The notes beneath the pieces are model-generated. The model was not told where the DNA came from and ran no database searches. It was given only the letters and a program-made list of their open reading frames with translations. DNA of 64,000 nt from Chaetoceros tenuissimus. Its lineage: Eukaryota; Bacillariophyta; Thalassiosirophyceae; Chaetocerotales; Chaetocerotaceae. The DNA lies in the NCBI GenBank assembly GCA_021927905.1, contig BLLK01000047.1, positions 682,001-746,000 on the forward strand, written 5' to 3'. This document shows, in pieces, positions 1 through 64,000 of this stretch. How positions within the stretch are numbered: position 1 is the stretch's first letter; each line of letters starts with the position of its first letter. The translations under genes and the position numbers were made by a program.

Positions 1-1
1 T

Positions 2-985
2 ACTCATTGGCAAAGATGGAAACAAGATCAGAAGAAAGAACTATCAGAACATGTTCGAGTTGTGAAGAATAAATTTCTTCGACTTTCTACTTTGGAGGAA
101 TTGAAAAATAGCATGCCAAAATATGCAGCTCCATTCCTTGTGCAGCTCCAATTATTGACTCGACGTGCGGTGATACAAACCAAGGGAGAAAAGATCTCTA
201 GAGTGACCATCATTGCTAGCTGTTGCTATATTTTGTTCGAGTCCATTATGTGGTTTCGTCTGACGAATGATACAAATCATATCTATCAGAGAAATTCCTT
301 GATTTTCTTTTTGATTATTGCCCAAGCAAATGGAGTTGTGATCTCATCGGTGCCTGTATTCAAAGGTTTTGAGATGGCACTACTAAAGAGAGAACGTGCC
401 AAGAAAATGTATCGTGTCTTTCCATATTTTCTTGCAAAGACAACTGCAGACGTTACTACTACCATCTTGTTGCCATTGTTACATGCAATGGCTGTATTCT
501 TTTTGACAAATATGAGACTGACAGAGCATGGTGGATCCTTTTTTATGTTTTCATTTCTGTTCTACCTCACTTTGACAGCTGCTCAAAGTTTCGGGTTGCT
601 CATGAGTGTTGCGCTGCCAACATTACAATTTGCTCTAGTCATCACTCCAGCTTTGACCATCTTCCTCTTTATAGTCGGCGGATTCTACATACCCTTTGCA
701 AATATGCCTGCATGGATTAGCTGGTTGAGATGGTTTTCCTTCGCCACTTATGGATATTGTGGTCTACTTGTGAATGAATGGTCAGGCAATGATATTCCAT
801 GTGCAGAAACTGTATCTCTCCAAATCGGGCCACAAAATCTCTGTCCATTACCTGGAGACGAAGTATTGCAATCTTTAGGAATCACAGGAGTCTTGTCAAG
901 TATTTGGTTCAATATCGTGATGCTTATCGTGATACAAGTATTGTGTCGTGGTACTGCTTACAAACTTTTACGAAACTCCCGTTAA
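2..985 (+). CDS. ABCG-type (White/PDR-like) ABC transporter, C-terminal membrane domain, 5'-partial
   Basis: The frame is open from base 2 to the stop at 983-985, so the start and the ATPase domain lie outside the window; the first ATG inside is not the gene start. The visible 320 or so residues are an ABC2-type membrane domain of the ABCG family. After a short linker comes the sequence QLQLLTRRAVIQTKGEK, where this family enters its first helix. About six hydrophobic segments follow, with the family-typical stretch FKGFEMALLKRERAKKMYRVFPYFLAKT between TM2 and TM3 (quoted only in part: RERAKKMYRVFPYFLAK). The late motif GGFYIPFANMPAWISWLRW and then FATYGYCGLLVNEW match the last extracellular loop region of ABCG half transporters. 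The role is probably export of lipids or hydrophobic compounds at a membrane; the substrate cannot be told. It ends about 110 bases before the end of the next, convergent gene. Confidence 0.88.
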   Translation, partial: THWQRWKQDQKKELSEHVRVVKNKFLRLSTLEELKNSMPKYAAPFLVQLQLLTRRAVIQTKGEKISRVTIIASCCYILFESIMWFRLTNDTNHIYQRNSLIFFLIIAQANGVVISSVPVFKGFEMALLKRERAKKMYRVFPYFLAKTTADVTTTILLPLLHAMAVFFLTNMRLTEHGGSFFMFSFLFYLTLTAAQSFGLLMSVALPTLQFALVITPALTIFLFIVGGFYIPFANMPAWISWLRWFSFATYGYCGLLVNEWSGNDIPCAETVSLQIGPQNLCPLPGDEVLQSLGITGVLSSIWFNIVMLIVIQVLCRGTAYKLLRNSR

Positions 986-1094
986 AATGATAGCTAGGTA
1001 TTCATAATTACTTTTAAAATATAGATGATATATATTTCATAAACATTATAAGCTAATTTAATTCATAAATTTACCTTAGAATATGCGTACTCTG

Positions 1095-3515
1095 TTACAT
1101 TGCATTTCGGTAGACTGATTGAATATGTTTTACAGGCTCTGGCTGGAGCTCAAGCGGAGTACTCAATAAGTCATTAAGCTGACGAGAGGTCACTGTCTCC
1201 ATAGATTGATGATGAGCTCCTTTATATTGGTAAATACCCTTGTTTGATTGTTGCACGTGAGTAACTAAACCGAGGTCTCCAATTGCATCTAACAACTGGT
1301 TCATGTTATCGCCTTTGAATGCATTCTGTAATCCGATAAAGCCTTGTTCGTTGGATGAACAGTTATCTGCAACTGTAGCAGCAAGCTTGATTAATAAGTC
1401 ACTGCTAGTAAATCGATTAGAACTCATCTGAAAGAACTTGGTTGATCGGTAGCTTCCTAATTGCAAAATTTGAAGAGGTAATATCTGGACAAGTTCAGTC
1501 AGCTTCGGTAAAACTGCATCTGTACATCCATTTGATCCTAGTACCAAACGCTTTAAAGGAGGCAATTGGCCCTCATGTTTCAACATGACTTCGCAAAAGT
1601 CCGTAACTCCCTCGTCCCCCAATTTGTTCACATTGAAAAATAATGACTCGAGATGAGGGAACTGAAGAGCCAAAGAAGCAATTAGTTTGCCACTAGTGAT
1701 AGCATTTATGTCCAAATAAAGATGCTTCAGGCCACTTGGTAGACTAGTGCTCTGGGAGAGGTATCCATTCAAAAGGGCCTGAACACCGGTGTCTTCTTGA
1801 CCAGTATTGAATAAATCCAATACTTCAATGTTACTATTAGTACGAAGCATTCTTCCTAGATGATACGATCCAGACTTGATTGGATTCATTTTCAACCACA
1901 CATATCGGACATCTTTATTTTGAGAAAATGCATTAGCAATCGGTTCGATACTAATCTCATCGATAGCGTTACCAGCTAGATAAAATGTTTGAATACCTTT
2001 GGATTCAGTGATTAGTCTGACTAAAGCTTCTTTACTCTTCCCAGTCGTGTCGTTAGCGAGACCTAGATTATTTCCAATCAAGAAGTGCTTTATGATTCCA
2101 GATTTGAGGACAGCATCACAGAGTTGAGAAAAGGATGGTTGCGCAACTTGTTTGCAGAAATCCAGGCGTCCATCCGGGAAAATGACTCCACGATTCAATT
2201 TGATTGCACTTTGAGGTAATTCAGTTGCATTTGCAACTAAATTGATAAATGGCTGAATAATTTTTGGATCTGGAATTTCGACAGGCAGAGCCTCTGGATC
2301 TTCAATTGCACGGGCTTTACAAGTGCGAGGTTGTAAAGCTTTCTTTTGCGCTTCTTTCTCTTCCAATAGCTTCTTACGGATTTTGGAGAGTAAGCCATTT
2401 GTTCTATCAAGTAAACTCATTTTCTGCTTCTTTGGATCAGTAAAGAAAACCTTTGTTTTATTAGTGATTTCATCATGAAACAAAACTTCTGCAAGAACAA
2501 TATATCGAGAAACGCTCTGCGAGTCTTTCATTTTCAGTTTCGAAATTCCATTTGCAGTATTGGAGATGTCACCAAACTTCTTTCCGAGCAGAGCTTTAAC
2601 ATCAGATCGAAGTTTTGGAGCTATAACATCTCTGATATGGTCATGAGGAAGTTCATTGAATCCAGTGCCGTTGGCTAGAGCAAGGTAAGACGAACCGTCA
2701 GAGAGTGTACTTGGGAAGAATGTTGTATCACTACCTGGATATTTGGCAATTTGTGCTTTGGCAAAGAGAGTATCACCAAGCTTATCCAAGACAGCATCTT
2801 TTATCTCGGGTACACTTAGATTTTCTTTCATATGATTATAATCTGCTGTATTGATAGCGACTGATCCTCCACCTCGTTTAAGTGCATAGGACATAGCCAA
2901 CTGACCGACTGTAGGATGGATCGAGTCGTCGTCACTGTCAAGAGTCGAATACTCTGGATAATGATCAATCAGAGTATGAACAGAATGCGCCTCAAAGCGG
3001 ATACCAAGTCCATCACAGGCAGATGGTACATTGGTATTCAGAAAAGGATGAAACTCATTTTGACAAATATCTGGAATGGCATCCTGCAGTGAAATAGGCA
3101 ACATGTCTCTGTGCTCCGATAATTCCTGTACGAGTTGTGTCAATTGTTGCGCAGTGTAATTTGACACACCAATTTCCTTCACGACGCCATCAGCTTTGGC
3201 TTGTACAAGAATAAGGTAAGATTCAATAGGCATATGTTTATGGATTAAAATTCGGAATAAATTGCTTCCATAGCTTAGCTTCTCCATATCCAACTCATCT
3301 TTCAGAGTTTTTGCTTTTCGAAGTTTGGTCCCTACGCGTACATTGGGATACTTGGAAATTAGTTTTTGAATAATGGATGTGTTGTGATATGACACTGCGG
3401 TATCAAGAAGAGGCTGAGCAATACCATGGCTAATCATTAAGTTGATTGCCTGCTCTGCTGCAATTTCGAGAACCTCGTGTTTCAAGCGATATGTTCCAAA
3501 CACAATTTCAGTCAT
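1095..3515 (-). CDS. Aldo/keto reductase fused to a leucine-rich (RNI-type) repeat domain
   Basis: A single-exon gene of 806 residues, starting at the ATG at 3515. Residues 1 to about 290 resemble an aldo/keto reductase: LLDTAVSYHN holds the catalytic Asp38 and Tyr43, VGTKLRK holds Lys64, and ILIHKHMP holds His92, which together form the D-Y-K-H tetrad of this family. VKEIGVSNYTAQQL is the family's conserved strand after the substrate loop. The middle is a Lys/Glu-rich linker of about 100 residues. From about residue 430 to 740 there are LRR units of the ribonuclease-inhibitor type, with LYLDINAITSGKL, ESLFFNVNKLGDEGV and LVLGSNGCTDAVL. An NADPH-dependent reductase coupled to a protein-binding scaffold is inferred. 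Typical AKRs have about 300 residues, so this is more than double. The substrate is unknown. It could also be an LRR protein with a degenerate AKR domain. Confidence 0.8.
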   Translation of the reverse strand: MTEIVFGTYRLKHEVLEIAAEQAINLMISHGIAQPLLDTAVSYHNTSIIQKLISKYPNVRVGTKLRKAKTLKDELDMEKLSYGSNLFRILIHKHMPIESYLILVQAKADGVVKEIGVSNYTAQQLTQLVQELSEHRDMLPISLQDAIPDICQNEFHPFLNTNVPSACDGLGIRFEAHSVHTLIDHYPEYSTLDSDDDSIHPTVGQLAMSYALKRGGGSVAINTADYNHMKENLSVPEIKDAVLDKLGDTLFAKAQIAKYPGSDTTFFPSTLSDGSSYLALANGTGFNELPHDHIRDVIAPKLRSDVKALLGKKFGDISNTANGISKLKMKDSQSVSRYIVLAEVLFHDEITNKTKVFFTDPKKQKMSLLDRTNGLLSKIRKKLLEEKEAQKKALQPRTCKARAIEDPEALPVEIPDPKIIQPFINLVANATELPQSAIKLNRGVIFPDGRLDFCKQVAQPSFSQLCDAVLKSGIIKHFLIGNNLGLANDTTGKSKEALVRLITESKGIQTFYLAGNAIDEISIEPIANAFSQNKDVRYVWLKMNPIKSGSYHLGRMLRTNSNIEVLDLFNTGQEDTGVQALLNGYLSQSTSLPSGLKHLYLDINAITSGKLIASLALQFPHLESLFFNVNKLGDEGVTDFCEVMLKHEGQLPPLKRLVLGSNGCTDAVLPKLTELVQILPLQILQLGSYRSTKFFQMSSNRFTSSDLLIKLAATVADNCSSNEQGFIGLQNAFKGDNMNQLLDAIGDLGLVTHVQQSNKGIYQYKGAHHQSMETVTSRQLNDLLSTPLELQPEPVKHIQSVYRNAM

Positions 3516-3938
3516 GATTGTTTATGTTGATATTTAATTCCTCTACTAACTAGTATAACTCTCATCGCCTCATGAAATGAACAGTTCTGATGTTCACGAG
3601 AACACCAACCAGATCCAATTTTACATCACACACAAAAATGATGAACAAAAATGAACAAAAATGAACAAAAATGAACAAAAATGAACAAAAATGAACAAAA
3701 ATGAACAAAAATGAACAAAAATGAACAAAAAAGAAAAAGAGAAGCCATGGCAATTGAGTCCCATGTTAGTTTCAACGTAATGAGTGGCCACAAAAGAGCC
3801 CTTACCGTTACATAGGGGTCATTCTTGAACAAAAATGAGAGCATCTCCACACCACACTACTCCACACTTACACTTTTTATCTCAATCAATTAACTCTGAA
3901 AAGTGAAAAGATAAAGAATAGACAAACCACGTAGAAAC
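3516..3938. other. Divergent intergenic region holding a minisatellite
   Basis: This stretch lies between the start codons of the divergent genes at 3515 (minus) and 3939 (plus), so it should contain both promoters. Apart from the 10-base tandem repeat at 3641-3730, nothing coding is seen. The reading frames crossing the repeat give only repetitive Phe/Val/His-rich peptides and are not genes. Confidence 0.6.
3641..3730 (+). repeat. Minisatellite, nine perfect copies of ATGAACAAAA
   Basis: Nine head-to-tail copies of the 10-base unit ATGAACAAAA run without a mismatch. The array is preceded by a broken copy (CAAAAATG) and followed by AAGAAAAAGA, which looks like decay of the same unit. A further single match (GAACAAAAATGAG) occurs near 3827. 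The perfect copies suggest recent expansion by slippage or unequal exchange. It lies in a bidirectional promoter region, about 210 bases from the plus-strand start codon. Confidence 0.95.
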
Positions 3939-4715
3939 ATGCCATCCCCAGATGATCAATTTGATAAGCTCAAATCTCGAGCTAATATAAAAAAAGAAGC
4001 AGAGAAAGAGACAGAATATAAGACTTTATTTCTAAATTTGATAAAAAGCAATCGCGATATCTTTACTGCCAAGCATGATAATCCTCAAGAATATGAAGCA
4101 GAGACCAAAGTTTTGAAGAAAGTTTTGGAAGTTGAAAGAGATGCGTTGATCGGCGCTACTGCTATTGGCGTATTAGCATTTTTCACGGTACGATTTCTAC
4201 CTAGGGTTGCTGTGAGATACTTAGGAGGTGAATCAAAAGCGAAAGCAATGGAGGCGGCTGAAGCCAAGCAGTCCTTGTTGAAATCTGCAGGAGGGCTTTT
4301 GTTTGAAGGGACTGTAGGCTTCTGGAGTGCATATCGAGGATATCAATTGGCAGTTGATATTCGATCAGATGATGTCTATGATGAAATTGTGAGTTTGCCT
4401 CTTTGTGAAGGGAGATCCATCGTATCTGATACGATATGCGATGAATGGCATAGACTCATTCACCATGAAGTATCTCCAGACTTTTGGAAGAACATGGATG
4501 AGAAAAACGATGGAGCAAAAGAGCTGCGTAACCAAGAATTTTTCCAGGCTGTGTTGGACTTTGATGAGGCTTGTCGCAAAAGACGAGCATTTGAAGATGT
4601 AATTCGTCTTCGAGAAAATAAACGATATGATGAACCAGTTTCTATCCCAAGTTCCGGAGTCCCTCATCAAATACTAGAATTAGCAAAGGAAGAAGTTGAT
4701 GCGATTGTCCGATAG
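3939..4715 (+). CDS. Hypothetical protein with a membrane-associating central segment
   Basis: I do not recognise this 258-residue protein. The start is the first ATG, with no introns visible. The N-terminal 65 residues are charged and probably helical (KKEAEKETEYK). Residues around 72-92 form a hydrophobic stretch, ALIGATAIGVLAFFTVRF, followed by a second, weaker one near SAGGLLFEGTVGFWSAYRGY. These two could form a membrane hairpin. The C-terminal half is soluble, with an Asp/Glu/Arg-rich run (FDEACRKRRAFEDVIRLREN). No signal peptide or plastid motif is present. A mitochondrial or endomembrane location is possible but not shown. It is divergent from the AKR-LRR gene and shares the minisatellite-bearing promoter region. 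Confidence 0.65.
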   Translation: MPSPDDQFDKLKSRANIKKEAEKETEYKTLFLNLIKSNRDIFTAKHDNPQEYEAETKVLKKVLEVERDALIGATAIGVLAFFTVRFLPRVAVRYLGGESKAKAMEAAEAKQSLLKSAGGLLFEGTVGFWSAYRGYQLAVDIRSDDVYDEIVSLPLCEGRSIVSDTICDEWHRLIHHEVSPDFWKNMDEKNDGAKELRNQEFFQAVLDFDEACRKRRAFEDVIRLRENKRYDEPVSIPSSGVPHQILELAKEEVDAIVR

Positions 4716-4801
4716 AAGCATGGATAAGCTAAAATAAAATCTTTATACCCATTGGATTTTATGTTTATCATCATATGTCTATGTACAATAAATGTACACC
4801 C

Positions 4802-5953
4802 TTACTTTCCCTCTGTCCCAGCATTTGCAGGTACAGGTTTCGCTGCAGCCTTTGCTGCCCAAGATCCAGGAGCAGGCTTACTTTTCTTCTTCATCATGGG
4901 AGACTGATAACTTGCCGCTTGAGGTTGTTGCATATTTTGCATTGGACGTCCCATCTGTTGCATACCACCATATCCTCCGCCCATCATCATTGGATTCTGT
5001 GCATACACATTTGGAACCGTGACTGGAATCACCATGCCTGGCTGTACACCTTCTGGAACTACCACTGGTACATTATATCCCGGTGCAACAGGTACAGTCA
5101 TTTGTCTCCCTGGTAGAAGTTGATTTGGAACTTGTGCTTGAACGGTAATGTATGGTTGTGGAGACATCATTTGCGGTGGAGCTGCATATTGTGTTGGTGT
5201 CATGGGAGGAGACTGCATACCGTATGGAGATTGCATAGCTGGATGATTTTGATATGGTCCCTGCATTTGATTTTGATGTCTATTTGCACTATTTCCATAG
5301 GAAGGATTCATAAGAGCTGCCAATGGATCCACTGGTTCTTCAGCCTTTTTCGGTGTAGTAATAACGGGTGCAGTTTCTACCGGTTCCGACTTTTCATCTA
5401 GTGCCAATGCAGCAAGATTAACCCCACTAACACTATTCTTCTGATCCTTTTCAGGGGAATCCTCTTCTGCAAGTGGAATATTCAAAATCTTTTTGATATC
5501 ATTAGCATTAGTGACTGCAGTCTTTGTTTCTTCCACCGTCTGTTCCTGTTCCTTCTCATCCGAAGCAGCAATGGGTTGATTGAAACCATCTTCAAAATCA
5601 GCACTACCAAAAGCTGGAAGCGGTAGAGTTGAAGCATCTGGTGCTGACTGAAAAGCACTCCATGCATAATTCATGCTATCCTTCTTTTCAATCTTTTTCC
5701 TCATTTGTTGTTCTTTCTTGGTATTCGCCTTATTTTTACCAGTGGTCGAGTTACCTTTATTCTTGTTGCTATTCTTGTTAGCATTTGAGTTCTTGTTGGT
5801 CTTCTTTTCACTACCAGTAGAAGACTCTTTCTTTTTCTTTTTCGTCTTTTTCTTGGATGAGGGAGTGGTGTTAGATGTACTAGTTTCAGCAGTTGTGGGG
5901 GATCCTATACCTAGGATTCCTTTGAGTGCCATTGTCTGTTCTTCGGTCGACAT
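4802..5953 (-). CDS. Low-complexity Lys-rich and Gln/Pro/Met-rich protein
   Basis: A 383-residue single-exon protein of unknown function. After MSTEEQTMALKGILGIGSP there is a Lys/Ser/Asn-rich tract (residues about 30-90) that may bind nucleic acid or act as a nuclear signal. A short leucine motif occurs twice, as LKGILGIGSP near the N-terminus and DIKKILNIPLAEE near residue 155, suggesting repeated docking peptides. Residues about 225-350 are rich in Gln, Met and Pro, with PEGVQPGMVIPVTVP, a motif common in diatom proteins. It ends with APGSWAAKAAAKP. The composition suggests a disordered RNA-granule or chromatin-associated scaffold; this is inference only. Several long frames on the opposite strand are shadows of this biased composition. 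Confidence 0.65.
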   Translation of the reverse strand: MSTEEQTMALKGILGIGSPTTAETSTSNTTPSSKKKTKKKKKESSTGSEKKTNKNSNANKNSNKNKGNSTTGKNKANTKKEQQMRKKIEKKDSMNYAWSAFQSAPDASTLPLPAFGSADFEDGFNQPIAASDEKEQEQTVEETKTAVTNANDIKKILNIPLAEEDSPEKDQKNSVSGVNLAALALDEKSEPVETAPVITTPKKAEEPVDPLAALMNPSYGNSANRHQNQMQGPYQNHPAMQSPYGMQSPPMTPTQYAAPPQMMSPQPYITVQAQVPNQLLPGRQMTVPVAPGYNVPVVVPEGVQPGMVIPVTVPNVYAQNPMMMGGGYGGMQQMGRPMQNMQQPQAASYQSPMMKKKSKPAPGSWAAKAAAKPVPANAGTEGK

Positions 5954-6449
5954 TATTTCTGATTCTTTCGGGAGCTAAAGAGTTTATGGAGTTTATAGAT
6001 GAGATAACTTTGTACATAGGTGTATGTCTATGGAAACGCAAGTCTAAAAATCACAGCCTGTTTAGTTTCAGTTTCATTAAAGTTGTGATCCATCATGTGT
6101 TTGGATGTTGTGTAACGAATTTCCAGCGTTTTGTGTTCGAGAGAGTTCTTTCTTATTTGAGGACATTCTATTTGTTAATACCAATGTAGAGTGTCTATTT
6201 TCTGAAGACCATCTGTCTACGCAATGTCAATTAGCCTCATTTATCTAACTTTTCTCAACGCATCTCTTTTCTGTGTGTCTCTCTGTGTTGAATGAATGTA
6301 TCATCAATCTCATCTCCATCTTCTATTATCCGTATAATAGTATCTTATTAAAGTGCTCAAAAATTATCCATCGATACTATGATATAGAAGCTGCAAAAAA
6401 GTTGAAGGAAGAAAGTAAATAGAAAGGAGCCATTCGATAATCAATTACA
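5954..6449. other. Divergent intergenic region, no gene seen
   Basis: About 500 bases between the start codons of two divergent genes. It is AT-rich, with TC-rich runs near 6240-6320. One short plus-strand frame at 5926-6189 overlaps the first gene's start and has no supporting features. The region probably holds both promoters and 5' leaders. Confidence 0.5.
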
Positions 6450-9231
6450 ATGTCGGGATATCGTAAGAAGCAGAAGATCGCACCGTCCACCCCAACTACA
6501 AGTAGCTTTAGCCGCTTGCCAGTAGCTCAAGTGACGCCTAGTACGCCTGTGGAACACAACTACTGTGATAAGAGACAGAGAGGAGAAACATGTAAATGTT
6601 TTCAATCACGATTTTCTAGTAGTAAATGCCCAAGTTGTACAAAGCAGATTTATGAAGGTGACTGTCTATCCAAGGGATCAAATGGAAAATGGGGACACAC
6701 TAGATGCTTTCCATCCATTGCACAAGAAGCGTATCAACCTAGAAGGCTTTTTTCCGACGAACAAAGTCATGAATATAATTATTGTCAAATTAGATTGAGA
6801 AATACGGAAGAGAAATGTGGTTGCCATTTGGCAAGGATATCGCAAGAATGTCAGTATTGTATGAAACAAATCAATGTAGGCGACTGTACCAGACACGAGA
6901 CATGTGGCTGGTGTCATACCATTTGTCCTGGAGGAGAAGAAAATAGATGGTTAGCGATTGTGAAAAGTTTTCGTAGCGATATCAAACCTTGCTTACAACT
7001 TGAATCATCAGATTCAAAGTTTAAGCCTCGCATTCTCGCAAATGAGTTCGAAGCAGATACTTCTGCATACAAATCTTCTACATATGAACACAGCAATAGG
7101 GCATTAGTATGCGAACCGGAAGACGAATACAAAGAGCATCTTACTGATGAGCAAAAAGGGATTTTAAGTCATCAACCCAAACATGGTGACATTATTTGTA
7201 TCAATGCGTTGGCTGGATGTGGTAAGTAATGTCCAATTTATAATGATCATCATATTGCTGTACATGAATTCCAAATTGATTGTTAATATTTGCACTTGTA
7301 AAGGAAAGACTACGTTAATAGCTGCACTTTGCAATCAGATCCATGATAGTGTACCATTCGCAAAAAATCTTTATTTAGTTTACAATAAATCAAATCAAGT
7401 AGAAGCACAGCTGTCGAACAAATTTCCCAAAAGTCGCATGGAGATTAGAACAACACATTCATTTGTGTTGAGGCATTACTTTGGTAAAAATCATGTCAAT
7501 GTCAAACCAATAGGTGCTTTTTTGCTCCAGGATATTATCGATACTTTGCATTTAGATTCCGCGTGTAGAAAGTACTTTCCACTGTTCTTTTCTAATGCAT
7601 CAAAAAATAAACAGTTGAAAAGGGTTAATCAAATAGCTGGTTATGTAAAGAAGACATTGAATAATTTTATGGCATCTTCTGAAAGATGCTGTCGTATAGA
7701 ACATGTCACTCATGATAGTTCTAGCTTCTGTAGTCGAACATTATGGAAAGAAAAAATTGAAGGCAGACAATATCAAAGATGGGCACAAGCATTTTTTAAT
7801 CAGATACATAGTCGATGTAGGGCTGTAAGAGATGGACGGGGTAAGGGGCATGGTATCACTCATGATGCGTATATGAAAGCTGCACAAATAGAAAGAATGA
7901 AAATATCATTTGATTTTGTTTTGGTAGACGAAGCTCAAGATATGACAAACTGTCAAGCGGACTTGATATGGGGTGTATGTTCAAAGGTAAAAGGCAGAAT
8001 TACATATCTTGTAGGAGACATCTATCAGCAAATATATCGTTTTAGAGGTGCAGGTACCGCATTCTATGATACCACAGTAGGGTCACAGCAAAAGTTCAAT
8101 TTATCAGGATCTTTTCGTTTTGGAAGTAACATTGCTTCTCTAGCCTCTTCAATTTTACTAGCTCGCAAGGGACAAAAATTGTTCGGACGTTCCGAATTAG
8201 AAGGTGAAATTCATATGAGTACTATGTCAAGAGGGGTAGTTTTGTGTAGAAGCAATGTTGGAATGTTAACGTATTTATTTCAAAACCATCCAAAACGTTG
8301 GTGTTATTTGGATGGATCTCGGAAGACACCTCAACAGCAGACAAAGCCATGGCAGTTAAAACTTGAAGAGTTTTGTATGGGATTAGACGAAAATGATACT
8401 GCAGACAAGAAGGAATCATTAGTAAGTTTTGTCTACAAGGGAGAAAGATTTACCGAGATGAAGGAAATCCTGGAATATGCTAGAGATGAAAGTGATTCTG
8501 AGCTCTCTAAAGCGATCGAGACTGTATCATTTCTCCACCAATATGGACAAACGCTTCAAGGCTTTTACAAATCATTAGATGCGTCTTTTGCTCCATTAGG
8601 GAAAGACGAGGATGTGAATGATTACAAAGGTATCGTGATTGGTACAATTCATAAAGCCAAAGGTTTGGAGTTTGATAATGTTTACATCCATGACGACTTC
8701 AATTGGTATCAACTTGAAAAGTCTTTGGATGAGACCCAGGAATATTCAATCTTTGACGAAGCTAACCTATTGTATGTAGCTGTGACAAGAGCGAGGGAGC
8801 ACTTGTATCTTGCTGATAAAGTGAAGCAGTTTTTCGACAAGCTTGGAAAAAATAACAATCAGAATGGACCTGTCATCTCTAATACAACAACTATGAAGGC
8901 ATTGAGATTAAAGTGGAAAGATGACTGGAACAACTTCGTAAAGATTAACAATGTCATTGAGAATTTGGATGATATTGTTTGGCCACCTTATTGGAGTAAC
9001 TCATCTGGCTACTTTGCAATAGACCGAGAAATCTCAGATGAAGAATTCCGACAGTATATTCGTCAGATCAGGATATCTTATCACCCGGACAAATTTTTTG
9101 CTAAATTTCGAGATTTGATGACCAATACAAATATCAAGAAAGAAATTAAAGAAAGGCTTGAAGATTTAATGAGGAACTGTCAACATGTGGTAGAATCGAA
9201 GCACTTATTTGTGGCAGAGGATTTAACATAA
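6450..9231 (+). CDS. FBH1-like UvrD/Rep superfamily 1 helicase with N-terminal zinc fingers and a C-terminal HPD tail
   Basis: Two exons, about 6450-7222 and 7304-9231, giving roughly 900 residues. Exon 1 has two copies of a PARP-like zinc finger: CPSCTKQIYEGDC...HTRC and CQYCMKQINVGDC...CHTIC. Helicase motifs follow in order: Q-like region LTDEQKGIL, Walker A ALAGCGKTT (split by the intron), Walker B FVLVDEAQDM, motif III VGDIYQQIYRFRGA, motif IV LSGSFRFGSNIA, motif V GTIHKAKGLEFDNV and motif VI LLYVAVTRAREHL. SFRFG and HKAKGLEFD match FBH1 helicases, which dismantle RAD51 filaments. The F-box of animal FBH1 is not seen. The C-terminus has RISYHPDKFFAKF, like the WHPDKF tail of NFKBIL1-type proteins. 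Oddity: no GT-AG pair restores the frame exactly; GTAAGT at 7223 and AG at 7302-7303 leave a one-base shift. Confidence 0.85.
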
Positions 9232-9268
9232 AACGAGTAATAATTCTTGCAATATTCATGAAGTTTCC

Positions 9269-10657
9269 TCATGAATCCACTTTCAAACCACCATATTTAT
9301 GACCGTTTTTAAAAGTCACATCCTTTGCGCTTCCGTCTGAAAACGTCAAAGTCCCCCGTCCATCTTTGACTCCATGGGTCCATTCTCCATCATAAACTTT
9401 AGGTCTGTAAAGCGAAGACGTTGACCCTACCATCATTAGCATCTTTCCTTGACCATGAGGTTTGTTGCGACACCATTGACCTTCGTAATACCGAGAATCA
9501 GGTGCTGAAAATATTCCTTTTCCATGGCAGAAACCATTCTCATATTCCCCACTATACTTGCAAAAGGTTCCAATTTCGTGCTTCCATCCCATGATTGGAT
9601 CGAAAAAGGAACTACCCTCTTTTCCTTTCCAAAGTTCCTTACCTCTTCCATGTTTTTTACCTCTGAGAAAAGAACCAACATATGTACTATTATTGAAGGA
9701 ATCATGATACTTCCCCTCCACCATCATTCCATTTTTCCAGAGCCCTTCAAAGTAGGACCCACTTGCCCAAGTCCTAGTACCAATTCCTTCAAATAATCCT
9801 TTCTGAAATGATCCATCATACGTAGACTTGTCTCGAAAAAGTAGTGTTCCTTTATGGAACAAACCAGCTTTGAATTCTCCGACAAAATTCTGATACTTTG
9901 AATTCTTTCTAAATATAAGAGTACCATTACCATGAAATATCCCATTCACCAATTCACCGACGTACTTTTCTTTATCGTCGAGTGGATTATTAAATACCAT
10001 ACACCCATTCCCATTGATGGAGTTGTTTGCAAAACCTCCGCGGAAATATGTGCCATCTACATAGTATCGAGTACCAAGTCCATGCATTTCATCAAATCGA
10101 AATTCACCAACATACATCCCCCCTGATTTGTACTTGTAATTACCCCCTACCCCATGTTTCTTTCCAAACCTGAGCGGACCTCTATATTCGTCACCAGTAC
10201 AATCACAACGAATGTAGCCGTCTTCGCAGTGAAGCTTACCACTTACAAACATCCCCTTTTGTACTTCCTGATCTTTGATTACACATTCTCCATTCCCATG
10301 GAATTGGTTGTTCAAGAACTCCCCATTGTAAGTCTTTGTCACTTGCTCATCTTGGTACCAAATCATTTCTCCCTGGCCATTGATAAGTCCTTTGGCATAA
10401 GTTCCTTCAAATGTTTTGATGATTTGGTTCTCCTCATTGGTCCATTTGACTTCTGCATCTCCATGAAACAAGCCTCTATGGAAACCACCAATATAAGTCA
10501 TCTCGTTCGAAGTGTAGATGCCTCTACCATTCGGCTTTCCATCTGAGAACTCGCAATCATAGATATCTCCATTTGGATAGACTTTTTTGAATCTGCGATG
10601 AAGTTTTCCATCCGATCCTAGTCTAACCGATTCAGTTGTGTCTCTCTTGCTAGACAT
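9269..10657 (-). CDS. MORN-repeat protein
   Basis: A single exon encodes 462 residues made almost entirely of about 15 MORN repeats of 22-24 residues. Typical units are YVGEFRFDEMHGLGTRYY, YVGELVNGIFHGNGTLIF, YSGEYENGFCHGKGIFSA and YDGEWTHGVKDGRGTLTF. The start is the ATG at 10657. There is no signal peptide, membrane segment or catalytic domain, and no kinase or SET domain is fused. MORN arrays form long beta-sheets that scaffold membranes or cytoskeleton; the partner here is unknown. It converges with the helicase gene, whose stop codon lies 38 bases away. Confidence 0.93.
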   Translation of the reverse strand: MSSKRDTTESVRLGSDGKLHRRFKKVYPNGDIYDCEFSDGKPNGRGIYTSNEMTYIGGFHRGLFHGDAEVKWTNEENQIIKTFEGTYAKGLINGQGEMIWYQDEQVTKTYNGEFLNNQFHGNGECVIKDQEVQKGMFVSGKLHCEDGYIRCDCTGDEYRGPLRFGKKHGVGGNYKYKSGGMYVGEFRFDEMHGLGTRYYVDGTYFRGGFANNSINGNGCMVFNNPLDDKEKYVGELVNGIFHGNGTLIFRKNSKYQNFVGEFKAGLFHKGTLLFRDKSTYDGSFQKGLFEGIGTRTWASGSYFEGLWKNGMMVEGKYHDSFNNSTYVGSFLRGKKHGRGKELWKGKEGSSFFDPIMGWKHEIGTFCKYSGEYENGFCHGKGIFSAPDSRYYEGQWCRNKPHGQGKMLMMVGSTSSLYRPKVYDGEWTHGVKDGRGTLTFSDGSAKDVTFKNGHKYGGLKVDS

Positions 10658-11214
10658 TTCTCTTTTTCGATTAGTGAATAAAAAGAAATTCAGGTGGTGT
10701 GTAAGGAGAATTTAAAAGGTACCTATTCTGAGGAAGGGGAATAACATACCTGAAAACTAATCCTTATGGATGTTGATAAGAAAGGTGGAGAAAGAAAAAT
10801 AGGTGAATTGTTAAAACTTGCAAATTTATAATTCGATTCTATGAAATTTCAAATAATTGTACTACGTAAATTCATCTGCTGCGCTACCTAATTTCAATTT
10901 GGGCGCATACGAGTTTATATTTATTTTTTTCTATTCTTTTTCAATTTTGATCTTTTCATTTTCTGGCAGTGTTTGCTCAACAGTATGCAACCCTCACTGC
11001 TTATTCTAATTTGTTTCTTTTTCTTAAGTTTGTATTATCATCTCACATGTGTATTATTTCAATGTCAGCTTATCCTCCTTTCATCATTCCTCCCATTTTC
11101 TCGTCAGTCCTCCTTTTATTTATAGTTTCATCCGTTGCACCAAAACTCTAGGCACTTGGTGATTTGCTTCTCCTTCTCTTTGCCTTTTGCATCGGAACTC
11201 CGTCACCACTGTCA
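10658..11214. other. Intergenic region, no gene seen
   Basis: About 560 AT- and T-rich bases between the MORN gene start and the end of the large secreted-protein gene. It contains TTTATT- and TTTC-rich tracts. The one frame of 60 codons at 10969-11151 is hydrophobic but has no other support. Confidence 0.5.
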
Positions 11215-14200
11215 CTAACCATCACTACCGTCATCTTTTTTTGCAGACATCTTTTCCATGTAGTCTGCTGTAGCTCTTTGTCTATCAGCTTCAACATCGT
11301 ATGGTTCTGGAGCAACGCTAAATCTCCAAATGCTTTGTGCGAATCCAATATCACGGCGAACAGTAGAGCTCTGGACCAACTGGTATAGATATTCAAGGTT
11401 CAAATAGTGACCCTTTGGATGGTATTTGTCATACTTCAACTTTTCTGGATACTTCTTGCTGTGGTGCGAATGGTCTAGGTCAGCATGTTTGTCATGATGA
11501 TACTTGTGGTGCTCTTCGAGGAAGCTAGTACAGATTGCTTCTTCAGCGGGATCGGATTTAGTCGATTTGTTGCCTTTGCACTTTGGTACAATCACAATGT
11601 AGCATGTATCAGAATCGCTTCTTCCAAACTTATCAGTAACATTGACATCAATCTCATAAAATCTGATCTTTGTCTCAATACTAGAATCTTTGAGGCATAA
11701 ATCTGTCTCGGAATGTTCGCAATCATTTGCGAGATAATTCAACTCTATTTCTTCGAAGGACGATACATTTCTTTTGATATCTAAAGTAGCCATTGGAAGA
11801 TCTCCAAGTTCTGCTTCATTTGTGCTGACTTTTACGACGATTGAGTTTTCATTGTTGAAATCGGTACTTTTATCCTGGAGAAAGATGAAGAAGAAGTAGG
11901 TGAGTACTTGATGCTAAATTCAAAGTCCATCTTGTATAAGGAATTTACTTTTGACTTTCACTTACAATGACTTCGTAGAAGTAGTTGGACTTTTCTAGTC
12001 CTACACGTTTGTCAAATTCAGTGTAGAAAAATAGAGTATTGTTCTTCACTACGTTGATATGATCTATATCGCGGAATCCACATTTGACCACTGGAATGAA
12101 AGTCGGAAATCCACTTGGCGCTATCGAAGGTAACGACGATGGCAAGTCTGATGGTTCAAAAGAAGGCAAATCGCTTGGCTCACTAGATGGACTCAACGAA
12201 GGCTCACTGGATGGAAGTACAGATGGCTTAACCGAAGGTACCTCACTAGGGACAATCATTGGAGGTAGCTGAGGCTGTGGAGGTAATAGTGTATTCTTCC
12301 AAATTAGTGATGTACTTGCAATTTCATGACGCATTGTGGAAGTAACAACTATGGAACTTGCTTCATCCTTGGACATATATTGTATTGGGTAGCTTCGTCC
12401 CCATCTATCCTCAAGTTCTTCACACTGGTCATTTTCATTGTTGCATTCTGGTACTATGATCACACGACACTGGCACTGATCTTGGCGCCCAGAGAAGTCT
12501 GTGGCTGTGATGGTGATCTCGTAAAAACGAACTGTTTGATCTGACGCAGTCATGTCATACTCGCATTGATCATCTCGAGGGTCTCCATTTGCACAGCTCG
12601 ATGCTTGGAATAGTAAGACAGGCTGCTTTTCCATTCCAGCAGGACTTCTGGCGGTCAATGTCGACATTTTTCGACCATATTGTAGCTCGTTACTGGTAAC
12701 CTTGATATCGACATCGACATCGTCCTTACAGTTCTCAGTGATGTTGTAAAAAAGTTTCGCATCTTGAAGATTATTGATATTTTTCTTTCCACTGTATGCA
12801 AAGAGTTTACTTCCTGAGTAGGCAAACAAAGTATGACCATCGACAACATTAATGCCATCTGCGTCGTGGAAGCCACAGTCAAGGATCGGATCCTCTTCGT
12901 CAAGTTGCAATGTCACACTCTTACTACTACCTAACAATGTCTGCTCAAAACCAATGGTGCTTTCATCACTATCTACATTTGGACAATCTGGATACTCTTG
13001 CCATGGAGTGATTTCAAAGTTTGTTGACGCGCATTCACCATCTTTTTTCATTACATTCATACCGAGGTTATTTGAGGATGCACAATCATCGACGACCTTG
13101 AAATTAAACTTCAAGAAGTCTTTAGCGTGATTAATATCGGTAAAAACAAACTCTGAATGACAAAGTTTCGTCAAGTCCGATTTATCACACATGAATCTTT
13201 CTGCATTACCAACTAATACACTAGGAGCGTATCTGTCCTCACAGTAATCAATCAGTTCATCGCCATCTGAATCAAATTGGTCACAACCAGCTTTCAAATT
13301 CAAAGTGTGAGTTATAATCACCATTTACTTTCATACAAAATTCACGACAAGATACTTCCCACTTACCATCTTTTTGATATGCAATGTACGAAAAGTCAGG
13401 AGAGCAATCATAATTGAACCGAGGATCAGCACAGTCACAAGTATCCTCGTCTTCATCATCCACCTCAAGGCAACAGGCGGGTGGCAATTCCACTTCGCAT
13501 ATATTTTCAAGTTGTCTTCTGCTCTCAGCGCTAAAATTATCCTCTACAGTTTCAGCTACTTCTCCCAGCATTGCCTTTACCTGTTGCACAGCCTTAAAGA
13601 CAGTGATTATGTTGTTATTTGTAGTCATTAAGTTTTCGTAATTGCTATCTGCTACATCAACATCATATTCTTTATTCTGTTTCTTGACTTTCTCCCGATA
13701 AAGTTTCTTTGATGTCGCATTTGTCTTTTTCAAAATGAAGATAAGTACTTCCAGAACTATGACCAACACATTTAGAGCAATCATGCATATAGATCTCCAG
13801 GTAGGATCAGGAAGAGCAGGTATCATGAGGCATAGTCTCTTGCCTCCCTTCATTAAAGCTCTCTTGAACTTTGAACTTTTAACAAACTTTGAGACCTTGA
13901 AGTTCGCTTTTCTCCAACTGCGAGCTTTTGCTTTCTTGAATGGTTCTGTGGAGAAGAGATTAAGTATGTTAGTAATACTAACCAGACATGTGGAGTAGGA
14001 ACAATTGAACACTATTAACTTTGGACTTTCACTTACTCTTCTTCTTCTTTCTCAATTTAGTGGATACTGACAATTTGTCTGCTTCGACGACCCCTTTTCC
14101 ACCACCAGTTGCAAAGCCATCCAGATTAGAAAAGTCATTGAAACACTGCAGCTCTCGAACTTCACGGCATATTCTACTATCATCTGGATAATTCTTATCG

Positions 14201-17200
14201 TACTGAAAGTACTCTCTAACATTTCCGCACTCTTGCACACTATCTGTATCTTTAATCTTTGGTGCGTCATTCAAATACTCATAAAAAGCCTGTTTGTTTT
14301 CATTACCTTTTGCAGCAGTAAGCATATCTCCAATACATTCTTTGAGCTCGCCACAAGATCTAGGCGTTGGACACCAGGTCCCTTTTGGATCTGTTAGAAC
14401 AGGCAATCGTGAAAAGAAGACATGAAATCGAAGTTACTTACCAGAGAAAACGTCACATCTAAAATTTAAACGATAAAATAATCCGATTAGAAATACGTAA
14501 TGTATGCATCATAAAACTGAAAATACATCATGAAGTACTCACGCTGCTTGATTGAAGCCTGCTGTATATGGTCCCAGATTTTCACAATCTTCAGGTCCTT
14601 TTGCTTTGCCTCTGTTTTCACCTGTCTCTTCTACACAAGAATAGAGCTCACCCCAATAACTTGCTTGGTATGGTGCGTCCATACAACAAAAACCAGGAAC
14701 ACTCGACACATCGGCGTTTTCCTTTTTCAGGCCGCTGGCATAAGAACACACTTGACCTACTGTTGTTCTATTTCCAAAGATGAGAGCGAGAGAATCATCT
14801 AATGCTGTTCTAGTTACTTTCTCGTCATAAAATTTTTCCTTGACTTCCTCTGCTAATTTTTTCAAATCTCTCAAATCTTGCTTGTTATCCTTGTATTTGG
14901 GAACCTGTCCTTTTCTTCCTAGATAGTCGAGAATGCTAAAGGATTTTTCAAGGTATTTGGAAAGATTATCAGCGAAATATAGTTTCTCTCCACCGCCACC
15001 GATCAGCACCTGATTTTTCGAAGAGTCAATATCAACGAAATCAAAGATCTTGTCGAGCTTATTTTCTTTGATTCGACCGTGCTCATCTCGAAGATTCTTG
15101 ATCTTTGACTCCTCGTTCGTCATTCTGTATGGTATAGAAAGCTGTGGAATGGAACTGGAGAAAGGATTTGTAGAAAGAGATGAACTGAATAGTATCTTAT
15201 CATTCTCATCAAGTTCTGCGTAGTAACCTATGTCCGCCTGCAATGGAATGCAAAATATAAGCATTAAGATATCATATGTTTACCAGTAGTAGTAGAAAAA
15301 AAATTTCTTACCGCACAACCAATGAATTCTTCATAAACATCAAACATGAAAGCTTCTGCAACAGTATCAAACAAAAGGTACTCAGGAATTGTATCAATTG
15401 CAAGTTTGCCATACTTTTTATCTTTCTTCCCTGGTTTCATCCTCTTTTTATATTCAATCAACTCCACTGGAGTTTCGTAGTTGAAGCTACCAAAGGCGTT
15501 TGCTTTGGCTGCAAAGATGGGTGATTTTGGATACATACCAGACAAAGTACATTTGTCAAAAGCGGCAAATGTCTTTCTTGGAATCTCAAGAAGTTCATTA
15601 GTCACCTCAGTGAAGCCACTTGCGCATTCCTGGAATGTTTCGAGAGCTCTGTCAGGAAATGCACCGATTGCAGATATGGATCCTTTCAAGCCTTTATCGT
15701 CCGTGAAACATTTACCCAAAGTGTTGAAAGCAGTCTTCATATCGTCAAAGGCGTCCGATATGATATCCCCTATTTCCGCGACATTGAAGCAATTGTTGAT
15801 GACATTGTCGACTTTAGTCAACGCGTTAGTCGCTTCAGCCGCAGCAGCTTTCGCTTTATCAACCGCTGAAGTTGCAGTCGAACGAACTGTATCAACTAGA
15901 CCCGAAGCAAATTCTTTTGCTTCACATAGTATATCACCCCAATCACAATCATCTTTTGCAGCTACAACACCGTTGACAGTAATATTAGTCATGGCCGTCT
16001 GGATATTATCTAAAGACAAGCCAGATTCACGGAGATCCACAAACAATGCAATAAAGATTTCACCCAAAAGATTCATAGATTCATCCCAAGCAGTTGGGAG
16101 AATTACATCAACAGCAAATTGTTCGTCAGGAGTCAATTCATCTGTACTGAACGAATTCAAGCAACTGTCAACCCTTTTCTTGATTGTGTCTACAAAGGTA
16201 AACTCGTAATTCTTGAAATTATCAGTGCAATCTTCAAGTCCTCTTTTTACTCCATTGAAGGTATCTACAAATGGATCTGGTAAAGAAGTGGCACAAGTTT
16301 TGAAAGCCTCAAAGTAGTCCTGCAACACTCCTTGGATACTGAATTTCTCATAGGTATGAGACAAATCATAGGAAGCATGGAGACATTCAAGCTTTTCTTT
16401 AACGTCTTCAATGATTTCAGCCCTCGTGTCTTCATTCACGAGAGAACCATCGGGGATAAAGGCATCACAAGGTTTATCTGGCACAGTATAATTTTCCAAC
16501 TTTTCGTTGAAATCGTCGAGTTCGTCCTCAATACACTCATCAACTAGCTCTCGCAGGTTAAACAAAGTCTTGTCGGCAATTTGATAAATTGCCTCAAAAG
16601 AAAGGAATTTGGTAGTTCCCCAGCCTCGACAAACGGCTGTAACGCTTCCTCCTTGCCACTTTCCTATTGCTCCTATGTCCTCATCAAAACGATGGAACTG
16701 CTGAAGAAGTTCATCGCATTTTTCGTCATTGTACGCGAAGGTCCCTTCTGGAAGGAGTTCATCGCTTAAATCTAGAATCTTGTCCAGCTAAGATGCAGAA
16801 AAAAATGCAAAAGAATTGTTACATAAAAATGAAAGTAGAGCTGAAGCCATTAGCAATTTTTCTTTCTCCGTACCTTTTCTCTAAATGATCGTTCATCAAA
16901 TGCAACAATCTTGTCATCGATTGTTCCAGTCTCAAAATCAATATCATCACCAAACATAAAGATGAATAAATCGTAGAGATTATAGTTCTGCCCGCATTGA
17001 GCCAATCTGGAGCATTGGTTTCTTTTGTGAGTGTCGTCATCAATCAAAACGCATTGATCTTCACTTCCATCGTTTGCAATCGAAAGAAGCTTTCTATGGT
17101 CAGTTTTATCTTCGTGCTGGTCATGCATAAGGGGAATGTGTGTTCCTTGATGACCCTGATTCTCATTGACAATCCTATCAAAATATCCAGAATAACCTTG

Positions 17201-18157
17201 GCCCTGGCGATGGGAATTGATGGAACGAGAATAGTAGTTTCCAAAACTCTGTTCGCTACCAAGCAAAAGGCGTCTTCCAGCAGTACTATTATTTCCTTCC
17301 TGTAATGAATAAGATATAATCTTTGCTTCGTCCTTCAACTTACGAGGTGAAGTAGAAACAAGATTGATACCTAGATCAACGTCATCCTCGTCCAAATACT
17401 CAGAGAGCAATTCTTGGATAGACTCGATAACATCTTTTCCCGAGACGAGTTCGTCGAGGACAAGTCGGACATCTTTTTTTTCAATAGGGCTTTTATCAAT
17501 CAAATCGGAAAAGTCTTTACTAGAGAGATAGGTCTCTAGATATTTCAGAGAAGCAATGTAGTCGCGCATCTGATGTACTTCAGTTGACAAGTCATCTGCA
17601 TCGACTTCATCTAGAGATGGAAGAACAGAGTCAAGAGCTCCAAAAATTTCATACGAGACTCCTTCGTCATGATCTTCATCTGTAGCAAGTACATCAACAC
17701 CATTTCCTTCATCATCTACGGACACCTTGACAACAGCATCAGTAGATGAGGAATCTTCCAGAAGAAATTTATTTCCTCTGGATGCAGTGGATCCATGAAG
17801 CAACTGCTTGACTTTTTTCAAGAGAGGTAACTCCACAATGTCGATATCTTCATCGGTCTTGAAAGCAGATCTAGTAGCATCCTCTTCTACATCTAGAAGG
17901 GATACTTTCTATGGAATTGCATATATAATAAGGATGTTGAGAGTGTTCAAGTAGAAGAAAAAAACACATATAGAATTGTCTCAAACGATGCTTACCTGTG
18001 GTTGTGTTTTACCACGACCACCTTCCTCCTCATTTCCCAATGGGGATGCAAATGCAGCGAAATGCTTGAAAGAAGGAAATGGGACAACAAGTGCCACCAA
18101 AAGCACTACGAAAGTGCTGAAAAAAAGAGGAGAGGGCTTGGAGATAGAAAGTTTCAT
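11215..18157 (-). CDS. Large secreted multidomain protein (about 2,100 residues) with TSP3-like, HYR-like and PSxxPS regions
   Basis: I assembled nine exons from splice signals with phase continuity: 18157-17996, 17908-16874, 16787-15312, 15237-14543, 14458-14442 (17 bases), 14390-14037, 13945-13367, 13290-11966 and 11874-11215. Exon 1 is a signal peptide (MKLSISKPSPLFF..., hydrophobic core VVLLVALVVPF). Exons 2-4 are acidic and then helical, with many spaced cysteines. Exon 7 has a hydrophobic helix (ICMIALNVLVIVLEVLIFIL), so the protein may cross the membrane once. Exon 8 opens with CDQFDSDGDELIDYCEDRY, a thrombospondin type-3-like calcium site. Two copies of a beta-rich HYR-like module follow (VRFYEITITATDFSGR and IRFYEIDVNVTDKFGR), separated by a PSxxPS linker. 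A His-rich patch precedes the end. It is probably a cell-wall or surface protein. Further upstream exons are possible. Confidence 0.75.
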
Positions 18158-18248
18158 TGAAACAAAGTTGAGAGTTGATCTCGATGTCTTTGTGTTTGAT
18201 GATACGAGAGTCTCTATGTGTCCGACAATACGAGAGAAGACCTTGTTT

Positions 18249-18710
18249 CTGCAATACTAAGTGCAAAGATGAAAACATGTGAGCAAAGATTGAAACTAGA
18301 GTTTATTGGCTTTACTTTCAGCTTACAATAAAAAGCCATGGACTGCAATCATTTCTAAACACACGATAGGATAGTATTTACTTACTCCAATTCACTGTTG
18401 ATTCACTCTTCTTATCCAACAATACTAGAAATTGAACTAAGGTCGGAGAAAGAAACAAGACAATGAATGATATGATATCTGTGATAGCAGCTTGTAAAAA
18501 CCAAAGGAATGAGATTATGACATCCAAGGGAGTAATAATCACATGAAAGGTTCGCTCTTCCACAGTAAAACAGGCGAGCCGATCATCAACGGGGAATGCC
18601 AGACATGGCAATTTCTTAAATTGGATCTTTTTGAATCCGATTCGTGAAGATTTTAGGTTTGTGCGTGTAGCTATTTGCACTGTATTTAGCTTGAAAGTAC
18701 CCGCGAACAA
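18249..18710 (-). other. Possible upstream exons of the large secreted-protein gene, or a separate truncated gene
   Basis: An open frame of about 108 codons (18710-18386) ends in a good donor (GAGTAAGT) and contains a membrane-like segment, VIISFLWFLQAAITDIISF. A 16-base mini-exon (18342-18327, bounded by GCAG and GTAAGC) and an acceptor ending at 18249 would join it in frame to the signal-peptide exon that starts at 18157. The frame has no ATG, and an in-frame stop lies at 18716-18714, so an additional exon or a lost 5' end is needed. The hAT-like element begins 10 bases upstream. This may instead be noncoding leader sequence. Confidence 0.3.
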
Positions 18711-18712
18711 GA

Positions 18713-18720
18713 CTCAGAAA
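18713..18720 (+). repeat. Target-site duplication, left copy
   Basis: CTCAGAAA, identical to the 8 bases directly after the right end of the element. Confidence 0.85.
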
Positions 18721-19525
18721 CAGGCTCACATGTTCTTGGAATTGTTCATGAACATGTTCTTGAGTGTTCCTGAAATCTCTCGTGAACATGTTCATGAACA
18801 TGTTCTTGAAATTGATCTGTGTGTTCTCGAGTTCGTGAACATGTCCCTGAAAACCCTCATTTCAGGAACACGTGATACTGCGGCCAGGATAGTACTTCCT
18901 GCGAAATTTGCTCTTATTTGAGAGTGAAATGTCTGAAGAAAAGAAGAGTGATGATACAGAAGCAGCAAAGAATGAGTTTGAAAGGGTAATTGCAATTGGT
19001 GTGAATACATAATGCCATGGAAACAACTATATGCTGAAAAAGAATTTAAAAATTGGGTATCTGGTCAAAACAAAAATAGATGTTTACGTATGGCTGATGA
19101 CTGATGGGGTCTCAACATGAATATATGGATGGAGATCATATTGATAAGATGGTTGTATTACAAAGGAAGAAGAGATTTATTGAGAGAGTACAACGCAAAG
19201 AAGCTTTCACTTCAATCACATCCAAAGATGTTTTCACAGATACTCGCGTAGCTCGTAGATGAGAATTACGTTAGTCCAAAGAAGATTGGAAGTACGAGTA
19301 TTAGTATTGTACTACTTACTAAACTAATTTGATGATTTTTAGGCAATTTGATTGGCTGACAGTAAAGTATTACCTAGGCCGCCCTGTTCATGAACATGTT
19401 CATGAAATGTTACTGAAAAGTTTCATGAACAGGGATTTCAAGAACACGTGTTCATGAAATTTTTCTCATGTTCATGAACTCATGAACAAGTTCTTGAAGT
19501 CAAAACTCAAGAACATGTGAGCCTG
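18721..19525. mobile_element. hAT-like non-autonomous transposon with foldback-type arms
   Basis: An 805-bp element is bounded by an 18-bp terminal inverted repeat, CAGGCTCACATGTTCTTG at 18721-18738 and its complement at 19508-19525. It is flanked by a perfect 8-bp direct repeat CTCAGAAA at 18713-18720 and 19526-19533. Each arm is built of subterminal repeats of the palindrome CATGTTCATGAACATG and its relatives, and the arms end in a second inverted match (GCGGCC plus AGTACTT-like bases at about 18881-18898 and 19363-19385). The 8-bp duplication and the CAG end fit the hAT superfamily. The core has only short frames (28-40 codons, e.g. MPWKQLYAEKEFKNWVSGQ at about 19013), so no complete transposase is present. 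Confidence 0.85.
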
Positions 19526-19533
19526 CTCAGAAA
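19526..19533 (+). repeat. Target-site duplication, right copy
   Basis: CTCAGAAA, identical to the 8 bases directly before the left end of the element; no mismatch, which suggests a recent insertion. Confidence 0.85.
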
Positions 19534-20010
19534 ACATTTTTCAATTTTCAAGTTCTCGGAGAGACATATTTTAATAAGTAAAGAAGAATACATGTTACCA
19601 CGTGTACAATATAATTTAATGACCTCTTATCTTCACTTGCCAAAAATATTCTATTAGCAACTGATTTTTTCTTCTGAGTAAGTGAGTAAGTATAAGCTTA
19701 CACTATTATTTTACTGCGAAAGAATGAAAGTATGCTGTCTCCAATGACCTCTATTCTCTGACGTCAGCAGTTGGCATTTTCTAGAATTTTAGATTTGTTT
19801 TTATAAGCTAGTCAACTAGCCTTCAAACTCGATGACGTCAACAACTGTTGTTCGAGCCACGTTTCTTTTCGCGCATTTTGTTTTCGGTAGTCTCTCACCA
19901 ATCACAAAACTACAACAGATGTTCTTCCCACTTTCAAAGTCATTGTAATTACTTCAATACTACAAGAGAATTCCAAGTCTTGACCATATATTATTCTACA
20001 CAAATTCAAA
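19534..20010. other. Intergenic region upstream of the lumenal-protein gene
   Basis: About 480 bases without a credible gene. TGACGTCA-like blocks (CTGACGTCAGCAG at about 19758 and GATGACGTCAAC at about 19832) resemble CRE/bZIP sites. They lie 180-250 bases before the start codon at 20011 and are the only regulatory-looking words noticed. Confidence 0.45.
19755..19846 (+). promoter_or_regulatory. Pair of CRE-like TGACGTCA sites
   Basis: Two TGACGTCA palindromes, in CTGACGTCAGC and GATGACGTCAAC, lie about 70-75 bases apart upstream of the lumenal-protein gene. TGACGTCA is the core bound by bZIP proteins. In diatoms such sites have been linked to cAMP/CO2-responsive promoters; that role here is inference. 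Confidence 0.4.
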
Positions 20011-20617
20011 ATGTCGTCCATCAGAACTCTTACCATCATCTCAATGCTTGCTTGTGCGGATGCATTCATGGCATCGAACCAAAGATCATTCAATACTCAA
20101 CTTGAAGCGACTAATTCCGATCGAAGGAACTTTTTGAGAAATGTAGCTGGTGCAGCATTCGGAGCTGCAGTTATTGCTTCCAATGGAGAATCTGCAAGTG
20201 CAAGTTACTCAGCATACACTGCTAGAGAAAAGGACTGGCAAGAAAGAAAAGAAAGTGGAGGTAAGGATATGAAATTTGAGTCATTTACGTTGCAATTTTT
20301 AAAAGAAAGCAATGGAAAGTGCTGACGTTTGTCTTTTTATAGAAGTTCAATATTCATCTGCACGTGATCTCAAGAAGCAATTGAGAGAAATTGCACCAAT
20401 GAATAGTGAGAATTCTAAAGTATTTTGTCCGAATGGACCTAGTTCAGCCGTATCACCATTGATGGAAAACAAGTGTGGAGATAGAATGGCTACACCATCG
20501 GTTTTTGGTAGAACAGAAGATATTGTAGGTAACTCGATTCCAGGATTTTCAGGTGGAAAATATGGAAGTGGAACCACAACTAATTTGGCTTCTGAATTGG
20601 CGAATATGAAGTATTAA
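20011..20617 (+). CDS. Small thylakoid-lumen protein with bipartite plastid presequence and Tat signal
   Basis: Two exons, 20011-20260 and 20343-20617, give 174 residues; the intron (GTAAGG...TTATAG) is 82 bases, and the join reads ESGEVQYSSARDL. The N-terminus has a signal peptide (MSSIRTLTIISMLACADAF) ending in an ADAF motif for plastid import. SDRRNFLRNVAGAAFGAAV follows, a twin-arginine signal that would carry the protein into the thylakoid lumen, probably cleaved near ESASA. The mature part is about 110 residues (SYSAYTAREKDWQ..., FCPNGPSSAVSPLMENKCGD), soluble, with two cysteines. The size and targeting fit an extrinsic photosystem or lumenal assembly protein, but I cannot name it. Confidence 0.75.
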
Positions 20618-20954
20618 TTCTGATAAATATTGGCTTCTTTCAGAAAAGTAATTGTATTGGAGGCATTGAGATGTATGTACAAAACTTTTTGAATCTTGTT
20701 GTAGGTAGGAATTCAAAAATAGCAACTTAATGTCACGAAGAATAGATGCCGCCATTCTGTCAGTGATACCTATGAGTATGAGTCAGTGTATTTATATAGC
20801 CCCACAGACCGATAAACGTAGAATAATGGTAGAGCAATAATTGGGATTCAAACAGTGTCTATCGAATCTACAAAACTATGACAATACTGGTTTGATTCTT
20901 TTCGTAGAATTTGCTGTTACTTTATAAACTTTTAACAATGGTCTTCTACTATTT
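20618..20954. other. Intergenic region, no gene seen
   Basis: About 340 AT-rich bases between the 3' ends of two convergent genes. Only 3' untranslated sequence is expected; no RNA gene was recognised. Confidence 0.5.
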
Positions 20955-22735
20955 TTAAGATTCGCCTAGTAGACCAGGGAATGCGATTGTTAGTAAACTC
21001 ACTCCGATGGCATATAACACGGACAATAATACAACAGAAAGAAAAATGAAACCTCCAATCTTGCTTCCAGAATATGTTCCTGAATGTAATCCGGCCAATT
21101 CTTCCTTTGTATTTGGCAATAGCTTGACAAAAAATATACCAGCTGTTTGTAGAGCTGTCGTCAGTAGTGTTAACTTTGTCATTCCTGATAAATCTCCTGA
21201 TAGCATTGTTTCTTTACTGACGTCCCAAATGCCAAGTAACATTGTTGAGATGGCATATGCTACGCCACCTGCACAATTGTTGACTGTTGTAAACATGGCA
21301 TAGGATGACCCTTCTGTTCCACTTGGGCATAAATGGACCATCATGATTGTAGTTGGCTGACATGGATAAAGAAGTTAGAAAGAATGATTTATATGAAGTC
21401 AATCATAAATATAGCTAAATGTACACTCACCAAGAACTGCACTCCTGCAATGAAATCAGCAAAGATATCATCACCCAGCGCAAAGACAAAAGGGCTTAAA
21501 CCAAAGGTAATTCCTTCAATGAGCAACACTTGCAAGAGCGATAAAAATCCATTCAAAATCGTTGTACCAACGTAAATTGTCCTCCAACTAAATCTGATGA
21601 AATAATATTTGTACGCCATGACTCCTACATACAATAACACATATGCTACAATGAGCAAAATGTTCATTTGAAATTCTGTGAATAGCAAAACACTCATGAG
21701 AAATTCACGCCATGCCTGATTTCCAACTTGTAGACAATTGTAAATGTAAACAAAGCCCATCGGTTGCCATACAGCTCTCGAACACACAGTATTCCATATT
21801 TCATTGCATTGATCTCTTGTACTCTTGATTTCTGCATATCGAACTTCATACAAGTTGAAAATTGGTATCAACATTGCACAAGGTGTGATGCACATCAAGG
21901 TAACAATTAATTTTGGCCCAAATGTTGAGTAAAGATAGGTAGAAACTGGTGCTGCAATCATGAGTCCAAAAAAGCGGCAAGCATAGCACGTAGATTGCAA
22001 ATGACCACGTGTATGCTCTGGCTCGAGTTTTGCTTTCTCTGCTACGATAGAGTCACCCATGACATCAGCGAACCAAAATCCAATTCCAAAGACTAAAAGC
22101 GAAAGACTGAGTAGACCAATACTCGGTGCATCTTCTGGTGGAATAAAAGATGTATTACCGTCATTGTCTTGTTGCTCTACTCTTTCTAAAGTACTCATGG
22201 ATAAAAGAACAAACATTGCAGCACTACTCATTGCCCAACCGATAAACATGTAAGCTTTCCGACGATATCCTAAGAATGGTACATTGTCACTGAAAAATCC
22301 AAATATAAGTTTGAACGAAGCTGGTAAACTTCGAATAGAAGATATAGTCGCCTGTTGAGCTTCAGTTGCTTCCAAGAATCGTGGATACACATTGATAAAA
22401 GGCCCACTGAGACCCTGTAACAGTCCTACACAGAGATAACATGCTGGAACTGCTATATTTTCTTTTCGAAGTAACTGGACAGCTCGAGGGACATTGGTGG
22501 GATAGAGTTTATCGACTATATGTTTCGGTAAGAAACGAGCTGCATAGGTATCATCATTAGGTGTATATGTGTCATTATATGCTGTAAATAAGTTTTCTTT
22601 CGCATCACTGACTTCAATATCAAGTGCAGTAGCTCGCGAAGGAGATGTTGATAAAGGGACTTGTTCTTCCATTGTATATGGGTTTTCTGTATTCATACTC
22701 TTTGGTTTCCTTTTCCGCACAAAAGAAGGCAGCAT
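20955..22735 (-). CDS. BT1/folate-biopterin-type major facilitator transporter
   Basis: Two exons, 22735-21431 and 21356-20955, give about 568 residues. The frame is open to 22792, but the first ATG is at 22735 (MLPSFVRKRKPK); no ATG lies further upstream in frame. The intron is 74 bases (GTGAGT...TCAG) and joins AGVQFL to PTTIMMVHLCPSGTEGS. There are about 12 hydrophobic segments. The motif SSIRSLPASFKLIFGFFSDNVPF, with GYRRKAYMFIGW after it, is the BT1 family loop between TM2 and TM4. PSGTEGSSYAMFTTVNN matches the conserved helix near the C-terminus. Members carry folates, pterins or related compounds; the substrate and membrane are unknown. No plastid signal is seen. Confidence 0.85.
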
Positions 22736-23244
22736 ACGGACACCTTTCCAAGAATGTGATAAACCTGTTCCTTTGCCGTTTGTATCAACCACAATTGGGT
22801 AGATGAGATGAAGATCTCACAAAAAGGAGATGAAGATGAAGTTCAAAATGAAAAATGTTTGGGAAAAAATCCGTTCAAAGTCATGTCGACCGTTATGATT
22901 TTAAAAACGGTATCTTTGCTCACAAATCTAAATTATTTTGTATTCCAAGTTTTTTCGAAACCTATTTTGGTAGATTTCGATTACTCTCAGAAACATCCGT
23001 CCTTCGAAGGTACTGGGTGCTTCTGGGTGCTTCTGGTGCTTCTCTTACTATATGCTAAAATAGTGTGGCTTTCTCAGAGTAAAAAGTACCACAATTCCAT
23101 GATGAATTTCAGTAGATCTTACTCGTAAAAATCTTCCAATGCTTCACACGATTGGTTGTTCAAAATGAAAATCTTTCTCTTCTCACAAAATACAAATAAT
23201 CCAAATAAAATCACAACGCAATCAAAACAAGCAATTAATCAAAT
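22736..23244. other. Divergent intergenic region, no gene seen
   Basis: About 500 bases between two divergent genes. A plus-strand frame of 106 codons (22808-23128) crosses it but is of mixed composition with no motif, and is rejected. A small internal duplication, TGGGTGCTTC-TGGGTGCTTC, is seen near 23019. Confidence 0.45.
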
Positions 23245-23955
23245 ATGAAGACATCCGTATTCACTATCCTATTCACCCTCTTCTTCTCTGCAAACTCTAT
23301 ATTTGCATCACGAAACAGATCCTCCTCTTCTCGTAAAGGAAGAAGAGGAAGCAAAACATTGAAGCTAAGAGTGACCAACCAGTCTTACCGCCAGCCATTA
23401 TCTGGATTCTTTGTTATGGTCCACAACTCGTACACGACCCCGCTCTATGTTCGTGGAAGCCGTGATGTACCTGCTAGTCAAGCTTTGGCGGAACTTGCAG
23501 AGAATGGCAACCCTCAGGACCTTTATGAGATGTACAAGGATGCAACAGGAGTTTTGTCCGTAGATATTCATACTACTGATGTAGGACCTCTAGGTCCTGG
23601 ATACTCTACCACCATCGAGGTGGAAGTCAATGACGATTATCCTTTAGTTACTATTGCATCAATGGCTGTGAACACTAATGATTGCTTCGTTGCCATCAAT
23701 GGCGCAAATCTTAATTCTGGACAAGTTCTCGATCTTGTTGGCCTTGATGCTGGCACTGAAGAGAATAATGAGCTTTGCGAATGCATTCCAGGACCAGCCT
23801 GTGCTGGAATGGGAAACGATGAGCAAGCTTCCAATCCCGTATGTGCTGGTAACGGTGAAGGGTTTGTTCATATTCATCGTGGTATCCAGCAGAATGGAAA
23901 TCTTACTGGACTTGAAGACTGGCGCAATCCTATGGTGCGCGTAGTTGTTGACTAG
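23245..23955 (+). CDS. Secreted spondin-N domain protein
   Basis: A single exon of 236 residues. MKTSVFTILFTLFFSANSIFA is a clear signal peptide. It is followed by a basic Ser/Arg patch (SRNRSSSSRKGRRGSK). The rest is one Spondin_N domain: LRVTNQSYRQPLSGFFVMVH at the start, VTIASMAVNTNDCFVAINGA in the middle, and LEDWRNPMVRVVVD at the end. GFVHIHRGIQ before that is also typical of the family. The Cys cluster CECIPGPACAGMGNDEQ lies in the metal-proximal loop. Microbial and algal spondin-N proteins are short extracellular adhesion or wall proteins; the exact role is unknown. It shares no operon-like context with neighbours. Confidence 0.85.
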   Translation: MKTSVFTILFTLFFSANSIFASRNRSSSSRKGRRGSKTLKLRVTNQSYRQPLSGFFVMVHNSYTTPLYVRGSRDVPASQALAELAENGNPQDLYEMYKDATGVLSVDIHTTDVGPLGPGYSTTIEVEVNDDYPLVTIASMAVNTNDCFVAINGANLNSGQVLDLVGLDAGTEENNELCECIPGPACAGMGNDEQASNPVCAGNGEGFVHIHRGIQQNGNLTGLEDWRNPMVRVVVD

Positions 23956-24074
23956 AAAAGATAGAGCTCCAAATCGAAGATCCAGGTAATAATAGGAAAC
24001 AGTAGAAGAATGCAAACGTTAAACATTGATATAAGTACGAAGAAAACATTCCAATCTAGTAATACAGTCTATAT

Positions 24075-26234
24075 TTATCTATCATTAGCATTGTCTATTC
24101 TTCCATTACGAACCTCAACTAGTGTTCCAAGGGGATCCCCGAGTAAATTTATTCCAACCCACGCCCTCAGAGCTGCATCGCATAAAGCGCTTCTCTCCTC
24201 AGCCTTTACGGTCCTGCTACGAGAGCTGGTAACACTACCACAACTCTCCCATGCTGAAATTGAACCTTCAATATTGGCATTAAGTGTTTCTTTTACCAAA
24301 ATACTTTGCGATTCAGTCAGAATATCCCACACAGATTCGATCGCATCATCGTCATCATCATTTGACTCGATGATATCAAAAGATTTTAACACTTCAATCT
24401 GCTCTCGAAGTCCTCCACCACATTCGCCTAACTTTTCATCCTTTTCCCAAATACACACACCATTGAAAATCATTGTGTCTTCTTGCAATAATATTCCTGA
24501 CTGCAAAGCTTCTAGTGCATCATTTTCCTCAATCAGCCATACATCCGACGAGCCCAATCTCTTACCACCACCATTTTTTTCACCCTTACTTCCAAGTGCA
24601 ACATCTCGATGTACCCACAAAAATGGTGACTCTTCGTCAACATCTTCTCCGTCAAAATCGAAATCTATTTCACCTTCATCAAGAGCCTTATACTCTAAGA
24701 AGCCCTCGTACATTTCGTCGTCATCGTCTTCGTCATCATCTTTATTATCTGCAATGTCTACAATGTCGTCCTCAATGTCATCACCGATATAGGTACCGTC
24801 CTTCCAAGAGAGAACATCAATTGGTCCTCCATATCGCAAAGGCATGGCATCCTTCCCTTCCACACAGTCAATAGCAGCAGCCATAGGATGATTCAATAGA
24901 AGACCAACTGTTGCATCTAATGATTCCTCAATTACCAAAATTGTGGATCGAATAAATTCTTGCTCATACAAAAGCATATCATTGGTCACAAGTGGTGATG
25001 ATCTAATCAATGTTCCTGGTTCAATTTTTTCTGTACTATCTGCAACATCCTCAGAATCTACATCCTCATTTCCATCGAAAAGAAGGTTTTCAACAGCCCA
25101 AACTTGATTCATACGATCATAAAAATCAAGCTGACCGTCTGGAATGCGCTCTGTGGCCTTATCTTCTGAAATTTCAATCATGGACAAGAAATTCCTCCAC
25201 ATCATAGTTCCAGACTCTAAAAACCCATTTGATGTACTTTTGCCATTATTACTAAACTTTTTGACAATGGTACAGTCGTCCATTTGTTGCTTCAATTCAT
25301 TCAATATAGAGTTATGGTCGACAGATAACGCCAGCCATTCATGTCTTCCTTCGCCCATTTCCCTTTCGAGTTGTCCAGGCCTCCACGAGCAGAAGCCCCC
25401 AAATGTATAAAAGTCACTTGGACTATAGTTACTTTCTCGACACAACATTTGTGCATCATCCAATGAAATAATGGATAAATCACCGACAAGTTTCTTGGAG
25501 ACTTGCTTGACTAGATCATCCTCAAATGACAACTTATGCAAACAAGTGAATTCCGTATGACCATCTGAAGAGTTCAAACCAAGTAAATCACCACCACGAT
25601 GAACATTCCATCCTTTACCAGTAGATTGTTCTCCAGTTTCAGAATCAAAACACAAGTCTGTATAACGATTCAATAAAATTCCTCGATATGACCATCTACC
25701 TCTATTCGCCCCTTGCGCTAGCTGATCGTCAGGAACGGACTCTATGTTTCCACTTTTTAAATCGTCTGCTACTTCAGTAACTAATACGCATGCTCTATGC
25801 CAATATTGCTGTTCTAAAGCTTGACACAAATCTCTTGTTGGCAAAGAGAGAAGTATCGTTCCTACTTCAACCAATGGTGTGCATTCATGTGCATACGTTA
25901 TGCTTGTATCACGTTCATCAGTATTGCTTGAAGCAGATGAAGATGTTGTGGATTCTTTGGATGGGAGACCATTCTTGACCAATCTCGCCCGAAATTCTCG
26001 CCATTCTTCGTCTTCCCCAGAATTCTTGCTTTGGAGTGCTGTGTTAGAGATAACTTTGCTTCTGGTTTGTACAATGGTAGTAGAGAGTACTGCATCAGAG
26101 ATTCCATTGTTTCTGGGTGGTGCAATGGTCGAAGTGTAAGAAGTGAAAGCAATCACTGTTGAAACTTCCATGAATATGAATTTGGTCAACAAGAGGCAAA
26201 GAAGTGGCCTCATTCCCAAATAAATGGTTTTCAT
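24075..26234 (-). CDS. Twin AlgH/UPF0301 (DUF179) domain protein with N-terminal signal
   Basis: A single exon of 719 residues. The N-terminus (MKTIYLGMRPLLCLLLTKFIFMEVSTVIAF) is a signal peptide ending in an IAF motif, so plastid import is possible. Two AlgH domains are seen. The first, at about 125-330, has GTILLSLPT, the His-Arg-Gly-Gly pair HRGGDLLGLN and the hallmark GGFCSWRPGQLEREM. The second, at about 400-640, has PGTLIRSSPLV, TVGLLLNHPMAAA and LRYGGPID. An acidic insert of about 60 residues (DEDDDDEMYEG) interrupts the second domain. The molecular function of AlgH/YqgE proteins is unsettled. Bacterial forms have one domain of about 190 residues, so the duplication is notable. Long plus-strand frames here are antisense shadows of the acidic codons. 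Confidence 0.82.
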   Translation of the reverse strand: MKTIYLGMRPLLCLLLTKFIFMEVSTVIAFTSYTSTIAPPRNNGISDAVLSTTIVQTRSKVISNTALQSKNSGEDEEWREFRARLVKNGLPSKESTTSSSASSNTDERDTSITYAHECTPLVEVGTILLSLPTRDLCQALEQQYWHRACVLVTEVADDLKSGNIESVPDDQLAQGANRGRWSYRGILLNRYTDLCFDSETGEQSTGKGWNVHRGGDLLGLNSSDGHTEFTCLHKLSFEDDLVKQVSKKLVGDLSIISLDDAQMLCRESNYSPSDFYTFGGFCSWRPGQLEREMGEGRHEWLALSVDHNSILNELKQQMDDCTIVKKFSNNGKSTSNGFLESGTMMWRNFLSMIEISEDKATERIPDGQLDFYDRMNQVWAVENLLFDGNEDVDSEDVADSTEKIEPGTLIRSSPLVTNDMLLYEQEFIRSTILVIEESLDATVGLLLNHPMAAAIDCVEGKDAMPLRYGGPIDVLSWKDGTYIGDDIEDDIVDIADNKDDDEDDDDEMYEGFLEYKALDEGEIDFDFDGEDVDEESPFLWVHRDVALGSKGEKNGGGKRLGSSDVWLIEENDALEALQSGILLQEDTMIFNGVCIWEKDEKLGECGGGLREQIEVLKSFDIIESNDDDDDAIESVWDILTESQSILVKETLNANIEGSISAWESCGSVTSSRSRTVKAEERSALCDAALRAWVGINLLGDPLGTLVEVRNGRIDNANDR

Positions 26235-26651
26235 TTTGAAATATCTTAATAGTTTTCTTTGTTTGTTCTTTGAGCACTTGAAATGTTTTCTTTGTTTCTT
26301 CTTTGTTTGTCAGTTCAAGTATTTCATGAAGTAAGTGATGAACATAACATAGACTTTAGACTTTCCATTTTGTTCAAAGAAAAAGGGTTGGCTGTGGTGA
26401 AAAGTTTCCATCGGTGACGCATGATGAAAAGCTAATTTTTCCTTTTTTGACATCGTCTATTTTTCAAAACAGGAAACTGTGACATTTTTTGCTTACGCAG
26501 CAACAACAAAGGCGGACAAGCAAGGAGACAATTCCAATAGTGTGATGAATAATAGTGAATAGAGCTGCAGTATTGTTGAATACCAGTGCAAGACTAACCT
26601 CCCTCTAGCACACAAAAGTGTATACTCATCTTAGTAACAACTTCATAAACC
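26235..26651. other. Divergent intergenic region, no gene seen
   Basis: About 420 bases between two divergent start codons. There is a small tandem-like stretch (TTTTCTTTGTTTGTTCTTTG... and TTTTCTTTGTTTCTTCTTTG...) at about 26250-26310. No RNA gene or further coding signal was seen. Confidence 0.45.
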
Positions 26652-28878
26652 ATGAAGCTTTCAATACTATGCCTGCTATCCATAGCTCTGCAAAAGACAC
26701 AAGTCTTGGCAAGAAGGAGACTCCCTCAGGAAGTACTCATGACCGAAACCATTACAAGTGATTTGCAACTCCGAAGTCTGCAGCAACAATCGTCCTCATC
26801 ATCGACCAGTAGCTCTACTTCACGTCGTGCAGATGAATTGCCAGATGCACTGGATCACCTCGTCACTGACTTACCATATCTTTCACAAGATAGCTTTCCT
26901 ACTGAGCATTACGCAGGACATATACCAGCTTCACACGATGATGATAAGAAATTATTCTATTGGCTGTTTTTACCTGATACTTCGAATCTAAAGAATCCGC
27001 ACAGTATGAAAAATGTCAATATGTTTACAGATGGTGATAAGTTTTTGAATGATGATGATATTCCTTTGTTAATATGGCTCAATGGTGGACCGTAAGTACT
27101 TTTCATTTACATGTAGCATAGGTTACATGTTTCATTTATTTTATCTTACACATGTTTCATGTGATTATAAAACAACAACAGAGGATGTTCATCGATGGAT
27201 GGACTATGGCTAGAAAATGGTCCATTTCGTCTAGTTTCACCTCAAGCTTCAGGGTCTAATGATTGGAGAATTGAAATTAACCCATATAGTTGGCATAAAT
27301 CACCTGCATACGTATTATATGTTGATCAACCAGTCGGGACAGGTCTATCCTTCACCAAACATGGAAAATATTGTAAAAATGATTTGGAAATTAACATTGA
27401 CTTTCATTTATTTCTGGAGAATTTCATGAAGGTTCATAAAGACTTGTTTCTCAAAGATCAACCTGTCATGAATGGATCAGTGGAACAATGGGTGATGAAA
27501 CGTCCATTGTATTTCTCAGGAGAAAGTCATGCGGGGCATTATATTCCAAGTATGATGGATTATATTCTCAAGAGAAATGATGATTTGAATACGGATACCA
27601 TGACTCGTGTTTTGTTTGATTTGCAAGGGGCGGCTATTGGAAATGGATGGACCGATCCATATTATCAATATTCTGCGTCGGATATTTCTTACGGTAGAGC
27701 CATCATTGACTTGGCACAAAAGGAAGCATTGGATATTAAAGAAACGGAGTGTAAAAAACATTTGGAAAAGGGGCAATATGCTAGCCGAGTCTGTTTTGGT
27801 TTGTTGGATTCCATTATTTCCGATAGTGCTGGTGCAACTTCTAGATCCAAGTTGAGCGTCTATGATAATCGTTTGTGGGAGCTCAAGGGTGCTGCTAGAG
27901 AATTTCCAAAGGGTCACAAGGATGTTGAGCGGTATCTTGGAGGATGGACTGGTAATGCCTATCCCAGAGATATGAAAGTGGACTATCAGCAAGTGTTGAA
28001 AGCTATTCATGCCGAGGAAAGTGTTGCTGCAAAACAACGGTATCAGGAGTGTACAGATCCACCTTACAATGCTTTAAGTGGATTTGATGGACTTGGTGTG
28101 CGAGATGAAGTTGTACGAATATTACATCATAATATGAAACCTCGACTTCTCTTTTTCAATGGTGAGTAAAATGAAGCGCTGCTTGCACTACTTTCATAGA
28201 CATTTTCCCAAGTAATCGTATTACTAACGTTGCTTTTCTTCAGGTGTAAATGACATGATTTGTAACCATGTAGGAAATGAAAATTATCTTGATCATTTGC
28301 CTTGGAATAATAGAAAGGATTGGGTTCTTCAGAAGAGATTCGCATGGAGTCCAATTCCTGAAATGACAGCACCTGCAGGTTTCATGAAGCAATATGATAA
28401 TCTGAGTTTCTTGAAAGTAATGAATTCTGGCCACATGGTGCCAATGGACGTACCAGAAATAGCACTGGCAATGATGCAGTCATTTATGTTTCCAGGTCTA
28501 ACAGCTTCATTTGAGTCAGGTGGGCAGGCTTTAACTAGAAGCGACCCTACTCTTACTACTACACAAGAATGTGTTTGTCATGAAACTCACTGTGACGAAT
28601 GTCCTGTATGCCCAAGACAAAGTATTCCTAGTGTACTCGACGAAATCAATGATGAATCTGATGATGATGACAATGAAGGGGAATTCGAAGACACAAGTCG
28701 TTTTGCAAGAATGGTGCAAAGTGAAGAATTTCACGGGGGATGGATAGGAACAATTATTGGCGTTTCACTCACATTGACTCTGGTGATGATAAGAGATAGG
28801 CGTAGAGCTGCTGAAGCTAGCAACTTATCTGGAGACGATCTAACAGCTCTTCGTCAACCAGACGCGGAAGTGATCTAA
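26652..28878 (+). CDS. KEX1-like serine carboxypeptidase (peptidase family S10), membrane-anchored
   Basis: Three exons, 26652-27091, 27182-28161 and 28244-28878, encode about 684 residues. The introns (90 and 82 bases) have GTAAGT or GTGAGT donors and split the codons of NGGP-GCSS and FNG-VND. The catalytic triad is visible: Ser in YFSGESHAGHYIP, Asp in LLFFNGVNDMICN and His in NSGHMVPMDVPEIAL. LIWLNGGPGCSSMDG is the substrate-binding motif of family S10. MKLSILCLLSIALQKTQVLA is a signal peptide. Near the C-terminus, after a Cys-rich patch (CVCHETHCDECPVCPR) and an acidic run, there is a membrane helix, WIGTIIGVSLTLTLVMIRDRRR (in part). This matches Kex1-type Golgi processing carboxypeptidases that trim C-terminal Lys/Arg. 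Regulation is not visible. Confidence 0.93.
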
Positions 28879-28940
28879 ACAATTGTAATTACTAGAACAT
28901 TGTACTTATCTGTGTATTTTATTTGAGAGTCAAACAAGTG

Positions 28941-30578
28941 TTACACCTCTCCTAAATGATCTGCACGAAACGAGTCATCATCAGAAGAATACTCGTATTC
29001 GGTAGTTTGACTTCTTCGATGTTTCTCAATGAAAGCTTTTCCATTCTTTTGTTTACCTATCTCTACTTCCTTCTCTCGTTTTAAATCTTTCGCATGCATA
29101 ACCATGTTCAATGAACCGATCCATGTCAAAAACCAGCATACTATTGCTCCAATTGCTATAGTTCCTCCTTTATCTTGGTAACAGCCGTGTTCCTTACAGA
29201 GCTTACTTTCAAAGAAGAAAAAAGACATGCTTTGTAAAACGTATGTGAAGAGAAGGCATACGCAAATTGGCACAAGATTTATCGTTTTCCAAATACAGGA
29301 ACATATCAGCAATATAATCATGAAACCACCTAGCCATTCTGAAAATCCTAGAAAAAGTCTACATGCATTCCAGAGACCATCGTCTACAACCTCAGAATCT
29401 AATGGAATTACTTTGCATATCTTATTCCGGTCACCATCAGAATCATTATTACCCTCTGATCGATTGAAGTAAGTTGATGCCAACATTTGCGTGACACTTG
29501 TATCATGAGGCTGAGCGTCAACCTCAATATCGTCATCATATGAAAAAGATTCAATTGTAACAATGTTCTTTTTGTAGTCAACAATAATTTCTTTATCAGC
29601 CCGACAAATTTCTATACTGAATAAACCGACATAATTTACATGATCATAACTCGGAGCAACCTCAAGTGGGATATCTAATCTCACAAAATTGGTTGAAGTT
29701 TTACATGTGTAAGTGAGTGCAAATGAAACCAAACCCATTACGATTGTAAAGAGAGTTTTCATTGTCCCTAAATGCATAAATGCACAATTAGTTTCTCTGA
29801 AACTGCCTATTTCTTCATCTACTAATTCTCGAGGAGATTCTAGCGGAAGCATTGTATCCATTCTAACTTTGGGAGAAGGTGGGACATAGTCATATTCCGT
29901 GTCTACAGCAATAGCAAGATCATTACTATACTCTTGACATTTGTTTCTACTTTCCATTGAATTGCTTACTCCTACTGTAGTCATTACATCATCTGCACTT
30001 TCTTCCTGACCTGAATATGACGTCTGTATACTTAGATTCGGTCTGTATCTATCTTTCTCAAATTCATCATTTTGCTTCTCAGTGCCAACTGCAATTGTAC
30101 TGTATGTGTCTATTTCATCATTTTTACTCATATTGTCATGTTCTTCACTACCTTTCATGACAGCTCCCGTGGTGTTGGTGGTATCCATTGATGTTGATGT
30201 TTTTACAGATGGTATCGCAACGTCTGATACATCGAAACTATTAGAATCACTGTGAGCATCTTTTCTAGTTCTCAACATTTCATATGGATTGGAACCCGAC
30301 TCATCCCCAGAAGAAGACGTAGCTGATTGAGAACGAGTTCTGGACGGTGAAACTTTCATCTCAGTCTTTTGTCTACGATTATCAATTTTATCTGTTTCCC
30401 CACTGTAAAAGGTTGTATTCGTATTTGAATACTGAATTCGCTTAGAGTCATATGATGCTCTTGATGAGAAGTCACTTATCGAACTCAGCCTTGAATGTTG
30501 CACTGAATAGTCATCTTCCCCAGACATGCAACCGTCATTTGCACTGGGATTTTTGCAGCCAATAAAGCAGGAAGTCAT
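28941..30578 (-). CDS. Four-helix membrane protein with long disordered cytosolic N-terminus
   Basis: A 545-residue single-exon protein that I do not recognise. Residues 1 to about 260 are hydrophilic and rich in Ser, Thr, Asn and Asp. Membrane helices then appear: [16 protein letters not shown] at about 275, then after a loop of about 130 residues [33 protein letters not shown] and [17 protein letters not shown]. The large loop between TM1 and TM2 has spaced cysteines and NRSEGNN, suggesting a lumenal or extracellular position. The C-terminus is charged. The topology (1 + loop + 3 helices) recalls tetraspanin-like or claudin-like four-helix proteins, but no signature is present. It converges with the carboxypeptidase gene 62 bases away. 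Confidence 0.7.
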
Positions 30579-31169
30579 ATTCCCTGCTTGATTTCTTTTT
30601 AAAGTATAGATAGACAGGAAGTACTCTTCCTCCTTATTTTTTTGGAAAGGTCAAAGGGATTATGTATTCAAGTCAAAGGGGTACGAGTAATACATGAACC
30701 TTTTCGGCTGTGTGGGAAGGTTTTTGAGCGATACGATATATCTCGAACTAACTAAATTAGTCTATTTATACAAGACTGAAGTATTCATTTGAAATTTGAG
30801 TTTTCATTCTTTCAATTTCCATTTCGATGGTTTAGAAGTCAAATTGATTGTATATCCAAAATGGTTTATTTCTTATCATTAAATTATATTCAGAATAGAA
30901 ATATTTCAAGTATAAAATGGCGGAAAATCCAAAGAATAGTCATAAATTCAGATACTAAGTAGTCCAACGAAAGTTTCTTTGCACGACTGAAAAATGAGCC
31001 TTTCTTTTGGCTTTTGACCTTTGGCGCGTTTTATGAAAAAGAAAAGTCAAAACGAACTACTCTAACTTGAAAGAGGTATGATACTGCTACCTTAGTCTCG
31101 TCTCTTTCTTACCACATTTAGATTTTTGACTAGACACCGTGCTTCGTAGAGAGGGGCAAGATATAAATC
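30579..31169. other. Divergent intergenic region, no gene seen
   Basis: About 590 AT-rich bases between two divergent start codons, presumed promoters. No RNA gene, tandem array or inverted repeat of note was found. Confidence 0.5.
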
Positions 31170-34100
31170 ATGCAAAGATTAGTGAGTGATTCCGCTGAGA
31201 AGGAGAAAGGCATCGTGATGAGCGGCAGCCCACAGCTACCTCCAACCAGAGTATCTCCTGATGACTCCAAAGATACTACTGTAAGAGCAAATATAGACCA
31301 TAGTTTAGAACAGATGGATATGATTATCAAATCTGACAGAAACAGCCCAAGTTCACCTTTAAGAGGAGCAGATAAAGACGTATTGTCAATGGCTTCACCT
31401 ACAGCAGCTTATGCTCCCAGTAACGAACATAAAAAGGAACAAAATGAGGAATTCAACGAAGATAATGTCAAACATACCACTATTAATGCCACCGAAGTCG
31501 ACAATCAGTTCGTTATGAAGGAGACCCAGAATGCTACTGAATTGAAAGCAAGTGTAAATGAGGTGCGGAGAGAATCAAATGATGAAATCATAAAAGATAT
31601 CTCGCATATGCGATTTCCAGGCTTAGACCAGAATGGTAAAGATGAACCAAGTAAAAGTATTGATATCTCCGAGCAGAAGATGGAAATAGAAAAGACTAGA
31701 GACGATCTAGCACAAGGAATAATTGATCCCACCAATTCTAAGTCTGGTAAAGCAATGACTGAATTGAAATCAGAGGAGTGTACAGAAGAAAAGTCCAGTC
31801 TCAATGATTCTACGGAAGCATCATTATCAAAGAAAAGTGTTGCAAATGAAGAGTTTGATGTGCATATGATGGACTGTACGCCGCAACCAATAAAGGAACT
31901 ATCAAATGCTGATTTATCAAATGACATACAAGTAGATACTGAGAAAGAGTATAGTCAAGAGGTGGAGGAGGACGACAATGAGGAGGAGGAGGAAGAAGAA
32001 GACGAAACAACCTTGGAAGACTTGCATGAAGAACTCATCAGAGCAAATGATATTGTACCAGGTTCTACTTGCACTAGTGGTTCACTAAAAAATATCCTAC
32101 CATCTATTCCAGGCTTGCATATTGAAGGTGTCGGTCCTGTCTCTCTTCCAGTCACTACAGCTGTCGCAGATGAAATAAAGAAGGTTGCAAAGCAAGCACC
32201 ACATGGGCGAGGAATGCAGACAATAGTTGATACATCTGTCCGTAATACACTGCAAGTAGACGCTCAGCATATTCAACTCATGAATCCATCATGGAAAAGC
32301 GGGCTTCGTAAAGTGGTTGCCAAGGCAGCAGAAGGTCTTGGAGTTTCAACTTCGTTAGTTCGTGCAGAGCTGTACAAGCTTCTGATGTACGAAGAAGGTG
32401 GATTTTTCAAGAAGCATCGCGATACCGAGAAAGCGAACGGAATGTTTGCTACTTTAGTTATTCAGCTTCCATCAATATTCACAGGAGCGAAATTTATTGT
32501 TTCACATAATGATGACACCCAAACTTTTGAATTAGATCAAGAAGATGCCCCTTATGAATGTTCCTTCGTTGCACATTATGCTGACTGCGAGCACGAAATC
32601 AAGCCTTTAGAGTGTGGATATAGATTGGCACTTGTATATTCCCTATGTTACACTGGTGCAAAAAAGTTCACACCAAAGGCAAGCGACCTTGACAAATTTA
32701 CTTCTCTGCAACGTGTACTGAAATGCCTTCCAAAGGAGCAAAGTATGTTCTGTTTACCATTAGAGCATCAATACACCACATCATCATTAGATCTCCTAGG
32801 AACAAGTGCACTGAAGGGGGGAGACAGGAACAAGTTTCATGCGTTACAAGCTGCAAATGTAGACGATGATTGGAAATTTTTAATTGCAAAAATTTCAAAA
32901 ACAGATCTTGAATATGGTGATGGAGATGATTATTACGGAGGCTTTGAGTGTCATGGCAAAGAAGAAGGCGAACCTTGTTTTGAAAAATTCTATCACGAAG
33001 ATGGTTCTAATGCCATCTGCTATAAGTCAACGATTTCAGCCCAGCTAGACCTTTCAAGTTATCAAGATGATGGGATGGTGCTTGTTGACGAGGAATCAAT
33101 GGAGGAGTTGTGGGGCGAAGGCGAATCAGATGGAGTCGAGTATACAGGGAACGAAGGAGCAAACAGAGAAACGACGTATGAATCGTACGTTCTCGTTGCC
33201 TTTTCCGAGGAAGGAACTTTTGAGCGTTTATGCAATCACTGCATCACAGACGGAATAACAGCAGTACGTGGCGACAAGACAAAATTACCACGCATAATGA
33301 AATTTCTTCGAACCAATTACAAGAGTCTATCCTCTGAAGATGCAATGCATCTTTTCCAACTAAATGAGATACAGGAAATGGATGGACACAAGGCAAATAA
33401 TGTAGTGGATACAATTATGCAGCGCTTGACAGTTGTGGATTCAATTCCAAATAATCAAGCTCTAGTCAATTTACTCTTTTCATTGGTCAAGAAGCATGGA
33501 CATTGGAACGATAAAACAGAGGCTATTCGTCACCTCTTCTACAACAGGCTGGGAAAGATGGAGTGCAAAACAGCCAATTCTCTACTTGAAAGAGTTGCTT
33601 TGTTTATACACCTTGAGGATTTAGTGAAGGATGCTTCGATAACAAATATCATCTCATCCTTAATTACTTCTTTTGATGCTGCAACTCAGAAAGTACAGGG
33701 ATCTTCATACTCATATAGATCAGCCGATGTCACAAGATCAATTACGAACAAAATAATCGCCTTGAGCCAAAACTCTTACTTCCACTGGAAGAGTTTCCAA
33801 GCAGCAATTATTTCAATCTTTGCTCGTCTTAAAAAAGAAAAGAAAGAACGCAACCATCTTATTGCTTCAATGAATGCTATCCGGACCTCTGTGAAGGGCG
33901 CTCAGCTTGACGATCTTTATAAAGAAGTTGTAAAGGATTGTATGCAAATTTTTGGGCCGGCTGGGCAACAATCTTACGAGAGAACTAGAATCTTAACATC
34001 AATAGATACAATCAAAGTCCTCCTGGAGTTTGGGGACCAGCTTCTATTAGATAAGGTGAAGACTTGGGCAACGTCACAAAATTCAGAATCTTTAAATAAA

Positions 34101-34729
34101 ATTATCAAAATCTGGAACAGATTCGCAACACGAAGCTAGACGAAGTCAAGTCAACATGGATTCATGCATTGAAAACAATCCTAAGGCAGAAGAGAGTAGT
34201 CGAACTGAAGAAAGAACTCCAGGAACTAAGAAGTGCAACAAGAGGCGGAAAGCCTGTATTCTCTTGGAGTATGCCAAATGCCAATACCTCATCTGTAGCA
34301 CTGGACAGATTCCTTGCAAGCTCTGAGAAAGGACCAACAGAGATCAAAGTTGGCGGCGGTGTCAGAAACTCAAGGGATCTAGCAGGCTATGGTAGGTATA
34401 GGCGAGCGATGACTGGATATAGTGCATCAATTTCAGCCACAAACAAAACTGGTGCTAATGCCTCTATTGTAGTAACAAAAACAAGAGCCTATTTTGACTC
34501 TCAATCTCAAAAGTACAATACGGACATACAGAAACTCAAGAGAGTACAGAATGAACTGCAATCGTTGAATAACTTTTCTTCTGAACCTTCTGCTGCCATG
34601 AAGCCATCAAGTGCTGACCAAATTTCAAATTCCAATAGTGTGGATCAAACTATCCAGCCACCAAAGAAAAAAGCGAAAAGGACCAAGACACCAATGTCTA
34701 AGGATGTTGAGGTCATTGTACTTGACTAA
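31170..34729 (+). CDS. 2OG-Fe(II) oxygenase (prolyl-4-hydroxylase-like) with long disordered N-terminus and helical C-terminus
   Basis: The first frame (31170-34139) has 989 codons. A second frame (34169-34729) continues as coiled coil without its own ATG. A 65-base intron, 34056-34120 (GTGAAG...GAACAG), would join them in phase (LLLDK-IRNTKLDEVK) and give about 1,164 residues. Residues 1-290 are acidic and disordered, with a run of Glu. The oxygenase core is at about 310-490: YEEGGFFKKHRDTEK has the HxD iron motif (His-Arg-Asp), and HEIKPLECGYRLALVYSL has the distal His and the Arg that binds 2-oxoglutarate. The C-terminus has SWSMPNANTSSVALDRFL. It hydroxylates an unknown substrate in the cytosol or nucleus. 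If the intron is not spliced, translation stops at 34139. Confidence 0.78.
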
Positions 34730-34855
34730 GACTGCATTTCTCCTGTCCACGAAAATGGTAAAATAAAATACATAATCTTTTCTCCAATTGAAAATGTGAG
34801 TCATGTAGATAGCATTCTAGAGTATTTTAATACACATTTGAATAATATACGAGTA

Positions 34856-35839
34856 TTATTGCATCTCAAAATCTGATGAAATCTTTTTGTATTCCCCACG
34901 AATAGCCTCTACAAGTCCATCATCACCATTCTCGTACCAATCTCTGACAAATTGAGGACAGCGCCCAATACCTCCTACAGTACTCAAGTAATGGTAAACA
35001 TGTCCAAATACAATTCCAAGCAAATCCAAAGTAGGAAATTCTCCCTCCAATAAAAATGTCTGTGCAAGGAAGAACCAAGGAAGCATTTCAGCCCGTGTAT
35101 TAAACATTTCAAACATGTTCACTTCCAATCCTTCATGATATCTCGACCAAATATATACTAAAAAGGTTGACAAGTTATGTCCCAAGAAACGTGGTGAAAT
35201 ATTCAAAAAAGTATATCCCAGAACCATAGAAGTACATCCAAAGAAAATCATATACCAGAATTCATATGGTTGTTTATGATTCAATCTCTCCAAAGTAGCC
35301 ATATAAGTCCATACAAAATGAGCAGTCATGAGCCAACCTAAACTCAGCGGACCGAAATTCAAGAAAGCAGTAACAGGTCTCCAAAATTGAAACTTGGTAA
35401 GGGTCGCTTTCCAATCCAACAAGAAAATAGATGGGAAGTCATTATTTGATTGTAAATACCCCCCAAGTGAACATGCAAAAGAGGAAGCTAGGAAAAGTTT
35501 CGTGACTGGTGGCGATTTTTGAAAAGCTTGAATAGCAAGTGAAAAAGAGTTTTGTTCTGAGAAATCATCTTCTAGGTCACCTGTATCATCGAGACCAAAT
35601 AGATCATCGTCGTCAAAGTCAAAGTCAGAGTCGTCATCGAAATCTGAATCATAGTCTGAACCTCCTCGAATGGATAGACAGGAACTTATCGATGAATCTC
35701 TAGTTTTTGCTTGTAAATGTGTCAATGTTTGTAATGAGAAAGAAGGATGCAATACAGGTCGAGTAAAGATGGATCTTGCTTCACAGATGCATAGACTTAA
35801 GCTCAGAAGAGCTATCAGTTCCTTCTTGTTGAATATCAT
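34856..35839 (-). CDS. Derlin-like (Der1) protein with signal peptide, candidate symbiont-derived ERAD-like translocator
   Basis: The frame is open to 35938, but the first ATG is at 35839, giving 327 residues that begin MIFNKKELIALLSLSLCICEARS, a signal peptide. An acidic stretch (about residues 60-90) follows. The Der1 domain (residues about 100-310) has about six hydrophobic helices: the WR motif is seen in FQFWRPVTAFLNF, and the rhomboid-fold loop in LGHVYHYLSTV-like sequence (GIVFGHVYHYLSTVGG). Cytosolic or ER Derlins lack a cleavable signal peptide. In diatoms, Derlins with a bipartite signal (sDer1) sit in the periplastid membrane and import plastid proteins. A symbiont-type Derlin is therefore inferred. 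The alternative is an ordinary ER Derlin with an N-terminal extension. Confidence 0.8.
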   Translation of the reverse strand: MIFNKKELIALLSLSLCICEARSIFTRPVLHPSFSLQTLTHLQAKTRDSSISSCLSIRGGSDYDSDFDDDSDFDFDDDDLFGLDDTGDLEDDFSEQNSFSLAIQAFQKSPPVTKLFLASSFACSLGGYLQSNNDFPSIFLLDWKATLTKFQFWRPVTAFLNFGPLSLGWLMTAHFVWTYMATLERLNHKQPYEFWYMIFFGCTSMVLGYTFLNISPRFLGHNLSTFLVYIWSRYHEGLEVNMFEMFNTRAEMLPWFFLAQTFLLEGEFPTLDLLGIVFGHVYHYLSTVGGIGRCPQFVRDWYENGDDGLVEAIRGEYKKISSDFEMQ

Positions 35840-36073
35840 TGTAGACTTTTGAGTACAGGGTTCACTATTCTTTGCAATATCTCGGAAGACAATAAGATAT
35901 GTTTCTTGTTTCACTTTTTTCAAAAGTTGTACAAGCAATTAAACTTGTGTTCAGAAGATGAAGCTGTGAAGCCCTCACACGCATTTTCAATTTGTCCACT
36001 TGGAACTTTCTTCTTCTTTTGAAGCTTGGATTTGGCTAGCCAAAAGAAGCTGTGAAATTTAGATGTGGCTAGG
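35840..36073. other. Intergenic spacer, nothing seen
   Basis: About 230 bases upstream of the Derlin-like start; it holds TTG-initiated open sequence at 35839-35938 but no ATG. It is probably promoter and 5' leader. Confidence 0.45.
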
Positions 36074-36274
36074 CTAACGTCTGTCCATCGTCTCACTCAG
36101 TCCCAAATTGCTGGACCCTGCAGCACCACCAGCCAGTAAAATTGTTCGAACCTCATCTATCAACGCATTAGAAAACACATCATTCAATTGACTGAAAATA
36201 TTCGAATCTATTTCTAAAAGTGCAGTACCAATAGTTGCACTTTGTAAATACCCTACAATAAAGGAAGCCAACAT
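36074..36274 (-). CDS. Possible small protein (66 residues)
   Basis: A weak call. The frame starts with ATG at 36274 (MLASFIVGYLQSATIG) and ends in GGAAGSSNLGLSETMDRR. It is not low-complexity and lies free of other genes. Its start codon is only 15 bases from the divergent S1-protein start, so promoters would overlap. No motif is recognised. It may be chance. Confidence 0.3.
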   Translation of the reverse strand: MLASFIVGYLQSATIGTALLEIDSNIFSQLNDVFSNALIDEVRTILLAGGAAGSSNLGLSETMDRR

Positions 36275-36289
36275 TACAAAAAAGAAATC

Positions 36290-37243
36290 ATGAGGAGCCT
36301 ATTCATCTTAATTTCAGTGCTCTCAATCTTGACTGTATGTCAAGCATTCATCCCATCCCCTTCGAAACAAATCACCACTTCACTCTCATCAAATGAAGAC
36401 GTCGTGCTCTTTTCCGATGATGATCAGGAGACACAAAATCTACAAAAGAATAAAAGATGGAAGAATCTCAGTCCAGCAGTCAAAGCTAGAATCATCAAGG
36501 AGGGACAAGATCGTGCCATTCGTAACAAAAAGAAGCGTGAACCATCTGCGGATAAAAAGCGAAGATTGATGATGCAATACAAAACTGCCATGGTGGAAAA
36601 TAAGAGAAGGAGCAGAGTGGAACGTCCATTTCCTACTAATTCTCCAATGAGAGCTAATTTGAAGGACATTGAGGTTGGTGAAATGTACAATGGGACAGTT
36701 ATTTCCTTGACTGACTTTGGAGCTTATGTTGATATTGGTACCGAGTGCGATGGACTTTTGCATGTGAGTCAGATTACTAGAGATAGATTTGTTGATCATC
36801 CTAGACAAGTTTTGGCTCCTGGAGATGAAGTGGATGTAAGGGTTGTGAATACTTCTCCAAAGTTGAAGAAGATGCAGCTTAGTATGCTTCCTAAGGAAGT
36901 ACTTGAGGAGGAAGATGAAGATGAGGAGGAGTTTGAAGAGAGAATTGCACTTGAAGACTTGGCTGCAGATGATGAGCTTTGGGGAGAAATCAAGCGTGTC
37001 ACTGCTTTTGGAGCATATGTTGAGTTAGGATGTGTTGCTCAGGGATGGCTTCACTTTATGGATCATCCAGAATTTGAGTATGGAAAAGAGCCATCTGATT
37101 TCATGAAGGTTGGCGATAGAATACGATGCTGGGTAGTAAATGTGGAGGAAGACCGTGAAAGACTCCGAATCACTGCCACCAGGCCAAAGGATTTGCCTGG
37201 ACCAAAGAGAGAATTCAGAATGAGAGATGATAGTTATTATTAA
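36290..37243 (+). CDS. Plastid-targeted protein with two S1 RNA-binding domains
   Basis: A single exon of 317 residues. MRSLFILISVLSILTVCQAF is a signal peptide that ends at CQAFIPSPSK, an ASAFAP-type plastid import motif. After a basic linker (KKREPSADKKRRL) come two S1 domains. The first is at about 125-205 (GTVISLTDFGAYVDIG...GLLHVSQI...VRVVNTS), the second at about 225-300 (GEIKRVTAFGAYVELG...GWLHF...VGDRIRCWVVNVEEDRERLRI). The acidic linker EEDEDEEEFEERIAL separates them. S1 proteins bind RNA; this one may act in plastid translation or RNA processing, like plastid S1-type ribosome-associated proteins. The second S1 is slightly degenerate. Confidence 0.88.
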   Translation: MRSLFILISVLSILTVCQAFIPSPSKQITTSLSSNEDVVLFSDDDQETQNLQKNKRWKNLSPAVKARIIKEGQDRAIRNKKKREPSADKKRRLMMQYKTAMVENKRRSRVERPFPTNSPMRANLKDIEVGEMYNGTVISLTDFGAYVDIGTECDGLLHVSQITRDRFVDHPRQVLAPGDEVDVRVVNTSPKLKKMQLSMLPKEVLEEEDEDEEEFEERIALEDLAADDELWGEIKRVTAFGAYVELGCVAQGWLHFMDHPEFEYGKEPSDFMKVGDRIRCWVVNVEEDRERLRITATRPKDLPGPKREFRMRDDSYY

Positions 37244-37288
37244 AAATTAATTCTTCCTTAGTAATAATAATATTTGAAAATATTATCA

Positions 37289-39640
37289 TTAGTAACCAAC
37301 AGTATGCAAACATTCTACAAAGACATGTGGATTAATCGTGTCTGTGCCTGATGCTTGTCTCGCCATTTCAGCAACCATGAGAAGCTGCTTGATACCGATA
37401 GGATTCTTAATTGTCTTTGCGATCTTACGTGCATCTTCTGCTGACACTTGCCCTGCATGTTGTAGAACCTCGGTGATTTCATTTGCATCCTCGAGCAGGT
37501 TGATGCTTTGAGATACACTAAACACATTTGAAAGACCCAACTCTTCCATGACATGTGGTACACTGGTGGTTCCAATACAAAGAAGTCTTCTTCCCTCATC
37601 TGGAGGAGGTTTCTTCAATAGTACCAACAATGTTTGAAGTACTGTATTGGAGAAACGTGGCCCGATATGGACATAGTCTATGATACGCTCAATGTCATCA
37701 AAAAAAATGAGTGAAAGTGGTGATTTGTATGCGTCAAGGAAGGCTTGGTGAATGACACTACACTTTGAACTTTCACTGTATCCAATCATTTCATCTGCCG
37801 AGATCATTCTTACGAAAGGGAATCCTGAATCTACAGCAATCTTTGCAGCTACAGCTGTTTTTCCACTGGATGGTGGTCCACGAAGTAATGCACTTAAAAT
37901 TGGTGTCTTATTCGATGAACGCACTAGATTGTAAATGTGCATGAGTGACAAAAAATACATGAAAAGAGAACAATGTGTTTAGAACGACAAATATACAATC
38001 CGAAACTCACCTTGTTCTACCAAACGCTCCATAGTATGCATAAGATAATCAAAATTTTCACCATATGGAACAAATCCATTACGGTAAAGAGCTTTGAGCT
38101 CAGTACTCTTTGCTCCAAACTTAGGCTCGACATCTTCCAATGCCCGTTCCAAATCAGCCAATTGCAGAATAAGTTGTTTTTCATCTGGAGGCTTACTCAA
38201 ATCCTTCACATCCACACATCGTGTCAATGCATACGAAGTAGCAGCCTTGATCAAACCTTCAATTTCAGCTCCTGAAAAATTCTTTGTCTTGTTGGCAATT
38301 TCATCCATACCATTCAAAGCTTCTGGAGTAATACGACGAGCTTCTTGCATGTTCTTGGTGTGGATGTTCAAAATTTGGGTACGTCCCTTCTTATCTGGCA
38401 AACCAATTTCCACATGCAACTCAAGACGTCCAGGACGCAACAAAGCATCATCAATCATATCTTTACGATTGGTCATACCAATCAACAAAATATTATTCAA
38501 AGAGTCAACACCATCAATCTTGGACAACAACTGATTGACTACCGAATCTGAAACCCCTGTGCTATCACGATTTGTACCACGCTGTTTACAAATTGCATCC
38601 ATCTCATCTAGAATAATGATATGAAGCATAGAATGGTCTCCTTCTTCTGCCTGTTCCTTTTCCGCTTCTGCAAACAATTCACGAATCTTTTCTTCTGATC
38701 CTCCTACAAACTTGTTTAGAATTTCTGGTCCATTTACAATCTTTGGTTCTCTCGAATTCAAAATTTTTCCAATTTGTCGAGCAATCAATGTCTTACCACA
38801 TCCTGGTGGTCCATAGAGCTATGAAAAGAAGAAGATTAGCTGGTGTCAGTTACGACGTACGAGTACACATATTTATTCATGACTTACCAACATTCCTCTA
38901 ACATGTGTGATTCCCATCTGTTTAATAATATGCTGTGGCCAAATTCTTGAAGCAAAAGCTCTTCTGAAAATCTTGTTGAACTCCGCATCAAGTCCACCAA
39001 TTCCCAATTTCTCAAAATCGAAATCACCCAAGAAAATACTAGTACCACCACCACCAGAACCACCAGCAACACGACTTCCAGATAACTGTACCAATTTTGT
39101 CCCTTGTGCTTTACGAAAGCTAATTTCAGTAGGACCAGTAATATGTCCATATGGCTGCTGACCCTCTAGAAAATCATTTTGAGCAATAGTCAATTCTAGT
39201 TTCGTCCCTTCAAAGTCCATAGCAAGTGTCTGACCGACCTGCACCATTTGATTCATATAAGTATGACGAAAATCTTCCATTAAGCGATCTGTGTCAATTT
39301 CACGAGCTTTAGCTCCAGTTTGCTTCTTACTTAGCAAATCTACAGATACTTGAAGAGCCGATAGGATACATTCTGGCGGAGGTGAAAAAGCTACAACTTC
39401 AACTCTGGTCGATAGGCTGAATTGACAGAAACGTCTTTGGAGACCATTGAGTGTAACTTCATCTGGTGCTACTCCTGGGTTTGAATCTGCGAGGAATGGA
39501 TGACCTGCTATGGTGACGATGAATGTTGGTGTTGATTCAGGGTTTGGGAAAAGACTGTGGAGTGTCGAGGGATTGAGGTAGATCTTGTTGGTGAGTGCCA
39601 AACGATTGGAGGGCAAATTGCCCACTTGAAGAATTGGCAT
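37289..39640 (-). CDS. NSF: N-ethylmaleimide-sensitive factor (NSF/Sec18) AAA ATPase
   Basis: Three exons, 39640-38888, 38818-38011 and 37923-37289, encode 731 residues. The frame is continuous across both introns (69 and 87 bases). The N-domain begins MPILQVGNLPSNRLALTNK, as in NSF. The D1 ATPase has Walker A in LYGPPGCGKTLIAR, the Walker B run IIILDEMDAICKQRG, and the arginine-bearing sequence NRKDMIDDALLRPGRLE. D2 has RGPPSSGKTAVAAKIA and SLIFFDDIERIIDY. NSF recycles SNARE complexes after membrane fusion; it acts in the cytosol at endomembranes with alpha-SNAP. The length fits the family (about 740). I see no truncation. Confidence 0.95.
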
Positions 39641-40490
39641 GTTGATGTCTAATTAGATATTTATAAGAAACTAATTGCAGTGAATGTAATCAATAGATGA
39701 ATGCAAACAGACTTCAACTGATGCAAATGAACATGTATTTCTTCACAATTGAGAAGATCGAAACAATTCTCCGTGCTTCTGGAATGTTCGTCCGTTGGGT
39801 CACTCTAATTTTGAGTTGGCTAATTCTCTCGGACATCATTGTTTGCGTTCGCACTTGACAAGAGGAACTTATTTCCATTTTGCTCGACGCAACTAGACCC
39901 ATCAAACACTCTGTTTCTAAGCCACTTTGTTTGGCATCACCTTTAAAATTACGTAGATGTACAGATATTGCATAATGGAGTTTTGGTTTAGTGGAAGTTT
40001 AATGAATACAAGTTTTTTATTAAAAGTTTAATCAAGTTAGAGTCTGTTCCATTGAAATATAACTGCAGATATATTAATTTGATGATTGCTTAGTGATAGC
40101 ATAAATATATTTACACTGAAGCCTTATCATACTGAATAAAAGGATGTCTGTATGTAAACTGCGTATGTTGCAAATAAGTAATAAGCTCTGAAATGAAATA
40201 AAAGTGTGAGGAAAGAAAAACAGGTAGATTGACGTTTCGTCAAAAACAGAAAAGAAGGGAAAGAGAAGGACAATTATACGTCCAAAATTTCAATCTTGCC
40301 ACGACTCAAATGCGGGACATTTTGGATCGTTCCTCTTCATTTGAAATGAACTTTAGTAGTGCAAAAGGAACAGTCGTTTTGGATTTATAAGACAATCTGG
40401 GAGCCTGCCTTGAAAATATTATTCAGGTATCTGCCAAAAAACAATTCGAGTGAGATCTAATTCCTTACACTGAAAGCAGAAAGAATCAGC
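39641..40490. other. Intergenic region, no gene seen
   Basis: About 850 bases between divergent genes. A minus-strand frame at 39714-39905 (63 codons) has no motif or ATG context and is not called. AT-rich, with a G/A-rich stretch at 40200-40270. No tRNA or snRNA fold was recognised. Confidence 0.45.
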
Positions 40491-41912
40491 ATGTCATACC
40501 ACATGCAAAGAAATCTTGCTGGAGATGGACGAAGAAGTGCATCTTCAAGTCCACCGAGTGATCTTTATGTTTGCAACAAGGAGAATACCGTTGCGACTGA
40601 GGACTCACGTCCTAGTTACCAACCTCTATCTTTCTCATCACCAGCATTGAAATTGAACTTTCGAGTCTCTGAAGAGACACCAATATCACCTCTTCGAATA
40701 TATGGACCGAGTCATGGCATTAGGACTGCAGCTAGTTTTGAATCGCAGCAACTCGCAGCAGAGATAGTGGCTCCATATCCTCTTTCCGTAACCCCAATCA
40801 CCACACAAAATGCAGTTCCAAGAGTATCATTATCTCCTCGTTACGTTCTTGACAAAAATGAAAAGAGGAAAACAACATCAAAAACTTCAAAGAAGAAAGC
40901 AAAGGCTGCGTCACGTCCTGCCCCTGCAACAAAACAAAAAAATATCGAACTTTGGGAGTTTGAAATACATGACATCCTATGCGATACAGAGTCTCTAAAT
41001 GGATTCTCCGTTATTCTGATTCCATCCATAAATGGTCTCCATGATCTTGTCAGTGCCATATTCAAACATTCTCTTGGGAACAAGGTAGAGTGGGATGCTG
41101 CTAGTAATCAGTGGACCATTGAATATGAAGGAAAAGAATATTGTGATCATTTGCCATTTGTTTCAGCTGTCAAAACTGCAAACGAAATCAATATCGAAAC
41201 AAGCAAAGGATCCTTCTCCATGAAAAATGTGACAACTTCCTTCAAATTCAAACTACTTGATACTGGAGTCAAGCAGATTGAAAAGAAGGGTGATATGTGT
41301 GCTTATCCAATATGTGCAGAGATAAGGAATAACGTTGTATTCACCACACATGATGGGCTTGAACATATTAGCAAAGAAGATATTGCCAAGGCTGAAGAGT
41401 TTCGGCAGAAATACAAAGACTCTTTCAATGGGATGAACTCATGGCAAATACTGAGAGATACAAAAGATGCATGGGTCTTAAATGCGGACGATGGATGGCT
41501 TGCAAGCAAGCCAATTCATCCTGATTGGTCCAGCTCTGAAGTAGCAATCATTGCTCTTTACAAAAATTGCGGCTTGAAGTTTTCACAAGCATGGAAAACT
41601 GGTATGTCTTTTGCATTCATCCTTCGGTCCAAGGCTTCTACATCAAGTAAATGGTATAGCGTACAACACTGGGAAATTGAACAATTTCGAGGAAAGGATC
41701 TATCCAAGTCCCAAAGAATTATCCTTGCAAAGCAACTAAGTCTGGAGCTGATGCAGTCTACTTTCAGTTTTGGACTTCCGGAACCTGTACCTCGACCTCC
41801 TCCTGTTACCCGAAAGAGAAGTCACGATGATATGGTCGATGAATCTGCGTCACAGTCTCCATCTCAAGACTTTTCTCATTTGTACGTCCCTCCTAAACTG
41901 AGGTCGAGCTAA
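40491..41912 (+). CDS. Hypothetical protein with a globular central domain
   Basis: A single exon of 473 residues that I do not recognise. The first 150 residues are disordered and Ser/Pro-rich, ending in a Lys-rich stretch (KTSKKKAKAASRP) that may be a nuclear signal. Residues 160 to about 430 look globular, with motifs IELWEFEIHDILCDTE, LHDLVSAIFKHSL, DAWVLNADDGWLASKPIHPDW and KWYSVQHWEIEQF. The C-terminus has PPVTRKRSHDD and ends in FSHLYVPPKLRSS. The YVPPKLR ending resembles short YVPPHLR motifs of RNA-binding proteins. No ATPase or nuclease motif is seen. Confidence 0.68.
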   Translation: MSYHMQRNLAGDGRRSASSSPPSDLYVCNKENTVATEDSRPSYQPLSFSSPALKLNFRVSEETPISPLRIYGPSHGIRTAASFESQQLAAEIVAPYPLSVTPITTQNAVPRVSLSPRYVLDKNEKRKTTSKTSKKKAKAASRPAPATKQKNIELWEFEIHDILCDTESLNGFSVILIPSINGLHDLVSAIFKHSLGNKVEWDAASNQWTIEYEGKEYCDHLPFVSAVKTANEINIETSKGSFSMKNVTTSFKFKLLDTGVKQIEKKGDMCAYPICAEIRNNVVFTTHDGLEHISKEDIAKAEEFRQKYKDSFNGMNSWQILRDTKDAWVLNADDGWLASKPIHPDWSSSEVAIIALYKNCGLKFSQAWKTGMSFAFILRSKASTSSKWYSVQHWEIEQFRGKDLSKSQRIILAKQLSLELMQSTFSFGLPEPVPRPPPVTRKRSHDDMVDESASQSPSQDFSHLYVPPKLRSS

Positions 41913-42134
41913 ATTTCGGCCAAAGGAACTTGTATATATACTTTCGAGTACAAATAGCTAGCTAGAAACTTTTCAGCGTTACAACAAGTGTCAAACAGAA
42001 TTAGTATTTGAATCAGAAATGAAATAATATTAAATTAATTAGTAAATACCTGTAGGATGATACCGTGCGTACTTTTATGAATCTTAATAACCTTTACGTA
42101 AGATTGAAGATCAATCATACTTCTTCCTACATAT

Positions 42135-44976
42135 CTAGGAAAAAGCATACGCAACCTTCAGAGATGCGGATATTGACCTATCATGATTTGTTGACTTCAT
42201 AAATTGGCTACTATCACTTGCTACAGCATCTTCAAGATATTGTAAGAAAGCACTTAACTTCTGCTTCTTTCTAGTATCAAAGTAATTAGTCTTGAGTGCT
42301 TCTATGCATTGAGGTAATAAGAGCATACCCCCGAATGAACGGACAACACCAAGGGATAACGGTGGTTTCATAATATCCAAACAGCCAGCAACAAAGTACC
42401 TCACCAAACCAGAGTCAATATTAGAGCCACTTGTAAGAGTCGCTTTAAATACAACAAATACATCGATTGCCAACCCCTTGGTGCAGATGATGAGAAGCAA
42501 TCTTAATGCCTGCTCTTTGATTGCATTCATCTTTTGGAAACCCAGCTCAGAGCTTGAATGATGGAGAAAATTGAACGCAATATCAATAGCTGGTTTGCGT
42601 AACAATGGATGATGATTGACAATTATTCTTGTAAGGGAAAGGATACCCGGCGCTGTACCTGGATAGGCAGCAGTATTGGGAAAGTCAGAATTACTGACTC
42701 TTTCCTTCGCCCACAGAAGAAATCCTTGTGCAACTATACTTGATTGCATACAGGAGCTACTGAGCTGCGCACCCACCGAAAGGTTTGAAGTATCCCCGCT
42801 TACTTCATCACTGGCAACTATTGTTACAATAGTATCAAGCTTTTCACACAATTTACTTCCATTCATGATAATCTACAAAAATATTGAGTTGTATGTGTGA
42901 CGCATGGTAACCACTAAAACATAAGGTACTCACATTAGTGAAATGATCAATCTTCTTTTTCTCATCGTCCTCTGTCAATTCCTGTAGACTCTCATCACTA
43001 TTCAATTCCCGTTCTGCCGCTAAGGCTGCCATTGCTAGCAACTTGGAACATTTTCGTTTTACGTCTTCTGATTTTGACCTATTCTTTCTCAAAAAGAGAG
43101 ACTTCAACAGATACTCCAGAACCAGTGGATGCTGTAGCAAAAGTTTACCTTGCTTCGTTTTCCCTTCCCTTGAGTTGTCCAAATTTGGATTGTAGAGTAG
43201 TTGGTCTAATATTTTGCTGTCAACTATAGAATTCCTTGCATAGTATACCAAGGCTTGAAGCAGACCAGTCTCAAAGCTATGCGAAATATGCCTTATCTTG
43301 GCAGTCTGGTCATGACCACTAGTATCATTGCGAAACGCACGTCGTTGCTTTTGATTAGATTCACTAGACATGACAGCAACATCAACTTTTCTCTTTTTCG
43401 TGAGTGGATTACTATCATCATTGTCCTTTGGTTTCACAATATGTTGAGTCATTTCCTCCTTTATTCTTTCCCATTTCCGTGTCGCCCTCTGAAGTCCAAG
43501 TGCTTTTGGACCACTCATGGACTTTGCTTTCACTTTTGATCTTGCAATAAGCTCATCCAATAGTTCAATGGCATAAATATAGGTATAGGCAGTGGTTGTA
43601 CTCTGTCGCTTCAAATCATTGACAATGGTATCTGCGCAATCAACCAACTCCAATTCTGCAGTGGTATCTTTCCCTCCATTGATTGCCAATTTAGCTAATA
43701 AAGTCAATTCACTTGACAGCATTCCATGAAAAACTTCAAAATAATCACTCTGATTAATCCGTTTGGCAATCTCACGATGATACCCTCGTTTACTAATGTT
43801 TTGCAATAACAAAGTCAAGAGGGCAGAATCAGGATGTTCAGCCGATAAATCAATTAACAATCGTCTCCAGCGTTCATGCTCCATCATTTCTTCAAAAAAC
43901 ATACGTTCCCTTTTGGATAAATTAAAAATAGTCTGTTGAGCTTCATCTGTAAAGTTCTGTTTGGCAGTTTTGGCAATAATATTTTCCATCAAATTTTTAA
44001 CTTCGTGAGTATGAGCCGTGTGCAATTTTTGAATGTCAAATTTATCAATGAGAGAATTCCCATATGATTCATTGGCTTGTTTCATGTCTATAAGCCATTT
44101 CGATAATATACCACAAATAGCTGGTTGATTTGTAAAACTTGCCACAAGTTTGGTTGCTGCTGCTGGACCATTGGATTGAAATAATTTGAAAAAATGCGAT
44201 GTTACATCAGTTTCCATGACGGAATCAGGTTTGGAAATGAATGCATCTGCGTTTTCAAGTGCAACTTGTTCAGGATCTTTTGGTGGTTCTTCTGGTTCTT
44301 GAGGAGATGCTTCAGGCGATGGAGATCTTTGTGGTGAGACAGGCTCTTTCATTGGTTCATCTGTATATTCATGTGACGGTGATGTAGGTTGGTTATCATC
44401 ATCTTCTGGTGCAGGTGTTACATCTTGTTCATCCATTGGCGGTTCATCCGTTGTATCTTGTTCATATGCTTGTTCAGTCTCTTCTTCTTCCGGTGGTTCC
44501 ATAAATTTATCAGGTTCTTCCCATTGTGTGACTCCAGTAACTGAATTGTAAAAATAGTCTCTGCCCTCATCATCTTGGTATCTTATCCATTCAATTTCTC
44601 CCTCCGTTGGTGCTTCAGGATCTTTAGGTTCTTCAGTAGCATCTACTGGTTGCTCCATTGTCTCTTCATTGTTTGTGTCATCTTGTACAGGTTCATTATT
44701 GCTTTCATCTGGTTGCTCTTCCATACTGACATTACCATCTTGATCCGGTTCAGGAGTTGCATCATTAGGTTCTGCATCATCGTATTGGCCATCATAAGTA
44801 TCTGATTGGCCTTGATCTTCTTCTTCTGCTGCTTCTTCTTCTTCTTCTACTTCATCTGGATTCTTGATGATGGCTCCTTCAGGTACTTCCCATGCTGTCT
44901 CTTCGCTTGCTTCATTGTAGTAGTACTTTCTACCCTCATCATCTTCATATTCCAGCCACACATTTGGATCCGACAT
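42135..44976 (-). CDS. Tandem WW domains fused to a TH1/NELF-C/D protein
   Basis: Two exons, 44976-42934 and 42872-42135, joined in phase, encode about 926 residues. WW1 (about 6-35) has WLEYEDDEGRKYYYNEASEE...TAWEVP (quoted in part) and WW2 (about 127-158) has WIRYQDDEGRDYFYNSV...TQWEEP. Between and after them are acidic, Pro-rich linkers to about 240. From about 240 to the end the protein matches the TH1 (NELF-C/D) family: SVMETDVTSHFFKLFQ, ERWRRLLIDLSAEHPDS, the late LVRYFVAGCLDIMKPPLS (compare LIRYFVTEVLDVI in NELF-C/D), and a final helical block. NELF-C/D is a subunit of the complex that pauses RNA polymerase II. It would act in the nucleus. A WW pair fused to it is unusual; WW pairs bind Pro-rich or phospho-Ser-Pro motifs. 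Confidence 0.82.
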
Positions 44977-45283
44977 ACTGATGGTATATATAGAGGTGAT
45001 AAGGCGAGTAATTCAAATGATGATATGTACTGATGAACTGAACAAATAGATATATGAACGGTGGTGTGGAAAGTGGAAAGTTTTTTTTTTTGCTCTGCCT
45101 CCAATCCCCACACAGCCACAAATACTAGGACAGGGGGATAATTTAAGAATCAATGACAAATATTGAACGTCATTGGAATTTATCTCATATCTCATCATTC
45201 ATCTCATTCGAGATCACATATATTACCAAAATACCTTCGATCGATACTGTTATCAGCTAAGGTACCTATTCTATCCAAATACT
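44977..45283. other. Divergent spacer, no gene seen
   Basis: About 310 AT-rich bases with a run of T at 45080-45090. It serves as the promoter region of the WW-NELF gene and the next gene. Confidence 0.45.
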
Positions 45284-46040
45284 ATGACTAACAAAACTAG
45301 AGACACAGCTTCAATCATTTTTGAGAAAGATGAATGGCTTCCACTTCTTACATCAAAAGAAGAAGGGAATCAATTCGGTGTAGTTCTCATTGCCAATTGG
45401 CCGACACCGGAACAAATGATGAAACCCTATAGATATTCTACCATCCATCAAATCATGCTTTGACGAAGAAGATTATAAAATACAAGAAAATGGAATTCCT
45501 TCTGTATATCTCTACCCTGCGAATGCTCTACATATTACTCTTGCAACCTTTACTCCATTTCCAGAGACAAATTCCATTCCAGATCGAGAAACATATGCAA
45601 TGGCTTGTCAAAAGGTTGTAAACAATGCATTTCACAGACAAGATTGGCCTACAAATCAAACTGTAGAAATTGAAATTGATAGAGCACAACTTGGTTCCAA
45701 AGCTGGAATATTCTTGTGGAAGAATAAGGATGGAATGATACAAACCATGAGAGATATCTTGCAACAGGAATATGATGAATTATTTCAACAGGATCCGCAG
45801 AGTTTGAATCATCGCAAATTTATTATTCCAGGAATTATTCATTCTACATTTTTGAGATTTGGTCAAGTTCCAGAAACAGATGGAGAGGTTGTTCAAAAAC
45901 GATTTTCAGAGATTCAAAATTTGATCAAGGAGACATTTGGAACTTTGAGAGTTAACTCTGTTAGGCTGGCTATTGAACGAACTCCGTACATGCATATTCC
46001 ATGCAATGATAGACATGTTCTCGCTTCATTCGAGTTTTGA
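45284..46040 (+). pseudogene. 2H phosphoesterase-like protein with a frameshift
   Basis: The frame from the ATG at 45284 runs into a stop at 45461-45463 (frame 2). A second frame (frame 0) begins after a stop at 45420-45422 and stays open to 46040; the two overlap at 45423-45460. Together they would give about 250 residues. The join region has no GT-AG pair, so a one- or two-base indel is the simplest explanation. The downstream frame has two HxT/S-type motifs, NALHITLATF and GIIHSTFLRF, the two catalytic His motifs of the 2H phosphoesterase (LigT/CPDase-like) fold. It probably acts on cyclic phosphates or RNA ends; this is family inference. The lesion could be a sequencing error, so the gene may be intact in the living cell. 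Confidence 0.6.
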
Positions 46041-46188
46041 ATAATGAATGAAATCTTTGGTCTCATATCAAATTTTGCACAAGCTCGCAAGGGCATCGTC
46101 ATTGTTAATTTTTAAAGGATATAACCTATATCATAGTTCATTCTAATCTAATTATGTGAACATAATTGACTAATAGTATTACATATTT

Positions 46189-49100
46189 CTATTTGGTTTG
46201 AATCTCCTCAATCCTTGCAGATATATATTCACGGCTGTATCGAAAATTTACAATGTATCTCGTCTGCCTGTTTTCTTCAGATCTCCTTCGATTCATCAAT
46301 ATTGCAAAGTCATCATATGTCTTTGCTGCATCACTTGCAAGAGCAAATTCACCAAGATAAATCGTAACATTGTCTAGTACGATTTTTGCAGTATACTTAT
46401 TGTTTCGTTTGTTAAAGGTAACTCCATTGAATCCATTGAATTTCCGTCCCAGTTTTCTGAAATTATGAACTTGTCCTTTGGCGTCACGTTCATAGGAAAG
46501 ATTTCTATCTCCATATAGTAAAGTATCAAGTGGCTCGCCATATCGTTGACTTATCTCTTGCATTGCTGGTACATTTGATGCTGAAATTGTGTTTGAAGTT
46601 TCCTTTGGAACTTGACTCTGTTGCTCTTGTAACTCTTTCTTGTGATCTGCTAACTTTTGTCTCATTGTGAAAAGTGGAGAATCAGTGTATTCACGTCCAA
46701 AAGTCTTTCTGTAATACTCCTTGAACTCTTCCGAATCCTTTGGCATGGAGGGTTTCCAGGAATCGATCCACTCCTGGAACTTTTTCGAGTCCTTTGGCGA
46801 GCACTGCGGAAGAGACATGATGAGCTTCAAGTACCACTCGCAGAACTTTTCAGAGTCTTTGAGTGGATGCTCCATGATCCACTTGATATACTCAGGAGAA
46901 TTCTTTGGCACACCCTTCGGAGCTGTCTCTAGCCACTTCAAGAACTGCTCACTATCCTTCATACGCTGTGTTAGCTTTTTGTACCACTTTTTGTACTCGT
47001 CTGAATCCTTTGGCTTGCACTGCGGTAGAGACTTGATGAGCTTCAAGTACCACTCGCAGAAATCAGGAGATCCTTTGAGTGGATGCTCCAAAATCCACTC
47101 AATATACTCAGGAGAATTCTTTGGCACACCCTGTGGAGCCGACTCGAGCCATTTCAAGAACTGCTCACTATCCTTCATACACTGTGGAAGATTCTCTTTC
47201 CACTGTACATACTCCGGAGAATCTTTGTCCATACATTGCGGAAGAATTGCACCGGCAGCCCAGAAACGAGTCGCAAGATTAAGTTCATCCTCTGTTGGCC
47301 AAATACTGGTATATTCTTTCTTATCAGCCAACCGAAAAAGAGCAATGTAGGTACGAAAGATCTGACGAATGTCCTCTTCTTTTGCAAATAGAGCAAGTAA
47401 TTTGTGGGGATGACAGCAAGACTCGACAATCAACTTTGTTGCATCCTCTAGATCCTTCCCTAGATCCTTCGCAAAATCCTTTGTCCATGCGCCATGCTTC
47501 ACTATGAAGACTTCCTTTTTGCAAAGCTTAACCAATTCTTCAAAGGTTTCAAGAATGAGCTTCTCTGTGTCACGGCGAAATTTAGCGTATTTCTCTGCAC
47601 TTTCGAATTTTCTGCAGTCCTCTGGAAGCTTCACAAAGACCTTCTCAAATTCATCTGTAGCCGAAATGTCTTTGAAGGCCTGAGCTTGCAACTTCACTGG
47701 ATTGATGTCGAAAAGAAGCATGTTGAAGTCTTCGAGGGTAAATTCTTCACTGAGTAATCCATTCGCTTTCAAAATTAGCATAATTGTTTTTAAAAGTAAA
47801 TTGATGGAAGCGGATTCAAAACAGTTTCCACCTTTATTGCTTTGCTCTAGCGAGGTCTTGATGATATTTAGTGTTGGAAAATGAAGCAAAATGATGATGA
47901 GAGCTTTCTCAAAGTCAACTTGAGTAACAAAGGAATGTACGATATTGTCCATAATTGACAATTCTTTGTAAGTAGAGTCTTCTCCGTAATCGGCCACATA
48001 CTGCTTATAGGAACCCGTGAGACTTGCGATATTCATGATTTCTTTCCTGACACGCTCCGATCCTGTTACTGGGTCCAGTATTGAAATATCAAAAGCTTGC
48101 TTCAATTCTTGGAGTATTGTGGATGCTTTTTGATAATCCTCATCCTTTGCGAGTTCAGCCCTTCTCGCCTTAGCTGCCTCTTTTTTAGCAGCTTTCTTCT
48201 CAGAATCATCCCCTCCCTTTGGCTTTTTCTTGGTCCGGCTAGTAGTAGATTGCTTCTCTTTCCGCTTACTTTTCTTGCTACTTGAACTTGAAGCAGGACT
48301 GATAAATATGGAATTGTAAGTACTTGCGCATATTATAACTTTGATTGCAGAGCACGTAGGTACAGGATACTTACATTGTCCCACCGGAGTAATTCTCATT
48401 GTTCTCATCAATTGCATTCTCATCTACTTGTTTGCGTTTGCGCTTTTTCTTGCCACCACCACGAAGATTGACTTTAAGGTAAAGGGTAGATTCTTTCTGA
48501 ATGTTGCAGTCTGACAAGATATGTTCATCTTCAAGCCGCTTTCCAGCAAAGATGAGAAACTGTCGGTCTGGAGGAATTCCCACCTTATCCTGAATCTTGG
48601 TCTTTACATTGTCAATGGTGTTAGACGGCTCAGCATCAAGAGTGATGTTCTTTCCAGTAAGGGTTTTGACGAAAATCTGCATTCGATTACTTTGGTAAAT
48701 AACTTCTTCTTCTTCGTTTCCGAAACCAATAGTGAAACGTTTCAGAATAGAAAGAAGAACCTCAGTGTTCATCATTGGTGAAAGAATGTTCTGATCTCGA
48801 TACTCTCTCATCTCTTTTAGAATCAATGATGGTTGGTATTGTGAAAGTTCATGGAAGGCTCTTTGGATTTCGAATACATCAAATAGTTTCTTGACAGGGA
48901 GAATGCTGCATGATTGTATAATAATGTAGATAGCTTTCCACCTCATGTCAGTTGCATACATGCATGGATCATGTTGTTTCCGTATCTTATTTACATCCTT
49001 GCGAAACTCTTGAAGTTCATACTTCTTCTCATCAAACTCAATCTCAATATCAAACCCAAACTCTTCATTGATCATTTCTTGTGTCAATCTACTCAATCTT

Positions 49101-49276
49101 TCTGTAAGTGTTAGAGCACCAATTCCAAGCAAGAGAGCCGCCCAAAGTATTGGCATTTGCAGAATCGGATGAAGTGCTGCAAAGAGATGATCAAAGACGA
49201 TGAAGAGCTTCCAAGTCTCTATCGACTGTAACAAGAAGAGAAGTAATGCCGGCCAAGCAAATCCGTGCACAAACAT
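46189..49276 (-). CDS. Membrane-anchored protein with internal ubiquitin, Trp-rich repeats and C-terminal AP2-like DNA-binding domain
   Basis: Two exons, 49276-48375 and 48298-46189, give 1,003 residues (first ATG at 49276; the open frame to 49312 has only TTG). Residues 1-60 hold two hydrophobic segments ([20 protein letters not shown] and [15 protein letters not shown]), a membrane anchor. Residues 199-274 are a complete ubiquitin fold, [20 protein letters not shown] to VNLRGG, exactly 76 long. It is followed by GKKKRKRKQ, a likely nuclear signal. Lys48, Lys63 and Ile44 are kept; Arg42, Val70 and Arg72 are changed (Phe, Lys, Asn). From about 660 to 850, imperfect repeats carry DS-E-F/Y-x-x-W; one 72-residue block recurs with 216 bases spacing. 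The last 85 residues have [17 protein letters not shown] and [20 protein letters not shown], typical of AP2. Release by cleavage after LRGG is a hypothesis. Confidence 0.82.
46660..47250 (-). repeat. In-gene Trp-rich repeat array (72-residue higher-order unit)
   Basis: On the coding strand, units of the form DSxxFxxWxxxxP occur at 23-25-residue spacing. A larger block of 72 residues (216 bases) recurs; for instance ATATACTCAGGAGAATTC occurs at 46886 and 47102. The block carries LKWLES/[14 protein letters not shown] and [18 protein letters not shown]. The units are divergent enough to be old but the 216-base spacing is exact. Confidence 0.8.
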
Positions 49277-49748
49277 TGTTTCTAAATGATAGTTGATTCG
49301 TAATAGGAGCAATGCTTTATTAGAGGGGAGTCAAATGATTCTATTGAGCAAGCAGCACCTCAATCAAAAGTAGATTGCATCGTTCATTGTTGTTTTTCTT
49401 TCGGATCTTCCCTCCAACCTAAAACCTATCGCTGTAGACACCTGAAGACGCATGTCAATGGTTTGAATCATAGACACAGGCTCTTAAGACTAATTTAGTT
49501 GGATGTCATCTTCAATTTTTGTTCATTTTTCTTTTCGTGTTTCATCAGCTGTTTCAACCTGAATGGTACCTCTCTTCATAGGTAAAAATTAAATAATCAA
49601 ACAGATAAAAATAATATCTGGATGAAACGAGCCAGAGAACTCTTGAGCAGCAGTGAAAAGGGAATGAATTAACCACTATCATCTACCACAGTCATCTGCC
49701 ATCTTGTTCCTTTCTGGAGATGCAAAGCTAGATTCTGATTGAGATTGT
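49277..49748. other. Intergenic region, nothing coding seen
   Basis: Upstream of the ubiquitin-AP2 gene; AT-rich, no RNA gene or repeat recognised. It includes the TTG-started part of the open frame (49277-49312), which lacks an ATG. Confidence 0.4.
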
Positions 49749-49894
49749 TCAGAGTACTTTGTTCTTATTCTTGATATGTCTGAATGGAATTAAATCTGCT
49801 ATGAGTTTCCTGTTTTGTAATTTCTGATTAAGCGAACTATGATAATTAAACGAGCAATACTTACCATGATCAACCAGCCAACAATAATTCCCAT
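49749..49894 (-). CDS. Possible two-exon microprotein (34 residues)
   Basis: A weak call. ATG at 49894 begins MGIIVGWLIM (exon 49894-49865). It is followed by an intron with a consensus GTAAGT donor and TTAATCAG acceptor, only 41 bases long. A second exon, 49823-49749, reads KLQNRKLIADLIPFRHIKNK to a stop, in phase. The result is a hydrophobic start and a basic tail, a plausible single-pass membrane microprotein. The donor sequence ATACTTACC on the plus strand also resembles the start of U1 snRNA, but the rest does not. No transcript evidence. Confidence 0.3.
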
Positions 49895-50678
49895 CTCATT
49901 CTAATAGAGATTCACATTCGCGATGGATTTGAGCAACATCTCTGATAATTCGGATACTTTGACTATATACACTGCTCTTGGATTCCCTGCCTGAAATCTT
50001 GTTCTCAAACACTCACCATACTGACTGAGTCAATAGCGGGTGGCATAGGAGGATATCATTTTGAGATCGCTAGGACCTCGAACAGTTCCCGAAGAATGAG
50101 CCTATAGTCTGCATACTTGCTTTCATTTCGAGCTGCTGTATTTGTACAAACCTTCATGGATGATGTTTAGATAGATTGAAATGGATCATCTTGTTTTCCA
50201 ATCACTCTTTATTTCATGTCGGCTATAGAAAGGGTTGGAGGATACGTTCGTGCTGCTCCTTTTTACTCATATGGTTATAGAATGTATCAGTTTCAAATCC
50301 GGAGGCAGAAATGAGCACATGCTGAATATGATATGGTACTCATACTCCATGGTAACAATTGATTTGTGATATGTTCATGATGCGATTGTGTATGTTTGAA
50401 GAACCACACATAAAAACGAAGGGTAGCCCATCGTGTTTTGAGTTGTTTTGAATCCCACAAAGAAATTGCGATCATTTAAGCCCTGACATGTCAATGTAGT
50501 CAAACCCATCTAGTTCAAAAATGTGACTAACCCTACACGGAAAATATTTCTATTGTAAACGTCTTTTGTAGTATCATTTGTACGTACGTCAACCAAAAAT
50601 GAGGCAGGAGACAGGAAAAGAAAAGAGTGGATTTCTATTGAATTACGAGTAGTAATATTCATATTTCACTTTACTTTG
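49895..50678. other. Intergenic region, no gene seen
   Basis: About 780 bases. A minus-strand frame (50293-50475, 60 codons) and a few inverted words are seen, but there is no ATG-led gene with a motif and no tRNA-like fold. Confidence 0.4.
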
Positions 50679-51341
50679 ATGCAGATAATGTACAACCAGT
50701 CGTCACTTCTTAGCTTCTTCCTCTGCCTTTTCCTATCTATACAGCTCGTTTCTTCCTTCATTCCAGCAACATCCTGCAGATTACAAACTCAAATGACTGC
50801 TCATACAACCGAAATCGTTGCTGTGAAATGTACTTCCGATGAACCACCAGTTCTTCGACAGGGTGTTACGGAGCTATTCAAAGCTTACTTTGATGAATTA
50901 TATGAATTAGGATGCGACTTGGGCTTCCAGGGGTTCCAAAGTGAATGGACTGATTTACCTGGTAAATACGATTTCGAAAAGAAAGGTGGACTTTTTGTAG
51001 CGATTACCAAGCCTGCAAATGAAGAAATTGATTTGCATAATCTCGAACACTCAAAATATGTGAGCGGTTGTATTGCAATACGACCATTAGATGAAATGTG
51101 CGGAGAAGTAAAAAGAATGTATATTCGGAAAACTCATCGTAGGAATGGAATAGGTAAAATTATGGCTGAAAAGATTATTTCTCATGGCTGGGACCTTGGA
51201 TATGAAGAAATTAAGCTCGATTCCTTGGAGAGATTGACTGGAGCTGTGAAACTCTATGAAGGACTAGGATTTAATCGTATCGATCCATATTGCGAGTGCC
51301 CTGAAGATGATCATGTTTGCATGAATATCTTTAGAAAGTAG
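50679..51341 (+). CDS. GNAT-family N-acetyltransferase with N-terminal targeting signal
   Basis: About 220 residues in one exon; the ATG at 50679 (MQIMYNQSSLLSF) or at 50688 is the likely start (the frame also opens at TTG 50676). The first 40 residues are a signal peptide ending in VSSFIPATS, an ASAFAP-type plastid motif. The GNAT core is clear: a beta strand with VSGCIAIRPL, then EVKRMYIRKTHRRNGIGKIMAEKI, which is the acetyl-CoA-binding motif A (R/Q-x-x-G-x-G/A), and ending in GAVKLYEGLGFNRIDPY. Substrate unknown; it could acetylate amino acids or protein N-termini in the plastid. Alternative: a secreted or ER enzyme. Confidence 0.87.
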   Translation: MQIMYNQSSLLSFFLCLFLSIQLVSSFIPATSCRLQTQMTAHTTEIVAVKCTSDEPPVLRQGVTELFKAYFDELYELGCDLGFQGFQSEWTDLPGKYDFEKKGGLFVAITKPANEEIDLHNLEHSKYVSGCIAIRPLDEMCGEVKRMYIRKTHRRNGIGKIMAEKIISHGWDLGYEEIKLDSLERLTGAVKLYEGLGFNRIDPYCECPEDDHVCMNIFRK

Positions 51342-51541
51342 AAAGAAACCATCTTGAAGGCTTCTTCTATTGGTACGCCAGATAATTGACTGTATGGATT
51401 TTAAAAAGTGATTCTATATAGTTAACTGGAGTATCGGTAATAATATGTGGATACAAAACATAGACAAGCACAGCTGTATTTCTTCTTCTCTGTAGCTGTA
51501 AACGAATGCACGAGCAAGTTTCATTCAATTTTTCATGAATT

Positions 51542-54188
51542 TTACTCCTCCTCCTCAAGAGAAGTCTTTCCTTCCATCACTGCTTTCATTTTCCTCATAC
51601 AAGTCGATATTATCTTATCATCCAATTTCCAACATGTCACAGTCGCGCTCTTAGCTTTGACCGTGGCGAGATACTTTGACTCTTCGTTGCTTGCAACTTC
51701 GTTACCAAAAAAGTTCAGTCTATCCAAAGTAGCACTTTCGCCTGATTCTAATTCTATTTCTGTAATTGGACAATGAATTGAGTTACGATATTTTAGACAC
51801 TCTTCAGGAACAAAACCAATCTTGTAAACTTACCACACTCTCCTTCTGAAATCACATACAAAGCATCGCCTTCAGTATCCTTGGAAGTGATGATTTCATT
51901 TTGGTTGAATGTCGCTTCTTCCATAGCAGAAGCAAATTCTTCAATCTCCTCATTCTGAAAGGATTTGAGCTCAGGTATATTCTTCATCATATGAACAAGC
52001 TGCTTCTTACCAGCGCCATCAAGCATGATTGCTTTCAAAACTTTTCTATCTAATGACCAAAGCTTTGCATCCGTTGTGGCAGTGATCGAAGCTGCACGTG
52101 GAGTACTATATAAGAGCGCCAATTCTCCAAAAGATGGATGTACTTTTTTTTCTTTGCTTGCATGATATGTATGAACAAGTTTTCCAGCAATGGATCTTTC
52201 TGATTCCGTAATTACATTACGATAAGAATCTCTTCCTCCGACTCGTACTTCAAAATCTCCCTCTTCAATAATGTAAAATTTATCACCCTCATCTCCTTGT
52301 TTGATTACTCGATCACCTTTTTTGACATTTACTGGTTGCATAACATCATGAACTTCTCGTAGTTGAGAAGGAGTCATACTTTGTAGCATTACACACCCTC
52401 TAGAAGCAGTCATCAATACCTTTCTTTCAGCTTCGGTTTTTTCATGATAAAGATCTGAAAGATCAACACTTCCTTCATCTGATATATCCAGAAGAGACTC
52501 ATGTAATATGCTCTTCATCTCTGTCAATCTCCTATCCAGCTTCTTGACGTCCCCACTTTGACGTGCATCAATTGTCAAATTATCGGGGATATCAGTCGTC
52601 AAATTTTTAATACTTGCTCTTGATCTGAATGACTTAGCAATCTCAGTGTTAATTTCATCTATATAAATACAAATGATGGTGATATCATCTGTGCGTAATT
52701 CGAAGTTAAGCCACAACTCGTACGCTTCATCTACTACCGCTTGACAAGCTAAATGGCAAATAGTTCGTTTTGAGAACCTGTTCAACAATATATGTGAAGT
52801 AGATAAAGAATGAATCTTACCTTCTAATGGATCCTTGAAAGATGCGCAGATATCAATAACACTTTGATTGGTCAAGAACTCAAATACCCCATCACTTGCC
52901 AAAATGATCATTTCATCTCCTCGCTCAAGCTCTCTAGTCACCATTTCTGGATCAGCAATCACACCAAGCTCTTCAGCAAGAGAATCTCCAATACTTCTAG
53001 AAAATGCAGTACCAGGGAAGTCCATCGTTGGATGCCAAACTCTGATGGAACAAAAAGTTATTTTTGGTACTTGCTCAATATTCAGTTTTTGAAAACGATT
53101 GAAGAATGAGTCTTACCTTGGTGGATCACCCCCTTCATCAATTTCTTCACCTAGGTCCAAATCTGTTCCTTCTTCATTAAACCTAACAGGCTGCAAACCT
53201 TCAATTTGGTCAAGTGACAAGATTCTAGCACCTTTGGAAAGAATTCGCTGTCTTTCACCCTTTCTATACGGTGTTTGATCCTGAGATAAAGGAACAGCAC
53301 GATATTGCGCTCCGCTTTCGAAAGGAACAGTTTTCTCACGACCTTGTGGCTTATCAACACGTTTACCCAAAATCGCTCTACTATCTCCAACATTTGAAAT
53401 AGTAACTCTATTTCGATTTCCTTGAAAAAAAGCAGAAATAGCAGTAGTCCCACTTAGAGTATCTTCAATTTCTTTGTTGCGATGCATATTCTTGTTTACG
53501 ACCAAATGACTATCGAGCATTGCTTTTTGAACTTGCGATTTATTTAATTCAACCTCAATAGCGGATTCTACACCCATCGTTGCATTCTCCGCCTTTTGCT
53601 TTCTTTTTACATTCTTTACTTCTTTCTCAAGAGTCCTAGAGATATATTTCTTCGCAAATTGTGCACATTTGTCTATGAACAGCATCACAAGAATGTTAGC
53701 AAAAAGGCTTCTTTTGTCTTTTCTAGAGATACCAAGAGTAAAGATCGTCGGAACTTACCACCATCTCTTCCATGTCCATCAAAAACAGCAAAGAAAGCAT
53801 CAGCTCTTTCATTTGCAAAGTCTTCTGCAATGGTATATGTATCCTGATTTGGTTTGTTTTCATCTTTTAATCATGGTGTGAGAATGAAAGTACGCACTTG
53901 AGAACACTAAAAATATTGCATGCTTAAAATCTTACCGTCTGGGTAGTATCCCCTTTGACTCATGTAGGCATATCTTATTTTTAATCCTCCTAGTTCTAGC
54001 TCCTCAGTTTCCTCGCAAACATGAAGTCTAGCAAGGGCTACTTCGTCAGTACAGATATCCCTAGGTTTGATGTAGGTGATCGATGTTCTATGCTGTGCAG
54101 TAGGTCTCTTCACTTCACCATTCAGCAGTTCCTTAGGAAGACCAGAGAGGGTTTCCGGATGCATTTGCTTGGATGTACATATCCCCAT
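51542..54188 (-). CDS. PP2C protein phosphatase with two C-terminal cyclic-nucleotide-binding domains
   Basis: Six exons, 54188-53936, 53863-53759, 53672-53117, 53041-52821, 52748-51834 and 51759-51542, in phase, give 755 residues. MGICTSKQ is a myristoylation/palmitoylation start. PP2C motifs in order: FAVFDGHGRDG, SGTTAISAFF, NVGDSRAILGK, FSRSIGD, LASDGVFEFLTNQSV and TDDITIICI. The metal-binding Asp residues are present. The first cNMP domain has the phosphate cassette FGELALLYSTPRAASI, identical in style to functional PKA/PKG sites. The second, ending ISEGECG...EIELESGESATLDRL, lacks a clear PRAA cassette. In plants, PP2C is found fused to cNMP domains plus a kinase; here no kinase follows. 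It would be a cyclic-nucleotide-regulated membrane-attached Ser/Thr phosphatase. Confidence 0.88.
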
Positions 54189-54544
54189 TGTTAAGTATTG
54201 TATTTATAGTTCTCTGAAGGATGGCTACAAACAGAGAGGGAGGTCGTCGTTCGTTTTGGAAGAAGGCTAAAGGTGATTTTATGAGGAAAAGATAGCTCGA
54301 AACGCGGAAAAGAATGTGCTGCAAATAGATTGAGAAGCCTAAGGTACAACTGAAAACTGAAGTGAAGATATTATGTGGGAATGGGTCAAGGACGAATGAA
54401 GCACTACAATATGCAGACCTTCTTTTCTCCCTTTTAAATACACTTGATCAATTTCCTTTGTCTACTACTCTAAAGTAAAAATAATCTCAACACTTTTACA
54501 GAAAAAGAAATAAACACCATTGCAACCACATATCTTACTAAATC

Positions 54545-54745
54545 AAGAAAAGATCCATGGAGAATGAAAAGAAGGAGAAGCCTTCTCAGAGCAATAATCT
54601 AAGTCAAAATATCAATATTCTGGTTAAAACATGTCATGCTAAGACGTGTAAGTTAGACTGTTCTCTACTCCCGACTTGATACGGCTAAGCATCCATTTCA
54701 AACCTCATCTTTTCTCGATATGTTTCGCGTTTCAAAACACAACAG
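54545..54745 (+). repeat. Upstream duplicated block, copy 1
   Basis: Shares with copy 2 the words AAAGATCC, GAAGCCTTCTC, CTCCCGACTTGATACGGCT and CAAACCTCATCTTTT in the same order and spacing. The 19-base word is at 54668 here and at 54951 in copy 2, 283 bases apart. Between the words the copies diverge. Confidence 0.75.
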
Positions 54746-54839
54746 TCACATAATGTATGAACAGACCACAAGATATTAGCATACGACCCCCCCCCATAGC
54801 ATCAAAAACTTTCCAGTTTAATGTTAGCTACATATCTTT

Positions 54840-55040
54840 TCTCAGGGAAAGATCCTTCGAGAATAAAGGGAAGCCTTCTCGCTGGACAAATTGAATACCG
54901 TCATACCAGATTTAAATACGTACTACGTACATGCTAATGTCTTTCCTCTCCTCCCGACTTGATACGGCTAAAATGAAGATACGTTTCACTGCGTTTCAAC
55001 CTCATCTTTTGGCGGTATCTTTGTTTGAAAACTGAAAACA
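54840..55040 (+). repeat. Upstream duplicated block, copy 2
   Basis: Second copy of the block at 54545-54745, closest to the start codon at 55133. The conserved words may be protein-binding sites that were kept while the rest drifted. An imperfect, old tandem duplication. Confidence 0.75.
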
Positions 55041-55132
55041 CACGAAGGAATAATAGCTCACCATCAATCATTAATACACGTACCTATTAGTGCAATAACA
55101 TACATTGACACTTAAATATTAACAGGAACAAC

Positions 55133-57690
55133 ATGATGCAAAAAAGTAGATTTGCGTTAGCTGCAGCACTTTTGCTCAGTGCTCAAACACAGACAACATT
55201 GGCTTTCGCACCAAGTACCTCTGCTCCACATGCAAGATACACAAACACTGCACTCAATGCGCTTAAATCCGATGAATCTAATGATGCTGCACCTCGTCGT
55301 AATCCCTTAAAGCTATTCAAGCCTCTTTCACTAGCTGCATTGACAGCAGCATCTTCAGTACTCATGCCACAAACGGCAATGGCATCTGCACCAGTGACAC
55401 CAATCAAAAACTTCAAACCACCAGATTCAAAAGCTATCGCATTGAAAAAAATCAATGATGCTAGAAATCAAGAAAAGATGAAAGAACAAATGGCTTATCA
55501 GACTAAATGCGAAGAGATTGAAGAAGCAGAAGGAAAAGCTGCTCGTCAAGCATATGAAAAAGCTTATGAGGCTGCAAAGGTACAAAAAGCAGAAGAAAGA
55601 AGTCTCAATAGGAAGAAACTTATTTATGGACTCACAGATATGGGACTTTGCCCCTTTGTAGATATTGAGGGTGAGAGACAAGTATACCTTTTTGATCATG
55701 GAATTGACTTGAACAAGGTACCAGCTACCACTCAACAGAAGGAAATGATGGACCTTCGTAGAGACAAAAAGTTAGTAGCAAGACGTGAAAAGGAGAGATT
55801 TTTAGTCAAGTGTATTGTTGAAGACCAAAAGCTTCAGGGGAATGATCCTGTCAAGTACTTGGAGGCAAATCAAGATAAGACCAAAGAATTCATGACCATG
55901 AAAAATAGACAATTTGATGCCATAGTTGCTAGATATCAGGAGTTGCTTCAGACTCAAGGAAGTCTATCTGGAGTTAAGGCTGATGTACCATTTGATATGG
56001 CAGCTGCAACTGCAACTATTGGCGCATCCAATACTGATACATCTGCTGCTGAAAAGGCAGCGAAAAAAGCTCAAGAAAAGGCAGAGAAAGAAAAGATCAA
56101 GGCTGAAAAAGCTGCAGCGAAGGAAGCTGCGAAGGCTGAAAAGTTAGCAGCAAAGGAGGCGGCAAAGGCAGCGAAGGAAGCAGAGAAGGCTGCAAAACTC
56201 GCAGAGAAGGCAGCAGCAGCAGAAGAAGCTACAGAAGAAGTCACAGAAGAAACAGAAGAGATTGTAGCTGAAGAGGAGTCTACTGAAGTAGCTGTTGTTA
56301 AGGAGGAAAAACCATCTTCCGGTTTTGATGTCAGTAAATTGATGGACAGCCCTGCTGTACCTATTGTAGGAGTTGTAGGAGTAGGAGGTGCAAGTTTTGC
56401 TTTCATGCAGAAATCCAAAGCAGCCAAAGAAGCAGAAGAGGAAGAACGCCAAAGACAATTCAACCTTCTTATGGGAATGGAAGACAGCGCACCAAGTATC
56501 GAGGAAGCAGAAGATGATGGCACCGACGACGAGCCACTTATGATGGATGGAGGAGAAAAGGAGGTAGTAAAGGAGAAGTCAACTCCACCACCTCAGCCAG
56601 TGAAGAAAAAGAAGAAGCGTAGAGGATTCTTTTCTAGCAAGAAGAGCGATCGTGAAACCGACCTTGATAATCTTGTTGCAGAAGGAGCACAAGCTCCTGA
56701 ATTTGCAGCTCTACTTGCAAAACTCCTCACTTTTGGAGCACCAGGTCGTTTCCCAGGTGTAACTACATTGGAAGGAGGAATGCCAATGGAAACATTTGAT
56801 TTGGAGAAGGCGAACCAATTGTTGGTCGAATCACGTGAAGAGAATGAATTGACTGATGAAGTTTCCGCTGAACAATTTGCACAAGTTGTAAACTGTATGA
56901 TTATTGATATCATCGATCTAGCATCGTCATCACTAGGAGGAAAGGACCAGAAAGATCAAGCTACTGTTGATGCATTGAACATTGTTATGGACTTCATGGA
57001 TCACGCAGCGTCTCTATTTGATTCTGTGGCTGATGGAGTTGTTATCAATCCAGTTACCTATGGAGGAGACCTTACGAAGTCAAAACTTGAACAAATGTAT
57101 GCAATTTACGCAACTGCTGGAATGACCACAATGGATGGATCTGTAACACAAGATCGTATCGATACATTGCAGCAAGTATTCAATATCAATGACAAGAGGG
57201 CAGAAGGTCTTGTTCAAAAGTCAATGATGAAGAATCTTATGAATATGATGAAGGATGGAGGTGAAGGTGGAATGGAAGAAATGCTCAAGGTAAGTTATTT
57301 TTGTATCCTACTCAAATTTTATCTTTATAAACTATTCTCTTATTTCTCAACTTTTTATAGAACATGGGAGGAATGGAAGGAATGGAAGGCATGGAAGAAA
57401 TGATGGCTGCCATGGGTGGTATGGGCGGTGACATGCCTGGTTTCGGAGATGGAGAAGACATCAGTCCGGAACAATTGAAAGCAAGCGTCAAGATGATGAA
57501 AGAACTTATTGATTCTGGATCAGTCTCCAAGGAAGAGCTCTCACTTGTAAGAGAACAATTTAAGACAATGTATGGATCGGATATCAATGAACTTATCAAG
57601 ACAGCGGACGAAGAGGGAGGAGCTGATGAACTTGGGGAAGATGGTGCTGAGCTTCTCGAACTATTCAAGGAAATTTTAAAAGAAGATTAG
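55133..57690 (+). CDS. Plastid-targeted Lys/Glu/Ala-rich coiled-coil protein with Met-rich C-terminus
   Basis: Two exons, 55133-57289 and 57361-57690, give 828 residues; the 71-base intron (GTAAGT...TTATAG) is phase 0. MMQKSRFALAAALLLSAQTQTTLAFAPS is a textbook plastid presequence with the AFAP motif. Residues 80-290 are charged and helical and include the compact segment LIYGLTDMGLCPFVDIEGER. At 305-370 there is a K/A/E repeat (KAAKEAEKAAKLAEKAAAAEE). A hydrophobic stretch, PIVGVVGVGGASFAFM, at about 410 may be a membrane helix. The C-terminal 330 residues hold a conserved-looking helical domain (APEFAALLAKLLTFGAPGRFPG...) and a Met/Gly-rich part (MGGMEGMEGMEEMMAAMGG). Function unknown; perhaps a thylakoid scaffold. 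Confidence 0.8.
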
Positions 57691-57748
57691 AGCTAGTAGA
57701 TATTTAAATAAATCAATCATTAAACAAGTGTTTATGGCTTTCTTGAAC

Positions 57749-58909
57749 CTAAACAAAGTCGTTGTCCTTGCTTCTATCATAAGATGGAGACTTAGGATCT
57801 GGTGTGAGTTCTACTAGTCCCAAATCTACTAGAATCTCGAATGCTCTTTGACCTGGATCACTGATTGCATTGTAATCTTTTGGTGCTGGTGGCTCCTCTA
57901 CAGCTTGTTCTTGCTCTTCTACTACTTCTTCTATTTTCGCTGCTTCTTGCTCAGCCTTTGCCTTTGCTGCGGCTTCCTCTTCCTCTTTTGCCTTCAATTC
58001 AGCAGCCTCCTGTTCAGCCTTTGCCTTTGCAGCAGCTTCCTCCTCTTCTTTGGCCTTCTTTTCTGCCGCCGCATCTTGCTCAGCCTTTGCCTTTGCTGCA
58101 GCTTCCTCCTCTTCCTTCGCCTTTAATTCAGCAGCCTCTTTTTCTGCCTCAGCCTTTGCTGCAGCTTCTTTTTGTTTCTGTTCAGCTTCGATACGTTTCT
58201 TCTCCTCCACCTTTTTTCTAGCCTCCTCTGCAATACGTTCTTCCTTTTCTAAATCTATGACAGGTGGTGCTACACTTTCAACCTTGATTTCGGTACTAGC
58301 CTGTTCCAACTTTAGATCATCTGCAATCTTTTTCGCCTCCTTCTCTCTCATTCTTTCACGAGCAAGTCTTCTTTCTTCTCTCTCATGTGCAATCTTTTTT
58401 AATTCATCGCTTTTACCATCTACATCTTTCTTTGCGTCATCCAAAACCTTGGCATTCATCATTTTCAAGAGAGCTTCCTTGTCTTCGTCATCGTCTTTAT
58501 CACTTAATAATTTTTTAGCAATTGCGATACCTCCTGCTGTAATTGCAATTGGTATTGCTTTATTAGAGGAAGTAGTATCAGTTTCAGCTTCCACAACAGT
58601 TGCAGTCTTGGCAGCATATGCCGGTTGAACATTTCCCTGTGTAATTAGGGTAGTGGAAAGTGCTGCTGTGAACAGAGCCTTTCGAGAATTTTTACCACGA
58701 AATAAATTCTTTTTCTGTTGGGATTGTGAAATTTCTGGATTGTAGAATAATGGACTTAGCTTTCTACCTTCTACTGCAGTTGTTTGAAATGAAGCACTCA
58801 TTGTCATTTGTGTCTTGTATCTCATGTTTCTGTTGTTTGTAGGTTGCATAAATGCAGAGACATTTCCACAAGCTCCGAGGAGCAAACATGCTGCTGGAAC
58901 TATTTTCAT
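57749..58909 (-). CDS. Plastid-targeted Lys/Glu/Ala-rich coiled-coil protein
   Basis: A single exon of 386 residues, converging with the previous gene 58 bases away. MKIVPAACLLLGACGNVSAFMQP is a signal peptide with the SAF plastid motif, followed by a transit-peptide-like Ser/Arg part. A second hydrophobic stretch near residues 75-100 (ALFTAALSTTLITQGNVQPAYAA) ends in AYAA, resembling a thylakoid cleavage site. Residues 120-145 hold a possible membrane helix (IPIAITAGGIAIAKKLL). The rest to about 355 is a charged coiled coil, with a 20-residue repeat of the type AELKAKEEEEAAAKAKAEQ present three times. The C-terminus (DPGQRAFEILVDLGLVELTPDP) looks like a short conserved domain. Function unknown. 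Confidence 0.78.
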   Translation of the reverse strand: MKIVPAACLLLGACGNVSAFMQPTNNRNMRYKTQMTMSASFQTTAVEGRKLSPLFYNPEISQSQQKKNLFRGKNSRKALFTAALSTTLITQGNVQPAYAAKTATVVEAETDTTSSNKAIPIAITAGGIAIAKKLLSDKDDDEDKEALLKMMNAKVLDDAKKDVDGKSDELKKIAHEREERRLARERMREKEAKKIADDLKLEQASTEIKVESVAPPVIDLEKEERIAEEARKKVEEKKRIEAEQKQKEAAAKAEAEKEAAELKAKEEEEAAAKAKAEQDAAAEKKAKEEEEAAAKAKAEQEAAELKAKEEEEAAAKAKAEQEAAKIEEVVEEQEQAVEEPPAPKDYNAISDPGQRAFEILVDLGLVELTPDPKSPSYDRSKDNDFV

Positions 58910-59231
58910 GATTATTTATGGTAGTGTTGATCTGTTGGAAATTCTGAATTTATCTATTGAATGGAGGCTTTGTTGAAGTTCATTACGTAGCATTACAAGC
59001 TGAGAACTGAGAATGAGAAAGGTGCGCTGGTTTGAAATTGAAGATGTATCTAAATCAAGGCTATTTAGGCCCAAACTAATTTGGTAGGCAGTCACGAGTC
59101 AATGACTTGTTCCTTCCTATCGCCGAAAATGAATACAAAGCTTATTTGGAGGAGGGTTCAAACTCAATACATCAAATTTTCATTTCAATTGAAACAAACC
59201 TTCAATACTCATAGCAACACTTGCAACGATC
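58910..59231. other. Divergent spacer, no gene seen
   Basis: About 320 bases between two divergent start codons. No RNA gene or repeat was recognised. Confidence 0.4.
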
Positions 59232-61067
59232 ATGACTCGCAATCAAATGTCGAGTCCGTATGGGGGCAAGCCTCCTCGATCTCTCTCCAAGTCCAAGGGG
59301 CCAAGATCTAGCCAGAGTCCTGCTCCTCCTCAAACATTTGATAGAACAGCAAGCTTTGCAACCACCAGCGAAAACATGGATTTCCAAATGATGGATATCT
59401 CTGTGAGTGTAGACATCATGGAGGGTCTAGTTATGGAGAACTCAAAGGTAAAGGGAGAAACTCCTTTGGGAACTATGCCAATCAATGCTGTCATCTCATG
59501 TACCAAAAATGTTTCCAGATCGAGACAGATTGCTACACATGTTCCTAGTCTACCTTTATCCATTCCAAGTGCTTCATTCGGCGATAAAAAGCACGACTTC
59601 TTGGTAAGATGGCCTGCTGACTTTGATCCACAGGGAGATGCTTTGTCCACCTTCAAAATGTCTCGTTTGATGAAGAAAGATTTCAGCATGCAGTCTTATG
59701 GACCGAACCTTTCTTCTGGATATGTTGCTGAAGAGATTGAATTGATGATTGGACTTATGCGTGGCAGCGAAATGATCACTGTTGGTAAAGCAATCTTGAT
59801 CATTACTGGTAATGAAACGGAAGAAATGGTTATTGATTTGCCAATCAGTAACGAAAAGAATGTAGTCAAGAACAAGGGTAGTGATGTAGCGAGTCCTGTG
59901 CCTTTGAAAAAGAGTGGCTCCAAACTTTCCTTCTCCAACAAGAATTCTGTGAAAATCTTGAAACCACAAAACTTTCCAAGTGATAAACGTAGAAAATTCT
60001 ACATCACTGATAGTGCCATGATTAGACTTCATGTTCAAATCAATCCTAAGAACAAAGTGTCTGAGAGTTTCGACGAGAGTGGTGCTTATGGAACTTCATA
60101 CAATGTAGAAGATGTTACGAAATACTCTTCCGACTATGCACCTTCTGAATTTACATCTCAGAAGCCTTCGGGGAGCACTGAGTATCTTAGTTCTGAGTAT
60201 TCTTCTGAATATTCTGATATTGGAGAATCTAACTCAGGGTCCAAGGAAGATCACAATGCTGCTCCAGATTCTTACATTGTTCGTAAAAGTCCTTCTTACA
60301 GAACCTATTCTCGCTCACCTCACAAGTATCACTCCAATAGTCCAAGTCCTACTGATGAGCTTGAGCGAGACTTTGCAAGGGTGAATATACGTGACGAAGA
60401 GTACAGAAGAGCTGAGAGACATATGAATCAACATAGACATTCCTCGAATCCAAGACCGAGAAGTTCCAGCAATGGAAGGGCATTTGGAAACGAAATTCCT
60501 CGATACACTCAGAAAGATATGTATCAGCAACATGTGCCTGAGCTTGTTCAAGTAGGTAGCAGAGCTCAGATGAGACCACCAACTCATAGATCTTCCACCC
60601 CACAGAAGTCTAGAGGATACGACTCTCACGCATACCCACAAAAGCCAGTTGTTCATGATAACAGTGCATATTATGACAGAAGTAGCAGTAGAAATCGTGA
60701 TCGCCATGCAATGCATTATCACGATTCTCACGAAAGACATATTCCAAGAACATATTCTCGTGGCAGTCACTACGAAGAATACGATCATCCTCCAACCTAT
60801 GAGAATCAAAACCATTTCAAGCATCGCGGCGACATAGGAAATAAAAAGAATTCATCTTCGAAGAAAAACAGATCCCAACGCCACCATGCAAAGGGTGATG
60901 AAAATGATGAATCTCCTATGACTTGGCTTTATGACAAGTTTGCTGGAGATAAGAACGTCCCTGGGGGAGCGGACACGGTGATGACAACCAAGAAATCGAA
61001 TACAAAGAAGACCTCATCTTATGACACAAGAAGATCTTCATCCAATAGACGCACTATGAGGGTTTAG
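59232..61067 (+). CDS. C2-like N-terminal domain protein with long Ser/Tyr/His-rich tail (paralogue A)
   Basis: A single exon of 611 residues. Residues about 50-290 form a globular domain that reads as an NT-C2-like beta sandwich: ISVSVDIMEGLVM, AVISCTKN, SLPLSIPSASFG, EIELMIGLMRGSEMITVG, MVIDLPISNEK and MIRLHVQINPKN. The same landmarks, including LMRGSE and SNEK, occur in the gene that starts at 62670, so the two are paralogues. The tail from about 300 is disordered and rich in Ser, Tyr, His and Arg (SEYSSEYSDIGE, HYHDSHERHIPRTY), ending in a basic patch. No signal peptide. Function unknown; a cytoskeletal or membrane-adaptor role would fit, as for other NT-C2 proteins. Confidence 0.72.
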   Translation: MTRNQMSSPYGGKPPRSLSKSKGPRSSQSPAPPQTFDRTASFATTSENMDFQMMDISVSVDIMEGLVMENSKVKGETPLGTMPINAVISCTKNVSRSRQIATHVPSLPLSIPSASFGDKKHDFLVRWPADFDPQGDALSTFKMSRLMKKDFSMQSYGPNLSSGYVAEEIELMIGLMRGSEMITVGKAILIITGNETEEMVIDLPISNEKNVVKNKGSDVASPVPLKKSGSKLSFSNKNSVKILKPQNFPSDKRRKFYITDSAMIRLHVQINPKNKVSESFDESGAYGTSYNVEDVTKYSSDYAPSEFTSQKPSGSTEYLSSEYSSEYSDIGESNSGSKEDHNAAPDSYIVRKSPSYRTYSRSPHKYHSNSPSPTDELERDFARVNIRDEEYRRAERHMNQHRHSSNPRPRSSSNGRAFGNEIPRYTQKDMYQQHVPELVQVGSRAQMRPPTHRSSTPQKSRGYDSHAYPQKPVVHDNSAYYDRSSSRNRDRHAMHYHDSHERHIPRTYSRGSHYEEYDHPPTYENQNHFKHRGDIGNKKNSSSKKNRSQRHHAKGDENDESPMTWLYDKFAGDKNVPGGADTVMTTKKSNTKKTSSYDTRRSSSNRRTMRV

Positions 61068-61337
61068 GCATCTACAAATGAAAGGATAGAGTAAGGCATT
61101 CCCATGTTCTAATTTGACAATTCATAAAAATTTTAATGAAATAACTGAAGTTGTAGGAATTGTTCAATTCACTTTGACATATATTCAAAAACATATATTT
61201 CACGTTTTCATCCATGATGGTTATTCCCTTTATCTACAATTACCCTTTTGAAAACATAAATAGCTTAGCTTAATGAAATAAAAATATTAGGAAAGCCCCC
61301 CTCTTGTTTTCTTCACATGGATTAGCACAAATATCAT

Positions 61338-62033
61338 TTACAAAGGAAGTCCGTTCATCTCCTTCTCAAGATCGTTCAATCCAGAATTTCCCCAATCGTT
61401 CCATCCAGTTCCTTTCACAGTGGAATAAGCAAGAGTAGCTGGTACAAGAGATCCCCAGAACCAGTTATCCTTAACAATATCTCCTCCAAGAGCCTTTGCA
61501 AGGAATGGGAACACAAATGGTTCAAACCAAGCAGAGTTGGTTCCAACATATGTGTTGTAAACCTCCTCCTTGAAAGTAGCCATTCTCTGTCCAGCATTAG
61601 CTGGGTTGAACATAGCATCAACAGCAGCGTAAATAATAACTCCCACAAAGATGAAGAAGAAAGTGTGAGCAACAAAAGCTGCTGGTGTGTCAGCAAAAGA
61701 GATAGCCTTTCCAAGGAAATTCTTGAAGATTGCAGCACTTGCGTGATCAGCTACAGCAAGAGCAGCAGCAACTCCAAGGATATGCTCAGTTCTAGTTCCC
61801 CAGAACTTCTCTCCAACCTTGCGTCCTACAACAGAGTTAAGTGCACCATAGTCCATCTGAGAAATGAGCGACCGTTAGATTAGCTTTCTCACATCATGAT
61901 TTTTTCGTCTAAAGATTTCTGAGTATCTCACCTTCTGTGTTGGATGCTGGATGAAGTTGGAAAGGAAATCAGCAGTAACATAGGTTCCGAATGTGGTTCC
62001 TACAGCCTTTGCGCATTCAATAGATAGAGTCAT
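61338..62033 (-). CDS. Small four-helix membrane protein
   Basis: Two exons, 62033-61932 and 61856-61338, give 206 residues; the intron is 75 bases (GTGAGA...TCTCAG) and phase 0. Hydrophobic segments: HILGVAAALAVADHASAA at about 60, AAFVAHTFFFIFVGVIIYAAV at about 95, FVFPFLAKALGG at about 150 and WGSLVPATLAYSTV at about 175. The sequence is rich in Ala and Phe, with strong codon preference for well-used codons (GGAAAC... ACTCCAAG...), suggesting high expression. I do not recognise the family. Not a light-harvesting protein (no chlorophyll-binding ExxNxR motif). A MITE lies 70 bases upstream of its start. Confidence 0.75.
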
Positions 62034-62669
62034 GGTAGAATTTTTACTTGATTAATTTGTGAGAAAGAAAGATTCAAGGATGACTGTGTGGTCCATTGGA
62101 GGTAGCCCATTCGGTACAACGCGCAACGGGGGATCCCCGTTTTTCAGAAAAAAATTTGAGGGGCCAAAATCAGCGAAAATCAGCCTAAATATTCGATTTT
62201 CCTAGGGATTTTCACCGAAAATCAATGAAAATCATGCCTTTTTTCTTCCCCTTTGCCCCGTCGCGCGGATTCCCCGTTTCTAAAAAAAAATCTCCGCGTT
62301 GTACCGAATGGGCTAATTGGAGGGTGTCACTCGCAACGGAAACAAATGCTGAAAGATTTTTGTGGTCAATTTTCAATGAAAATTGCAGAGGCTTTTCTTG
62401 ACAGCCAATCAAAAATGGCGTCTAATATCCCTATCAGGTCGGGCCTGCTGATCAGGTTATCAGGTCGGGCGAATCTATTTTTTCCTGGGAATGACTATTT
62501 TCACGACTTGAAAATTTGTCACATTTTATCGCTGAAAATTTTTCTGTTATGCCCCACACAGCCGAACACCTTCTCTTTGCATCCTTCATTCTGCACATAA
62601 TATTCCTATCCTGCTGAAATCAAAGTGATAGTGAAAGCACATAGTAGTAAATCATAATAAGGGAATATT
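62034..62669. other. Divergent intergenic region holding a MITE
   Basis: About 640 bases between two divergent start codons. It holds the MITE at 62103-62315 and a repeated word ATCAGGTCGGGC at 62433 and 62459. Presumed promoter of both genes. Confidence 0.55.
62103..62315. mobile_element. MITE with 21-bp terminal inverted repeats and 8-bp target-site duplication
   Basis: A 213-bp element. Its terminal inverted repeat is a perfect 21 bases (TAGCCCATTCGGTACAACG and two more) at 62103-62123 and 62295-62315, and the inverted match continues imperfectly inward (CGGGGGATCCCCG versus CGGGGAATCC). It is flanked by a perfect 8-bp duplication ATTGGAGG at 62095-62102 and 62316-62323. It has no coding frame of its own. 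The 8-bp duplication again fits hAT, though the TAG start differs from the element at 18721, so these are different families. Confidence 0.88.
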
Positions 62670-64000
62670 ATGCAGTTGTTAAAAAAGAGAAGTGGATTGA
62701 AGAAGAAAGGCTCAAAAGACTTCAATGTCGACGAAAAAGATTGGCTTCCAAAAAAGCTCAATAGATCAGGGTCTTCTCTTCTGAAACCAAGTAGTTCAAT
62801 GCTTAGTACTTCTAGCTCCTTTAGCTTCTCGAAGAAACATGATGGTCCTACAAGTATAGTTGACTTTACCATTTCAATTGAAGCCCTTGACGGAATCATC
62901 GCCACTAACACAGGAGGAAAGTTTGTAAACATTGGACAGATGGGTGTACCTGTATTTGGCGTAGTCTCCTACAACCAAAGAGTGGTTGGAAGCAAATCTT
63001 TCATTCAATCTAATGTTCCTTCTATGCCTTTAGTAAAGTCTAATTCTTCATTTGGGAACAGAGACCGCTTTCATGCTGGCTTCTCGAATCCACTCTCGAG
63101 CCCTGGCGAAGCAGAGTCCGCAAAGATCGAGATTGCTTTGCCTATGAGAAAGAATACACGTGCTGCTTCAGGATTCTATGGTCGCGAAATGGAAATGACC
63201 TTCAGCTTGATGCGTGGATCAGAAGTAATGAAACTGGGAATGATTTCTTTACCCCTCAGTGGAGACGAGTCTGGTCATTCAAAGTTGATTGCAATCTCCA
63301 ACGAAAAGACTGTGAAGACAACTCGCATTGTCGGAAACAAGCGTATTTCCCAAAAGAGCAGATCCACCCTGAATTCTAGTTCTATTTCCTTCATCAATGA
63401 TCCAAGTCGTAGATACAGTCTTCAGCGTGCAAATCTCCGCATCAGCGTTGTAGCCAATGAGAGAATCAACGAGTCTGAAGGAGCGACAGCTCAATATATG
63501 AACAAGACTTCTCTTTCCAAATCATCTTCATCTCATGGCGACTCAAGACCTCCTAGACCAAGTACTGCACGTGGGCAACGGAAAAAGATTCCAGAGAATC
63601 TTCGTCCTGTTTGTGATCTTGTCTCTATTGACGCCGAAAGCCAAAGAGTTTCAATTGTTTCAGGAAAGGATAATGACCACGAAGAAATAGAAATCATGCG
63701 TCTACAGAGCAAGACCAAAAGTACAGACGATGATTCCCTATTGGAAGATAACTACACCATGAGTCAAGATACTTTGTCTAGGGCGAGCACAAACTTGTCA
63801 GGAGATTCCTTTGAAGATAAAGAATTCATGGATAGATCATCATCTTACTTGAAGTCTACTAGTGGTTTTGCTTCTGTTGAGCCTGATGATACAATCTCTC
63901 CAATTGGTTCCACCAATTCGGATTTATCACAAGATGATACAGCGTTTATTGACGATGTCTCACTTGGAACAATTCAAAAGTTCAAGGAGATTGGTAACAT
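62670..64000 (+). CDS. C2-like N-terminal domain protein (paralogue B), 3'-partial
   Basis: The frame is open from the ATG at 62670 (MQLLKKRSGLKKKG) to the end of the window, at least 443 codons, so the stop lies outside. After a basic/Ser-rich start, the domain shared with the gene at 59232 spans about 65-265: VDFTISIEALDGII, FGVVSYNQRVVG, VPSMPLVKSNSSFG, EMEMTFSLMRGSEVMKLGM, AISNEK and LRISVVANERI. The tail is Ser/Asp-rich with repeats of SRASTNLSGDS-like sequence. As in paralogue A, the tail is disordered. Function unknown. The two paralogues are 1.6 kb apart with the small membrane protein gene between them, in opposite orientation. Confidence 0.75.
   Translation, partial: MQLLKKRSGLKKKGSKDFNVDEKDWLPKKLNRSGSSLLKPSSSMLSTSSSFSFSKKHDGPTSIVDFTISIEALDGIIATNTGGKFVNIGQMGVPVFGVVSYNQRVVGSKSFIQSNVPSMPLVKSNSSFGNRDRFHAGFSNPLSSPGEAESAKIEIALPMRKNTRAASGFYGREMEMTFSLMRGSEVMKLGMISLPLSGDESGHSKLIAISNEKTVKTTRIVGNKRISQKSRSTLNSSSISFINDPSRRYSLQRANLRISVVANERINESEGATAQYMNKTSLSKSSSSHGDSRPPRPSTARGQRKKIPENLRPVCDLVSIDAESQRVSIVSGKDNDHEEIEIMRLQSKTKSTDDDSLLEDNYTMSQDTLSRASTNLSGDSFEDKEFMDRSSSYLKSTSGFASVEPDDTISPIGSTNSDLSQDDTAFIDDVSLGTIQKFKEIGN

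Follow-up and report, generated by a model that had tools for sequence, protein, structure and literature searches.

A small family of diatom genes in which an internal ubiquitin and its basic linker may form a cleavable hinge between hydrophobic N-termini and nuclear-type proteins

Ubiquitin fusions are known mainly for delivering ribosomal proteins and ubiquitin itself, and membrane-tethered transcription factors (such as SREBP, ATF6 and the yeast proteins Spt23 and Mga2) are known to be released by site-1 and site-2 proteases or by the proteasome. Here a gene of the marine diatom Chaetoceros tenuissimus is described that likewise would encode a membrane precursor of a DNA-binding protein, but for which a different release route is proposed, namely a cut after a fused ubiquitin, which those systems lack. 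The host's own Ub-eS31 gene (RPS27A/Ubi3; contig C19, 508k) resembles it in encoding a complete ubiquitin that ends in LRGG and is followed by Gly-Lys-Lys and further basic residues. There, however, ubiquitin is N-terminal, whereas here 198 in-frame codons precede it, so that the gene lacks the N-terminal ubiquitin that defines ubiquitin-fusion precursors (Ub-eS31, Ub-eL40); moreover, in the host eS31 gene the reading frames are interrupted after ubiquitin codon 10, in the manner of an intron, and the family described below has no intron there.

Internal ubiquitin is in itself not new, since it occurs both in algal and fungal membrane fusions (PMC6332867) and in pestivirus polyproteins (PMC8310069), according to the portions of these sources available. 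The first of these, Sibbald et al. 2019, describes algal fusions in which ubiquitin is N-terminal, C-terminal or internal, its partners including an integral membrane protein, an HMG box and actin; fusions to membrane proteins are recorded from B. natans and 87 other species. Ubiquitin is thus joined there, as here, to membrane or DNA-binding-type partners and is sometimes internal; the available portion of that paper names neither a membrane-ubiquitin-AP2 order nor a hinge shared by several N-termini and several tails. In cytopathogenic pestiviruses, an internal ubiquitin accompanied by S27a residues is cut by cellular hydrolases, and in a cattle pestivirus the ubiquitin so cut lacks its first three residues, as the corresponding part of PMC8310069 relates; this is a natural internal ubiquitin, but within a viral polyprotein and with a viral rather than a nuclear-type partner. 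Similar in layout, going by the part of PMC3689660 at hand, is the split-ubiquitin membrane two-hybrid system, in which proteases cut after ubiquitin and thereby free LexA-VP16 from a membrane bait; it too consists of a membrane part, ubiquitin and then a transcription factor, but it is engineered, with ubiquitin split between two chains. The preliminary description knew of no protein with this order of parts. Among the matches listed in full-text searches of the literature (i.e., papers other than subscription papers and preprints) there was neither a membrane-ubiquitin-basic-AP2 order nor a ubiquitin hinge common to unlike N-termini and tails. The word 'ubiquitin' is absent from the main text of the C. 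tenuissimus literature checked.

The gene and its parts

The window, i.e., the whole 64,000-nucleotide stretch analysed, has a G+C content of 39.2%; copies and relatives were sought throughout the one genome from which it comes (41.03 Mb in 68 contigs). The features of the gene, all on the minus strand, are these:

46189..49276 (-): whole gene; two exons, 1003 aa; intron position shared with the relative C27
48375..49276 (-): exon 1; membrane N-terminus, ubiquitin and basic hinge
49094..49276 (-): hydrophobic N-terminus, aa 1-61; probably two membrane segments (Kyte-Doolittle; low-confidence model)
48683..49276 (-): N-terminus A, aa 1-198; single copy found in the genome
48455..48682 (-): ubiquitin, aa 199-274, ending LRGG (PF00240, 2.4e-22; alignment with host ubiquitin and family copies)
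48422..48468 (-): divergence break; left of it 24% different from the C32 copies, right of it 4-5%
48419..48454 (-): basic hinge of 12 residues, aa 275-286; GG-GKK invariant in five copies and host Ub-eS31; proposed cut just before it
48299..48374 (-): intron of 76 nt, GTAAGT...ATCAG; 73/76 identical in C32a and C32b, 69 nt in C27
46189..48298 (-): exon 2, i.e., tail T1; Lys-rich start, conserved middle, Trp repeats, AP2-like end (dN/dS 0.37 against C27, 620 codons)
46790..47186 (-): Trp-rich repeats, 216-nt period, 1.8 copies
46291..46434 (-): AP2-like domain, aa 923-970; sub-threshold Pfam AP2, profile match to plant AP2/ERF structures

The gene is real as a reading frame, and its order of parts is that of an open frame: the exons (49276-48375 and 48298-46189) join in frame into 1003 codons. 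The intron claimed earlier at 48374-48299 is upheld on genomic rather than RNA evidence, since a ubiquitin-less relative, C27, carries an intron at the same place and in the same phase, with both exons open. Across the 198 codons of N-terminus A the gene's own frame has no stop, whereas the remaining two frames contain 13 and 16; of 20,000 Markov-random sequences matched in dinucleotide content, none stays open over that length. The two membrane segments proposed at its start correspond to hydrophobic 19-residue stretches within aa 1-29 and 26-61, which by hydropathy probably form two segments; a low-confidence AlphaFold model of exon 1 (no alignment, mean pLDDT 41) has helices at aa 3-17, 21-39 and 42-73. 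A genome search with N-terminus A at E up to 0.1 returned the self match alone. The ubiquitin, described as a 76-residue fold ending in LRGG at residue 274, is confirmed as a whole fold by PF00240, which matches aa 201-270 over profile positions 1-70 of 72; it is identical to human ubiquitin at 58/76 positions and to host ubiquitin at 61/76. NCBIfam yielded, in three of the five family proteins, a sub-threshold match to Rad23 (its ubiquitin-like part) alone.

The Trp-rich repeats noted earlier in the tail are likewise present (10 Trp among the 178 residues counted). The AP2-like domain is correctly called as a homologue, but it is divergent and falls short of the Pfam cut-off of 33.3 bits, with PF00847 scoring 14.5 bits (E 0.044) against the whole protein and 18.5 bits (E 0.0025) against the isolated domain. 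Such a weak score is usual for this genome, inasmuch as none of the seven AP2 places scored in it passes the cut-off. A profile of 12 domains (the window's own and 11 others, seven of the 12 sequences being other proteins of this genome, with C48 excluded), of which 10 singly match Pfam AP2 at E up to 1, matches the plant AP2/ERF structures WRI1, TEM1, ERF096 and ATERF1, at best with 9.4e-10. A single-sequence AlphaFold model of this part (mean pLDDT 57) lacks the expected middle helix and, like that of exon 1, is of too low a quality to rely on. AP2/ERF genes are few in another diatom, with two in P. tricornutum according to the portion of PMC4827209 available. A hint of Med14 in the protein (E 0.04) lies below its own cut-off and was dropped. 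Among viral contigs, the window tail finds one AP2-like stretch, in a contig of 143 kb, and N-terminus A finds no relatives; N-terminus B (see below) also has no viral match, and a viral source was set aside.

One hinge at five loci

Searches of the genome with the window tail and with ubiquitin reveal the same hinge, Ub-GG-GKK...VDE, at five loci: the window, C32b (2,592k), C32a (2,322k), C48 (1,418k) and C18 (350k). A degenerate LRGG-GKK pattern occurs at seven places in the genome, namely these five, the host Ub-eS31 gene and one more, as compared with two places for the reversed-pattern control. The hinge joins three hydrophobic N-termini, which bear no detectable likeness to one another, to three tails, two of which are distantly related; one genome holds three in-frame combinations of N-terminus and tail.

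At C48, two GT-AG introns (61 and 62 nt) splice to an open frame of 1160 aa that consists of N-terminus B, ubiquitin, a basic linker and tail T2. N-terminus B was found in this genome at C48 and C32b only and does not match N-terminus A. T2 is 32% identical to the window's T1 over the best stretch and 24% over 717 columns (BLASTP 2e-45, an E-value for that single comparison). Units containing Trp recur within T2, and two of its stretches resemble AP2 in degenerate form. The latter score 26.2 bits against the 12-domain profile built without C48, versus 5.7 for the best of 500 shuffles, but a Pfam search with E up to 0.5 does not recognise AP2 in C48. The order of parts first described for the window is real and recurs in an open frame behind another membrane N-terminus, though with a degenerate AP2 end. 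In C18 the N-terminus is of a third kind, hydrophobic in two stretches, and the tail, T3, is one that a T1 search of the genome does not find and in which no AP2 was found; its next open frame carries DUF6824. About 11 residues just before ubiquitin are common to the window and C18, the three N-termini being otherwise unlike in searches.

Relatives of two of the tails exist without ubiquitin, and genome searches place no ubiquitin match near the loci C27, C48:815k and C27:700k. At C27 an open frame of 810 aa specifies a T1 protein whose own basic N-terminus, MSSHNKLKPSRKRSR, starts 52 residues before the point where the window tail joins the hinge; in the T3 relatives C48:815k and C27:700k (the latter a fragment) the first Met in frame falls at the point at which C18 departs from the hinge; and C21 is a broken ubiquitin-less T1 copy. 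Because these relatives start at the hinge or some 50 residues before it, the tail freed by a cut after LRGG would approximate a self-contained protein.

The altered ubiquitin and a possible cut

Without exception, the five copies and host Ub-eS31 have Leu73, Gly75 and Gly76 followed by Gly77-Lys-Lys, and the junction is an uninterrupted Gly-Gly with a residue other than proline after it. The basic stretch GKKKRKRKQ does begin directly after ubiquitin, at residue 275, as had been reported. It was read as a nuclear localization signal; its opening resembles that of ribosomal protein eS31 as fused in the host gene (LRGG-GKK), and it may therefore be inherited from a fusion of the Ub-eS31 type rather than be a purpose-built signal. 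The Ub-eS31 gene finds no support as the source of the ubiquitin itself, whose synonymous sites throughout the family are nearer to eL40 (dS 0.41-0.79) than to eS31 (0.80-1.31), despite the eS31-like linker.

Relative to host ubiquitin the window copy has changes that include R42F, H68Y, V70K, L71V and R72N. This bears out the reported alterations of Arg42, Arg72 and the Ile44 patch, with the qualification that Ile44 itself is kept and the patch is altered by V70K and H68Y (in C18, similarly, by R70 and Y68). UBA1 holds ubiquitin via Arg42, Arg72 and Arg74, as stated in the available part of PMC12355090. Arg42 is lost in all five copies and is the sole position, among codons 5-76, that is changed in the window, C18 and C48 alike (to Phe, Cys and Ile, respectively); Arg72 or Arg74 is lost in three (N72 in the window, H72 in C48, Q74 in C18), and Arg74 is retained in the other four copies than C18. 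Across the window, C18 and C48 these E1-contact arginines are changed in 6 of 9 cells, versus 38 of 219 elsewhere (p 0.002, or 0.005 to 0.028 when restricted to two lineages), in a test chosen after seeing the data and on partly non-independent lineages, the window and C18 having V34, Y68 and V71 in common. With its LRGG internal and with R42F and R72N among its E1 contacts, the window ubiquitin does not have the form of one that is conjugated.

The reading that is tentatively favoured, at somewhat less than even confidence, is that of a protease-cleavable but conjugation-disabled ubiquitin hinge. Ubiquitin and its short basic linker would join a membrane N-terminus to a nuclear-type protein, and the host's general deubiquitinating proteases would cut after Gly-Gly, in the way in which they process ribosomal ubiquitin fusions. 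Such a cut would leave a membrane-held ubiquitin with a free Gly-Gly end and would give the freed tail a new basic N-terminus, GKKKRKRKQ, that could carry it to the nucleus; E1 would be kept from loading the membrane-held ubiquitin onto other proteins by the loss of Arg42 and, in some copies, also of Arg72 or Arg74. The cut, the cytosolic placement of ubiquitin, nuclear entry, DNA binding and any regulation are what we infer. If constitutive, the cut would yield two proteins per gene; if regulated, a switch. As to placement, membrane orientation is commonly read from flanking positive charges (the positive-inside rule), and the charges KTFRIRRDERKGK that follow the last membrane stretch of C48 suggest that its ubiquitin is cytosolic; N-terminus A, on the other hand, could be a signal sequence that places ubiquitin in a lumen.

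Two observations support the idea of release by a cut after LRGG, put forward in the preliminary description: the junction Leu73-x-Gly-Gly-Gly-Lys-Lys is conserved, and the ubiquitin-less relatives start at the hinge or close to it. The idea is weakened in that Arg72, on which USP and OTU proteases draw (PMC11130253, in the part available), has been lost. The hinge reading is further favoured by the recurrence of the order in C48, by the E1-arginine changes and by constraint on ubiquitin (see below). The split-ubiquitin reporter and the pestivirus polyprotein serve as precedents for it; like the ubiquitin of the latter, that of C32a is missing the first three residues of the host type. It is burdened by Q74 in C18, the altered Ile44 patch, a T3 that lacks AP2 and a topology that is predicted only, as well as by relaxed constraint on ubiquitin, damage to three of the five copies and a nearly neutral AP2 part.

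The strongest alternative, though a rather unlikely one, is an uncut ubiquitin-like module, whereby the protein either would stay on the membrane or would be freed by Cdc48/p97 extraction and partial degradation, for which yeast Spt23 and Mga2 are the model. In its favour, likeness to a protease substrate is lessened in three copies, the window by R72N and V70K, C48 by H72 and C18 by Q74, and Ile44, Leu8 and Lys48 are retained in the four copies tabulated (window, C18, C48 and C32b). Against this, Gly75-Gly76 and the following Gly-Lys-Lys are retained in every copy with no known need for them in an uncut module, and RLRGG is whole in C32a and C32b.

Break points, constraint and the origin of the family

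With the first nucleotide of ubiquitin as origin and its end at +228, sequences diverge abruptly at the end of ubiquitin or of its linker. The window and the C32 copies part best at +215 or +241 nt (support 214-260 for C32b and 215-258 for C32a); over 700 nt aligned from the ubiquitin start, the window differs from C32b by 24% up to +215 and by 4.5% beyond, and synonymous divergence is 0.79 in ubiquitin versus 0.11 in the tail (22/44 versus 45/424 sites, p 2e-9). C48 differs from C32b by 8% up to +273 and by 63% beyond, and for C18 the break lies at +240 against the window and at +269 against C48. Upstream of ubiquitin, the window and C18 share 33 nt, while the match between the window and C48 begins at the ubiquitin ATG.

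These breaks, which in six mutually non-independent pairwise comparisons fall between 13 nt before and 45 nt after the ubiquitin end, are what would be expected of recent chimeras of no settled function, in which ubiquitin serves as a patch of homology where unrelated genes recombine and most products decay. The state of the copies agrees: C32a lacks an in-frame ATG before ubiquitin, the N-terminus of C32b is out of frame with its ubiquitin, and the tail frame of C18 is broken. N-terminus A, moreover, was found only once, and the AP2 part of T1 is indistinguishable from neutral (dN/dS 0.71 and 0.68; p 0.28 and 0.12).

Selection speaks against this account, non-synonymous changes per site being fewer than synonymous ones in ubiquitin, tail and N-terminus B alike. 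Over ubiquitin codons 11-76, the window differs from host eL40 at 22/45 synonymous and 19/153 non-synonymous sites (dN/dS 0.17, p 8e-7), from C48 at 16.5/43.7 and 21.5/154.3 (0.29, p 0.002) and from C18 at 15.5/43.8 and 25.5/154.2 (0.39, p 0.011). Tail T1 gives 0.37 between the window and C27 (p 1e-17; 0.28 in the middle part), and N-terminus B gives 0.54 between C48 and C32b (p 0.012). Ubiquitin and tail are thus both constrained, the family ubiquitin far less so than real ubiquitin: its dN/dS ranges from 0.09 to 0.46 among ten family pairs, whereas host eL40 and eS31 differ by zero amino-acid changes in 66 codons. Since, in addition, C48 and the window are open throughout, the latter including its long N-terminus, unsettled chimeras are judged unlikely. 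Least probable is that translation really starts at ubiquitin's own ATG, which would make these ordinary N-terminal ubiquitin fusions behind a separate or vestigial upstream gene. The presence of that ATG in every copy but C32a and the out-of-frame membrane part of C32b speak for it; against it are the loss of the ATG in C32a and the fact that in the window, C48 and C18 the membrane part runs into ubiquitin in frame with no stop.

If the hinge reading is right and the cut takes place, it would free membrane-held nuclear proteins by a route for which no dedicated protease is required, and a natural ubiquitin would have been kept for cleavage while losing its E1 contacts, which would separate two recognition codes. 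A bolder and distinctly doubtful extension is that a ubiquitin blind to E1 yet open to proteases tethers nuclear factors at membranes, that the hinge has repeatedly paired various membrane sensors with various nuclear proteins, and that a regulated cut after ubiquitin is a signalling step. With its putative cut, this small family of chimeric genes in a marine diatom resembles a natural version of the laboratory device in which cleavage after ubiquitin releases a gene regulator.

Neighbouring genes and other ubiquitin-like proteins

Two further genes in the window were recognized from domain matches:
42853-44976, minus strand: single protein with WW domains and a match to TH1 (NELF-C/D)
51793-53025, minus strand: a single frame that combines a PP2C phosphatase domain with a cyclic-nucleotide-binding domain

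Elsewhere in the genome, a locus on contig C41 (L015, C41:146500-148500) encodes a ubiquitin-like protein with a hydrophobic leader at its N-terminus, in which SAATFPQAPAF precedes a further 11 residues (not shown); the frame seen has no C-terminal diglycine, and the protein resembles a plastid ubiquitin-like protein of SELMA type. Four ubiquitin-like matches, in frames of 324-344 residues, lie inside about 3 kb of contig C27 (2334191-2337274), an arrangement that is possibly a tandem array of ubiquitin-like genes.

Tail families and repeats

The family of tail T3, that of the C18 locus, has the following members, two of its loci being without ubiquitin:
C48:814000-819500 (L018): internal repeats, which are long; DUF6824 present
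C27:698500-703000 (L019)
L010: DUF6824 present

Because the Trp repeat array (window 46790-47186) aligns in more than one register among the window, C32a, C32b and C27, its copy number seems to vary among these relatives. A 143-kb viral contig (L017) contains a 36-residue stretch with 47% identity to the AP2-like domain.

The segment shared by C48 and C32

The hinge loci of C48 (L009, C48:1415300-1420300) and C32 (L005, C32:2589000-2594800) have in common a 1.7-kb segment, 91% identical, which spans upstream DNA, membrane N-terminus B and ubiquitin, up to the linker; the likeness ends at the hinge. From these sequences it looks as if upstream DNA, anchor and ubiquitin had been transferred as a single cassette onto two different tails.
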